Shown here: one piece after another, positions 1 to 39,780 of the stretch
Layout of the letters: every line of letters begins with the position of its first letter
How positions within the stretch are numbered: the first letter of the stretch is position 1
IMG/VR virus record: IMGVR_UViG_3300045282_000312
Location: 1-39,780 of that record
Source: a virus
Strand: one strand, 5' to 3'
Length of the DNA: 39,780 nt
Notes under the pieces: generated by a model
Databases searched by the model: none
The model's input: only the letters and a program-made list of their open reading frames with translations
What the model was told of the DNA's origin: nothing
Translations under genes and position numbers: made by a program

Positions 1-80
1 GCGTTCGGAATTGCTCGCTTGACCACCTGAAGCCCTTCGAGTGGCAGCAGCGAGCCGCGGTGGAGGCCGCCAGTGTCTGA
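1..80 (+). CDS. 3' end of replication initiator (redundant copy)
   Basis: The last 25 codons and TGA stop (78-80) of the gene that is complete at 39033-39722. It is seen again only because the window overlaps itself and is not a separate gene. The tail reads VRNCSLDHLK and ends in AASV. Confidence 0.9.
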   Translation, partial: VRNCSLDHLKPFEWQQRAAVEAASV

Positions 81-138
81 GCAGTTGAGCCGGTGCCGGT
101 CGTGTCAGACGCACTCCGCCGCGGTGAGGGAGACGGCC
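1..138. repeat. Terminal direct repeat, left copy
   Basis: Bases 1-138 match 39643-39780 with one difference: A at 127 versus C at 39769. The overlap lies inside continuous coding sequence (the end of the replication initiator and the gene after it), as expected when a circular molecule is assembled as a line. Unit length would be 39,642 bp. A true short terminal repeat of a linear virion genome is an alternative, but the mismatch and the mid-operon position favour assembly redundancy. Confidence 0.93.
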
Positions 139-171
139 GAGACGGAGCCGCTGCCGGGGTGGTACCGATGA
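73..171 (+). CDS. 32-residue CxxC micro-protein
   Basis: A GTG start at 73 overlaps the initiator stop by 8 bases. The frame runs 32 codons to TGA at 169-171, which overlaps the ATG of the next gene as ATGA. The product begins MSEQLSRCRSCQTHS, giving a CxxC pair that could bind zinc or be redox active; no family is recognised. The only polymorphism between the two terminal copies of this stretch (A127/C39769) is synonymous in this frame (Arg AGG/CGG) but changes Glu to Ala in the overlapping frame opened by GTG 93. That, with the tight coupling at both ends, is why I prefer this reading. It may be an early regulator or a helper of the initiator just upstream. Confidence 0.6.
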   Translation: MSEQLSRCRSCQTHSAAVRETAETEPLPGWYR

Positions 172-359
172 GCCCCGACGAACAGGCCGAGCGCGACCAG
201 ATCGCCATGACCCTGGACATCCTGCTGGGCATCACGTCAATCGAGCTCCGCCGAAGTACAACGACGGCGGCCGAACGCGCCAGCGAGCGCCTGGCACAGG
301 AGCGTCGTGGCATCGACCCCAGCTGGGCCGAGCACTGGCGACGGAACGCGGTGGCGTGA
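168..359 (+). CDS. Small hypothetical protein, 63 aa
   Basis: ATG 168 overlaps the previous stop (ATGA) and begins MSPDEQAERDQIAMTLDILL. The product is charged and mostly helical, with an Ala/Glu/Arg-rich middle and a C-terminal end containing SWAEHWRRN. No family is recognised. The longer reading from GTG 93 would run through the CxxC micro-gene in another frame, so it is rejected. It lies in the plus-strand operon between the replication initiator and the packaging genes and is probably co-transcribed with both. Confidence 0.6.
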   Translation: MSPDEQAERDQIAMTLDILLGITSIELRRSTTTAAERASERLAQERRGIDPSWAEHWRRNAVA

Positions 360-371
360 TTGGTAGACGTT

Positions 372-590
372 ATGGTGCTCGAAATCGACTACGACGGGCT
401 GGTGATCCGGCACGCCCCGGACGAGATCGAGGTGTCTGACCACTTCCTCGAAAGGTGGGTCGGCTTGCGGGACGGTGTCACGCTTGGTGACGGCATCCTG
501 ACGGTGCGCGCCACGAATGGCACCGTGAGCTACGGACTGGACAACCACGATTCAGATCGACATGTGTGGCACGGGGTGAAGTCGGCATGA
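372..590 (+). CDS. Small hypothetical protein, 72 aa
   Basis: The reading starts MVLEIDYDGLVIRHAPDEIE and ends in a TGA that overlaps the next ATG (ATGA at 587-590). A TTG at 360, directly after the upstream stop, is an alternative start adding four residues; neither has a strong ribosome site. The product is acidic and probably beta-rich (alternating hydrophobics through GDGILTVRATNGTVSYGLDN). No family is recognised. Its place directly before the putative small terminase fits an accessory early/late boundary protein, but that is position only. Confidence 0.6.
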   Translation: MVLEIDYDGLVIRHAPDEIEVSDHFLERWVGLRDGVTLGDGILTVRATNGTVSYGLDNHDSDRHVWHGVKSA

Positions 591-937
591 CCTATCACCC
601 TGTGGCACCTATGACTATCTGCGCTGCGCGTCGCACCAATGGCGAGCCGTGTCGCGCATGGGCGATCCACGGTGGCCGCGTCTGCGTTGTCCACGGCGGT
701 AAGGCGCCGCAGGTCAGACTCAGCGCCGAGCAGCGCATCCGCGACCTGGTGGACCCGTCACTGGATCGGATTAAGAAAGCGATCGACGACGACGACAACC
801 CCCAGCTCGCGCTCGCCGCGGCCCGCGACATCCTCGATCGCGCCGGCTACAAGGCCACCGAGAAAGTCCAGTCCGACGGGCGCGTGGTGATCGAAGTCGA
901 GTACGTCAAACGCGCGCTGGTGCTGCCGGAGTCGTGA
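587..937 (+). CDS. Putative small terminase subunit, Cys/HGG zinc-motif protein
   Basis: ATG 587 is used because it overlaps the upstream stop; the open frame extends further upstream but into the previous gene. The 116-residue product has an N-terminal Cys-rich motif (C12, C22, C33, then HGG at 36-38), of a kind seen in small phage proteins encoded just before the large terminase. It is followed by a helical part (SAEQRIRDLVDPSLDRIKKA) and a short beta-like tail. Small terminases recognise packaging sites and hand DNA to the large subunit. Position, size and the N-terminal motif support that role, but sequence alone does not prove it. It could instead be a DNA-binding regulator of packaging. 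Confidence 0.55.
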   Translation: MTYHPVAPMTICAARRTNGEPCRAWAIHGGRVCVVHGGKAPQVRLSAEQRIRDLVDPSLDRIKKAIDDDDNPQLALAAARDILDRAGYKATEKVQSDGRVVIEVEYVKRALVLPES

Positions 938-965
938 TGTGCTGGTGGTGCGCGGCGGTAGTGTG

Positions 966-1175
966 ATGCCCGACAAAGACACCATGACTGATGACGCGAA
1001 GGACCAGCCTAACCGCATCGTGGTCGTGATCAATGGCCGGTACACGGCAGTACGTCTGGATGACGATCCCGATGTCGCACAACGGGTCTTTGTGCCGCAG
1101 ACGTGGGCGGAATACGGCCGGGCTATGGGCTATGCGTTCGGCAAGGTGAAAGATGCCGCGGATCCAACTGCCTGA
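966..1175 (+). CDS. Small hypothetical protein, 69 aa
   Basis: I start this gene at ATG 966 (MPDKDTMTDDAKDQPNRIVV); an in-frame GTG at 939 would add nine residues. An acidic N-terminus is followed by a compact segment with beta-strand character (IVVVINGRYTAVRLDDD) and an aromatic helix (WAEYGRAMGYAFG). The 3' end overlaps the large terminase gene by 23 bases, so translation is probably coupled. No family is recognised. Confidence 0.55.
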   Translation: MPDKDTMTDDAKDQPNRIVVVINGRYTAVRLDDDPDVAQRVFVPQTWAEYGRAMGYAFGKVKDAADPTA

Positions 1176-2415
1176 ATTGCACCCGGTCCAGCAGCAGATC
1201 CTGGACGAAGCCAAACGTTTCAACGCCGTAGCGTTAGGTCGACGTGCCGGCAAATCAACGTTAGGTCAGCACCTGCTCACACACGCTGCACTCCGAGGCG
1301 AGCCCGCTGGTTATTTCGCACCAACTTACAAATTGTTGGACGAGTTCTGGCGAGAATTACGTACGGTGCTCGAGCCCATTACTCGCACCAAAAGCGAGCA
1401 GGGACACCGCCTCGAATTGCTCACCGGCGGCGCCGTCGAAATGTGGTCGCTCGACGATCCCAACCCGGCCCGTGGTCGCAAGTACGCGTTGATCGTGGTC
1501 GACGAGGCCGCGATGGTGCCGAACCTGCTCGAGATCTGGCAGCTGGCACTGCGCCCGACGCTGACCGACCTGGCGGGCGGCGCGTGGTTCATGTCGACAC
1601 CGCGTGGCCTGAATGACTTCTGGCACCTGTACCAGCAGGGCCAGGACCCGTTGCAGCGCGACTGGGCGTCGTGGCAGATGCCGACCAGCGTGAATCCGTT
1701 CATCCGCACCGAGGAGCTCGTCGCGGCGCAGCAGGAGCTCCCCGAGCGGGCGTGGGCGCAGGAGTACCGCGCCGAGTTCCTGCAACTCGAGGGCGGCGGC
1801 GTGTTTCGCGGCGTGCAGGCCGTCAGCCGGCTGCAGCCAACGCCACCGGAACGCGGACATCAATACGTCATCGGTGTCGACTGGGGGAGGACGAATGACT
1901 TCACGGCCATTTCGATCGTGGACGCAACACTCGGGAATCAGGTTGCCCTGGATCGTTTCAGTGAGATTGATTACGAGCTGCAGACCGAGCGCTTACACGC
2001 TTGGGCCGAAGCGTACAAACCGGTCCTCGTCGTGGCAGAGGCGAACGCAATGGGTCGCCCGCTTATCGAACGCCTGCAGACGGGTTATGCCCGACTTGTG
2101 GGTCGCGCTCGACCAGCTCTCCCGGTGTGGGCCTGGGACGCCACGAACGCCTCGAAGGCGGCACTCGTGCAGGCTCTCGGGCTGGCGATCGAACGCGGCG
2201 ATCTGACGCTGCTCGACGACGCGGTCCAGACCGCGGAGCTGCTGGGGTACGAGGCGGCGGTACTGCCGTCGGGGATGATCCGCTACGGTGCGCCGTCGGG
2301 GCAGCACGACGACACGGTCATTGCCCTGGGCCTGGCGTACCTCGGCGCGCAGCGTGAGCAGACGCCGTCTGGTGTCACACGGTACGGGTTTGCCACGGCT
2401 ACCGGCCGGCACTGA
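1153..2415 (+). CDS. terL: Terminase large subunit
   Basis: A 420-residue packaging motor of tailed phages: an ATPase that threads DNA into the prohead plus an RNase-H-like nuclease that cuts it. The ATPase half has Walker A GRRAGKST (residues 29-36) and Walker B LIVVDEAA with D117-E118. The nuclease half has VIGVDWG with D243, VAEANAMG with E296, and HDD at 385-387, consistent with the acidic metal-binding residues of the family. Length is slightly short but normal for compact terminases. ATG 1153 lies inside the preceding small gene. The portal gene follows after 51 bases, the standard packaging order. Confidence 0.95.
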   Translation: MPRIQLPELHPVQQQILDEAKRFNAVALGRRAGKSTLGQHLLTHAALRGEPAGYFAPTYKLLDEFWRELRTVLEPITRTKSEQGHRLELLTGGAVEMWSLDDPNPARGRKYALIVVDEAAMVPNLLEIWQLALRPTLTDLAGGAWFMSTPRGLNDFWHLYQQGQDPLQRDWASWQMPTSVNPFIRTEELVAAQQELPERAWAQEYRAEFLQLEGGGVFRGVQAVSRLQPTPPERGHQYVIGVDWGRTNDFTAISIVDATLGNQVALDRFSEIDYELQTERLHAWAEAYKPVLVVAEANAMGRPLIERLQTGYARLVGRARPALPVWAWDATNASKAALVQALGLAIERGDLTLLDDAVQTAELLGYEAAVLPSGMIRYGAPSGQHDDTVIALGLAYLGAQREQTPSGVTRYGFATATGRH

Positions 2416-2466
2416 ATCGATTCAAGATCAAGTCAACATCACTAGCGAAGCGTTAGACTCGCGCAC

Positions 2467-4467
2467 GTGGCGATCGACCGCGAGCGCGAGCTCAAGGCGC
2501 CAGACTCCTCCTACATCCTCGATCTCATGACCGAGTTGGGGGACTCGTTCAGACAGCAGGACCAGGACATCGACGAGATGCGCTCGGTCCGCGAGATGAA
2601 GGTGCCGGCCATGGCCGAGGCCGACTCGCGCTACGTGATGGTGCACGTCGACCCGCGCGACCCCGACATCACCGAGGAGGCGTTCCAGCAAACCGCCATC
2701 CTGACCCTCGAGCGCCCGAAATTGTCCATCGTCGGCGGCGAGGGCGACACGGCGCAGACCGTCGCCTCCAAGCTCGAGCACTGGACCGAGGAGACCTTCT
2801 GGCAGTGCGGCACGCGCGAGCCCGGCGCCGACACCATGACGCAGGTCACCGACGCGTGTCTCAACGACGGCGGCGGCTGGGCGAAACTGCTGTGGGCGGC
2901 GGACCTGTGGCAATCTCGCTACGACGTGCCTTCACCCCAAAAGGGTGAGTCGACCGACGCCTACCAGCAGTACGACAAGCTCACCGAAGAGGCGAAGAAA
3001 AAGGCGGGGCCGCCGTTCGTGTGGGCGTACGTCGACCCCAGGACGATCTACCCGCAGCGGTCGGGCGGCAAGCTCGACGAGGTCATCGAGACGACCGAGG
3101 TCACGCTGCGCCACGCGTTCCGCAAGTACCGTCTCGGCCGCAACAGTGAGGGCGACATCGTGCCCGAGGAGCTCGGCTCGGTCACCCTGCCGCGGGACAG
3201 CTCGAGCGCCGGTACGCGCGACCCGTTGGCGACGGTGCAATTCATCGAGCACTGGGACAAGACCTGGGTCTCGTACATGGTTGCGGGCCGCAACTTCAGC
3301 AACCAGCGCACCGGCCAGATCGTCAAGCAGTTCCGCCACAAGTATCCGTTTGGTGTGCCGTACGACTACGCGCCCGGGCTCACGATGTCGTGGATGCGCG
3401 ACCGCAAAGTGGGCTGGGGCATCGGCCGGACGAAGCTCTGGTTAGTGAAATACCGGGCCTATTTGCGTTCCATGCACGCCAATTATGTGGCGAGAGATTT
3501 GCTGTCGCCGCTGGTCACGTATGGCGATTCACCCGCGGCGCCGGTCGGCACGGGCGACGGGCTGCCGCGCGAGCAGACCGACCTGGCGCTCCACCCGGGC
3601 GAGATCCTGAACCTGCCGCCTGGTCGCCAGCTGCAGCGCATCGAGTACGCCGACGCCTCGACGCTCGAGAAGCACATGAGCCTGATCGACCAGGCCATCC
3701 GCGACCTCGAGTCGCCGCGCGTGACCACGCTGTCGGGCATGGAAGGCGCCGGCTTCGCGATCAGCCAGATCCTGTCGTTCACGCGCACGCGCGTCGGCCC
3801 GGTGCGGCACGGGCTCGAGGCATTGCTCCGCGGCCAGACCGAGAAGCTGTGGTGCCTGGTGCGCGAGCACCCAAACATCAACGAAAAGGTGTGGGTGTTC
3901 TACGGCGGGAACGAGGTCGGCTCCGAGAAGGCGGCCACCGAGTTCATCGGCTTCGGGCCGGACGATCTGAACCGTCCCATGCACATCAAGTGGGAGGTGC
4001 AGGCGCAGCTCCCGACCGATGAAATGATCCAGGCCCGCTACGCGCACGAGCGCCTCGCCGCGGGTACGTACGGCAAGGATGAGGCGGTCACGTTCCTGGG
4101 CGACAATCCTGACGAGATCCGCCGCAGCATCGCGCGCGATCGCATCCGCTCGAGCACGGCTTACCAGAAGTGGCTCGATTCGGAAGTGTTCATGAACGCC
4201 GGCCGCGGCGACTTGCTGCAGAAAGCGCAGGACGCCGAGCAACTGGCGCTGCAAGGTCAACTGGCTGGAGCCGGTGCTCCAGGTCTGCCGCCCGGAGGGC
4301 CTCCGGGCGCGCAGCCGCAGCCCGGTGTCTTCGAGGGTGGCGGGGCCGGAATGGGAGGCGTTCCTGATTTAGGAGCGTTGGCCGCGGCGCCGAACGGAGC
4401 CGGCGTCAGTCCGCCCGCGTACGGCCAGGTGATGAACGGCGCGGCGCAGCCCGGCGGCGGCGGCTAA
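2467..4467 (+). CDS. Portal protein
   Basis: A 666-residue protein directly after the large terminase, with the size and composition of portals of short-tailed phages. Portals form the dodecameric ring at the capsid vertex through which DNA enters and leaves. GTG 2467 is chosen as the first start after the terminase stop (AIDRERELKAPDSSYILDLM). The central part is rich in aromatic and charged residues, followed by long helices (about 390-450, containing LMSLIDQAIRDLES-like sequence) and a Gly/Pro/Ala-rich disordered tail from about residue 590. The assignment rests on order, length and overall character; I cannot point to a single diagnostic motif. Confidence 0.8.
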   Translation: MAIDRERELKAPDSSYILDLMTELGDSFRQQDQDIDEMRSVREMKVPAMAEADSRYVMVHVDPRDPDITEEAFQQTAILTLERPKLSIVGGEGDTAQTVASKLEHWTEETFWQCGTREPGADTMTQVTDACLNDGGGWAKLLWAADLWQSRYDVPSPQKGESTDAYQQYDKLTEEAKKKAGPPFVWAYVDPRTIYPQRSGGKLDEVIETTEVTLRHAFRKYRLGRNSEGDIVPEELGSVTLPRDSSSAGTRDPLATVQFIEHWDKTWVSYMVAGRNFSNQRTGQIVKQFRHKYPFGVPYDYAPGLTMSWMRDRKVGWGIGRTKLWLVKYRAYLRSMHANYVARDLLSPLVTYGDSPAAPVGTGDGLPREQTDLALHPGEILNLPPGRQLQRIEYADASTLEKHMSLIDQAIRDLESPRVTTLSGMEGAGFAISQILSFTRTRVGPVRHGLEALLRGQTEKLWCLVREHPNINEKVWVFYGGNEVGSEKAATEFIGFGPDDLNRPMHIKWEVQAQLPTDEMIQARYAHERLAAGTYGKDEAVTFLGDNPDEIRRSIARDRIRSSTAYQKWLDSEVFMNAGRGDLLQKAQDAEQLALQGQLAGAGAPGLPPGGPPGAQPQPGVFEGGGAGMGGVPDLGALAAAPNGAGVSPPAYGQVMNGAAQPGGGG

Positions 4468-4470
4468 GCC

Positions 4471-4962
4471 ATGCCGCCGCAGAACCAGAAGAACGAGCTC
4501 GTGCGGCTGCAGTCGGAGATCACCAACGAGATCACCAGCGACGCGCCGCACATCGCGCGCATGGTGTTCGGCGACGCGAAGGATCATCCCGACGTGGTCG
4601 GCCTGCCGAACCAGCGCATCGACGACATCTACCGCGACAAGTACCTGAGCGACGATCGGACGTGGCTGCAAGCCGAGGCGCGGCGCGACCCGGAGCAGTT
4701 CCTGAAAGTCACCGAGCGCATCGGCGTGCGTATGCCCGAGCCGCAACCGCCAGCGCCGGCACCGGCTGTGCCTCTGCCTGCTCCACCGCCGGTGGCGCAG
4801 GCGCCGATGTTGCCGCCCGCGCCGCCGGTGCCTATGGTTCCGCCGGCGCCCGTTGCTCCTGGTCCGGTGGTGGTGCCGCCGATCCCAGCGCCCATGCAGG
4901 CAGCGGCGCCGCCACCGGTGATCTACGGCCCGAACGGCCAACCGCTGAGCCTCGGAGGCTGA
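4471..4962 (+). CDS. Hypothetical virion-associated protein with proline-rich tail
   Basis: A 163-residue product with two parts. Residues 1-90 are charged and helical (NELVRLQSEITNEITSDAPH and later DEFLKVTERIG-like segments). Residues 90-163 are almost entirely Pro, Ala and Val, a low-complexity extended linker. It starts three bases after the portal stop, and its own stop is followed immediately by the GTG of the giant virion protein. A structured head with a long proline tail suits a connector or an adaptor that holds an ejection protein near the portal, but no family is recognised. Confidence 0.75.
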   Translation: MPPQNQKNELVRLQSEITNEITSDAPHIARMVFGDAKDHPDVVGLPNQRIDDIYRDKYLSDDRTWLQAEARRDPEQFLKVTERIGVRMPEPQPPAPAPAVPLPAPPPVAQAPMLPPAPPVPMVPPAPVAPGPVVVPPIPAPMQAAAPPPVIYGPNGQPLSLGG

Positions 4963-4963
4963 C

Positions 4964-7900
4964 GTGCCGGGCACGCTACTCCTGGACGATTGGCGCCAGT
5001 CGGTCGAGGACGAGCTCCGCAAGCACGCGCAGCAGGCTTTTCAGGTGGTCGGCAATCCGCCGGCCGCGCCCCACCCGCAGCAGGTCCTCAACGAGCTGCA
5101 GAACCACGCGCAGCAGGCGGCCCAACAGGCGGAGCAAGGCGTCACGCAGTTTGCGCAGCAGCGGCAGCAGAACGTCGCCGATGTTGGCGCGCAGCTCCAG
5201 GACTACGCGCAGCAGGCCGTCTCAGGCGTAACGCAGTTCGCGCAGCCACGGTCGACCGAGCCGCAGCAGGACCTGACGACGTTTCTCGGGCCAGCGCCTC
5301 CGATTACTGCCGGCCAGGGAGACGTGCAGGGAGCGCCGTCGCCGGACACAACGGTGGTTCCAACCAGAGTAGGGCAGGGACAGTCGAACTTTATTCAGAC
5401 CTTGCAACCCTTGGCTGCTCGAGTTGCCGCTAGGACAGGCATTGATCCCAACGTGATGATTGCGATCGCCGCCAATGAGACCGGGTGGGGCCAATCGCAG
5501 ACCGCCAAAGAGCAGAACAACCTGTTCTCGATCCAGGGTCCGAGTGGACAGGCCTCGCGTTGGGCCACGTACTCGAGTCCTGAGCAGTCGTTTCAGGGGT
5601 TCGTCGATCTGATCTCGAGCGCACCGCGCTATCGGCAGGCGTGGGCGGACCGCGCTGATCCTGAGAAGTTTGTCGACGATCTGCGCAATGCGGGTTACGT
5701 GGTCGACGAGCCGGGCTACCCGGCGCAGGGCTGGGTCGATCAGGTCAAGTCGATCAACCGCAACCTGCCGGTTGCACCGGGTGCGGGCATCGTTGATCGC
5801 GCGACAGGGCTCGTGCAGCAGGCTGCGGGTGCGGTGCAGCAGGGCTTCCGCGACATCAGTCAATTCGGCGACCCGCAGCTCACCAATTCGGAGGCGTACG
5901 CCGCATGTGGCCCAGCTGCCGCTGTCCGATTTGCCGAAAGGTTCGGCAGGAATCCGACGCTCAGGGAAGCCGTGGATCTGGCGAAGCAGGTGGGCTGGAC
6001 CGAGGCCTCGGGGATGGCCGGCATCGGCTCGCAGCAGCGGCTCCTCGAGAAGTTGGGGGTGCCAACCTCGATCGTGCAGGGCGCGCAGTGGGACAGATTC
6101 GCGAAGGAAGCACAGAGCGGTAATCCCGTCACCATCTCGACGCCCGGCCACTACTTCTACGCCGACGCATACGATCCCTCGAGCGGGGCGTTTCACGTGG
6201 GACGGTCTGGTACCGACCTGCGCGGGGGCAAAGAGTGGATGACCGCGGCCGAGATGGAGGGCCGCATGGGCGGCGCGCAGGGTGCGCTGTTCGCGGACAA
6301 CCCGACCGTGCCCGCAAAGTCCAGCTCGCCGACGTATGACGTGGGTGGGCCCAGGCCTGCGCCTCGAGCGCCCATCTACGCCGGCGTCATGCAGCCGGCG
6401 GGCGGTGACGAACGTGCGCCGTTCCAGGTGATCGGCGACACGATCGGACCGGTGGCGCAGGACATCAAACAGGCCGCGGGCCAGGCTGGGGAAGCGGTGG
6501 GTGGTGCGCTGGGCGCCGCGGGCGAGGCGATCGGCGGGGCCCTCAGCACTGCGGGGCAAGCGATTGGTGGCGTCTTCAGCGACGTCGGCAGTGGTGCGCA
6601 GCAATCGCTCACGGACGTGGGGCAGAGTGGCCTCGGGAATCAGGTCCTGCGCGGCGGACGCTCGCAGGCGGAGAGTGCCGAGTTTGCGCAACACCAACTC
6701 GAGGAGGCGCAGCGCCTGGTCGATGAGCAGCGTCGTCGTGATGCCGAACCGATCACCGCGGGCAACGTCGCGAGCACCGCGTGGAACGCGATTATCAATG
6801 CCACGCCCAGCATGGGCATCACATGGGATGACTACCTGCGGTCGCAGCAGCAGAAGAACACATGGATCGACCAGAACAACCCGCTGCGCGACGTGCCGGT
6901 CCTGGGCGGGCTCACGTCCGGGCTTGCCGAGCAACTCACCGACCCGCTGATGATTGCGACGTTCGGACCGACGTCCAGCCTCGGGTGGGTGGCGGGTGCA
7001 GCGGTGGGCGAGCGCGTCGCCGCCGCGGCGGCCGACCGACTAGCGCCCGCGGCGACGCGCTGGCTTTCGACGGTTGCGGATAAGTTCACGAGCGGGGCGA
7101 TCATCGGCGGTCTGCAGAACGCGCTGTTCGAGGCGGAGCAGGCGGATGCGACACCGCAATCCGTCGGCACGGCGCTGCTGGTCGGCGCGGGGTTGGGTGG
7201 GACGATCGATGCGGCGGCGCCGGCGGTGGCGTCAACCGTGGGGCGCATCGGGCAATCAATCATGGATCGCGCGCCCGAGCTCGGGCCGATCCTCCGCGCG
7301 CGCCAGAGTGGCGAGGTCCAGGTCAACGCACCGCTGGGCGGCGTGCCCGCGGCCGTGGAGCGCGCTCGAGGCGAGACGCCAGGGGCGCCAGGTTCGCGGG
7401 CACCGGAGGCGGAACTGCCTCGTCGCGTATCTGAGCCTGCGGGACCGCCAACCAGTGAGGCTGATGGTGTCCAGGCGCGAACTGACCGTGAGCCGATCCA
7501 GGTGCCGCCGGTTGTTGCCGAAGGTGGAGCGCAGCCAGAGCCGGCAACCATTCAGCCTGGACGGCAGCAGGCGCAGATCACGCCGCCATTCGCGACAAAC
7601 CTGGCGGGTGCTGCACTCGGCGGCTACGCCGGCAATGCCGCCACTCCCGAGGACGCCCCGCTCGACGAGCGCCTGCGCAATATCGGACTCGGCGCGTCCG
7701 CGGGCCTGCTCGGCACCAGTGCAGTCACCCGCACACTTGAGCGCCGACCAGCGCTCGCCACCGCCGCGGTCCGCGCTGCCGAAGACACCGGCTTTCGTGC
7801 GCCCGAGACCACACGCCCGGGCGAGGACCTGCTCCGCGCCACGACGCAGGAACCGATCACGGGCACGACGCGCGAGCCGCGGACGCTGGGCGAAGTCCAA

Positions 7901-10900
7901 TCGAATCCCCACTTGTTGCGCGAGGCCGAGCCTGGCGACACCCCGCTCAGCGACGATGCGCTCGCCGCGCACTACGACCAACTCGAGCAGCGCATGCAGG
8001 ACGTCCAGCAGCGTTTCGACGCCGTCGACGAACAACTGCGCAATCCGAACGTGAAGGCCGAGCGGCCGCCGTGGGCCGCGGGCTACACCAACGACCAGCT
8101 CGTGCAGATCGCGCGGCAGCACGACGTCTCTGCGTACGAGCCCAACTGGTGGGAGCGCGCCGGGCTCGAGACGGGTTCGGGCGAGGTGCGCGAGAACGTC
8201 GGCCAGGGCGGATTCCAGCGGGGCCAGGGCCAGCGCGAGCCGACACAGGCCGACCTGCGCGCCGAGCGCAATCAGCTCGCCAAAGAACGCCGCGACTTGC
8301 TCGCCGCGGCGCAGCAACTGGGCGAGGCTCGGCCGGGCCAGCGCTTCGTACAGCCGCGGGAACGTGGCCAGGTGGGCGATCTGCCGTTCGATACGGGCGA
8401 CCAGGAGGCGACGCCGCATGGTCCGTACGCGACCGAGACCTCGGGACCGAGCGGCAACCTCGCGTCGGATCTCGTCACCAGGAATGGCACCAAGCCCGTT
8501 CCGTCGCAACTGAGCGGCTTGCGCGAGGAGCCCGGGCAGGTGGTTGGTGAGAAGGGTGGCCTCACGGGTCGCGGCATCCTCGATCCCGAGACCGTCGGCC
8601 GACCGTCCGCTCGAGCGAAGCGGGTCATGCCCAACCTCGACGCGATGGTGAAGGACATGCCCGAGGTCCGCGCACAAATTCAGCAGGCGGTTGAAGATAA
8701 CCCGGCGCTGTTCGAGGCGTACCAGCAGGGCCGCATCTCGCACGATAGTCTGCTGAACGACCTGGCGACCAAGGTCGGTATGACCGCGAAGGACTTTCTC
8801 AAGACGCCCGTCGGCAAAGGGTTCAACCCCCAGGAGTTGGTCGCGTTGCAGGCCGCCGCGATCGATTCGCAGCATCGCCAGACTCAACTGGCCGAGGAGA
8901 TCATGGCGAAGGGCGGCGTCGACAACCTGACGCCCGAGGAGGTCGCCTACGGGCTGAGCAGTCTGGTGGATGCCGCACGCTTGCTCCCGGTCGCCACGGG
9001 TGCGCGGTCGACCGCCGGCCGTGCCTTGAACGCGCTGAAGGCCCGCATCGACCGCGGCATGGCGGCCGGCATCAACGCCAGCAACGAGCGCATTGCGGCG
9101 CGGCGCGAGGCAGACGCGGCTCGGCGCGCGGCGGTCAAGGCGACCAGGCTGCTCGAGAAGACGCGCGACCTCGAGGGCGAGCAGAAGCAGGCGCTCAACG
9201 GTGCGCGGGCGAAGGGTGCGCCGAAGAACATCCTCGACCAGATCGCCGAGGCGTACGACCAGCTCGATCGCTACCAGGCGATGACGCTGCACGAGAAGGG
9301 CGCCGAGTTCGACCGACTGGCGAAGGAACGTGCCGCGGCCGCGGCCAAACGCAAAGAGGCGGTCCGCGGCGCGCCCGAGGAACTCCTGTCGGCGCTCAAG
9401 GCCGAGCTCAAAGCCGAGCGCGACAACTTCGCCAAACGCAAAGACACGTGGGAAACGATGGCGTTCTGGGACACCAAGGCGAACGAGAACGCCGTCAACA
9501 AGCGCAACTCGTTCCGCGGCGGGCTGTACCTCGAGCAGCAGCGGAAGTCGGCGCTCGAGGCACAGAAGACCAGCGAAGCGCGCGCTGCGAAAGCGTGGGA
9601 CCTGGAGCAGAAACGACAGACGCGTCAGTCCGACAAGGCCGGTGCGCTGCTCGAGGCGATCGGTGGTGAGAGACCGAGCCGCGAGCTGCTCGCGAGCTTC
9701 GTCGACGCGATCACCTCCGAGGACGACCTGGCGGCGCCGAAGTTCCTGAAGGGCATGCAGAGGCAGGGCTGGTGGGGTCGTTCACAGATCATGCGCATCG
9801 CCGGCCTGCTCAGTTCGACGGCGACGCACATGATCAACGCCACGGGCAACGTGACGCAGGTGCCGATCGAAGTCGCCTCACACGCCGCCACCATCGGTAT
9901 TGACTGGGCCCGCGCGAAGGCGACCGGCGGCGAGCGGCAGGCGTACTGGGCGGAGCTCGGCCCAATGCTTGAAGGCTACGGGCCGGGTTTCCTGGCGCAC
10001 CTGCCTGAGGCAATCAAGATCCTGCAGACGGGCATCACGCCAGTCGAGCGCGCCGACCTCAGCAAGATCCGCGCGGGGTTCCAATCGGGCAGTACCAAGG
10101 TTGATACCGCGGTCGAGGCGCCGCTGCGCATGCTGCAAGCCTCAGACGAGTTGTTCCGCGGCGGCGCGTTTGCGATGCAGGCCAACCGCGTCGCCACGCG
10201 CTACGCGACGCAGGAAGGTTTTACCGGCGCACGAAGGGCTGGTCGGATGCGGGACATCGTCAGCCACCTCGAGGACTACCCCGAGCTGTACCAGGAGGCC
10301 CAGGACGCTGCGGCGCGCATGGTGTTCCAGGAAAAGCGGACCGTGCCGATGCCGCAGACATTCACTAATGGCGTGCCTGGCGAGATCGCTCGAGCGGTGG
10401 TGTCGCAGCCGCTGCCGTTCGTCAAGACGCCGGCCAATATCACCGCGCAAGGATTCGGTCTGTCGCCGCTGGGCTTCGCCGGTGTGGCGGAGGCGATCGC
10501 CAATCGTCCAAACGTCAGGCCCGAGCGGCTCGGTCGGCAGACCCTCCTCGCCGAGCAGCGCCTGGCGCGGACAGCGATTGGGACGGCGATCTTCGGCGGC
10601 GGCGTCGCGATGGGCGCGGGCGTATTCAGCGGCGGTAAGAGCATGCTGACCGGGGCGTACGACGACAACGAGGCGAGCACCTACCCGCAGGGCTGGCGCG
10701 AGTGGTCGATGCGGGTCGAGGACCCCGTCAGCGGCAACACGTACTACGTGCCAATCCAGAACTACGGCGCCGCGGGTGTGCCGCTGGCGTTGGCGGCGAT
10801 CGTCACGGACGCTGGCCATCGCGGCAAGACCTTGCTCGACGAGGACGAGATGAAGCGCGCGTCGACCGCGATCGGGGCATACGTGCTCGACAACACGTTC

Positions 10901-11563
10901 TTGCAAGGACTCTCCGACACGGTCAACGTGCTGCACGACCCGTCGCGCTACGCGCCGAAGTTCGTTGAGGGCCTGGTGTCCAGCTACGGGCCGTTTTCGT
11001 CGCTTGGCCGCCAGGTGCAGCGGGCCATGGGCGTCGCGTCGCGCAATCCGCGCGAGGGGGCGCTGGGCCTGATCGATGCGCTCGAGGCCAACTACCCCGG
11101 TCTGAGCGGGAACGTCCCCGAGGCGACGACGGCGATCGGCGAGCCGCGGACCCAGGGCATCAGCGGTGCGGCCGCGTTCGCGCTGCCGATCCGCGCCGAC
11201 ATCGAACGCGACGAGCCGACGCTGAAGCTGCTCCGCGAGAACGATGTGAGCATTCCGCCTGAGCCGAAGCAGGTGAATATTGGGCGGGGCCAGTCGATCG
11301 ATCTGACGGAAGCGGAACAGGATCAGGTCAAGCGTGCGCGCGGCGCCGCGATCAAACAGGCGGTCGACCAGGTGCAACAGACCAGGGCGTGGCAGGGCGC
11401 CGACATGGCCACGCGCAACGCGCTCTTGAAGCAGGCAGTCAATTTCGGGACGCAGACCGCGACCGTTGACTTCTATCGATCGCTGCAACCGTCGGAGGTC
11501 CAGTCACGCGCGAAAGAGCGCAGTGTGCCTGAGCCGTACTACATCGGGGGTGCCCCAAGCTGA
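4964..11563 (+). CDS. Giant virion (polyvalent/ejection) protein with glucosaminidase and C39-like peptidase domains
   Basis: A 2,199-residue protein. After an Ala/Gln-rich head (about 1-110, with repeated HAQQA), residues 141-270 look like a flagellar FlgJ/LytD-type beta-N-acetylglucosaminidase, with catalytic-type Glu172 in NETGWG. Residues 305-445 resemble a C39-like papain-fold peptidase, with Cys315 in AACGPAA and His396 in TPGHYFYADAY. Three 11-residue Gly/Ala repeats follow at 508-540. The rest is long helical and low-complexity sequence, with a conserved-looking block around 1590-1900 that includes hydrophobic stretches (for example AIGTAIFGGGVAMGAGVF). Such proteins are usually packaged and ejected with DNA, opening the wall and perhaps extending a channel. 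GTG 4964 is the first start after the upstream stop; the end overlaps the next ATG (TGATG). Confidence 0.88.
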   Translation: MPGTLLLDDWRQSVEDELRKHAQQAFQVVGNPPAAPHPQQVLNELQNHAQQAAQQAEQGVTQFAQQRQQNVADVGAQLQDYAQQAVSGVTQFAQPRSTEPQQDLTTFLGPAPPITAGQGDVQGAPSPDTTVVPTRVGQGQSNFIQTLQPLAARVAARTGIDPNVMIAIAANETGWGQSQTAKEQNNLFSIQGPSGQASRWATYSSPEQSFQGFVDLISSAPRYRQAWADRADPEKFVDDLRNAGYVVDEPGYPAQGWVDQVKSINRNLPVAPGAGIVDRATGLVQQAAGAVQQGFRDISQFGDPQLTNSEAYAACGPAAAVRFAERFGRNPTLREAVDLAKQVGWTEASGMAGIGSQQRLLEKLGVPTSIVQGAQWDRFAKEAQSGNPVTISTPGHYFYADAYDPSSGAFHVGRSGTDLRGGKEWMTAAEMEGRMGGAQGALFADNPTVPAKSSSPTYDVGGPRPAPRAPIYAGVMQPAGGDERAPFQVIGDTIGPVAQDIKQAAGQAGEAVGGALGAAGEAIGGALSTAGQAIGGVFSDVGSGAQQSLTDVGQSGLGNQVLRGGRSQAESAEFAQHQLEEAQRLVDEQRRRDAEPITAGNVASTAWNAIINATPSMGITWDDYLRSQQQKNTWIDQNNPLRDVPVLGGLTSGLAEQLTDPLMIATFGPTSSLGWVAGAAVGERVAAAAADRLAPAATRWLSTVADKFTSGAIIGGLQNALFEAEQADATPQSVGTALLVGAGLGGTIDAAAPAVASTVGRIGQSIMDRAPELGPILRARQSGEVQVNAPLGGVPAAVERARGETPGAPGSRAPEAELPRRVSEPAGPPTSEADGVQARTDREPIQVPPVVAEGGAQPEPATIQPGRQQAQITPPFATNLAGAALGGYAGNAATPEDAPLDERLRNIGLGASAGLLGTSAVTRTLERRPALATAAVRAAEDTGFRAPETTRPGEDLLRATTQEPITGTTREPRTLGEVQSNPHLLREAEPGDTPLSDDALAAHYDQLEQRMQDVQQRFDAVDEQLRNPNVKAERPPWAAGYTNDQLVQIARQHDVSAYEPNWWERAGLETGSGEVRENVGQGGFQRGQGQREPTQADLRAERNQLAKERRDLLAAAQQLGEARPGQRFVQPRERGQVGDLPFDTGDQEATPHGPYATETSGPSGNLASDLVTRNGTKPVPSQLSGLREEPGQVVGEKGGLTGRGILDPETVGRPSARAKRVMPNLDAMVKDMPEVRAQIQQAVEDNPALFEAYQQGRISHDSLLNDLATKVGMTAKDFLKTPVGKGFNPQELVALQAAAIDSQHRQTQLAEEIMAKGGVDNLTPEEVAYGLSSLVDAARLLPVATGARSTAGRALNALKARIDRGMAAGINASNERIAARREADAARRAAVKATRLLEKTRDLEGEQKQALNGARAKGAPKNILDQIAEAYDQLDRYQAMTLHEKGAEFDRLAKERAAAAAKRKEAVRGAPEELLSALKAELKAERDNFAKRKDTWETMAFWDTKANENAVNKRNSFRGGLYLEQQRKSALEAQKTSEARAAKAWDLEQKRQTRQSDKAGALLEAIGGERPSRELLASFVDAITSEDDLAAPKFLKGMQRQGWWGRSQIMRIAGLLSSTATHMINATGNVTQVPIEVASHAATIGIDWARAKATGGERQAYWAELGPMLEGYGPGFLAHLPEAIKILQTGITPVERADLSKIRAGFQSGSTKVDTAVEAPLRMLQASDELFRGGAFAMQANRVATRYATQEGFTGARRAGRMRDIVSHLEDYPELYQEAQDAAARMVFQEKRTVPMPQTFTNGVPGEIARAVVSQPLPFVKTPANITAQGFGLSPLGFAGVAEAIANRPNVRPERLGRQTLLAEQRLARTAIGTAIFGGGVAMGAGVFSGGKSMLTGAYDDNEASTYPQGWREWSMRVEDPVSGNTYYVPIQNYGAAGVPLALAAIVTDAGHRGKTLLDEDEMKRASTAIGAYVLDNTFLQGLSDTVNVLHDPSRYAPKFVEGLVSSYGPFSSLGRQVQRAMGVASRNPREGALGLIDALEANYPGLSGNVPEATTAIGEPRTQGISGAAAFALPIRADIERDEPTLKLLRENDVSIPPEPKQVNIGRGQSIDLTEAEQDQVKRARGAAIKQAVDQVQQTRAWQGADMATRNALLKQAVNFGTQTATVDFYRSLQPSEVQSRAKERSVPEPYYIGGAPS
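6485..6583 (+). repeat. Three tandem 11-residue Gly/Ala repeats in the giant virion protein
   Basis: Codons 508-540 encode AGEAVGGALGA, AGEAIGGALST and AGQAIGGVFSD: three exact-length undecads with GG at a fixed place. Eleven-residue periodicity with small residues is typical of amphipathic or glycine-zipper helices that lie on or insert into membranes. This would fit an ejected protein that must cross the host membrane; the function is inferred. Confidence 0.8.
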
Positions 11564-13437
11564 TGCCTTACAACTCGAAGCAAGCCGCCGTCGACGCGCT
11601 CAAGCCCGGTTACCGTGTCGTCGGGGAGAAGCCGTACTTCGTCAACAAGGCGAACCCGAATGCTGGTCGTCCTGGGGAGCCGGCGCAGATCCAGGAGCAG
11701 CAGGGCGTCACCCTGTCGATTTTGGGTCCGAAGGGCGAGCCAGACACCATCGTCGTCAAGGAAGTCGGCAACAACCCCGACACGAAGGGCGGCGTCGGCT
11801 TCGACGTCATCGAAGGTCCGCAGAGCAAACCGACCGCGGGCAACCAGGCCTCGCCGCCGGGCGGCTGGACGCCGGTCTACCGCACGCCAGGCGACGCCTC
11901 GAGCGGCCAGATCGGTCAGTGGGACCCACAGAACAACGAGTTTCACCCGACGGCCGCGGACCCCAATGCAAAGCCCTCGGGCACGTACGACAACGTCATC
12001 GACCCGAACGATCCGAAGGGCAAGCGGATCATCGGCATGATCGACAAGGGCGACAAATCGTGGCATGCGGTCTCCAACGATCCGAACCTGCCCGGTCGTC
12101 AGATCATCACCACCCCGAGCGCCGTCTATGCCGTCGACGCTGACAACAACGTTTCGAAACTGGTCGACATTGACAAGAACTCGCCGTTCCAGGCGGTCAT
12201 CGTCGACGGCAAGCCGTTCAAGTTCGACCCGAATACGGGCACGTTCACTGCTGGCCCGGTCAACGAGCACCCGGATATCAAGGACGCGAACAACCTGCCG
12301 ATGGTCTGGACTGTCCAGCCCGATGGCAGTGCCAAGTACGCCTATCCACCAGGCGTCAAGCCCGCCGCGGGGCTGAGCGTCAACACGACCGCGCCCAACC
12401 TGATCTGGTACGACACCGACGGCAACGTTGTCGCCACGCGCAAGAACGAGAACTACCTCCCGACGCCCGCGACCGCGCCCTCGCCGAACACGACGGCGCC
12501 GATGCTGCTGCTGCCGGATCCGAAAGATCCGACGAAGCTGACCTGGCAGCCGAACAAGGGCCAGGTGCTCGCCAGCGACGCGCTCAAACAACTCGCCTCG
12601 CATCTGACCGGGCAGGTCGTCTCGGGCGACATGACCGTCGACGAGGCCAAGACGCTGATCGACTCCGCCAACGCGCGGATGACCAACGACATCAACCAGG
12701 CCAACACCGCGCGCGGCGCGGCCAGCGACATCCTGACGGCCATGTCGACGGGCGCCACGACCGGCGCGGGCATCCTGCAGAACCGCGTCAGCAACGCCCA
12801 GCAGATGCTGGGGAGCGTGCTCGGACTCGCGGGCCAGGGCCAGCGTTCGGGCAATATGGGCGGCGGCCTGATGAGTGCGCCGGCAGGCCTCGGGGAGCAG
12901 CTCGTCGGGGGCATTCAGGGCTGGGCGACCGAGCTCGGTGGCGGCCAGGGGGTGTACGACACGGCCGCGCGACTGGTGCAGGCGGCCGATCCGCAGAATG
13001 GGCGCAGCCCCGAGGCGCAGGCGGCGTACGGCGTGCTGACGCAGATGCTCGACCGGTACAAGCAGCAGACTGGCCAGGACCATCCGACGGTGGTAGCGAC
13101 GCAGGCCGCCCAACAGTCGCAGCAACAGGGTGGCATGGCCGCGCCGGCGACGGTGGTACCGCCGCAACAGGCAGCGCCAGTGATGCAGCCGGCGCCGGTC
13201 GCGGCGGGCGTCGTCGCCCCGCCGAACCAGGTACCCGGCGCGAACTACGGAAATGCCATCGCGTACACCGGCGGAGTCGCGCCGGCGTCGTATGGCTTCA
13301 CCCCACCTGGCGGCTCGAGCTACTCGTACGGTGGTCCGGTCCCGTGGGCGGGTGCCGTGCCGCAGCCATTGCCGCCGGGTGCGTTCACCGCACCGCGGAC
13401 ACTGACCGCCGCGGACGTGCTGGCAGGGAGAGCATAA
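11563..13437 (+). CDS. Large virion protein, beta-rich head and helical C-terminus
   Basis: A 624-residue product that starts at ATG 11563, overlapping the giant gene's stop by one base. Residues 1-310 look like successive small beta units, each with NPDTKGG, DPNDPKG or DPNTGTF-type turns and a Val/Ile strand. Residues 330-440 are helical (ASDALKQLASHLTGQVVSGD onward), and the last 150 residues are Gln/Pro/Ala/Gly-rich and disordered. No family is recognised. Sitting between the giant ejection protein and the scaffold gene, it may be an internal virion or neck/tail protein. Coding potential is strong and no frame break is visible. Confidence 0.8.
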   Translation: MPYNSKQAAVDALKPGYRVVGEKPYFVNKANPNAGRPGEPAQIQEQQGVTLSILGPKGEPDTIVVKEVGNNPDTKGGVGFDVIEGPQSKPTAGNQASPPGGWTPVYRTPGDASSGQIGQWDPQNNEFHPTAADPNAKPSGTYDNVIDPNDPKGKRIIGMIDKGDKSWHAVSNDPNLPGRQIITTPSAVYAVDADNNVSKLVDIDKNSPFQAVIVDGKPFKFDPNTGTFTAGPVNEHPDIKDANNLPMVWTVQPDGSAKYAYPPGVKPAAGLSVNTTAPNLIWYDTDGNVVATRKNENYLPTPATAPSPNTTAPMLLLPDPKDPTKLTWQPNKGQVLASDALKQLASHLTGQVVSGDMTVDEAKTLIDSANARMTNDINQANTARGAASDILTAMSTGATTGAGILQNRVSNAQQMLGSVLGLAGQGQRSGNMGGGLMSAPAGLGEQLVGGIQGWATELGGGQGVYDTAARLVQAADPQNGRSPEAQAAYGVLTQMLDRYKQQTGQDHPTVVATQAAQQSQQQGGMAAPATVVPPQQAAPVMQPAPVAAGVVAPPNQVPGANYGNAIAYTGGVAPASYGFTPPGGSSYSYGGPVPWAGAVPQPLPPGAFTAPRTLTAADVLAGRA

Positions 13438-13440
13438 GCG

Positions 13441-14400
13441 ATGCCTTGGTTTCCAAATCCCGCTGGCGGAGCCCCCATCCAGGCCCCTACGAATCCGAAC
13501 CCAGCCGGTGGTTCCCTTGGCTATTACTCCGATCCGGGGTACAACGGGCCGCCTCCTGGCGGTTCGCCGTCCTCCCCGTCATCCCCGTCGCCCTCCACTC
13601 CGACGGGTGCGACGCCGACGGTCAACACGGGCAACTCCCAGCAACTCGCCTCAGGCATCAACAGCCTGCTGGGTGCGATCGCCTCGGGCAACAAGCAAGC
13701 CTTTGACGAGGCGGTGCGCCAGTTCAACGAGTCGTTCGGCCTCGACAAAGACAAGTTCGACGAGTCGGTTCGCCAGTTCAACCAGAACTATTTGATCTCC
13801 CAGTCCGGTGTGACCGGCACGTATCAGGGTGCGCCGACGATGCAGGCGCAGGCGCAGAATGCGGGTCTGTACGGTTTCGTGCCGACGCTCAACGCGCAGG
13901 GGGTGCCGGTCGGTCCAAACGGACAACCGCTGCAAACGCTGGCGGCGCAGAACCAGGCCTATAGCCAGCAGCTGGGTTTGATCAGTCAGGCCGCGGCGCT
14001 GCAGGCCAATCCGTTCCGGCAGCAGCAGGCGATCGGTCAGATGGGCAGTCTGCTCGGCGGCCAGGGCGTGGCGGCCTTCCAGGCGCCGAACACGGTGGCC
14101 GGCGTGGGCACCGCCGGCGGGAACACCAGCGGCGGCATGGGCTACCTGCAGCAGATGATCGACGACATCCGCGACCCGACCGCGAACCAGTCGACCATGA
14201 GCAACGTGCTGAACGCGATCCCGACGCCCAACAAGCTCAACAGCAACGAGTTTCTGCGCGCGTCGCCGTCGACGCAGAGCATGGTCCTGCAGGGCATGCA
14301 GGAAAAGTACGGCCTCGATCCCAACGACGCGCTCAGCCAGATCAAGGCCACCCTGCCGCAGTTCACCGCGCCGACCACCATGGGTACGGTCAAGAGGTAG
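13441..14400 (+). CDS. Hypothetical virion protein, 319 aa
   Basis: Starts three bases after the previous stop, with [20 protein letters not shown]. The first 60 residues are Pro/Gly/Ser-rich. Two similar helical segments follow ([18 protein letters not shown], then [11 protein letters not shown]), then a Gln/Gly/Ala-rich middle and a compact C-terminal part ([20 protein letters not shown]). The FDExVRQFN duplication suggests a short coiled-coil repeat. The composition resembles minor virion proteins next to ejection proteins in short-tailed phages. The exact role is unknown. Confidence 0.75.
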
Positions 14401-14404
14401 CGTC

Positions 14405-14539
14405 ATGCCGCTCAAAAAGGGCTCGAGCCAGAAGACGATCAGTAGCAACATCCGTCGCGAGGTCAAGGCTGGACGGCCGCAACGTCAGGCAGTGGCGATC
14501 GCGATGCGGACCGCTGGGAAGCCGAAACCGAAGAAATGA
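14405..14539 (+). CDS. 44-residue basic phage protein ([12 protein letters not shown] family)
   Basis: A short gene that reads [20 protein letters not shown] and ends in GKPKPKK. It matches a well-known family of very small, basic phage proteins of pattern PLKKG-S-QKTIS-NI, usually encoded among structural genes; I believe this corresponds to the DUF6496 type, but have not verified that. The first half is basic and flexible, then a short amphipathic helix ([12 protein letters not shown]) and a Lys-rich end, so nucleic-acid binding or a capsid-associated role is plausible. The stop overlaps the next ATG (ATGA, 14536-14539). Recognising the N-terminal pattern makes this a confident gene despite its size. 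Confidence 0.85.
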
Positions 14540-14730
14540 CGCCGACCGAACAGCGTGAGAGCGACGAGCTCGATCGGGTAGCGCAGCAGATGGTTGACAC
14601 ACTGCGCACCGCGGGGCCTTTCGCAGCCGGTCGCGCTTATGCGGACTGGCTGCGCTGGATTGACGATCCAACGCTGGTGCGCGAGCTCAACCGCCGCATC
14701 GAAGCGCTTGAGGCCGAGACTCGTCCATGA
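14536..14730 (+). CDS. Small acidic helical protein, 64 aa
   Basis: ATG 14536 overlaps the stop of the 44-residue gene, and its stop overlaps the scaffold start at 14727. The product begins [20 protein letters not shown] and is predicted helical throughout, with a Trp-containing core ([10 protein letters not shown]) and a Glu-rich end. No family is recognised. The double overlap places it firmly in the morphogenesis operon. Confidence 0.7.
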
Positions 14731-15596
14731 CTATGTCCGACCGGGGCATCCACCCGGACCTGGTCGAGGAGGAGACCGCTGCCCAGGAGGCCGCACCCGA
14801 AGCGCCAGCGCCGGCTCGGGGCCGCGGCGGCCGCGCTCGAGCCGCGGAGCCAGCTGCGCCGGCGCCCGAGACGCCGGCAGAGCCGACCGAACGCGAAGCC
14901 ACACCCGAGCCAGCCGAAACGCCGGACTGGCTGCAGCAGGCGCGCGAAGCCAAAGATCCGGTCGAGGCGTTCAAGCTGCTGTCGAAGAACCTGCCGCGCG
15001 ATGTGCTCGAGCGCGACGAGGTCATCAGCGGCCTGATCGGCCACAAGGCCGACGCCATGCTGAAGCAGCGCGAGCGCGACGCGCAGGAACGCGCCAAGCT
15101 CGAGGCGGCGCAGAACAACGATCTGTACACGCTGGGCGAGATCACTCAGCGCGAGTATCAGGAGCGCCAAGCCGCTCAACAGGCAACGCAGCATGCTGGT
15201 CTGTTCATGGACGGCGTTGTATTGTTCCAGCAATCCCTCGACCGATCCCTCCAGGAGAAGGTTGCGGGCAGAACATTCGGCGAAGGAAAAGGTCAGGCCC
15301 AAGGGGTCGCTGAGTATCTCCAGTTCCTGCACGACGAGTCGGTCAAGCTCGGCGTGGAGCGCGAGCTCCAACGGCGCGAGTCTGCACTACGCAAGTCGGT
15401 CTTGAGCGAGGTCAACGGCGACGAGCCAGTCCCCGAGCGCGAATCAGGTACCCCCGGTCGCGTCCGCGAAGTGACTGACGAACAGATTGAGGCGATGACC
15501 ATGCAGGAATACGACGCCCTGTTCGATTCGAACGGGCATCCAAAACCGGGGGTGCGCCACAGGTCAACCCGAGGCATCCCCCTGACACAACGCTAG
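14727..15596 (+). CDS. Putative scaffolding protein
   Basis: A 289-residue, highly charged, mostly helical protein directly before the major capsid gene, the usual place of the scaffold that shapes the prohead. Residues 1-70 are Ala/Pro/Glu-rich and disordered. Residues 70-210 are long Glu/Arg/Gln-rich helices (AMLKQRERDAQERAKLEAAQ), and the basic C-terminus (GVRHRSTRGIPLTQR) could contact capsid protein, as scaffold C-termini often do. The call rests on composition and position; there is no catalytic motif, and no embedded protease domain is evident. Confidence 0.75.
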   Translation: MTMSDRGIHPDLVEEETAAQEAAPEAPAPARGRGGRARAAEPAAPAPETPAEPTEREATPEPAETPDWLQQAREAKDPVEAFKLLSKNLPRDVLERDEVISGLIGHKADAMLKQRERDAQERAKLEAAQNNDLYTLGEITQREYQERQAAQQATQHAGLFMDGVVLFQQSLDRSLQEKVAGRTFGEGKGQAQGVAEYLQFLHDESVKLGVERELQRRESALRKSVLSEVNGDEPVPERESGTPGRVREVTDEQIEAMTMQEYDALFDSNGHPKPGVRHRSTRGIPLTQR

Positions 15597-15606
15597 GGGG
15601 TCACCC

Positions 15607-16461
15607 GTGCCAACTGGTGCAACGGAATTCGTCGACAAGACGATCGCCGATGGCGTGTTCTCGCCCGACATCTGGTCCAAGCAGGTCCTGCGCGCAGCCG
15701 AGTCGAACCTGGTCATCGCCAAGAGCGTCAACCGTGGTTTCGAGAACGACGCCACGGTCGGCAAGACGGTCAAGGTCGCCAGCATCGGCAACCTCGCCGC
15801 TCGAGCCAAAGCCGAGAACACCGCGATCACGTACGAAACGGTGGCCGAGACCGCGACCACCATCACGCTGAACATCTGGTCCTATGCCGCGCTCGGTATC
15901 GAGGACATCGTCAAGGTGCAATCGATCGTCGACGTGCAGAACGAGTACCAGCGCAAGCTCGGCTATGCCGTTGCGCGCGACATCGACTCGAAGCTCGCCG
16001 CGGACTTCGCTGGGTTCTCGCAGGTCGTCGGCACGCTCGGCACCGCCGCTTCTGACGCCAACGTGCTCGCCGCGATCAAGCTGCTCGACGACGCCGACGT
16101 GCCGCAGGACGATCGGTTCTTCATCATGTCGCCGGCTGAGAAGGTCGCCAAGCTGGCGCTCGATCGCTGGTCGAACGCGCTGTACATCGGCAACAACAAC
16201 CTGCCGGTGAAGAACGGCATGCTCGGCGACATGTACGGGCTCAACCTGGCGGTCACCACGAACCTGGTGAAGCCGGCCGCGGGTCAGGCAAACAACGCGA
16301 TTTTCCACCGCGACGCCCTGGCGCTGGTGGTGCAGCGCACGCCGAAGACGCACATCTTCTACGACATCGACGTGTTTGCCTGGAAGCTCGCTGTCGAGGT
16401 CATCTACGGCCACCAGGAGATGCGCGATACCTGGGGCGTGCTGGTCAACGGAGCGAGCTAA
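15607..16461 (+). CDS. Major capsid protein
   Basis: A 284-residue protein after the scaffold gene, with features of HK97-fold coat proteins. These include an N-terminal segment with FSPDIWSKQVLRAAESNLVI, a beta-rich E-loop-like stretch (VGKTVKVASIGNLAARAKAE), the long spine helix region (EYQRKLGYAVARDIDSKLAA), and a late segment with FIMSPAEKVAKLA before the end. It starts at GTG 15607, preceded by a purine-rich TAGGGGG at 15595-15601, a good ribosome site. Coat protein is the most abundant virion protein, so this region should be highly expressed. Length is normal for the fold. Confidence 0.88.
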   Translation: MPTGATEFVDKTIADGVFSPDIWSKQVLRAAESNLVIAKSVNRGFENDATVGKTVKVASIGNLAARAKAENTAITYETVAETATTITLNIWSYAALGIEDIVKVQSIVDVQNEYQRKLGYAVARDIDSKLAADFAGFSQVVGTLGTAASDANVLAAIKLLDDADVPQDDRFFIMSPAEKVAKLALDRWSNALYIGNNNLPVKNGMLGDMYGLNLAVTTNLVKPAAGQANNAIFHRDALALVVQRTPKTHIFYDIDVFAWKLAVEVIYGHQEMRDTWGVLVNGAS

Positions 16462-16463
16462 TC

Positions 16464-17117
16464 GTGACCACCATCGAAGCACCCGTGGCCGAATCGACCA
16501 CGGGGAGTGCGTTCCTCGACAAGCTGCTGCAGCAGACCGCGCCGGCGGCCAGCCAGCCGCGCCGCGGGCAGAACTACAACTACCCGCAGCGTCTGTTTCT
16601 CAAACCCGACGGCTCGGTCGTCTCGCTGCAGGGCGACCCGCAGAACCGCGCGTACTACCAGGACAAGGGCTACAAGCTGCTGAGCGAGGTTCGCGGGCGC
16701 GACGGCAGCAGCGAGGTGCGCCAGTATCTCGACGTCGAGTACCCGAAGATCCTGAAGGTCCAGCGCGACAAGGCGGCCATCATCAACGCCATCCGCCGCG
16801 CGGGCGAGCGCTATCGCGACCTGAATCTCGAAGACACGTTCGACGACTACTCCATCGAGGAGCTGCGCGAGTACCTGGGCGAGATCAAGCGCGAGACCGG
16901 TAAGGACATTCGTGTCATCCTGCCGAGGCGTGCGCAGGCGCGTGAGGACGCGCGCGACGCGGCGCTGCTGGCCGGTGTCGAGACCAGCGCGACGCAGTCG
17001 CTCGAAGGCTTGCAGGCCACGCTCGAACGCGGTCGTGAGCGCACCATTCAGGGCACCGGCTACGACCCGATCGAGCAGGCGCGGCGCAGTCGATCCTCAC
17101 GCGCTGGAGGCGACTGA
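16464..17117 (+). CDS. Hypothetical head/neck protein, 217 aa
   Basis: GTG 16464 follows the capsid stop by two bases. The N-terminal 35 residues are disordered. A compact middle contains LFLKPDGSVVSLQGDPQNRA, then YYQDKGYKLLSEV and a helical part (KAAIINAIRRAGERYRDLNL), ending in an Arg/Glu-rich helix. Related small proteins often follow the capsid gene, but I cannot name a family. Its stop overlaps the next ATG (TGATG at 17115-17119). A capsid decoration or head-completion role is possible. Confidence 0.7.
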   Translation: MTTIEAPVAESTTGSAFLDKLLQQTAPAASQPRRGQNYNYPQRLFLKPDGSVVSLQGDPQNRAYYQDKGYKLLSEVRGRDGSSEVRQYLDVEYPKILKVQRDKAAIINAIRRAGERYRDLNLEDTFDDYSIEELREYLGEIKRETGKDIRVILPRRAQAREDARDAALLAGVETSATQSLEGLQATLERGRERTIQGTGYDPIEQARRSRSSRAGGD

Positions 17118-17557
17118 TGGCTGAACGTACGCCGGCGCAGGAGGAACGCAGCCGCGCACGCGAGCGGGAAGGTATGTGGTTCGAGCACGACCGCGAGCGT
17201 GATCTGGAAGCGAACCAGCGCCAGTTTGACCGTGCGGTCGCGGAGATTCCGAACCCAGGCCCGATCGAGCCGCTGACCGAGCTCCAGGCGTTTCACGCCG
17301 AGCAGACCGACCCGCCGCCGGGCCCCTATCCCGACCCGCCGGCGGGGCCGTACCCCGACCCCGTGATCAAAGAGCGTCCGTCTGAGGAGGCGGTATATGG
17401 CCGAACACGCACACGAGCCCCGCGAGCAACCAACACCAAGCCAGACCGCGAACGTGGACGAGCAGGGCAAGCCGAAAGAGAATCTCGCGCCGCAGAGCGG
17501 GCAGATCCTGGTCGATCCGAGGCCGACCGCGCCGCCGATCAGGCTGGGCAACGCTGA
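17117..17557 (+). CDS. Hypothetical protein with GPYPDP repeat; 3' part overlaps next gene
   Basis: ATG 17117 overlaps the previous stop. Residues 1-70 are charged and helical (ERSRAREREGMWFEHDRERD). A Pro-rich stretch then holds two GPYPDP units. From codon 94 (base 17397) the frame runs 161 bases into the next gene. There the product becomes Arg/Ala/Glu-rich and looks like a shadow translation, so the true protein may not extend this far, or a frameshift may join the two frames. No family is recognised. Confidence 0.55.
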   Translation: MAERTPAQEERSRAREREGMWFEHDRERDLEANQRQFDRAVAEIPNPGPIEPLTELQAFHAEQTDPPPGPYPDPPAGPYPDPVIKERPSEEAVYGRTRTRAPRATNTKPDRERGRAGQAERESRAAERADPGRSEADRAADQAGQR

Positions 17558-17897
17558 GTACACGTTCCCGCCCGCGGCGGCGAGCTCGGATGCGGTGCTC
17601 GCGCTGGAGCCGAACCGTTACGAGGACGCGACCGATGGTCCGGACCCTCAGGTATCGATGACCAAGTACGTCATCTGGAACAAGCCGGACAATTCGAGCT
17701 TCATCGCGCCGATCGCGAATGACGAGACATACGAGCGCAAGGGGTACGTGCGAGGCGCCGAACAGGACATCCCCGACCTGGTGGCGCACCTCGCCGACCT
17801 GGCCAAGACTGACGAACAGCGCAACACGGAAAAGCAGGCGCTCGAAGCGCGCGAGAAGCGCGATCAACAGCGGCGCGAGCTCTATGCCCGTCGATAG
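17397..17897 (+). CDS. Hypothetical virion protein, 166 aa
   Basis: ATG 17397 is preceded by GAGGAG about 10 bases upstream, a clear ribosome site within the previous gene. The N-terminal 40 residues are polar and disordered. The middle has a compact domain-like part (TKYVIWNKPDNSSFIAPIAN, then ETYERKGYVRG), and the C-terminal 45 residues form a charged helix (KQALEAREKRDQQRRELYAR). It overlaps the upstream frame by 161 bases and the downstream start by 14 bases. No family is recognised. Confidence 0.7.
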   Translation: MAEHAHEPREQPTPSQTANVDEQGKPKENLAPQSGQILVDPRPTAPPIRLGNAEYTFPPAAASSDAVLALEPNRYEDATDGPDPQVSMTKYVIWNKPDNSSFIAPIANDETYERKGYVRGAEQDIPDLVAHLADLAKTDEQRNTEKQALEAREKRDQQRRELYARR

Positions 17898-18327
17898 CGG
17901 CTCGATCGCCAGCCAGACCGGCGCGTCTGGCGGACTGTGGACGCACACGCCGGTCGACTGGCGCGGTAACGAGGGGCCAACTGCCAAGCCCGGCGGGTGG
18001 CCGACGGACGCCAGCCTCGCGACGCCGCCGAATGGGGCGACGTCAAGCGGAACTGGTCAGGCGCCCACGATCAGCGCGATTAGCGTGTCGGGCATCACGA
18101 TCACCGGCGCGACTATCAACTACACCCTGGCGCCGTCGTCGTCCAATCAGGTCGAGTACGGCACGACGCTGGCGTACGGGCTGATGAACACCGAAGGTGC
18201 GGGCAGTGGTCCACAGGCGAAGCCGCTTTCAGCGTTGACTGGCGCGACGCTCTACCACTACCGCATCCGCGCGACGGCGAACGGTCTCACCACGTACAGC
18301 AGCGACCGCACATTCACCACTTCGTAG
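17884..18327 (+). CDS. Fibronectin type III-like virion protein
   Basis: ATG 17884 overlaps the previous stop; longer upstream readings cross the neighbouring gene and are rejected. Residues 1-55 are a Gly/Thr/Ser-rich leader. Residues 58-147 look like one fibronectin type III beta-sandwich: repeated hydrophobic strands, QVEYGTT, the LTGATLYHYRIRA strand with the family Tyr, and SDRTFTTS at the end. Phages place such domains on capsids and tails, where they may bind host surface sugars weakly. The location after the capsid genes fits a decoration or tail surface protein. Confidence 0.78.
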   Translation: MPVDSGSIASQTGASGGLWTHTPVDWRGNEGPTAKPGGWPTDASLATPPNGATSSGTGQAPTISAISVSGITITGATINYTLAPSSSNQVEYGTTLAYGLMNTEGAGSGPQAKPLSALTGATLYHYRIRATANGLTTYSSDRTFTTS

Positions 18328-18340
18328 GAGATCCCCAACT

Positions 18341-18439
18341 ATGCGAACGCCTCCTGATCCCAACCCCCCACCGGAGCCAGAGGACGAGGGCGACGAGGTT
18401 CCCGAGCCCGAGCCCGAGGAGGAACCCGATGCCGAATGA
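18341..18439 (+). CDS. 32-residue acidic Pro/Glu peptide
   Basis: ATG 18341 has GGAG about 10 bases upstream, and the 32 codons end at a TGA overlapping the next gene by 11 bases. The product (MRTPPDPNPPPEPEDEGDEV and on) is nearly all Pro, Glu and Asp. It could be a small disordered linker or charge peptide. The next gene's own ribosome site lies inside it, so it may act mainly as a translational coupler. Confidence 0.5.
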   Translation: MRTPPDPNPPPEPEDEGDEVPEPEPEEEPDAE

Positions 18440-18665
18440 CGAGCGCACGCCCGATGTTATTGACGGCGCGCGCTTCCTGGGACTGTCGCGGCAGGACGGC
18501 ATGCGCGAGCTGGGCATCTCGAGCGAGCAGGCGTACGCGCGGGTGTACCGCGACGTCGAAGCGGCGGTGTCCACCAGGGACAACCGCGAGTCGCAGAGCG
18601 GCGTGCACGCGTCGATCGTGATCAAGCGCGCGGGCGCACCGGTGGTCGACGCAACCGACGCATGA
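18429..18665 (+). CDS. Small hypothetical protein, 78 aa
   Basis: ATG 18429 is preceded by GAGGAGGA, a strong ribosome site. The product starts MPNDERTPDVIDGARFLGLS and is a charged helix-rich protein (GMRELGISSEQAYARVYRDV) with a short beta-like end (ASIVIKRAGAPVV). It overlaps both neighbours. No family is recognised. The run LGISSEQAYARVYR resembles a helix-turn-helix but is too short to claim. Confidence 0.65.
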   Translation: MPNDERTPDVIDGARFLGLSRQDGMRELGISSEQAYARVYRDVEAAVSTRDNRESQSGVHASIVIKRAGAPVVDATDA

Positions 18666-18865
18666 CGTTCGTCGTGACCAGGAACGGGCAGACCGACGGC
18701 ACCGTGCTGCACACGGGGCATGTGACGGTGAGCTGTCGCCTCGATAACGGGTCGCTGGTCACCGTGACATTGCCCGACGACTGGCAGACGATCCTGGATC
18801 GGCTCGCGGCGCTCGAGGCGCACGCGGCGCCGAACTCGCTCGAAGACCTGACGTACGGAGGCTAG
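18662..18865 (+). CDS. Small hypothetical protein, 67 aa
   Basis: ATG 18662 overlaps the previous stop (ATGA). The first half is beta-like (TFVVTRNGQTDGTVLHTGHV, then VTVSCRLDNGSLVTVTLPDD) and the second a short helix (QTILDRLAALEAHA). The next gene starts directly after its TAG. It could be a small virion or chaperone-like protein; no family is recognised. Confidence 0.65.
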   Translation: MTFVVTRNGQTDGTVLHTGHVTVSCRLDNGSLVTVTLPDDWQTILDRLAALEAHAAPNSLEDLTYGG

Positions 18866-19288
18866 ATGGCGAACGCACTGTTCAACCCCGGTCGTGAGGG
18901 ATTCCTGCTGGGGGAAATCGATTGGGACACCGCGGTTATGAAGGTGGCGCTGGTGCGCAATTACACCTTCAACGCCGCGCACAAGTTCGTCTCCGACGTC
19001 ACCAGCGCGAGCGGCGTGCTCCACGCTACGTCGCCGGCGCTGGCCTCGAAGACAGGCACCAGCGGGACCGCGGACGCGGCGGACGTGACGTTCACCGCAC
19101 CAGCGGCGAACGCGACGGGCCACAGCCTGCTGTACTTCCAGAGTTCGGCGGTGAGCGGGGGGGCGGACGTGGCAGCGTCGGCCCAGCGCCTGATTGCCTA
19201 CGTCGATACGGGTACGGGTCTGCCGGTCACGCCCAACGGCGCCGACATCTCCTGTGTGTTCAACGTTTCGGGATTGTTCACGCTCTAG
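18866..19288 (+). CDS. Conserved phage structural protein, 140 aa (MANALFNPGREGFL type)
   Basis: The opening ANALFNPGREGFLLGEIDWD matches a pattern common in small phage structural proteins encoded near tail or fibre genes: a Met-Ala-Asn-Ala start, then GREGFL-G-IDWD. The rest is beta-strand-rich with Ala/Thr/Ser turns and ends VFNVSGLFTL. I know this family only as an uncharacterised virion protein. It directly precedes the jelly-roll fibre protein, suggesting a shared tail or fibre function. Confidence 0.7.
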   Translation: MANALFNPGREGFLLGEIDWDTAVMKVALVRNYTFNAAHKFVSDVTSASGVLHATSPALASKTGTSGTADAADVTFTAPAANATGHSLLYFQSSAVSGGADVAASAQRLIAYVDTGTGLPVTPNGADISCVFNVSGLFTL

Positions 19289-19290
19289 CT

Positions 19291-20541
19291 GTGTCCACGC
19301 TGTTCACCGACGCCTTCACGCGCGCCAACAGCTCGACTATTGGCGGCAACTGGGTCGAGAACATCGGCGACTGGGAGATCGTCGGCAATGCCGTACGCGA
19401 GCCCACGCTCGGCGGCGTAGCCGGCTACCTGCTCAACACCACGAGCCTGGGTACGGCCAACTACGCGGTCCAGGTGGACATTACGCAGGGTGCGCTGATC
19501 AGCGGCAACAACCGCGGCATCGGCATCGTCGCGCGTCTGGCCGACACCAACAATTTCTATCTGGCGTGGATCAACGAGTTCGGCTCGCCGATCCAGCTGT
19601 ATTCGGTCTCGGGCGGCAGCTACAACGTCATCGGCTCCTGGACGCCGTCGCCCAATCCGCTGGCCGACCCGGTGACGCTGCGCCTCGAGTGTCAGGGCTC
19701 GACCATCCGCGTGTTCGTGAACGGAACGCAGCGCATCAGCGTCACCGACACGGCCAACACCACCGAAGGCGACTTCGGCCTGCGCTGCTACAGCGGCAGC
19801 GCCTTCACCGACCACCGCTTCGACAACGTGACTGTGACCGACTTCGCCGTCGCGGGTACCACGATCACGCCGAACGCGATCGCCAACGGCGCGGCGGTGC
19901 CCTCGCCGACCGTATCGCAGCCTGCGCCGCAGTCGCTCACCGCCGGCACTATCGCTACGGGTGTGGCGCTGTTCGCTCCGACCGTTGCGCTGCAGGTACA
20001 GCCAGGCGCGGTCGCGACCGCAGCGCAGGTCTACGCGCCGACTGTCGTCCTGCCACCTATCCAGACTGTCACTCCGGACGTGATCACCAGTCTGGAGGCG
20101 GTCTACGCGCTCAGCATCACGCTGAGTGGCGGAACGCAAAGCGTCTCCCCGAGCGTCATTGCGTCGGCGGAAACGATCTACACGCCGACGCTCGCTCAGC
20201 AAGTTCTGCCGGACGGCATCGCGACCGCGGCGGTGGTACGGGGGGCGATGGTTTCACTGGTCATCCCGCAGACCGTCCAGCCCGGCACCATCGGCACCGC
20301 GGCGCAGGTCTACGCGCCGTTGGTCGCGTTCACCATTGCGGCGGTCCGACCTGATGGCATCCCCTCCGCGGAGCGGGTGTACACGCCAACCGTGGGGTAT
20401 GTGCCGCGGCCGCCGGCGCCGCCGCTGGCGCCTTCGGTGACGGACGCAGTGCCGGTCCTGGTTGGCATGGCGCGGTCCGTGGCACCGGTCCTGGCGGCGA
20501 GTGGGCCGAGCGTGGCGCCGCCGTTCGTGTTGATGCCATAG
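19291..20541 (+). CDS. Fibre-like protein: LamG-type jelly-roll domain plus tandem repeats
   Basis: GTG 19291 follows the upstream stop by two bases; upstream extensions lie in the wrong frame of the neighbour. Residues 1-190 look like a LamG/concanavalin-type jelly roll: DAFTRANSSTIGGNWVENIG at the start, NNRGIGIVARLAD and FVNGTQRISVTD strands, and FDNVTVTDF at the end. Residues 195-385 are about six repeats of roughly 28-35 residues with core pattern I-x-S/T-A-x-x-V-Y/F-x-P-T-V, as in many phage tail fibres. A role in binding host surface polysaccharide is likely by family. The C-terminus is Pro/Val/Ala-rich. Confidence 0.8.
   Translation: MSTLFTDAFTRANSSTIGGNWVENIGDWEIVGNAVREPTLGGVAGYLLNTTSLGTANYAVQVDITQGALISGNNRGIGIVARLADTNNFYLAWINEFGSPIQLYSVSGGSYNVIGSWTPSPNPLADPVTLRLECQGSTIRVFVNGTQRISVTDTANTTEGDFGLRCYSGSAFTDHRFDNVTVTDFAVAGTTITPNAIANGAAVPSPTVSQPAPQSLTAGTIATGVALFAPTVALQVQPGAVATAAQVYAPTVVLPPIQTVTPDVITSLEAVYALSITLSGGTQSVSPSVIASAETIYTPTLAQQVLPDGIATAAVVRGAMVSLVIPQTVQPGTIGTAAQVYAPLVAFTIAAVRPDGIPSAERVYTPTVGYVPRPPAPPLAPSVTDAVPVLVGMARSVAPVLAASGPSVAPPFVLMP
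19850..20400 (+). repeat. Degenerate tandem repeats in the fibre-like gene
   Basis: The coding sequence repeats a module whose peptide core varies as AIANGAAVPSPTV, TIATGVALFAPTV, AVATAAQVYAPTV, VITSLEAVYALSI, VIASAETIYTPTL, TIGTAAQVYAPLV and GIPSAERVYTPTV. The bases GCGGCGCAGGTCTACGCGCC occur nearly identically around 20024 and 20306. Boundaries are approximate. Such repeats can change number by recombination. Confidence 0.75.
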
Positions 20542-20551
20542 GGAGCCAGCC

Positions 20552-21568
20552 ATGCCGACCCTCGCCGAGTACCGCCGTGCAGTCGCTGTCGAGTCGGGGC
20601 CGTATATCGGTCCAGAGTCCTACGTCGTGCGCGCAACCAGCGGCAGCGACACGACCAAACTCGTCTGCTCGGCCTATCCGATCCGCTCTGGTATCCCGCA
20701 GAACGACCTGCTCGTCGAGCGGCCGCTCTACCGTCCGAACGCGCCGCGGGCCGAGGACCGCAACCGCTACGTCATGGTCTACGACCCGCCGACGGGCACG
20801 CTGACGCCCGACCTGCCGTGGACCTTTCCGCCGATTGCGCCGCCCGGGCCATCCACGTACGAGGCGCTCGAGGCGTACACCTATGCCGACCTCGAGCTCA
20901 TGCTGTACGAGGACATGGAGAATCTCGGGGCGAGCGGCGTGGGCGAGCGATTCGAGGTCCTGGGTCCGTTCGACGCGCCGACGCTGCACCAACTCGTCAA
21001 CGACGGGCTCAAGCAGTGCTGGCTGGTCGTCGACGTCGCCTGCACTGCGCAGGAAGGCGTCGTGCGCCACGACCTGGGCCAGATCGCGCCGTGGCTGCAG
21101 GACGCCAACCACGTGCGCCAGGCCGGCATGCTGCCCGCGGGCCACAGTCCGTATGAGGACGACCCGTTCGAAAACCTGGTTTACGGGACGGTCGAGCGCG
21201 ACGGCGGCACGTTCCTGTTCAACACGGGCACCCGCACGTTCAACGTTGGCGACACCATCTACCTGCGCTGCTACAAGCGCGCGTACAACCACTGCCGCGC
21301 GCAGGGTGGCGTGTACGGCGACCAGACGGGGCTCAACCTCGAGACCGACGAGTCGCCCATCGAGCGCGACTGGCTCGCCTCGAGCGCGCTCACGGTCGGC
21401 TGGCGCCGCTTCGGACATCTGCTCGAGCCCCAGGCCAACCAGCGCCTGATTCGCGACCAGGCGGCCGCCGCGGCGTGGTTCGCCGATCGCTCGCGCCAGC
21501 ACTTCACCGCGGTCGCGCCGCAGCTCACGTTCCGTCCGGCGCGGCGGTTTGGGCCAGCGTTCCGATGA
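20552..21568 (+). CDS. Hypothetical tail/connector protein, 338 aa
   Basis: ATG 20552 has AGGGAG about 10 bases upstream. The product starts MPTLAEYRRAVAVESGPYIG. An N-terminal beta-rich part (about 1-95) is followed by a helical core (LYEDMENLGASGVGERFEVL onward) and a C-terminal part with CYKRAYNHCRAQGG and a final basic stretch. It overlaps the next gene by ATGA. Proteins of this size and layout lie beside the propeller-like protein in related phages and may be head-tail or tail-tube-like components; this is inference from position. Confidence 0.7.
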   Translation: MPTLAEYRRAVAVESGPYIGPESYVVRATSGSDTTKLVCSAYPIRSGIPQNDLLVERPLYRPNAPRAEDRNRYVMVYDPPTGTLTPDLPWTFPPIAPPGPSTYEALEAYTYADLELMLYEDMENLGASGVGERFEVLGPFDAPTLHQLVNDGLKQCWLVVDVACTAQEGVVRHDLGQIAPWLQDANHVRQAGMLPAGHSPYEDDPFENLVYGTVERDGGTFLFNTGTRTFNVGDTIYLRCYKRAYNHCRAQGGVYGDQTGLNLETDESPIERDWLASSALTVGWRRFGHLLEPQANQRLIRDQAAAAAWFADRSRQHFTAVAPQLTFRPARRFGPAFR

Positions 21569-23520
21569 GCATCTTCTCGGCGCGCCGCTCGCCGTATCCG
21601 TACCACCTGCGGATCGGCAGTACCGGTCTGCTGCTCGGCGCCGCGGGTCCGAACAAGCCGATGCTGGCGTCGTCCAAGGTGCAGGACATCGCCCAGGTGC
21701 AGCCGCCGGACTTCAGCTATGCGGGCATGTCGCCACTTGGCGATCGCGACGAGCCGTACGAGTCGCTGGTGCTGGGCATGGGCCTGCACACGCAGGAAAA
21801 GTGGCAGGACTTCCGCTACGCGTCCGCGCAGGCGGTCGACCTGAGCGTCTGGCCCTGGTGCAAAGGGCCAGAAATCACGCTGGTCACGCCGTCAGCGCAT
21901 GACACCACCGCAGGCGTCCGAACGTTCTTCGAGCTCGGCGCGAGCGTCTACTGCGCGCAGGGCCGCTACATCCTGCGGCGCGACGCGGACGCGACCTGGA
22001 CGCAGGTGGCGGACTTCGGCGCCGGCGTGGCGGTGCTCAACGTCACCGTGTTTACCAGCAACTTCGACGGCGTACAGCGCGCCTTCGTGGCGCTCTCGAG
22101 CGGCGTGGCGAGGTACTCGAGCAACGGCACCACCTGGACGGCGATGGCCACGTTCACGGCGCTGGCGTTCGCCGCGATTGGCCGCGAGTTCTGGTGGGCT
22201 GACGACACCAACCGCCTCCGTAAGTGCGACACCAACGCCGATCCGACCGTCGAGGCCAACTACACGTCGCTGATCTTCCGCGCCGGCGACAAGAGCGCGC
22301 TGATCACCGCGCTGATGATCTCGGCCGCGGGCACGCTGGTCATCGCCAAGACCGACGGGCTGTACACGCTGGATGCCGCCGGCGACGATCACCAGCTGTT
22401 CCCGTTCCTGAAGTTCGCGCCGGACCCGAACAACGGCAAGGCCTGGGGCCAGTTCGAGAACAACCTGTACACCGCGTACGGCCAGAATTTCTCACGGATC
22501 TCGTCATCGCTCGAGATCGAGGAGATCGGGCCCGAGAAGCTGGTCAACAACGACTCGCCGGTGCGCGGCAAGGTGACCGCGTTCGCGGGCCTGGGCACGA
22601 TGTTCGCCTACGCCGCAGTGTTCAACCCCGACACGCTGACGGGCTACCTGACGAAGTTCGGCGGCTGGGTGACGCAGACGTCGCTCACGTCGTCGTCGAT
22701 CGTGTCAGAGGCGGCGCAGTTGGACGCGACCCACATCGACGCGTGGCACGGCTCGATCAGTGTGCCGTTTCCGAACCTGGCGATTCAAGCACTGTACGTC
22801 TCGAAGGTTGGCGCGCCCGCGGGGCACACGCGCACGTACCTCGGCTTCTCGGACGGCTCGGTCGGCTGGCTGATCAATCCGTGCGTCCCGAACCCGGCGG
22901 CGTGCTCGGCGTACCGATTCCATGTCGGAGACAGCTGGGTCGACCTGCCGCTCTGGCACGGCGGCTACCACGCCTCCCGCAAGAGTTTGCGCCACTTCTC
23001 GGTGACCGGCCAGCGGTTGAACGCCACCAACTACGTGACGCTCGAGTACAAGCTCGATCCCGCGGCGGTGTCTTGGACGTCGCTGGCGAATGTGTTCGAC
23101 TCGTCGACGTACGAGCTCGCTTCGATGCCGACGGACGCGAGCGCCATCCTGGCGGCGTTCCGCGTCCACCTGGTGAACACGGTGGCGACCAGCTCGCCAT
23201 TGGTGTCCGCGGTGTCGCTCGGCCATGCGTTGCGGCCGAAGCGCTACATGCAGGTCGAGCTCACCATCCTGTGCTCGGATGGCCTGGTGCGGCGCGACGG
23301 GGTGCCGCTGCGGATCGGACGGCGTCAGATCCAGAGGGTCGTTGAGCAGGCGGTCGACACGGCCGGCGCGGTGACCTGCACCCTGCCGGACGAGACCGTG
23401 CAGGCGCTCGCATTCACTGACTACAGCATCTCGCAGAGCTTCGATGAGATCGGGCGCCAGTGGCGCGGGTCGCTGACGGTGAAGGCAATCCAATGGGACA
23501 CGATCACGACGGGAGATTGA
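21565..23520 (+). CDS. Large beta-rich tail protein, propeller-like, 651 aa
   Basis: ATG 21565 overlaps the previous stop; the open frame begins earlier, inside the neighbour. The first 100 residues include MSIFSARRSPYPYHLRIGST. Residues 110-420 consist of repeated short strands with Trp/Tyr at blade-like intervals (YILRRDADATWTQVADFGAG, VARYSSNGTTWTAMATF, DGLYTLDAAGDDHQLFPF), suggesting a beta-propeller. The C-terminal 200 residues look like further beta domains (YVTLEYKLDPAAVSWTSLAN). Such proteins are tail hub or nozzle components in short-tailed phages. No exact family is claimed. Confidence 0.72.
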   Translation: MSIFSARRSPYPYHLRIGSTGLLLGAAGPNKPMLASSKVQDIAQVQPPDFSYAGMSPLGDRDEPYESLVLGMGLHTQEKWQDFRYASAQAVDLSVWPWCKGPEITLVTPSAHDTTAGVRTFFELGASVYCAQGRYILRRDADATWTQVADFGAGVAVLNVTVFTSNFDGVQRAFVALSSGVARYSSNGTTWTAMATFTALAFAAIGREFWWADDTNRLRKCDTNADPTVEANYTSLIFRAGDKSALITALMISAAGTLVIAKTDGLYTLDAAGDDHQLFPFLKFAPDPNNGKAWGQFENNLYTAYGQNFSRISSSLEIEEIGPEKLVNNDSPVRGKVTAFAGLGTMFAYAAVFNPDTLTGYLTKFGGWVTQTSLTSSSIVSEAAQLDATHIDAWHGSISVPFPNLAIQALYVSKVGAPAGHTRTYLGFSDGSVGWLINPCVPNPAACSAYRFHVGDSWVDLPLWHGGYHASRKSLRHFSVTGQRLNATNYVTLEYKLDPAAVSWTSLANVFDSSTYELASMPTDASAILAAFRVHLVNTVATSSPLVSAVSLGHALRPKRYMQVELTILCSDGLVRRDGVPLRIGRRQIQRVVEQAVDTAGAVTCTLPDETVQALAFTDYSISQSFDEIGRQWRGSLTVKAIQWDTITTGD

Positions 23521-23524
23521 GCTG

Positions 23525-24238
23525 ATGGCGCGTATCGAAACCGACCCGAACTACACGAGTCCGACGTTCGCGAGGGCGACCGCGCCGACCGATCCGTTCA
23601 AGAAAGAGGACGTGCAGAACCTCGCCGCCGCCGTGAGCACGCACGTGCACGACGGGGTGCATGGGCTGGTGATTACTCCGTCGGCGAACTCAATTCCCGG
23701 CAGCGCGATCCAGGATGGAGCGATCACCTCGGCCAAGATCGCCGACGGCACGATCCAGAGCACTGACCTGGCGGACAACATCATCACTTCCGCAAAAGTT
23801 GTGGACGGGTCGTTAGGATCGGCTGACCTGAATCCGAGCGCAAAGATTCGCCAGGCGGGCGCGAAGTACATCGCGGCTGCGACATTTAGCAGCACGACAA
23901 CGTCTTCGTACGTCATGACGCCGGTACTGGTCACCGCGACGCTCACCGGACAGAAGACGGTTCAGGTGCACTTCAACGTGCCTTTGCAGCACAACACCGC
24001 GACTGCGGTGATCCTGGTAGGCCTGGCTATTGATGGGGGCAGCATCGCGCAGATTGGTACGTGGGCTGTTCCGGCTGCCAATAGCTCGACTTCCAAATCG
24101 GGCAGTTACATCTACGATGGCGGCGCCATCCCGGCGGGGTCGCACACGTTCACGATCGCGCTGTTCTCTACAGCAGGCACGATGAGCCTCAATTCGGGGG
24201 CGGCGGCGCATCTTTGGGTGACGGAGTGGAATGACTGA
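23525..24238 (+). CDS. Tail fibre/spike-type protein with left-handed-helix-like repeats
   Basis: A 237-residue product. Residues 1-50 are a short N-terminal attachment-like part containing FKKEDVQNLAAAVSTHVHDG. Residues 55-105 hold repeats of the type IQDGAITSAKIADGTIQSTD and LADNIITSAKVVDGS, typical of phage tail fibres. Residues 110-237 are a beta-sandwich-like C-terminal domain (KYIAAATFSSTTTSSYVMTP to LWVTEWND), probably the receptor-facing tip. A fibre next to the lysis module is a common order. ATG 23525 follows the previous stop by four bases. Confidence 0.82.
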   Translation: MARIETDPNYTSPTFARATAPTDPFKKEDVQNLAAAVSTHVHDGVHGLVITPSANSIPGSAIQDGAITSAKIADGTIQSTDLADNIITSAKVVDGSLGSADLNPSAKIRQAGAKYIAAATFSSTTTSSYVMTPVLVTATLTGQKTVQVHFNVPLQHNTATAVILVGLAIDGGSIAQIGTWAVPAANSSTSKSGSYIYDGGAIPAGSHTFTIALFSTAGTMSLNSGAAAHLWVTEWND

Positions 24239-24609
24239 TGACCACGATTGAGGAAATCGGCATCGATGTGAGCGGTCGGGTCATCGTGCTCCAGGAGTTG
24301 CAGGCTGATCTTGAGGCAGGTGGCGTGGAGGTCCCGAACGGCCTGACCATAGCTGGCCCGCCGACCGATCCGGTGTTTCCGCCGCCATTGCCTGGAGCAT
24401 TGCCGCCGCCGTGCCCTGACGGGTCGCGCCTGTTCACCTACGACGACGACGGCAATCCGTCCGACCTGCCGCCTGGTGCACTGCCGATTGTTGCGGCGTA
24501 CACCCCTCCAGCAGGCCGGTCTGCGCCAGTCTCGGCGACGCACGAACGCATTGCCGCGGCGACGACGCTTGCTGAATTGAAGGCCGCAGTGCTCGAGGCG
24601 ATTCCGTGA
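24238..24609 (+). CDS. Hypothetical protein, 123 aa, Pro-rich
   Basis: ATG 24238 overlaps the fibre stop (TGATG). The N-terminal 40 residues include TTIEEIGIDVSGRVIVLQEL, then a Pro-rich middle (PPLPGALPPPCPDGSRLF) and a helical end (TLAELKAAVLEAIP). Its stop overlaps the lysin start by GTGA. It could be a fibre-associated or assembly protein; no family is recognised. Confidence 0.65.
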   Translation: MTTIEEIGIDVSGRVIVLQELQADLEAGGVEVPNGLTIAGPPTDPVFPPPLPGALPPPCPDGSRLFTYDDDGNPSDLPPGALPIVAAYTPPAGRSAPVSATHERIAAATTLAELKAAVLEAIP

Positions 24610-24788
24610 CCGACTACAGCGTCGGGCCAGGGGTGGCGCAGGCGATCGCCGACAACGGTGACGAAGCGCGCAGCGACGAGCAGTTCATCATCCTGGTGGA
24701 CGGCGACAAGATCTCGCAGACGTTTGGGCGCGACGCCATCTATTACTGGATTGAGAGGGACAACGCCACTCGGCGAAGCCCCTTTTGA
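24606..24788 (+). CDS. N-terminal part of the endolysin (SVGPG/GDE domain), frame 1
   Basis: GTG 24606 overlaps the previous stop. The 60 codons begin TDYSVGPGVAQAIADNGDEA and include RSDEQFIILVDGD, a small domain of the SVGPG-GDE-SDE type seen at the start of some phage lysins. The frame ends CCC TTT TGA at 24780-24788. The following +1 frame carries a C39-like peptidase whose sequence continues naturally from this point and lacks a good start of its own. I therefore read the two as one lysin separated by a frameshift, either programmed or a sequence error. Confidence 0.65.
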   Translation: MTDYSVGPGVAQAIADNGDEARSDEQFIILVDGDKISQTFGRDAIYYWIERDNATRRSPF

Positions 24789-25263
24789 GGTCGTCGACGA
24801 GGAAGCACCAGGTGCAATCGGCTGGAATCCGTGGCTGTATATGGCGCCCCAGTATTACGACTGGACGTGCTCGGCGTGCAGTCTGGATTGGGTGCTCGAG
24901 TCCACCGGGTGCCGCGGCAGCGACCGCTACCTGACCACAATGGAAATTGGGTACACCGAAAACATCAACTCGACGTACGGGTTGATGGATGGCACAGGCG
25001 CGCAGCTCCAGCGCGTGCTGCGGGACTACGGATTACCCAATCAGCAGGCCCGGCTGGGCTTCGACGACGTGTACGAGATTGCGGCGCGCACGACGGGCAT
25101 GATGTCGGGCGCAGCCTGGTACCACTGGATCGCACTCCGCGGCGTGCAGGGCTCGAACCTGTGGATCGCGAATTCAGCGCCCGGCTACAAGGGCGTGTGG
25201 GACGTGCTCTCGCGCGAGGACTTCAACCGTCTCGGCGGCTTCAGCGTTGTGTATCTGGTCTAG
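24751..25263 (+). CDS. C39-like cysteine peptidase (endolysin catalytic part), frame 2
   Basis: The catalytic portion has DWTCSACSLDWVL, with the presumed nucleophile Cys, then DGTGAQLQRVLRDYGL, WYHWIALRGV with the presumed His, and LWIANSAPGYKGVWD, with a plausible Asn/Asp third residue. This is the order of C39-like papain-fold domains, which cut peptide cross-links or amide bonds. The first clear in-frame start is TTG 24751, with no ribosome site. The frame opens earlier (24658), but there it is a shadow of the previous gene. A +1 slip at TTT TGA (24783-24788) would fuse it to the SVGPG domain, giving about 218 residues. Holin-like genes follow, confirming a lysis role. Confidence 0.72.
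   Translation: MRGTTPLGEAPFEVVDEEAPGAIGWNPWLYMAPQYYDWTCSACSLDWVLESTGCRGSDRYLTTMEIGYTENINSTYGLMDGTGAQLQRVLRDYGLPNQQARLGFDDVYEIAARTTGMMSGAAWYHWIALRGVQGSNLWIANSAPGYKGVWDVLSREDFNRLGGFSVVYLV
24780..24789 (+). other. Candidate +1 frameshift site (CCC TTT TGA G)
   Basis: At the end of the first lysin frame, CCC TTT TGA G would let tRNA-Phe slip from TTT to the overlapping TTT and continue into GAG in the second frame. This resembles the release-factor-2 type of +1 recoding at a slow UGA stop. A single missing or extra base in the assembly would produce the same picture. Confidence 0.4.
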
Positions 25264-25266
25264 CTC

Positions 25267-25449
25267 GTGCGTTTGGCTACTGGCGTGACGCTGCCCGATC
25301 TGCTGGACATGGGGATCGAGCTCGAGGACCTGAGCCGGCGCGTGAACCAGCTCGAGCGCTCACTCATGCGGCTCGAGGGCGCGTACCTGGTCCTGGTCGT
25401 GTTGCTGCTCGCCGGGTTAGCGGCGTGGCTGACGCGGGCCGCCGTCTGA
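25267..25449 (+). CDS. Coiled-coil plus one-TM protein (XhlA-like)
   Basis: GTG 25267 opens a 60-residue product right after the lysin. Residues 15-38 form a charged helix likely to coil (IELEDLSRRVNQLERSLMRL), and residues 40-56 are a hydrophobic membrane helix (AYLVLVVLLLAGLAAWL). An N-terminal coiled coil followed by one TM segment is the layout of XhlA-type lysis accessory proteins, which work with a holin. It is followed after 16 bases by a two-TM holin-like gene. The family is inferred from topology only. Confidence 0.65.
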   Translation: MRLATGVTLPDLLDMGIELEDLSRRVNQLERSLMRLEGAYLVLVVLLLAGLAAWLTRAAV

Positions 25450-25465
25450 GCAGAGGGGAGAAGTC

Positions 25466-25672
25466 ATGTTTCTCGGCCGCAGCATCATTCACTGGATCGT
25501 TCTGATCTTTATCGCCGTCTGTGTCTTCATCCTCGCAAAGTGGGCTATCCCATTACTGTTCGGGCTGGTCGGGGTTGCCGTGCCGGACCAGATCGCTACG
25601 ATCCTGTCGCTCCTGATCGCCGTGGGTGTGATCTGGGGCGGCTACGCCTACCGCACGGCGCCGTTAGCCTGA
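25466..25672 (+). CDS. Putative holin, two TM segments, 68 aa
   Basis: ATG 25466 has GAGGGGAGAAG about 6-16 bases upstream, a strong ribosome site. Two membrane helices are visible: residues 8-28 (IHWIVLIFIAVCVFILAKWA) and 40-60 (PDQIATILSLLIAVGVIWGG), separated by a small loop. Size, topology and location next to the lysin make this a holin candidate: a membrane protein that forms the lesion timing lysis. The second hydrophobic gene that follows could be its partner or antiholin. Confidence 0.7.
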   Translation: MFLGRSIIHWIVLIFIAVCVFILAKWAIPLLFGLVGVAVPDQIATILSLLIAVGVIWGGYAYRTAPLA

Positions 25673-25690
25673 TCGATTGACCTAGGTCGG

Positions 25691-25966
25691 ATGGCCGAAG
25701 AGCCGGCACACGAGCCAGAGTCAGAGCCGCTGGTCGTTGCGGGCAAGCGAGCGCACATCTGGACGTTGGACTGGGGCGTCGTGCACCTACGGATCAGTAG
25801 CTATCTGGCGGTGCTGATCGCCGAGTGGACGCTCACGATCGTCGTGCTGGTGGGCTCGGCCATCGTCGTCATCAAACCCACGAACGATTCGATCAACAGC
25901 GCCGCGGTGGCGATCGTCGGGACAGTGGTCGGTTACTGGTTCGGCTCGAGGTCTAGGGACACCTAG
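25691..25966 (+). CDS. Second holin-like protein, two TM segments, 91 aa
   Basis: ATG 25691. An acidic N-terminus (AEEPAHEPESEP) is followed by a Trp-containing amphipathic part and two hydrophobic segments: residues 38-60 (YLAVLIAEWTLTIVVLVGSA) and 68-84 (INSAAVAIVGTVVGYWFG). A short charged end (SRSRDT) follows. The layout fits a class II holin or an antiholin. As the last gene of the late operon it is followed by a hairpin (25982-26004) and then oppositely directed genes. Confidence 0.65.
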   Translation: MAEEPAHEPESEPLVVAGKRAHIWTLDWGVVHLRISSYLAVLIAEWTLTIVVLVGSAIVVIKPTNDSINSAAVAIVGTVVGYWFGSRSRDT

Positions 25967-25981
25967 AACCAAGAGCGCGCT

Positions 25982-26004
25982 CGTCTCGACGGCAGCACGA
26001 GACG
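25982..26004. terminator. Hairpin between convergent late and leftward operons
   Basis: CGTCTCG (25982-25988) pairs with CGAGACG (25998-26004) around a 9-base loop. It sits in the 75-base gap between the holin stop (25966) and the end of the leftward operon (26042). It lacks a T-run, so a rho-dependent or hairpin-only terminator is more likely than a classical one. Confidence 0.45.
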
Positions 26005-26041
26005 GAGTTGATCGCGTGTGAGTGGAGCATCGGCTATCTCT

Positions 26042-26278
26042 TCATTCGGGTGGCGACGCCTCCCGCAGCCGCTCGCGGATCGCGGCGAAGTTCCTGGCCA
26101 CCAGGTCGCCCCCGTCTGTATGGCCCAGCACCCAACACAGCGTGCGTTGTGTGATCTCCGCACCCTCCAGCTCGTGCGGCTCGAACACGTTTGCCTGCAG
26201 ACCGAAGCTGATCAGATCGTGCGCGTCGTGAATATCGGAATGCGGTCGCTGGTGATCTTGGTGCTTATTCTTAGCCAT
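26042..26278 (-). CDS. Hypothetical protein, 78 aa, last gene of leftward operon
   Basis: ATG at 26278 overlaps the stop of the DUF5131 gene (TGATG). The product begins MAKNKHQDHQRPHSDIHDAH, a His/Asp-rich flexible start, followed by a compact helical part (EITQRTLCWVLGHTDGGDLV and IRERLREASPPE). The His-rich start could bind metal, and no family is recognised. Coupling to the radical-SAM-like gene suggests the two products act together. Confidence 0.65.
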   Translation of the reverse strand: MAKNKHQDHQRPHSDIHDAHDLISFGLQANVFEPHELEGAEITQRTLCWVLGHTDGGDLVARNFAAIRERLREASPPE

Positions 26279-27612
26279 CAACGTCCCATCTCCTTGGCAT
26301 ACGACTTGTTGTCCAGGACATCGCGCTGCAGATAGCGCATGTGGAACGCATCGGCGACATTGAGCGGCTCCTGGTGGGCACCGCCCGGATATTCGTGTTT
26401 GCGCTCGAGCAAATTGGTCTTGTGGAAGATCAGCGCACCAGCCGCACGCGCCTGGCGCTCAATGTTGACCACCCACTCAAGCGGCGGTCGCCACTGCGGG
26501 GTTTCAGTGGAAGCGGATGCACCACCGATCACCACCCAATCAAAAAGGTCGAGGCGCTGGAACTGAAGGTTCTCCAGGAGCGGCTCGAGCGAGAGCCACT
26601 TCACGGGCGCATTTACGTGACTGAACGCCTCCTCAGCGATCTTGACCCTGACCTGGGCATCGACGGTCGTCCCGACCCAGGCGTTTTGCGGGAAATCGAA
26701 TTCACGCAGTCGTTGAGGGAATTTGGTGAGGAATAAGAAGTTCCATTCGGGATGCTCGCGCACACTCGTGAGCACCGCGTCGATCCATTCCCTTGGCACC
26801 CACTTGCCAAATAGGTCCGCCATTGAGCACGTGAACACGTTGCGATACGCCACATCGTTGGCCGCGGTCGGTGGAACGACGGTGTGAGCTGGAGCGTCGA
26901 GGCGCTCGGGCAGGAATGTTGGGACGAAGCCTTGCACATAGAACCGCTGCGCGATGTCACGCGCATAGCAGTACGAGCAGTCGTGTTTGCAACCCGTCAC
27001 CGGATTCCACGACCAGCGCGCCCATTCGATGCTATCCGTCGATTGGGCATTAAACTTCGTACTCCAGCGAGGACGCTTGAGTACGCGCTCGTGGTCTGCG
27101 CGCGAAAGCTGCCGCCAGACGGGCAGCGTGATGAGGCCATCCACGGGCTGGACCTCCGGCGCCAGAGTCGGGCCGTCGGCCTCGATGACATCGGCGATGT
27201 GCTGAGCGGTGACTACCGGCGTGCCGTTCGCGGTTTGCGGCGCCGTCTCGACAGCCTGGCGCCAGGTCGCTGCGAGCTGCTGCGGATTGTCCCTAAGCGG
27301 GGCGAGCTCGCGCACCTGGGCCTCATTAGTCGGCAACACGTGGGGCGAGTCCACAATTGTGGACTCCTGACCCGCCTGTAGGGCGGTAATGGTTTCGGCG
27401 GCCGTGAGGACCTGATAGACACGGCTGCGCCGCCACCCCAGTTCGCGTTCGACGCAATCCTCGAAGCTGGAATAGCCGAGATCGCGCCAGCGCTCGTTGT
27501 CGTGGAAATCCCGCAAATCGAGGGCAAACTCGACCCACGACCGTTTGATGCGCTCGAGTTGGTTTCGCGCGACGTCGACGGCCGCGGCACTCAGTGGCAA
27601 GACGTCATTCAT
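26278..27612 (-). CDS. HTH-DUF5131 (phage Gp37/Gp68 three-Cys) radical-SAM-like protein
   Basis: A 444-residue fusion. Residues 195-400 match the DUF5131/Gp37-Gp68 family: SWNPVTGCKHDCSYCYAR holds C208, C212 and C215 (CX3CX2C), the 4Fe-4S pattern of radical-SAM enzymes, followed by CSMADLFGKWVP, FLFLTKFPQRL, WVGTTVDAQ, WLSLEPLLE and WVVIGGAS-type blocks. Residues 8-140 are an added part with a ParB/HTH-like look (YSSFEDCVERELGWRRSRVY). The family's reaction is unknown; it is often encoded beside TcmP, as here (8-base overlap with the gene upstream in transcription). DNA-directed or nucleotide-directed chemistry is a reasonable but unproven inference. Confidence 0.88.
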   Translation of the reverse strand: MNDVLPLSAAAVDVARNQLERIKRSWVEFALDLRDFHDNERWRDLGYSSFEDCVERELGWRRSRVYQVLTAAETITALQAGQESTIVDSPHVLPTNEAQVRELAPLRDNPQQLAATWRQAVETAPQTANGTPVVTAQHIADVIEADGPTLAPEVQPVDGLITLPVWRQLSRADHERVLKRPRWSTKFNAQSTDSIEWARWSWNPVTGCKHDCSYCYARDIAQRFYVQGFVPTFLPERLDAPAHTVVPPTAANDVAYRNVFTCSMADLFGKWVPREWIDAVLTSVREHPEWNFLFLTKFPQRLREFDFPQNAWVGTTVDAQVRVKIAEEAFSHVNAPVKWLSLEPLLENLQFQRLDLFDWVVIGGASASTETPQWRPPLEWVVNIERQARAAGALIFHKTNLLERKHEYPGGAHQEPLNVADAFHMRYLQRDVLDNKSYAKEMGR

Positions 27613-28435
27613 CGAAAAATCCTTCCATGCGGGTCTGCGCCTCGTGCTGGCGCTCTTCTCGCGTCATGTCGAGGTCGCGCAGGATCCGCTTTCCATCTGG
27701 CGACGTCCAGTTCTCGAATCCACTCTTGCGCCAGGCGGGCATGCTGACATGCTGCGTCCCGAGCATCCATGTCCATTCGGCAGTGCCGGCTCGCTTCCTC
27801 ACGATCCACGCGCTCTTGTCACACGTCGCCATACGTTCGATGAGCGTCCGACGATCCGTTTGGTAGCGGGCGGGCAAGTTCCGTGGTCGCTTGATTGACG
27901 TTGCCGAGACGTACACCAGCAGGTCGAACCGCTCACGCTTCGGCAGATGGACCAGGCGGGCGAGCAGGTCGAAATCAACCGCTTCGGTTGGGTCGTACAC
28001 AATGACGCCAAGGCCGTCGTACGCGGGCGCGTGCTTGAGCACCTCCTCGGCGAGGACTTCTGAATTGCCTTCAATTACCTGATACTGCGTTCCGGCTTGG
28101 CCGTAGCGCGCGGCGAGTGTCTTCTCGAGCGACACGAAGTTCGCGTGTCGCTGCTCGAGAAAGATGGCGTGGAACGGCTCCCCGAGCCGGGCTGATGCTT
28201 CGCGGAGCGCATCCATTGCCAGCGTGGGTGTGCCGTTGAGAATGCGGCCGTCCGGAAGAGGATGAAGTCCCGGCCCACTGGTCAGGTCCATCCACAGAAA
28301 TGGCCGCGGCCATCGGGGATGGTTGCGGAGCGCCCCGAGCCCGATGTTGGCAATCATCGAACACAGCCCGGCGAAATCGCGGTATTTGTGCTCGGACTCG
28401 TCACCGAGCCCGATGTCGTTGTCCCCCCGCGGCAT
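27605..28435 (-). CDS. TcmP-like protein (three-Cys-motif partner), Rossmann/methyltransferase-like
   Basis: A 276-residue product starting MPRGDNDIGLGDESEHKYRD. Residues 46-70 contain FLWMDLTSGPG and NGTP, the nucleotide/SAM-loop-like signature of the three-Cys-motif partner family. AIFLEQRHANF (about 90-100) and VIVYDPTEAVDFD (about 144-156) look like the next Rossmann strands. A short basic region (SIKRPRNLPARYQ) and a Trp-containing C-terminal part follow. TcmP proteins take their name from lying beside DUF5131; their activity is not established. The ATG overlaps the stop of a 12-codon leader ORF, so translation is probably coupled. Confidence 0.82.
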   Translation of the reverse strand: MPRGDNDIGLGDESEHKYRDFAGLCSMIANIGLGALRNHPRWPRPFLWMDLTSGPGLHPLPDGRILNGTPTLAMDALREASARLGEPFHAIFLEQRHANFVSLEKTLAARYGQAGTQYQVIEGNSEVLAEEVLKHAPAYDGLGVIVYDPTEAVDFDLLARLVHLPKRERFDLLVYVSATSIKRPRNLPARYQTDRRTLIERMATCDKSAWIVRKRAGTAEWTWMLGTQHVSMPAWRKSGFENWTSPDGKRILRDLDMTREERQHEAQTRMEGFFDE

Positions 28436-28473
28436 CAGGCCGCCACGGACTCGGTGCTAAGGTGAGGGAGCAT
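28435..28473 (-). CDS. 12-codon leader peptide coupled to the TcmP-like gene
   Basis: On the minus strand GGAGG (28484-28488) stands 10 bases before ATG 28473, opening MLPHLSTESVAA and ending in a TGA that overlaps the TcmP start (TGATG). The TcmP-like gene has no other clear ribosome site. A leader of this kind usually loads ribosomes for the next gene and may regulate it. The alternative, that this is chance, cannot be excluded. Confidence 0.45.
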   Translation of the reverse strand: MLPHLSTESVAA

Positions 28474-28541
28474 TGCGGACCGACCTCCGTAATGTGCGAC
28501 CGCCGCGCTGCACCATCAGCCGGCGGTCAATTATTTACGAA
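28474..28541 (-). promoter_or_regulatory. Intergenic spacer of the leftward operon
   Basis: The only sizeable gap in the leftward operon. Its upstream end (28527-28550) is clearly AT-richer than the rest of the window (ATTATTTACGAACTAATATT). TTGACC can be read on the minus strand at about 28531-28526, a -35-like hexamer with no convincing -10. It may hold an internal promoter for the leader/TcmP/DUF5131 genes; the evidence is thin. Confidence 0.3.
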
Positions 28542-28670
28542 CTAATATTCTAGGGCACGCCCCTTGATCTGTGCAGTGCTTCGAGGATTGTCATCCCGCG
28601 CTGAACTTCGAGATGAGTCGGTCGACTCGGCCGCCAGGAGGATCGCGAAGACGATGACACCACTCGTCAT
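28542..28670 (-). CDS. 42-residue peptide with hydrophobic N-terminus
   Basis: ATG 28670 overlaps the stop of the 59-residue membrane protein (ATGA). The product opens MTSGVIVFAILLAAESTDSS: a short hydrophobic run followed by a Ser/Asp/Arg-rich polar end. This could be a weak membrane anchor or signal-like segment, but it is too short for a firm statement. A longer reading from 28826 crosses the neighbouring gene in another frame and is rejected. Confidence 0.5.
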   Translation of the reverse strand: MTSGVIVFAILLAAESTDSSRSSARDDNPRSTAQIKGRALEY

Positions 28671-28846
28671 TGCCGTTTCTTCGACCTTTCCACCAGCACG
28701 GCGAGGATGATGACTACGCCGAACCAGACCGCCCACGCGACCAGGTAGTCGCCCGTCGACCAGTGGAACGCGTAGCCGAGGGCTACGGTGACACAGAAGG
28801 TCGCGATGGCGAAGATGCCTAGCCACGTGGGCACACGAGACGGCAT
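28667..28846 (-). CDS. 59-residue two-TM membrane protein
   Basis: ATG 28846 overlaps the stop of the 152-residue gene (TGATG). The product has two hydrophobic segments, about 8-26 (WLGIFAIATFCVTVALGYAF) and 36-52 (LVAWAVWFGVVIILAVL), and a basic end (ERSKKRQ), which predicts a cytoplasmic C-terminus. No family is recognised. A two-TM protein inside a lysogeny-side operon could be a superinfection-exclusion factor or toxin-like membrane protein. The tight coupling on both sides makes the gene credible. Confidence 0.7.
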   Translation of the reverse strand: MPSRVPTWLGIFAIATFCVTVALGYAFHWSTGDYLVAWAVWFGVVIILAVLVERSKKRQ

Positions 28847-29304
28847 CAGGGGCGCTTGATCTCGAGCCGACTGGGCGACGGCACTTCCGCGGTACCTGCG
28901 TCGATGATGGCGGCGATCGTCGCCCCGTGTTTGCGGTACTTGTTGAGCGCGTTCTTCGACACGTTCACCGTGGCCGGCACGGGCACCATGATCTCCTCGT
29001 ACTGCTCAGGCTCGAGGAACGCTTGCAGCTGGCTCAGGCACTCGAGGTCGTAGGTGTACCTGCGGGGCTGCGTCAGTTTGATCTCCCACTCGCCCGCGTC
29101 CAGCACGGTCGCGCCGGCGTCGCCCATCTCTTGCAGCAGATAGCTCTCGGCCTCGGTCAACTGGCGCTTGAGCTCGTCGATCTCAGTGCGGCGCAGCGCG
29201 ACGGTGCCAGCCAGGATCGCCAGTCGGTCGCGCCGCGGTAGATCCTGCAGCTCGCCCAGGCTCACGCCGGTTCCGCCGTACGGACGCCCTCCCACCAGGG
29301 TCAT
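28846..29304 (-). CDS. Hypothetical phage protein, 152 aa (Gp157-like layout)
   Basis: Residues 20-65 form a long charged helix (RTEIDELKRQLTEAESYLLQ). A small beta unit follows (GATVLDAGEWEIKLTQPRRY), then a helical part and a strand-loop (YEEIMVPVPATVNVSKNALN), ending with a short helix and basic tail. The layout resembles phage Gp157-type and host-nuclease-control proteins, but similarity is not strong enough to assign one. It overlaps its neighbours on both sides. Confidence 0.65.
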   Translation of the reverse strand: MTLVGGRPYGGTGVSLGELQDLPRRDRLAILAGTVALRRTEIDELKRQLTEAESYLLQEMGDAGATVLDAGEWEIKLTQPRRYTYDLECLSQLQAFLEPEQYEEIMVPVPATVNVSKNALNKYRKHGATIAAIIDAGTAEVPSPSRLEIKRP

Positions 29305-29576
29305 GGTAGGAGGTCCGCGCGCGCGGCTTCGTACAGCTCATCGACACCGTGGTCGTTTTCACGGTCGATGACGGCGACGTAGACGCGGCCGCCAGTTGAG
29401 CGCAGACGGGCCTGGATCTCGTCGAAGCTGGCGCGCACGTTCAGGCTCGTGTCGTCGGCCAGGACCAGGGTGCAGCCCTTCGGCCACGTCGGGTGAATGC
29501 GGACGATGTGGTCGACGTTGACCAGGGTGAACTCGCCTTCGGGCCGCGGGAGCTCGAGACGAAGAAAGGTGGACAT
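29301..29576 (-). CDS. FlbD-like small protein, 91 aa
   Basis: ATG 29576 is chosen because GGGGAGG lies about 10 bases upstream on the minus strand and the upstream gene's stop immediately precedes it; an earlier start at 29624 would overlap that gene. The product reads MSTFLRLELPRPEGEFTLVN and continues VDHIVRIHP, CTLVLADDTSLNVRASFDEI: the strand pattern of FlbD-type small beta proteins common in phages and bacteria. Their role is uncertain. It overlaps the next gene by four bases. Confidence 0.7.
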   Translation of the reverse strand: MSTFLRLELPRPEGEFTLVNVDHIVRIHPTWPKGCTLVLADDTSLNVRASFDEIQARLRSTGGRVYVAVIDRENDHGVDELYEAARADLLP

Positions 29577-29578
29577 GG

Positions 29579-29968
29579 CTAGAAGGCCTCCCCTGAAGGA
29601 TGGGATGGGGTCTGATCGACCCACGCTAGCCAGCGGTCGGCCAGCGTGAGCACGTGGTCGGAGCGAACTTCTTCGCGTGTCTGCGACAGTTGCCCGAGGA
29701 AATTGGCCGCGGCTTTGAGCACGGCGAGGCGAGTGATCGTTTCGTTGCGCGACACCTTGTCTGTCGCGGTTGACGAGTCGAGGACCTGGATGGCGCTGAG
29801 AAAACCCTTGGCGTCGACGACGACGGAGACGTGGGCGCCGACGGGCGGTAGCTCGAGTGGCCGAAACTTGCTGAGGTTCAGCCAGTCATCGCCGATCCGA
29901 ATACCCCGCTCGTTGACGCTCGCGACGGTGCCGTTGACGGTGGTGCCGGTGTAGCCGTTACTGGTCAT
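29579..29968 (-). CDS. Hypothetical protein with OB-like beta start, 129 aa
   Basis: ATG 29968 overlaps the SWIM gene stop (TGATG). The first half is beta-rich (VNGTVASVNERGIRIGDDWL, then AHVSVVVDAKGFLSAIQVLD), reminiscent of an OB or SH3-like small barrel. The second half is a helix (ITRLAVLKAAANFLGQLSQT). Such a layout is compatible with single-stranded nucleic-acid binding, but no diagnostic motif is present. Confidence 0.65.
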   Translation of the reverse strand: MTSNGYTGTTVNGTVASVNERGIRIGDDWLNLSKFRPLELPPVGAHVSVVVDAKGFLSAIQVLDSSTATDKVSRNETITRLAVLKAAANFLGQLSQTREEVRSDHVLTLADRWLAWVDQTPSHPSGEAF

Positions 29969-30207
29969 CAGGCGGCCTGCAGAATCGCCCACAGACGAAT
30001 CGCCAGCTGGTGCTTGCAGACCTCGCGTCGGAACTGGAAGTCAGGGCAGGTGCAGGACGAGCAGTCGGCGGCGTAGAAGGCGCCACTGTGCTGCTGGCTG
30101 GGGATGCCGTAGCCGCCACCCGGCAGGCTGAGCCAGTCCTGGGCGCCGGCAGTCAGCTGCAGGGCCTTGAGACTACGCGGGTTATCCGTTGAGAGCGTGA
30201 TCTGCAT
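29968..30207 (-). CDS. SWIM zinc-finger protein, 79 aa
   Basis: First gene of the leftward operon. Residues 52-66 carry the SWIM pattern CxC-x(n)-CxH: C52, C54, C64, H66 in CTCPDFQFRREVCKHQ. SWIM fingers bind zinc and usually contact DNA or partner proteins. The N-terminal 45 residues contain short strands and look like a minimal beta scaffold. ATG 30207 lies about 14 bases after the -10 box of the leftward promoter, so the transcript has almost no leader. As the first product it may regulate or serve the rest of the operon. Confidence 0.85.
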   Translation of the reverse strand: MQITLSTDNPRSLKALQLTAGAQDWLSLPGGGYGIPSQQHSGAFYAADCSSCTCPDFQFRREVCKHQLAIRLWAILQAA

Positions 30208-30209
30208 AA

Positions 30210-30276
30210 GTCAGTAATGAGACTATATCAAGACGTGCATGACTAAGCAACGTTTGGATATAGTCCGACTCATGAC
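30210..30276. promoter_or_regulatory. Divergent switch region with paired inverted operators
   Basis: Bases 30210-30229 and the reverse complement of 30257-30276 agree at 15 of 20 positions, including a perfect core GACTATATC (30221-30229) and GATATAGTC (30257-30265). Each core holds TATAGT, a good -10 box reading outward. This is the layout of a bistable switch: one repressor dimer per site could block both directions. Next to an XRE gene it is the natural immunity operator. Confidence 0.75.
30221..30250 (-). promoter_or_regulatory. Leftward promoter (lysogeny-side operon)
   Basis: Minus strand TTGCTT (30250-30245), an 18-base spacer and TATAGT (30226-30221). The start of transcription would fall about 7 bases before the SWIM gene ATG (30207). 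The -10 box overlaps the left operator. Confidence 0.55.
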
Positions 30277-30496
30277 TCTGTACGATGTTCATATGGTGAA
30301 GTTGCCGCGGTTGCGCAGCATCCGCGAACGCCAGGCCCTCAATCAGCGCGAGCTCGCGGAGAAGGCCGGCCTCACGCCCGCCTCGCTGTCCCGTATCGAG
30401 ACAGGCACGCAGGAGCCCTACATGAGTACTGTGCGGAAGCTCGCCAAGGCGCTGGGTGTCGAGCCCGCCGACCTCATGACTCCGCTCGATGACTGA
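30272..30496 (+). CDS. XRE-family repressor, 74 aa
   Basis: A Cro/C1-type helix-turn-helix: LRSIRERQALNQRELAEKAG, then LTPASLSRIETGTQEP, then STVRKLAKALGVEPADLM, the full five-helix pattern. I start at ATG 30272 because it lies 7 bases after a rightward TATAGT -10 box (30260-30265), suggesting a leaderless mRNA. ATG 30239 would include the operator in the coding region, and ATG 30293 is the alternative. There is no C-terminal peptidase domain, so it is a minimal Cro-like or small repressor rather than a LexA-cleavable CI. It faces the SWIM operon across paired operators. Confidence 0.9.
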   Translation: MTLYDVHMVKLPRLRSIRERQALNQRELAEKAGLTPASLSRIETGTQEPYMSTVRKLAKALGVEPADLMTPLDD

Positions 30497-30638
30497 CTCA
30501 GCCGACCAGGTCGAGCGCGTCTTGCTCGCCACGGGTGATATCGCGCGCATCCTCCGCGAGGTGATCGAACACCTGGCCACGATCGAAGAGCGACTCGCGC
30601 GCATCGAGGGGCGCCTGCAGACGCCCAATGCGAACTGA
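30489..30638 (+). CDS. 49-residue helical protein
   Basis: ATG 30489 overlaps the repressor stop by 8 bases. The product opens MTDSADQVERVLLATGDIAR and continues as one amphipathic helix (EVIEHLATIEERLARIEGRL), a likely coiled coil with heptad-spaced Ile/Leu. It lies between repressor and integrase. It could be a repressor partner, antirepressor or integrase directionality factor; no family is recognised. Confidence 0.65.
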   Translation: MTDSADQVERVLLATGDIARILREVIEHLATIEERLARIEGRLQTPNAN

Positions 30639-30655
30639 GCCCCGGTGAGCGACTG

Positions 30656-32374
30656 ATGGCACTCACGTACCTGCACACCGATCCGTTCGAACATCTTGGC
30701 CGCCCGCGATCTCGCGAATGGCTCGAGTCCCATGCGGTTGTCTGGGACGAGACTTCGGGTGTTCTGCCGACGATCATTCTCGGCGTCTACCGACGCATGT
30801 CGACTCTCGGACAGGCGACGGGTTACCGCCAGCAATCCATGATCGAAGATATGACGGGTGTGGTACTCGCGAAGGGCCCGGCTTTCGGGGTGATCATCTT
30901 CGACGAGGGCAACCGATCGGGTCAGGTGCTCGCCAAGCGCAAGGTCGCGTTGGCAATGATCCGCGCGCTCGAGCAGGGCGACATTGATGGCATCGCCACT
31001 CCCGATGCCAAGCGCCTTTCGCGCGATCAGTACCTTGGCGGGGGCCGCGAAATTGTCCTCGCGGTGCGGCAGCGCAAAGCCATGTTGATGCTTGGCCGCG
31101 GTGACGTCGTGAACCTGCGCAACTATCGTGAGCGAAAGCAGTTCGAGCGGGAGCTGCGCGACGCTTCCGATGAGATCGGCGAAATCCGTCAGACTATGTA
31201 CTCGGGCTGGGCCGCGCGGGCGCGGTGGATCGCCGAAGGGAAGGTCGAGCCGATGTTCCGAGGTCCGGCACCCTATGGCTACCGCCATGTCGACTGCCTC
31301 GATGAGTACGGCGAGGTGGTCCGCAACCGTGGCGTCCCTCGACGCACGCTCGCGAAGTTTGACGAGGATGCCGCGGGAGTGGCGCGCATGATCGAACTTT
31401 TTGACCAGGAGCGCAGCCTGAACATGGTGGCGCGAATCCTCAATCGCGAGGGCTACGCCCGCCGCGTGCACAAGGGCGCCTATTCGAAGGGATGGACGGG
31501 GCAACGCCTGCGTGGCCTGTTGCTCAATCCCGTCTATCACGGTGTATGGCGCGCGATCCGCGAGAAGAGCTCGGACCTCTGGGAGGACTTTGACGAGGCC
31601 GATCTGCAGCACCCCGTGCCTCACCTCGCGTACTGGACCGAGCAGTGTGCGCGCGATTGGCTGGCGAAGTTCCAGCCGAGGGTCGCTCATCGTATCCGCA
31701 TTCACCCGCGGCCGTTTGTCGGACTTCTGGTGTGCGCCGGCTGCGGCGGTGCGATGACGGCAGCTGGCCGCCATGGCTACCGCTGCCGCCGCGCGAACCA
31801 GCAGGGTATGGGCATGGTCCAGGGACTCTGCCCAGTGCCGCAGACGCTGAGTGCCGAGCAGGTTGCCGTTCAGCTTCGCGGACTCTTCGCAGTGAACATT
31901 CGCGAGGCCGCCGAGGCGATCGTGGGCGAACACCAGCGACAGAGGGCTGAAGCTGTACGCGACCCGGTCGCCGACGAGCTCACGCTGCTCGACCAGCAGG
32001 AGTCCGCGCTGCTGGACCTGGTGGTTGGCGGCAGCATGAGTCCGCAGGTCAAACAGCGCTACGAGTGGATCCAGGAGCGGCGCTCGCTGCTGTTCGAACG
32101 CCAGCAGCGGCAACAGAGCGTGGTGCGTCTGAGCGATGACCAGGTGGCGCAAATCGCCGCCCTGCAGACGGCGCCTGAGGCGATTTACGACGAGCTCGAG
32201 CCGAACGAGCAAGCCGAGTTGTGGCGACTGCTGAACGTGCAGGTCAAGATCGAGCATGTCGGCGGCCGCGGGATCAACAGCCGCTATCAGTCGTCGATCG
32301 TTGAGGGCGCCGAGTCACTTAGCGCACGTAGCATCTGGATAGTTAGCTCTTACCTGACTGGGGAAGCTGCGTAG
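30656..32374 (+). CDS. int: Large serine recombinase (phage integrase)
   Basis: A 572-residue site-specific recombinase that joins phage and host attachment sites through a serine-DNA link. The catalytic domain has GVYRRMSTLGQ with presumed nucleophile Ser49, EGNRSGQ near 85-90 and the RLSRDQY active-site stretch (about 120-126). The recombinase domain includes GPAPYGYRHV (about 203-212) and LLLNPVYHGVWRA. A zinc ribbon follows at about 357-395 (VCAGCGGAM, then YRC and LC), with a coiled-coil-like insertion and a helical end. The N-terminus is unusual: about 42 residues precede the usual start of the catalytic domain. The gene lies next to the repressor, and its 3' end overlaps an antisense gene by 32 bases. 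Confidence 0.93.
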   Translation: MALTYLHTDPFEHLGRPRSREWLESHAVVWDETSGVLPTIILGVYRRMSTLGQATGYRQQSMIEDMTGVVLAKGPAFGVIIFDEGNRSGQVLAKRKVALAMIRALEQGDIDGIATPDAKRLSRDQYLGGGREIVLAVRQRKAMLMLGRGDVVNLRNYRERKQFERELRDASDEIGEIRQTMYSGWAARARWIAEGKVEPMFRGPAPYGYRHVDCLDEYGEVVRNRGVPRRTLAKFDEDAAGVARMIELFDQERSLNMVARILNREGYARRVHKGAYSKGWTGQRLRGLLLNPVYHGVWRAIREKSSDLWEDFDEADLQHPVPHLAYWTEQCARDWLAKFQPRVAHRIRIHPRPFVGLLVCAGCGGAMTAAGRHGYRCRRANQQGMGMVQGLCPVPQTLSAEQVAVQLRGLFAVNIREAAEAIVGEHQRQRAEAVRDPVADELTLLDQQESALLDLVVGGSMSPQVKQRYEWIQERRSLLFERQQRQQSVVRLSDDQVAQIAALQTAPEAIYDELEPNEQAELWRLLNVQVKIEHVGGRGINSRYQSSIVEGAESLSARSIWIVSSYLTGEAA

Positions 32375-32540
32375 GCTCGACTATTTCCTCGAGCGCTCGT
32401 TTTGCCAGATAGCGCTCGAGGGCTGGGCCCAGGATGCGGGCGAGCCCACCGATCTGCGCTGGTGTGAGCGAGCCGGGGGCGCACGCCTGTTCGACCAGGT
32501 GCAGGTCGGACGGTTGTGGCTCCCGATCGACAGCTGACAT
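32343..32540 (-). CDS. Small hypothetical protein, 65 aa, antisense to integrase end
   Basis: ATG 32540 opens MSAVDREPQPSDLHLVEQAC and ends inside the integrase 3' end. A short helical domain (SLTPAQIGGLARILGPALER) is followed by a helical tail. No ribosome site is visible upstream, and the start lies directly beside the GTCTGTC/GGACAG regulatory block (32541-32652). An antisense overlap with int could lower integrase expression. It may also be a shadow frame, so confidence is moderate. Confidence 0.5.
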   Translation of the reverse strand: MSAVDREPQPSDLHLVEQACAPGSLTPAQIGGLARILGPALERYLAKRALEEIVEPTQLPQSGKS

Positions 32541-32652
32541 GTCTGTCAGTATCTGGCGTGCCGCGGGTGCCGTCGACGCCTACGTCAGGACAGATCGCCT
32601 GTCTGTCCGTGGACTGTCCTCTTGGTGGACAGGTGCCACCTACGCCGGCGAA
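32541..32652. promoter_or_regulatory. Intergenic block of GGACAG/CTGTCC sites; possible operator or attP
   Basis: GGACAG at 32588 and 32627 and CTGTCC at 32603 and 32614 lie within 45 bases, in the order forward, reverse, reverse, forward. GTCTGTC occurs at 32541 and 32601. The region separates two minus-strand genes downstream of the serine integrase. Serine integrase attP sites are typically short imperfect dyads beside int, so this is the best attP candidate seen; an operator of the neighbouring HTH protein is equally possible. Confidence 0.45.
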
Positions 32653-33036
32653 TCAGGCTTGCTGGACGCTCACGATGACCGCGCGCGGTCCAACCTCGGC
32701 GCGGATCTTGGCGATCGCCTCGTCGACCGTCGCCGCCGCGACCCAGCGCTGTTCGCGCAGGGTGTAGATCACCAGCCAGGACGTCTCCGCGCGAGGCTCG
32801 ACGTCCGTGGGCTCGCTCGCTCCTGCCAGGCGCAGCAGTGCGTCCCAATCATCGAACGGCGGCCAGGGGACCTGGTAGCGCTCTCGGAGCCGATACAGCG
32901 TGCGTGGCGCGATACCGAGCGCCTGGGCCATCCGGTCGTGGTTGCTAGCAGTGGGATCCGCAAGAACCGCGGCGCGCATCGCCTCGGCGAGCTGCTCGCG
33001 GGTGCGGTACGGGACCGTACGTCGCTGACCTGGCAT
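32653..33036 (-). CDS. HTH regulator, 127 aa
   Basis: ATG 33036 is preferred because GAGG lies 8 bases upstream; GTG 33042 is too close to that site. The N-terminal part includes TREQLAEAMRAAVLADPTAS and the clear HTH NHDRMAQALGIAPRTLYRLR, as in small phage and Fis-like regulators. The C-terminal half is a small mixed unit (TSWLVIYTLREQRWVAAATV, then DEAIAKIRAEVGP). It may read the GTCTGTC motifs on both sides of its gene (32541-32652 and 33108-33137), which would be autoregulation; this is inferred. Confidence 0.75.
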   Translation of the reverse strand: MPGQRRTVPYRTREQLAEAMRAAVLADPTASNHDRMAQALGIAPRTLYRLRERYQVPWPPFDDWDALLRLAGASEPTDVEPRAETSWLVIYTLREQRWVAAATVDEAIAKIRAEVGPRAVIVSVQQA

Positions 33037-33313
33037 TGGCACGACCTCACGGGTCGCGTCCTCCTGTTGGGCCCGAAGTATAGCGACGCTTGCGCCACGG
33101 ATCGGCGGTCTGTCAGGTGACCTATTGGACGTCTGTCAGCCTCGTGGCAGGGGAATCGGTGACAGTTTAGTAGCGGCCGAGGACTATGCAGAACGGAAGT
33201 ACGTGTTGCATTCTTGTTGAGGGGCGCGCTCTCTGCCGCGACACGTGTAGCGAACGCAGTGGACAGAGGGCTATATTTCGAACGCACGTTCTACAAACGG
33301 CGTGAGGGGAACA
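33037..33313. promoter_or_regulatory. Divergent intergenic region with GTCTGTC pair and SOS-like box
   Basis: A 277-base gap between a minus-strand HTH gene and a plus-strand gene. It holds minus-strand TATACT (33082-33077), two direct GTCTGTC motifs (33108-33114, 33131-33137), GGACAG (33261-33266), a plus-strand TATATT (33272-33277) and the SOS-like box at 33279-33292. No small ORF in it is convincing. Confidence 0.6.
33279..33292. promoter_or_regulatory. LexA (SOS)-type box
   Basis: CGAACGCACGTTCT fits the Gram-positive LexA consensus CGAAC-RNRY-GTTYC at all positions but the last. It lies two bases after the -10-like TATATT, where a bound repressor would block transcription of the gene at 33314. 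Confidence 0.55.
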
Positions 33314-33664
33314 ATGGATCCACTGGCGCAGCGCATCCTCGATGAGATTCAACGCAACACCCTCTCGCCCGCGGATCGGGCCGAGCTGGCGGCAGCCCTG
33401 CAGGGTGTGCAACGCAACGGGCATCCGAATCCAACGGCGACCTGGTCGACGACTTCGGAGTTCCTAGTCGAGCTCTGCGAGTGGGCGGCGGCACTGCCGC
33501 CGGCGCAACTGCCCCCGAGGGAGAGCGATGCGGCCCGTCATTTCGGGCGCAACATCCGTACGATCGGGCGTTGGCTGACCCGTGCCGGCATTGCCGGCTG
33601 GGACGGGTTTTTGCGGTTCTGGACGCTTGCTGAGCGCGAATCGAGTAGCGCCAGTGGTCACTGA
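33314..33664 (+). CDS. Hypothetical HTH-like protein, 116 aa, downstream of SOS-like box
   Basis: ATG 33314 has GAGGGG about 6-8 bases upstream; GTG 33302 is too near the promoter elements. The product opens MDPLAQRILDEIQRNTLSPA. A helical N-terminus is followed by a disordered linker, then a C-terminal segment with a helix-turn-helix look (SDAARHFGRNIRTIGRWLTR, then AGIAGWDGF). If the upstream box binds LexA, this gene would be induced by DNA damage and is a candidate antirepressor or early activator. No family is recognised. Confidence 0.68.
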   Translation: MDPLAQRILDEIQRNTLSPADRAELAAALQGVQRNGHPNPTATWSTTSEFLVELCEWAAALPPAQLPPRESDAARHFGRNIRTIGRWLTRAGIAGWDGFLRFWTLAERESSSASGH

Positions 33665-33684
33665 CTGACAGGCAGGGCTGCCCG

Positions 33685-33719
33685 GAGTGTCATGTCACTG
33701 GACACTCATACGACACTCC
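33685..33719. promoter_or_regulatory. Dyad with repeated GACACTC
   Basis: GAGTGTC (33685-33691), 9 bases, GACACTC (33701-33707), then a second GACACTCC (33712-33719) that also pairs with GGAGTGTC (33684-33691). It is followed by CTGTCC (33726-33731). It may be a terminator of the preceding gene or an operator for the RHH gene that follows. Confidence 0.4.
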
Positions 33720-33779
33720 GACTGTCTGTCCTCACGCAGGCGTTTACCTGGCCTGCCACAGGGGTGCATAGTGGCTGCC

Positions 33780-33947
33780 ATGAGCAATACCGGCCTCTAT
33801 GTGAAGCTCGATCCGCAGAGCTTCGAGCGCCTGCGCGAGCTCAGCCAGGCTGAGCGCCGGCAGCCCGGGGACCAGGCTGCCATTCTCCTCCGCGACGCAC
33901 TCGCTCAACTCGAGCGGGAATCCGAAGCGACCCTGGCCACGCGCTAG
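33780..33947 (+). CDS. Ribbon-helix-helix protein, 55 aa
   Basis: ATG 33780 opens MSNTGLYVKLDPQSFERLRE; a GTG nine bases earlier is an alternative. A single strand (TGLYVKLD) followed by two helices (QSFERLRELSQAERRQPGDQ, then AAILLRDALAQLERE) is the ribbon-helix-helix (Arc/CopG) layout of small dimeric DNA-binding proteins. It sits after a promoter-like region with dyads and before the early operon, so an early transcription regulator is likely. Confidence 0.75.
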   Translation: MSNTGLYVKLDPQSFERLRELSQAERRQPGDQAAILLRDALAQLERESEATLATR

Positions 33948-34003
33948 GGCGTTTTCCAGCAGCACCTGGCGTACGCATGCCCAACCCCAGGAGGCGCTCC
34001 CTG

Positions 34004-34228
34004 ATGCGCGTGACGCAGATCAGCATCGATCGCACTGACGTCGAACGCCTGCAGCGGGCGATGGATGCGCTCGAGGAGCTCCATGACGCCGTAGTCGAAC
34101 CGATTGGGAGTGAACACGTTCGCCACTGTCTGTGCGCCGAGGCCGCGGCATGGCGCGCCACACGGCCGACGCTGCAACGCCTCCGCGCTGAGATGGGAAT
34201 GCGCGGGCGACTCCTGGATCGCGTATGA
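34004..34228 (+). CDS. Hypothetical protein, 74 aa
   Basis: ATG 34004 has AGGAGG about 8 bases upstream, which decides against ATG 33977. The product begins MRVTQISIDRTDVERLQRAM and is mainly helical. A middle segment (SEHVRHCLCAEAAAWRATRP) has His and Cys residues, but their spacing is not a known finger. Its stop overlaps the next ATG. No family is recognised. Confidence 0.65.
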   Translation: MRVTQISIDRTDVERLQRAMDALEELHDAVVEPIGSEHVRHCLCAEAAAWRATRPTLQRLRAEMGMRGRLLDRV

Positions 34229-34461
34229 GTGGCCAACCCGCACACGTCCACCTGGTCTCGACCCGGCACCATCGGCCCGTGCCCCGCCCGCTGAAGCTCC
34301 CGGTCCGTTCCAGGCGCCGCTTCGACCTGGTCGACGGGGTGGTCGCGGCCGTAATCGTGGCCGGCCTCCTCGCGTCGCTCCTGTTCGCGCTGGCCCTCGT
34401 GCTCGGCGCGGCGTGGCTGGTCTTGTCCATCGCCCGCGAGTTGATGCGAGGGTTTTCGTAG
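34225..34461 (+). CDS. Single-TM protein, 78 aa
   Basis: ATG 34225 overlaps the previous stop (ATGA). A basic N-terminus of about 33 residues is followed by a hydrophobic segment around 38-68 (VVAAVIVAGLLASLLFALAL and on) and a short charged end. The Arg/His-rich N-terminus predicts a cytoplasmic N-side. The function is unknown; it sits at the head of a run with two further tiny hydrophobic peptides. Confidence 0.65.
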   Translation: MSGQPAHVHLVSTRHHRPVPRPLKLPVRSRRRFDLVDGVVAAVIVAGLLASLLFALALVLGAAWLVLSIARELMRGFS

Positions 34462-34542
34462 ATGCGCGCGCTCATGCCGATCTTCGCGTCAATGCTGCTG
34501 TTCATCGGGGCGCTGGCGCTGGCGTGGAGGCTCGGCGCGTGA
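34462..34542 (+). CDS. 26-residue hydrophobic micro-protein
   Basis: ATG 34462 lies directly after the previous TAG, and its stop overlaps the GTG of the next gene. The product MRALMPIFASMLLFIGALAL plus AWRLGA is one membrane helix with basic ends. Tiny TM peptides of phages often modulate host membrane enzymes or lysis; here this is only a suggestion. Confidence 0.55.
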   Translation: MRALMPIFASMLLFIGALALAWRLGA

Positions 34543-35180
34543 TCGAGCTCGAGGTTCCCGAGCGGCTCGCGGATCGTCCGCGTGCCCGCGGATTTGTCGT
34601 GCCGTGGTTCGTGGCCCAGACCGACGAGGGCGAGTGGGATTTCCGCTGCGCCGATGCGCGCAAGCTCATGCAAGCAGTGAACGGCTGTCTGTGCTGGATG
34701 TGCGGCAAACCGATCGGTCGCTGGCAGGTCTTCATCGTCGGTCCGATGTGCGCGATCAACCGCATCAGCAGCGAGCCGCCATCGCATCGTGAGTGCGCCG
34801 AGTACGCCGCGGCGGTCTGTCCGTTCCTGACCCAGCGCGAGCATCGTCGCCGCACAGACCACCTGCCCGAAGGCCACGCGGCGCCCGCCGGGCTGATGAT
34901 CGAGCGGCAGCCCGGCGTCACGCTGTTGTGGGTCACACGGGCGAGCTACGCGGTGCTGTCGGCGCCAGGCGGCGTGTTGTTCAAGATGGGCGAGCCGACC
35001 GAGTGCATCTGGCAGTGTGAGGGCCGCGCTGCGACGCGGGCGGAAGTCCTGGCGTCGATCGACAGCGGCTATCCGCTGTTGCTCGCTGAGGCGGAGCGCG
35101 ACGGCTCGCCGGCCATGGCCGCGCTTGCTCGTGCGCGCAGCGATGTCGATCGGTTCTTGCCAGTTGAGGAGGTGGCCTGA
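34539..35180 (+). CDS. Hypothetical zinc-finger-like protein, 213 aa
   Basis: GTG 34539 overlaps the stop of the micro-protein. A longer frame from 34104 runs through three other genes and is rejected. Residues 52-86 contain CWMC (C52, C55) and HREC (H83, C86), a CxxC/HxxC pair suited to zinc, embedded in CGKPIGRWQVFIVGPMCAIN. The C-terminal half includes HLPEGHAAPAGLMIERQPGV and a helical end. Similar proteins occur in phage early operons without known activity. The stop overlaps the next ATG. Confidence 0.72.
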   Translation: MIELEVPERLADRPRARGFVVPWFVAQTDEGEWDFRCADARKLMQAVNGCLCWMCGKPIGRWQVFIVGPMCAINRISSEPPSHRECAEYAAAVCPFLTQREHRRRTDHLPEGHAAPAGLMIERQPGVTLLWVTRASYAVLSAPGGVLFKMGEPTECIWQCEGRAATRAEVLASIDSGYPLLLAEAERDGSPAMAALARARSDVDRFLPVEEVA

Positions 35181-35425
35181 TGGTGGAGAGCGACATGCTG
35201 ACGGCCCAGCTGCACGCCATCTACAGGGTCGCCCTGGCGGTGTCCGTCGCCGAGGTTGAGGCCTATGTCTCGGAGATCGATCGCACCGAGACGCTGATGC
35301 CGCTGGTCGATCCGACGGCGTACATGCGGATCGGACGGAACATTCCCGGCCACCGTGACGTCGCGCGGGCGTTCCTCGATTTCCGTCGCGAGCTCGCGAA
35401 GCACGAGCCCACGGAGGCTGCCTGA
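35180..35425 (+). CDS. Hypothetical helical protein, 81 aa
   Basis: ATG 35180 overlaps the previous stop (TGATG) and its own stop overlaps the Rpf-like gene. The product opens MVESDMLTAQLHAIYRVALA and is predicted helical, with a short charged end (AFLDFRRELAKHEP). No family is recognised. Confidence 0.65.
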   Translation: MVESDMLTAQLHAIYRVALAVSVAEVEAYVSEIDRTETLMPLVDPTAYMRIGRNIPGHRDVARAFLDFRRELAKHEPTEAA

Positions 35426-35907
35426 TGGCGCGCAACATCGCACTGGTTGCGCTGGGCGTGGTGCTCGGGGTGATCGGTGGTGCGGCGCTCGGCATTCGTG
35501 CCGACGAGGACGAAGTCGTCGCCGCGGCCGCCGAGGCCGGCGTCGACCCGACCGCGCTGCTGGGCGCGGTGAACACCACAGGCCTCGGAGCTCGCCAGTA
35601 CCTCACCGCGGTCGGCGAGCTCCAGACCGGCGCGGCGCCGACTCCACCTCCCGGTGCCGCGCCGGCGTTGATCTGGGACACGCTCGCGCGCTGCGAATCC
35701 ACCAGTCGCTGGTCGATCGCGAACCCGCCCTACTACGGCGGCCTGCAGTTCGACCTGCCCACGTGGCGCGCCTACGGGGGGCTGTCGTTCGCCTCGAGGC
35801 CCGACCTCGCCCCGCGCGGCGCGCAGATCGCGGTCGCCGAGCGGCTGCATGCGGCGCGCGGCTTCCAACCGTGGCCGGTGTGCTCACGGGCGCTGGGCCT
35901 GCGATGA
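35425..35907 (+). CDS. Resuscitation-promoting-factor-like transglycosylase
   Basis: A 160-residue protein. Residues 1-25 form a hydrophobic signal-like segment (NIALVALGVVLGVIGGAALG). A linker follows, then an Rpf-type lysozyme-like domain at 83-160: IWDTLARCES with catalytic Glu91, YYGGLQFDLPTWRAYGG, ASRPDLAPRGAQIAVAERL and PWPVCSRALGL. C90 and C153 would form the usual disulphide. Rpf enzymes cleave peptidoglycan glycan strands and are classically actinobacterial. Its place in the early operon, far from the lysis cassette, suggests wall remodelling during infection, or reactivation of a dormant host, rather than lysis. Confidence 0.88.
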   Translation: MARNIALVALGVVLGVIGGAALGIRADEDEVVAAAAEAGVDPTALLGAVNTTGLGARQYLTAVGELQTGAAPTPPPGAAPALIWDTLARCESTSRWSIANPPYYGGLQFDLPTWRAYGGLSFASRPDLAPRGAQIAVAERLHAARGFQPWPVCSRALGLR

Positions 35908-36110
35908 ACGATGATGCGCTGCTCAAGTACGACCTCAAGTGGCAGTACGACGAGGTGGCGTATCTGCGGGGCGTCATGCAGAAAGCGCTGAACACCCTGA
36001 TGCGTCCGCCGGAACTTGACTGGCCAGGTGACGAACATCCCGTCATCGAAGCCTCTCGTCTTCTCTCTGACGCCCTGAGCCCAGCGCGTAGGGACGGGCA
36101 TGCGGAGTGA
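35904..36110 (+). CDS. Hypothetical protein, 68 aa
   Basis: ATG 35904 overlaps the Rpf-like stop; the frame upstream is a shadow of the preceding genes. The product opens MNDDALLKYDLKWQYDEVAY and is helical with an acidic middle. Its stop overlaps the next ATG (TGATG). No family is recognised. Confidence 0.6.
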   Translation: MNDDALLKYDLKWQYDEVAYLRGVMQKALNTLMRPPELDWPGDEHPVIEASRLLSDALSPARRDGHAE

Positions 36111-36184
36111 TGCGATGGCTGCTTCTTATTTTTCTGATCATCGCCGTGGGCTCGCTGCTGCTGACCTGGCGCGCGAGCTCCTAA
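36110..36184 (+). CDS. 24-residue hydrophobic micro-protein
   Basis: ATG 36110 overlaps the previous stop. The product MRWLLLIFLIIAVGSLLLTW plus RASS is a single membrane helix with basic residues at both ends. Together with the genes at 34225 and 34462 it makes three small membrane proteins in one early operon. It could also be the signal-like start of something lost, but no longer frame continues. Confidence 0.55.
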   Translation: MRWLLLIFLIIAVGSLLLTWRASS

Positions 36185-36200
36185 GCCTCCGGAGGTACTG

Positions 36201-37373
36201 ATGCCCACGACTGCCCCCAACCGACAGATGGCGACCACCCGCGGCGCGGCGCCGGTCGCCCGGCGAGCGCTGCCCGAGGCGCAGACCGAGATGACCGTCG
36301 ACGATGCGCTCGAGGTCGCCGGGGTCGACCGCGCCGAAATGGTGCTGCTCGCGGCGACCACCTTCAAAGAGGCGCGCACGCTCGAGGAGCTGGCGACGCT
36401 CATCGCCACCACGCGCCGCCGAGGCCTCGACGCGATGCTGAAGCACGTCTACTACGAACGCTTCGGCGGCGAGACGGGTGGGCCCTCGCTGCACGTCGGC
36501 ATCGACGGCCTTCGGGCGATCGCTGCGCACACCGGCCGCTACGGGGGCGCCCAGGAAGCGCGCTTCTCGGGTACCTGGGATATGCCGACCGACGACAGGG
36601 GCGGCAGCATGCCAGGCCCAGAGAAGGCGACGGTGGTGGTGTGGGGAATCGTGCAGGGCCGCAGCTGCGCATTCGAGGGCACCGCCTACATGCAGGAGAG
36701 CTACCCCGGTGCGGGACCACGCGGGCGCATGTGGCGCCAGCGGCCGCGGAGCATGCTGTCCATCGCGGCGGAACGGCAGGCGCTCAGGCGCGCGTTTCCC
36801 GCGGAGATGGCCGGCCTGGCGGACGCTCCTGAGCCGATCGAGTTCGAGGAGCCCGACGTCCGCACGACCCCGCAACCGCCGCGGCGCAGCATCGAGGAGA
36901 ACGCGGCGATGCACGCGCGCATCTTCGACCAGGACGATGTCGTCGAAGCGAGACCGAAACGGGAGCGGCCGCTCGAGGACCTGGTGGCGCGCTACCGCGA
37001 GCGCCTCGAGCATGCGGTAGCCGACGGCCACATCCCGGCCGAGGATCGCGACCAGTGGGAGTTGCGGCCCGACGTTACACGGGACGTCGTGCTCGACAAG
37101 GGCATGAAGCTCCTCGACCTCGAGCAACTCGCCGCCACGCGGCCGCCAGAAGTGACCACGCGTTCCGCGCTGGGTCAGAAACTGGCCGACCTGGTCGAGG
37201 AGGCCGCGCGGCTGGAGTTGGCGTTTGACGATTGCAAGGTCGGGCTGCCGGCGCCGCAGGAACAGGTGGTCCGCGCGATCGAGAAGCTTGAGGAGCGTAT
37301 CGACGCGAAGAAACGCCAGCTCGCGGGCTTTGATTCGCAGGACGACCCGTCTGCTCAACAAGCGCTGGTGTAA
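36201..37373 (+). CDS. RecT/Redbeta-family single-strand annealing protein
   Basis: A 390-residue product with GGAGG about 10 bases before ATG 36201. Residues 60-235 have the RecT/Bet pattern: RRRGLDAMLKHVYYERF, then LHVGIDGLRAIAAHTGRYGG, then a beta part and MLSIAAERQALRRAF. The last 150 residues are charged and helical with an Ala/Glu/Arg-rich end, an extension often found in such proteins. Annealing proteins pair single strands during recombination and phage DNA concatemer formation, usually with an exonuclease; here the VRR-NUC gene downstream is the only nuclease candidate. Confidence 0.85.
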   Translation: MPTTAPNRQMATTRGAAPVARRALPEAQTEMTVDDALEVAGVDRAEMVLLAATTFKEARTLEELATLIATTRRRGLDAMLKHVYYERFGGETGGPSLHVGIDGLRAIAAHTGRYGGAQEARFSGTWDMPTDDRGGSMPGPEKATVVVWGIVQGRSCAFEGTAYMQESYPGAGPRGRMWRQRPRSMLSIAAERQALRRAFPAEMAGLADAPEPIEFEEPDVRTTPQPPRRSIEENAAMHARIFDQDDVVEARPKRERPLEDLVARYRERLEHAVADGHIPAEDRDQWELRPDVTRDVVLDKGMKLLDLEQLAATRPPEVTTRSALGQKLADLVEEAARLELAFDDCKVGLPAPQEQVVRAIEKLEERIDAKKRQLAGFDSQDDPSAQQALV

Positions 37374-37467
37374 GCGGACTTATGGGTGGGGTGAGATTCA
37401 GTCCCTCAACCAAGCGGGGCGGGTCCCCTCCTGGGCGCCCCGTCCCCACCCGAAAGAGCCGGAGTTC

Positions 37468-37506
37468 GAGCGGATCCCTGACTCCCCAATTTCCGGGGAT
37501 CCGCTC
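37468..37506. terminator. Bidirectional hairpin between convergent genes
   Basis: GAGCGGATCCC (37468-37478) and GGGATCCGCTC (37496-37506) pair perfectly over 11 bp around a 17-base loop. It lies in the 140-base gap between the RecT-like gene stop (37373) and the end of the minus-strand TA operon (37514), so it can end transcription both ways. No T-run follows. Confidence 0.65.
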
Positions 37507-37513
37507 GCCGCGC

Positions 37514-37774
37514 TTAGCGCGCTTCCTTCAGGCGCTGCAGGTCCTCGACGGCGCGCCGAAATGCAGCGTCCTTGACGTACGTCTGGTACGGCATGCCGTA
37601 GCGCTCCGCGGCGCAGCGGATAATTGCCAGCTGCTCCGGATTCCAGCGCATGCTGGTCAGCACGGCGCCAGTAGCGAGGTCCGCTTCGGTCGCCGCGGTC
37701 AGCGCATCCGTCAGCGCCGTCTCGGCATCCGTCATTTCACGCACGACCGGCTCACTCAGTTTTCGGTTTGCCAT
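37514..37774 (-). CDS. Putative antitoxin (CopG/RHH-like), 86 aa
   Basis: ATG 37774 is chosen (MANRKLSEPVVREMTDAETA); a longer frame from 37870 lies inside the toxin gene. The C-terminal half reads TSMRWNPEQLAIIRCAAERY and YQTYVKDAAFRRAVEDLQRL, the strand-helix-helix layout of CopG-type antitoxins, while the N-terminal part is acidic, as toxin-binding regions often are. It overlaps the upstream gene by 19 bases in the toxin-first order used by BrnT/BrnA-type systems. The pairing is inferred from layout. Confidence 0.65.
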   Translation of the reverse strand: MANRKLSEPVVREMTDAETALTDALTAATEADLATGAVLTSMRWNPEQLAIIRCAAERYGMPYQTYVKDAAFRRAVEDLQRLKEAR

Positions 37775-38061
37775 GGGATTTCTCCTTTCGGGAGGCAGGT
37801 GATGATGAGCACGTTGCGTCGCTCCGGCTCGTCCATCCACAGCCAGGCAACCAGCCAGCCCCCACTCCACCGCTCGTACCGCTGGTGGGGCGCGTCGTAC
37901 TGGCCGCTCGCGCGCGGGTCAAAGAAGGTGCGGATGGCATCTTGCGGAGTGGCGCCATGCGCGGCCTCGATGTGCAGTCGAGTGGGCTGCTGGCGATCCA
38001 TCGCAAAGTGGAAGGTGATGCCAGAGTCGAGATCGGTGACGATGTACCAGCTGCCGCGCAT
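37756..38061 (-). CDS. Putative toxin of a type II TA pair, 101 aa
   Basis: ATG 38061 lies at the predicted transcription start of its own promoter, so the mRNA is probably leaderless. The product opens MRGSWYIVTDLDSGITFHFA and holds a compact alpha/beta unit (RLHIEAAHGATPQDAIRTFF, then RYERWSGGWLVAWLWMDEPE, then NVLIITCLPKGEIP). Size and partner fit a RelE/BrnT-like small RNase toxin, but I cannot point to catalytic residues. The cassette runs against the surrounding early operon and has its own terminator and promoter, as a moron would. Confidence 0.55.
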   Translation of the reverse strand: MRGSWYIVTDLDSGITFHFAMDRQQPTRLHIEAAHGATPQDAIRTFFDPRASGQYDAPHQRYERWSGGWLVAWLWMDEPERRNVLIITCLPKGEIPWQTEN

Positions 38062-38096
38062 GCAAGAAGTATATCAAATCGATGTACATTCAACAA
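38062..38096 (-). promoter_or_regulatory. Leaderless promoter of the TA pair
   Basis: Minus strand TTGTTG (38096-38091), exact 17-base spacer, TATACT (38073-38068). The expected start falls at about 38061, the toxin ATG itself. The region is also AT-rich compared with its surroundings. Confidence 0.7.
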
Positions 38097-38114
38097 GGGA
38101 AGAGGAGAGTGCCG

Positions 38115-38429
38115 ATGTCTGAATTCCGAGCGCGGCTGGCGAGTGTGCGCGCCACGCCCAGCCGCGCCGACGACGTGAAAACGGTGACCCGCGTGCTGCT
38201 CGAGGCACACGACATCGAGGTAGATCCGCTGGTGGAGTACCTCGGCGATGACGTGCGGGTCGTCATCACCAGCTCGCCGCTGCCGCGGTTGCCGCTCGAG
38301 CAGGCCATCGACAACGCGGACCTCACGATCGACAAGGCGGACTTGGATCACGGGACCAATGGCACGGCCGAGGTCAGCGCGGGGCGTCGGCGGCGGGGCA
38401 TTAGGTCCGCCGAGACCGCGGAGGCATAG
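38115..38429 (+). CDS. Hypothetical early protein, 104 aa
   Basis: ATG 38115 has AGAGGAGAG about 6-14 bases upstream. The product begins MSEFRARLASVRATPSRADD. A helical first half, a short beta part (VRVVITSSPLPRLPLEQAID) and an Arg-rich tail follow. It is the first plus-strand gene after the TA cassette and begins the replication block. No family is recognised. Confidence 0.65.
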   Translation: MSEFRARLASVRATPSRADDVKTVTRVLLEAHDIEVDPLVEYLGDDVRVVITSSPLPRLPLEQAIDNADLTIDKADLDHGTNGTAEVSAGRRRRGIRSAETAEA

Positions 38430-38432
38430 CCG

Positions 38433-38660
38433 GTGGTCGATGCCTCGCCTGTGTCGCGCTATCTGCTGGTGAGGTGTCAGCCGGGCCTCGACGAGTCGCG
38501 CATTACGGGGTTGTTCCACGTATTTGCGCTCACCCCGGGCGTCAGGTGTGTCTTCGACGCCGATGTAACCGGTTTGTCGCGCGATGCGCTGGATGTCATC
38601 ACCGGGCGGCCCATCGACGAGCCTCGCCCGAGGCGGGCGCCGAAGGTGAAACTGGCGTGA
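38433..38660 (+). CDS. Hypothetical protein, 75 aa
   Basis: GTG 38433 has GCGGAGG about 8 bases upstream. The product opens MVDASPVSRYLLVRCQPGLD and is a mixed alpha/beta small protein with a basic end (PRPRRAPKVKLA). Its stop overlaps the nuclease start by GTGA. It may assist the VRR-NUC protein or the initiator. No family is recognised. Confidence 0.65.
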   Translation: MVDASPVSRYLLVRCQPGLDESRITGLFHVFALTPGVRCVFDADVTGLSRDALDVITGRPIDEPRPRRAPKVKLA

Positions 38661-39025
38661 CCACCGGTCGCCAGATCCTGCTGGGCGCCGTCGGCGAAGA
38701 GGAGTTCGCTCGCCACGTGAAACGCTGGGCCGATCGCGCCGGGTGGTGTGGCCGACATGTGCGCTACTCACAAGGCGTAGTCGAGGGCGTGCATACGCGT
38801 CGTTTACACGGGCATAGCGACGCGCACGGTGCACTCGACTGGGAGTTCAAGCATCGAGAGCCGGGGCATGCGCTCATCATTGCCGAGCTGAAAACGAAGA
38901 TTGGGAGGCTCACACGGGAGCAGCGTCAGGAAATTCCGCGCCTGAACGATTGCACGTGTGTCGAGGCGTATGAGTGGCGACCTCATATGGAAGACGAGAT
39001 CAAACGAATTTTTGCGGAGCACTGA
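38657..39025 (+). CDS. VRR-NUC-family nuclease, 122 aa
   Basis: GTG 38657 overlaps the previous stop; the longer frame from 38474 is a shadow of that gene. Residues 50-95 carry the VRR-NUC pattern: LDWEFKH with D61, IIAELKT with E77 and K79 (ExK), then IGRLTREQRQEI with Q89. These residues would bind the catalytic metal. VRR-NUC proteins of phages are structure-specific endonucleases acting on branched or junction DNA during replication and packaging. It lies directly before the replication initiator and near the RecT-like annealase, forming a small replication-recombination module. Confidence 0.82.
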   Translation: MTTGRQILLGAVGEEEFARHVKRWADRAGWCGRHVRYSQGVVEGVHTRRLHGHSDAHGALDWEFKHREPGHALIIAELKTKIGRLTREQRQEIPRLNDCTCVEAYEWRPHMEDEIKRIFAEH

Positions 39026-39032
39026 CGACCGA

Positions 39033-39722
39033 ATGGCATGGATCGAATCGCACCAGGCTCTCGGTCATCATCCGAAGACACTGCATCTCGCCGAGGCGCT
39101 GGGCTGCAGCCTGCCGACGGCGGTAGGCCACCTGCAGTTCCTGTGGTGGTGGGCGCTCGACTATGCGCCTGACGGGCGCCTGAAACCGGGCAGTCAACTC
39201 ACCATCGCCCGGGCGTGCGAGTGGCGGGGCAAGCCCGACAAGTTCTGGCAGGGCCTGCTCGAGGCCGGCTTTGTCGACGACAGCGGCGAGGGAGGACGGA
39301 TCCATGATTGGCACGACTACGCGGGTCGGCTGGTCGACAAACGGCGCCGCGATGCGGAGCGGAAGCGACAGGGGCGCATGGACACGTCCGCCGGACTTCC
39401 GGCGCCACCAAATGAAAATGGAACCGGACATCCGGCGGACGGCGCCCGGACGGCGCAGGTACCGGACCTAACCGTACCGGACCAACCGGACCAACCAACC
39501 GGACCGGACCGGACCGGACCCATCCCCCCAAACCCCCCTTCGGACCCGCCGAAGGGGGGCGATGACTCCGAGACGTGCCCCGAATGCGAGCTGCTCGTCG
39601 ATCGCAACGGGGCGGGCCACGGGCTCTCGAAGCTGCCAGGTCGCGTTCGGAATTGCTCGCTTGACCACCTGAAGCCCTTCGAGTGGCAGCAGCGAGCCGC
39701 GGTGGAGGCCGCCAGTGTCTGA
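39033..39722 (+). CDS. Phage replication initiator (winged-helix N-terminus, Cys-rich C-terminus)
   Basis: A 229-residue product from ATG 39033; longer frames run into the nuclease gene. Residues 8-105 look like the winged-helix start of phage replisome organisers: LHLAEALGCSLPTAVGHLQF, then WWWALDYAPDGRL, then FWQGLLEAGFVD and IHDWHDYAGRLVDKRRRDAE. Residues 120-180 are a Pro/Asp/Gly-rich linker whose DNA holds GGACC repeats and a strong hairpin. The C-terminus has CPEC (C182, C185) and ends in a basic helix. It is the likely origin-binding protein of the phage. Its last 80 bases reappear at the start of the window. Confidence 0.78.
   Translation: MAWIESHQALGHHPKTLHLAEALGCSLPTAVGHLQFLWWWALDYAPDGRLKPGSQLTIARACEWRGKPDKFWQGLLEAGFVDDSGEGGRIHDWHDYAGRLVDKRRRDAERKRQGRMDTSAGLPAPPNENGTGHPADGARTAQVPDLTVPDQPDQPTGPDRTGPIPPNPPSDPPKGGDDSETCPECELLVDRNGAGHGLSKLPGRVRNCSLDHLKPFEWQQRAAVEAASV
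39461..39559. repeat. GGACC iteron-like repeats plus perfect 11-bp hairpin: candidate replication origin
   Basis: ACCGGACC starts at 39461, 39476, 39485, 39498, 39503, 39508 and 39513: seven GGACC cores in about 57 bases. Thirteen bases later CCCCCCTTCGG (39533-39543) and CCGAAGGGGGG (39549-39559) form a perfect stem with a 5-base loop. Both lie inside the initiator gene, like the iterons in the lambda O gene. There is no AT-rich unwinding element beside them, the main weakness of the origin reading. Confidence 0.5.
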
Positions 39723-39780
39723 GCAGTTGAGCCGGTGCCGGTCGTGTCAGACGCACTCCGCCGCGGTGCGGGAGACGGCC
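39643..39780. repeat. Terminal direct repeat, right copy
   Basis: Right-hand copy of the 138-bp redundancy. It carries C at 39769 where the left copy has A at 127. In the frame of the small gene starting at 73 (39715 here) the change is AGG to CGG, both arginine. Confidence 0.93.
39715..39780 (+). CDS. 5' end of CxxC micro-protein (redundant copy)
   Basis: The first 22 codons of the gene complete at 73-171, repeated because the window overlaps itself. Codon 19 is CGG here and AGG in the left copy, a synonymous change. Confidence 0.6.
   Translation, partial: MSEQLSRCRSCQTHSAAVRETA

What the first reader, a model, noticed from the sequence alone, without database searches (positions are those of the whole stretch)
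26278..28435. HTH-fused DUF5131 radical-SAM-like protein paired with TcmP
The three-Cys-motif protein (CX3CX2C at C208/C212/C215) and its TcmP-like partner overlap by 8 bases in one operon. The DUF5131 half carries an added 190-residue ParB/HTH-like N-terminal part. Neither family has a known reaction, and the fusion points to DNA-directed chemistry (modification of DNA, of a nucleotide, or of a DNA-bound protein). The pair is transcribed from the lysogeny-side promoter, as expected for a superinfection or defence function.
Basis: partly seen in the sequence, partly recalled or inferred. Interest (0 to 1): 0.78.

Follow-up and report, generated by a model that had tools for sequence, protein, structure and literature searches.

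The report
Phage radical-SAM and methyltransferase enzyme pair
This temperate phage carries two overlapping genes for a methyltransferase-like protein and a DNA-binding radical-SAM-like enzyme; the pair is conserved across many uncultured phages, and related phages have different versions of the methyltransferase beside a nearly unchanged enzyme domain, which suggests a system that chemically marks nucleic acid (probably phage DNA), though nobody has yet shown what it does.

Summary
Two minus-strand genes overlap by 8 bases: a TcmP-like protein (27605-28435) and DUF5131 (26278-27612), with CX3CX2C at C208/C212/C215 and a helical DNA-binding-type N-terminus. The fusion is not unique to this window. 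It marks one well-supported phage clade in which most members carry a ParB_N+HTH (here HTH only) part fused to DUF5131, with TcmP directly upstream in 54 of 58 unique loci.

New here: (1) TcmP folds like the rRNA m6A methyltransferase RlmJ and keeps its catalytic Lys and Asp, but not its DPPY motif. (2) DUF5131 folds nearest to spore photoproduct lyase and RlmN. (3) The bacterial form of the pair is PADLOC's untested defence candidate PDC-M30/M41. (4) Phages whose DUF5131 catalytic domains are 76-96% identical can carry TcmPs only about 20-25% identical or not alignable, and in several cases unrelated N-termini too, so partner and DNA-binding parts look exchangeable.

Best reading: a two-enzyme nucleic-acid modification system, most likely acting on phage DNA. 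Prophage-borne defence is the main rival. The 'lysogeny-side promoter' claim is not supported: the pair is divergent from the Xre/integrase genes. Substrate, chemistry and direction of benefit are unproven.

The parts
27605..28435 (-). TcmP-like gene, 276 aa: class I Rossmann methyltransferase fold closest to RlmJ
   Evidence: TIGR04474 E 5.7e-10, below cut-off; AlphaFold2 pLDDT 93.7; Foldseek PDB top three all RlmJ, best E 6e-8
28385..28387 (-). K17 of TcmP, position of RlmJ catalytic K18 (motif X)
   Evidence: at least 90% conserved in 45 TcmPs; RlmJ K18A inactive (PMC3814359)
28268..28288 (-). TcmP motif I, D50-L-T-S-G-P-G56 (SAM-binding type)
   Evidence: D50, G54, G56 at least 90% conserved; aligns with RlmJ DxHAGxG by hhalign
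27989..27994 (-). TcmP motif IV, D148-P149 (here DPTE; DPN in most relatives), position of RlmJ D164
   Evidence: D148 invariant in 45; hhalign aligns it with RlmJ DPP
26278..27612 (-). HTH-DUF5131 gene, 444 aa
   Evidence: PF07505 E 1.2e-39; phrog_2045 E 1.8e-48; PADLOC PDC-M41B/M30B E ~1e-39
27175..27588 (-). N-terminal helical DNA-binding-type region (residues 9-146); ParB/Noc HTH-like, lacks the ParB_N GxRR part
   Evidence: AlphaFold2 helices; Foldseek Noc 7ol9 prob 0.93, E 0.22; weak phrog_6963/464; alignment with ParB_N-bearing relatives
26419..27033 (-). DUF5131 radical-SAM-like catalytic domain (residues 194-398)
   Evidence: nearest folds spore photoproduct lyase (prob 0.99) and RlmN; 31 invariant columns in the alignment of 47
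26968..26991 (-). CX3CX2C motif C208/C212/C215, expected [4Fe-4S]-SAM site
   Evidence: read in the sequence; invariant in 47 relatives
27605..27612 (-). 8-base overlap of TcmP stop and DUF5131 start (likely translational coupling)
26042..26281 (-). 79-aa ORF directly downstream, overlapping 4 bases; no family match; membership in the system unknown

Best explanation
A phage-encoded two-enzyme nucleic-acid modification system. TcmP is an RlmJ-like SAM-dependent base methyltransferase, or a methyltransferase-fold recognition subunit. DUF5131 is an SPL/RlmN-like radical-SAM enzyme that performs a second, carbon-centred step. The ParB/HTH part of DUF5131 brings the complex to DNA. The most likely substrate is phage DNA, so that the mark protects it from host nucleases; TcmP together with the N-terminal part would set target specificity and be exchanged between phages, while the radical-SAM chemistry stays the same. 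Shown: sequence families, fold predictions, conserved catalytic residues, gene pairing, one fused clade, TcmP and N-terminal divergence or exchange against a conserved catalytic domain. Inferred: complex formation, FeS/SAM binding, DNA as substrate, the order of steps, and protection as the benefit.
For: TcmP fold = RlmJ (three best PDB hits, E 6e-8 to 7e-7; the next different protein, PsiM, 1.9e-4); hhalign with RlmJ E 4.9e-8, prob 94.8; Lys and Asp at the positions of K18 and D164, which are essential in RlmJ. RlmJ's active site resembles DNA m6A methyltransferases (PMC3814359). DUF5131 nearest folds are SPL (acts on DNA) and RlmN (acts on RNA), with invariant CX3CX2C. ParB_N plus HTH in most relatives; ParBc domains are often fused to DNA methyltransferases in phages (PMC12783734). 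Pairing 54/58. Neighbours in relatives include replication initiation protein, primase, exonuclease VIII and DNA methyltransferases. Two TcmPs carry a C-terminal HNH-type zinc motif. Partner divergence: L008 vs L010 have 96% identical catalytic domains and 80% identical DUF5131 DNA, with homologous DNA on both sides, yet TcmP is 25% identical at protein level and shows no DNA match; TcmP trees reject the DUF5131 grouping for L057/L075 and L028/31/33/61.
Against: No substrate, product or activity is known for either family. The TcmP motif IV is DPN or DPT, not DPPY, so N6-adenine chemistry is not implied. RlmJ and RlmN act on RNA. The bacterial pair lacks the DNA-binding part and is listed as a defence candidate. 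The SPL match is weak in E-value (5e-3). 15 of 25 fused-clade virus records, the window included, hold an integrase above the family cut-off, so a lysogen-side role is possible. AU tests did not reject a common TcmP origin for L006/L008/L010 (p 0.55) or window/L002/L003/L005 (p 0.33), so fast divergence instead of replacement is not excluded there.
Confidence: 0.45

Rival explanations
1. A prophage-borne antiphage or superinfection-exclusion system, the phage version of PADLOC PDC-M30/M41: TcmP and DUF5131 modify or attack incoming phage nucleic acid or nucleotides, and the ParB/HTH part limits action to target DNA or autoregulates.
For: Bacterial TcmP and DUF5131 are PDC-M30A/M41A and PDC-M30B/M41B; PDC-M30 was found in 32 P. 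aeruginosa strains, 68.8% of them in the phage-resistant group (PMC10855318); the window phage has a serine integrase; diversification of TcmP would fit an arms race.
Against: PDC systems are guilt-by-embedding predictions without experiments. The viral clade lies next to replication genes in several phages, and 9 of 25 records show no integrase at all and one only a sub-cut-off match, though some are fragments. The window TcmP has no PADLOC match.
Confidence: 0.25
2. An RNA-modification pair (rRNA, tRNA or phage mRNA), as RlmJ and RlmN do, that changes translation or blocks a host RNA-targeting defence; the ParB/HTH part would be a regulator of its own operon.
For: The closest folds of both partners include RNA methyltransferases (RlmJ, RlmN).
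Against: ParB_N plus HTH fusions and HNH extensions point to DNA. RlmJ's active site is DNA-methyltransferase-like. A conserved rRNA site would not call for exchange of TcmP.
Confidence: 0.15
3. DUF5131 is a DNA-lesion repair enzyme like spore photoproduct lyase, and TcmP is an accessory factor.
For: SPL is the best fold match; SPL-like NCBIfam radical-SAM hits.
Against: Repair of a fixed lesion would not require a variable, catalytically conserved methyltransferase partner; no known photolesion repair system has one (own knowledge).
Confidence: 0.07
4. DUF5131 is a maturase that modifies TcmP or another protein.
For: Tight pairing in either gene order or orientation in bacteria and phages.
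Against: A dedicated maturase should co-evolve with its protein substrate, but the catalytic domain stays 76-96% identical beside very different TcmPs.
Confidence: 0.08

Closest known systems
TcmP (TIGR04474) + DUF5131 (PF07505) bacterial pair = PADLOC PDC-M30 / PDC-M41
   Same: The same two families, adjacent: 16/16 TcmP-positive alphaproteobacterial genomes and 13/19 TcmP-positive genomes of the Paenibacillus phylum sample
   Different: The bacterial DUF5131 in the sampled genomes is short, with no N-terminal part and CX6CX2C in all those parsed, and gene order and orientation vary; the viral clade has the ParB/HTH fusion, CX3CX2C and TcmP fixed upstream; the window TcmP has no PADLOC hit
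RlmJ (23S rRNA A2030 m6A methyltransferase)
   Same: Fold, motif I, GSP motif, Lys of motif X, Asp of motif IV
   Different: DPT/DPN instead of DPPY, no RsmJ Pfam hit, paired with a radical-SAM-like protein
Spore photoproduct lyase / RlmN radical-SAM enzymes
   Same: CX3CX2C and partial-barrel fold
   Different: Low sequence similarity, different cores (SMADLFG, LTK), fusion to ParB/HTH
ParB-domain-fused phage DNA methyltransferases
   Same: ParB_N attached to a DNA-acting enzyme (PMC12783734)
   Different: Here the enzyme is DUF5131; in the window only the HTH half of the ParB type remains
Radical SAM mobile pair A/B (TIGR04471/TIGR04470)
   Same: DUF5131 scores 83 bits against pair A
   Different: Far below the cut-off of 355; the partner here is a methyltransferase, not a second radical-SAM protein

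Membership tests
Pfam DUF5131 (PF07505) | score above gathering cut-off (28.9 bits) | tested here: met
   136.7 bits
NCBIfam TcmP (TIGR04474) | score above curated cut-off (53 bits) | tested here: not met
   39.6 bits, E 5.7e-10: related, outside the curated family
NCBIfam TcmP (TIGR04474) | adjacent three-Cys DUF5131 gene | tested here: met
   8-base overlap; conserved in relatives
PADLOC PDC-M30/M41 | B component (DUF5131) | tested here: met
   E 1e-39
PADLOC PDC-M30/M41 | A component (TcmP) profile match | tested here: not met
   no hit up to E 0.1
PADLOC PDC-M30/M41 | antiphage activity | not testable with these tools
   unvalidated also for the bacterial systems (PMC10855318)
Radical SAM superfamily | CX3CX2C cluster motif | tested here: met
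   C208/C212/C215, invariant in 47
Radical SAM superfamily | radical-SAM barrel fold | tested here: inconclusive
   Foldseek SPL prob 0.99 but E 5e-3, TM 0.30/0.38; Pfam Radical_SAM 15.6 bits, below cut-off
Radical SAM superfamily | [4Fe-4S] and SAM cleavage | not testable with these tools
   needs purified protein
RlmJ / RsmJ (PF04378) | Pfam match | tested here: not met
   no Pfam hit
RlmJ / RsmJ (PF04378) | RlmJ fold | tested here: met
   Foldseek E 6e-8, TM 0.51
RlmJ / RsmJ (PF04378) | catalytic K18 and D164 equivalents | tested here: met
   K17 by motif position, D148 by hhalign
RlmJ / RsmJ (PF04378) | DPPY motif IV | tested here: not met
   DPTE here, DPN in most relatives
ParB family | ParB_N (PF02195) with GxRR motif | tested here: not met
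   absent in the window; Pfam match in 10/47 relatives, GxR motif in 40 of 60 loci
ParB family | Noc/ParB-type HTH region | tested here: inconclusive
   Foldseek 7ol9 prob 0.93, E 0.22; clade profile hits Noc at 6.7e-9, mostly through ParB_N

The most novel reading that the evidence does not exclude
A phage DNA hypermodification system in which a class I methyltransferase (TcmP) and a radical-SAM enzyme (DUF5131) act in sequence on DNA, with exchangeable specificity parts (TcmP plus ParB/HTH) on a constant radical-SAM core, comparable to swapping of restriction-modification specificity subunits.
Probability: 0.25. Interest if true: 0.88.

Novelty: new variant of a known kind. Interest (0 to 1): 0.58.

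Why it matters
TcmP and DUF5131 are common mobile families with no known reaction in the literature searched here. Linking TcmP to RlmJ with its catalytic Lys/Asp kept, showing a viral clade in which a ParB/HTH module is fused to DUF5131, and showing that the methyltransferase partner differs sharply between closely related phages gives a concrete, testable hypothesis: sequence-targeted nucleic-acid modification with exchangeable specificity. If true it would be a radical-SAM-based DNA mark, with consequences for how phages evade or exert defence.

Tried and rejected
TcmP against phage records by tblastn and the N-terminal 152 residues alone: no match. phmmer of both proteins against the PDB: nothing meaningful. 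Pfam for TcmP: nothing. Literature for DUF5131: none; Gp37/Gp68, TcmP and PDC terms gave only mentions. A TcmP-DUF5131 single frame in one genome (L464) proved to lack motif I and the Cys motif: a deletion remnant, rejected as a fusion. Uniqueness of the fusion: rejected. First version of the pair statistic used only CX3CX2C and dropped 160 loci; redone with free spacing. AU tests did not reject a single TcmP origin for L006/8/10 or for window/L005, so exchange is claimed formally only for L057/L075 and L033; these groups were chosen after seeing the distances. No model coordinates were available, so K17-D148 geometry was not measured.

Full report
What is there. The window is one 39,780-base virus record of a temperate tailed phage: terminase (1153-2412), serine integrase (30656-32374), an Xre-type regulator (30239-30496), a RecT-like annealing protein (36201-37370) and a replication initiation protein (38958-39719), all on the plus strand. 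A minus-strand operon runs from 30207 down to 26042 and contains, near its end, the two genes of the finding. The TcmP-like gene (27605-28435) overlaps the DUF5131 gene (26278-27612) by 8 bases. The 444-aa protein matches DUF5131 over residues 194-398 (E 1.2e-39) and holds C208-X3-C212-X2-C215. The 276-aa protein matches TcmP (E 5.7e-10) but below the curated cut-off.

How widespread. A scan of IMG/VR returned 80 DUF5131 loci; nearly all those with a long N-terminus have a TcmP homologue directly upstream on the same strand. Three further scans allowed a comparison: among unique viral DUF5131 genes with both flanks present, 54 of 58 with a long N-terminus have TcmP immediately upstream, while 50 of 178 short ones have TcmP nearby, mostly downstream or convergent (Fisher p 2e-19, not corrected for kinship or for the choice of queries). 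A tree of 100 catalytic domains puts 39 of 40 long-N-terminus proteins in one clade with 99% SH-aLRT support. Its neighbours are short CX3CX2C proteins without TcmP; the proteins of the sampled bacteria, with CX6CX2C, lie in another half of the tree. In bacteria the pair is linked too: all 16 TcmP-positive alphaproteobacterial genomes of 289 also hold DUF5131, adjacent; in the Paenibacillus phylum 16 of 19 hold both and 13 are adjacent. These bacterial proteins are PADLOC's PDC-M30 and PDC-M41 components A and B, which are guilt-by-embedding candidates without experimental support (PMC10855318). Cultured phages carry the pair in short form: in Gordonia phage Jablanski gp43, annotated methyltransferase, is the TcmP next to DUF5131 gp42; Synechococcus phage Ssp-JY39 has a convergent pair.

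What the proteins are. TcmP: AlphaFold2 gives a confident model (pLDDT 93.7). The three best PDB matches are RlmJ (E 6e-8, 2e-7, 7e-7; the next different protein, PsiM, 1.9e-4). Profile comparison with four RlmJ/RsmJ sequences aligns motif I, the GSP loop, the acidic residue after strand 2 and motif IV (prob 94.8, E 4.9e-8). RlmJ needs K18 and D164 (PMC3814359). TcmP has a Lys (K17, at least 90% conserved) in the first helix and an invariant Asp (D148) in motif IV. K17 is matched by motif position and topology, not by a measured superposition. Motif IV reads DPN in most and DPT in the window clade, unlike DPPY, so the target atom cannot be read off. DUF5131: the model (pLDDT 87.5) matches spore photoproduct lyase best (prob 0.99, E 5e-3), then RlmN, and the N-terminal region matches the ParB-like Noc (prob 0.93, E 0.22). 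Most relatives have a true ParB_N domain with a GxR motif before the HTH (10/47 by Pfam; motif in 40 of 60; clade profile against Noc E 6.7e-9). The window protein has lost or never had the ParB_N half.

The catalytic domain of DUF5131 is conserved while its partner and its N-terminus are not. L008 and L010 are related phages: DUF5131 DNA is 80% identical and there are homologous blocks on both sides, yet the TcmP gene between them has no DNA similarity and the two TcmPs are 25% identical, against 96% for the catalytic domain and 74% for the N-terminus; L006 shares L008's TcmP at 71%. L031/L033, L004/L005 and L057/L075 differ in both TcmP and N-terminus beside catalytic domains 77-83% identical; window/L005 show the same at 76%. 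The TcmP tree rejects the DUF5131 grouping for L057/L075 (p 8e-52) and for L028/31/33/61 (p 0.003), but not for L006/8/10 (p 0.55) or window/L002/L003/L005 (p 0.33). So exchange is formally supported in two clusters and very fast divergence is an alternative in the others. The catalytic Lys and Asp persist across nearly all types, so activity seems to be kept while the rest changes.

How it most likely works (inference). TcmP and DUF5131 probably act together on a nucleic acid, TcmP as methyltransferase or base-flipping recognition subunit and DUF5131 as radical-SAM enzyme, brought to DNA by the ParB/HTH part. DNA is favoured because ParBc domains are frequent fusions of phage DNA methyltransferases (PMC12783734), SPL acts on DNA, and two TcmPs carry an HNH-type extension. 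Relatives have replication initiation, primase, exonuclease VIII or DNA methyltransferase genes close by on the same strand, but one (L038) lies among head genes and another (L015) beside a tail-fibre gene, so the position is not uniform. Protection of phage DNA is the benefit I consider most likely; a defence role for the lysogen is the main rival, since 15 of 25 fused-clade records, the window included, have an integrase above the family cut-off.

The claim is not supported.

Novelty. The families and their pairing are catalogued (TIGR04474 names TcmP as the partner of a three-Cys protein; PADLOC lists the pair). The ParB/HTH-fused viral clade, the RlmJ relation of TcmP with kept catalytic residues, and the partner-exchange pattern were not found in the literature searched here, which covers only open-licence papers.

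Noticed in passing
L044:231-1226 and L297:2433-3422: TcmP frames that continue into a C-terminal HNH-type zinc motif (CX2C...HH...CX2CH); L044 and L297 lie on separate branches of the DUF5131 tree.
   Followed up: partly
L300-L318 and others: DUF5131 splits by Cys spacing: CX3CX2C (fused clade and gut-phage short clade) versus CX6CX2C (sampled bacteria and other phages); the second is unusual for radical SAM.
   Followed up: partly
L464:921-2171: One frame joins a truncated TcmP to a truncated DUF5131 lacking motif I and the Cys motif: a deletion remnant or assembly error.
   Followed up: yes
PMC12445080 (Sinorhizobium meliloti SMa2243/SMa2245): A TcmP gene is listed beside the Hna phage-defence helicase gene with a similar expression change; whether DUF5131 is there too was not checked.
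   Followed up: no
window 29968-30207 (-): Small SWIM zinc-finger protein as first gene of the leftward operon, directly divergent from the Xre gene.
   Followed up: no
window 28846-29304 (-): 152-aa protein with a weak match to the C-terminus of RecE-like exonuclease (phrog_434, E 6e-4).
   Followed up: no
L096-L100: Clostridial loci with a DUF5131-like protein followed by a second, weakly matching radical-SAM-like protein, as in the radical SAM mobile pair A/B.
   Followed up: no
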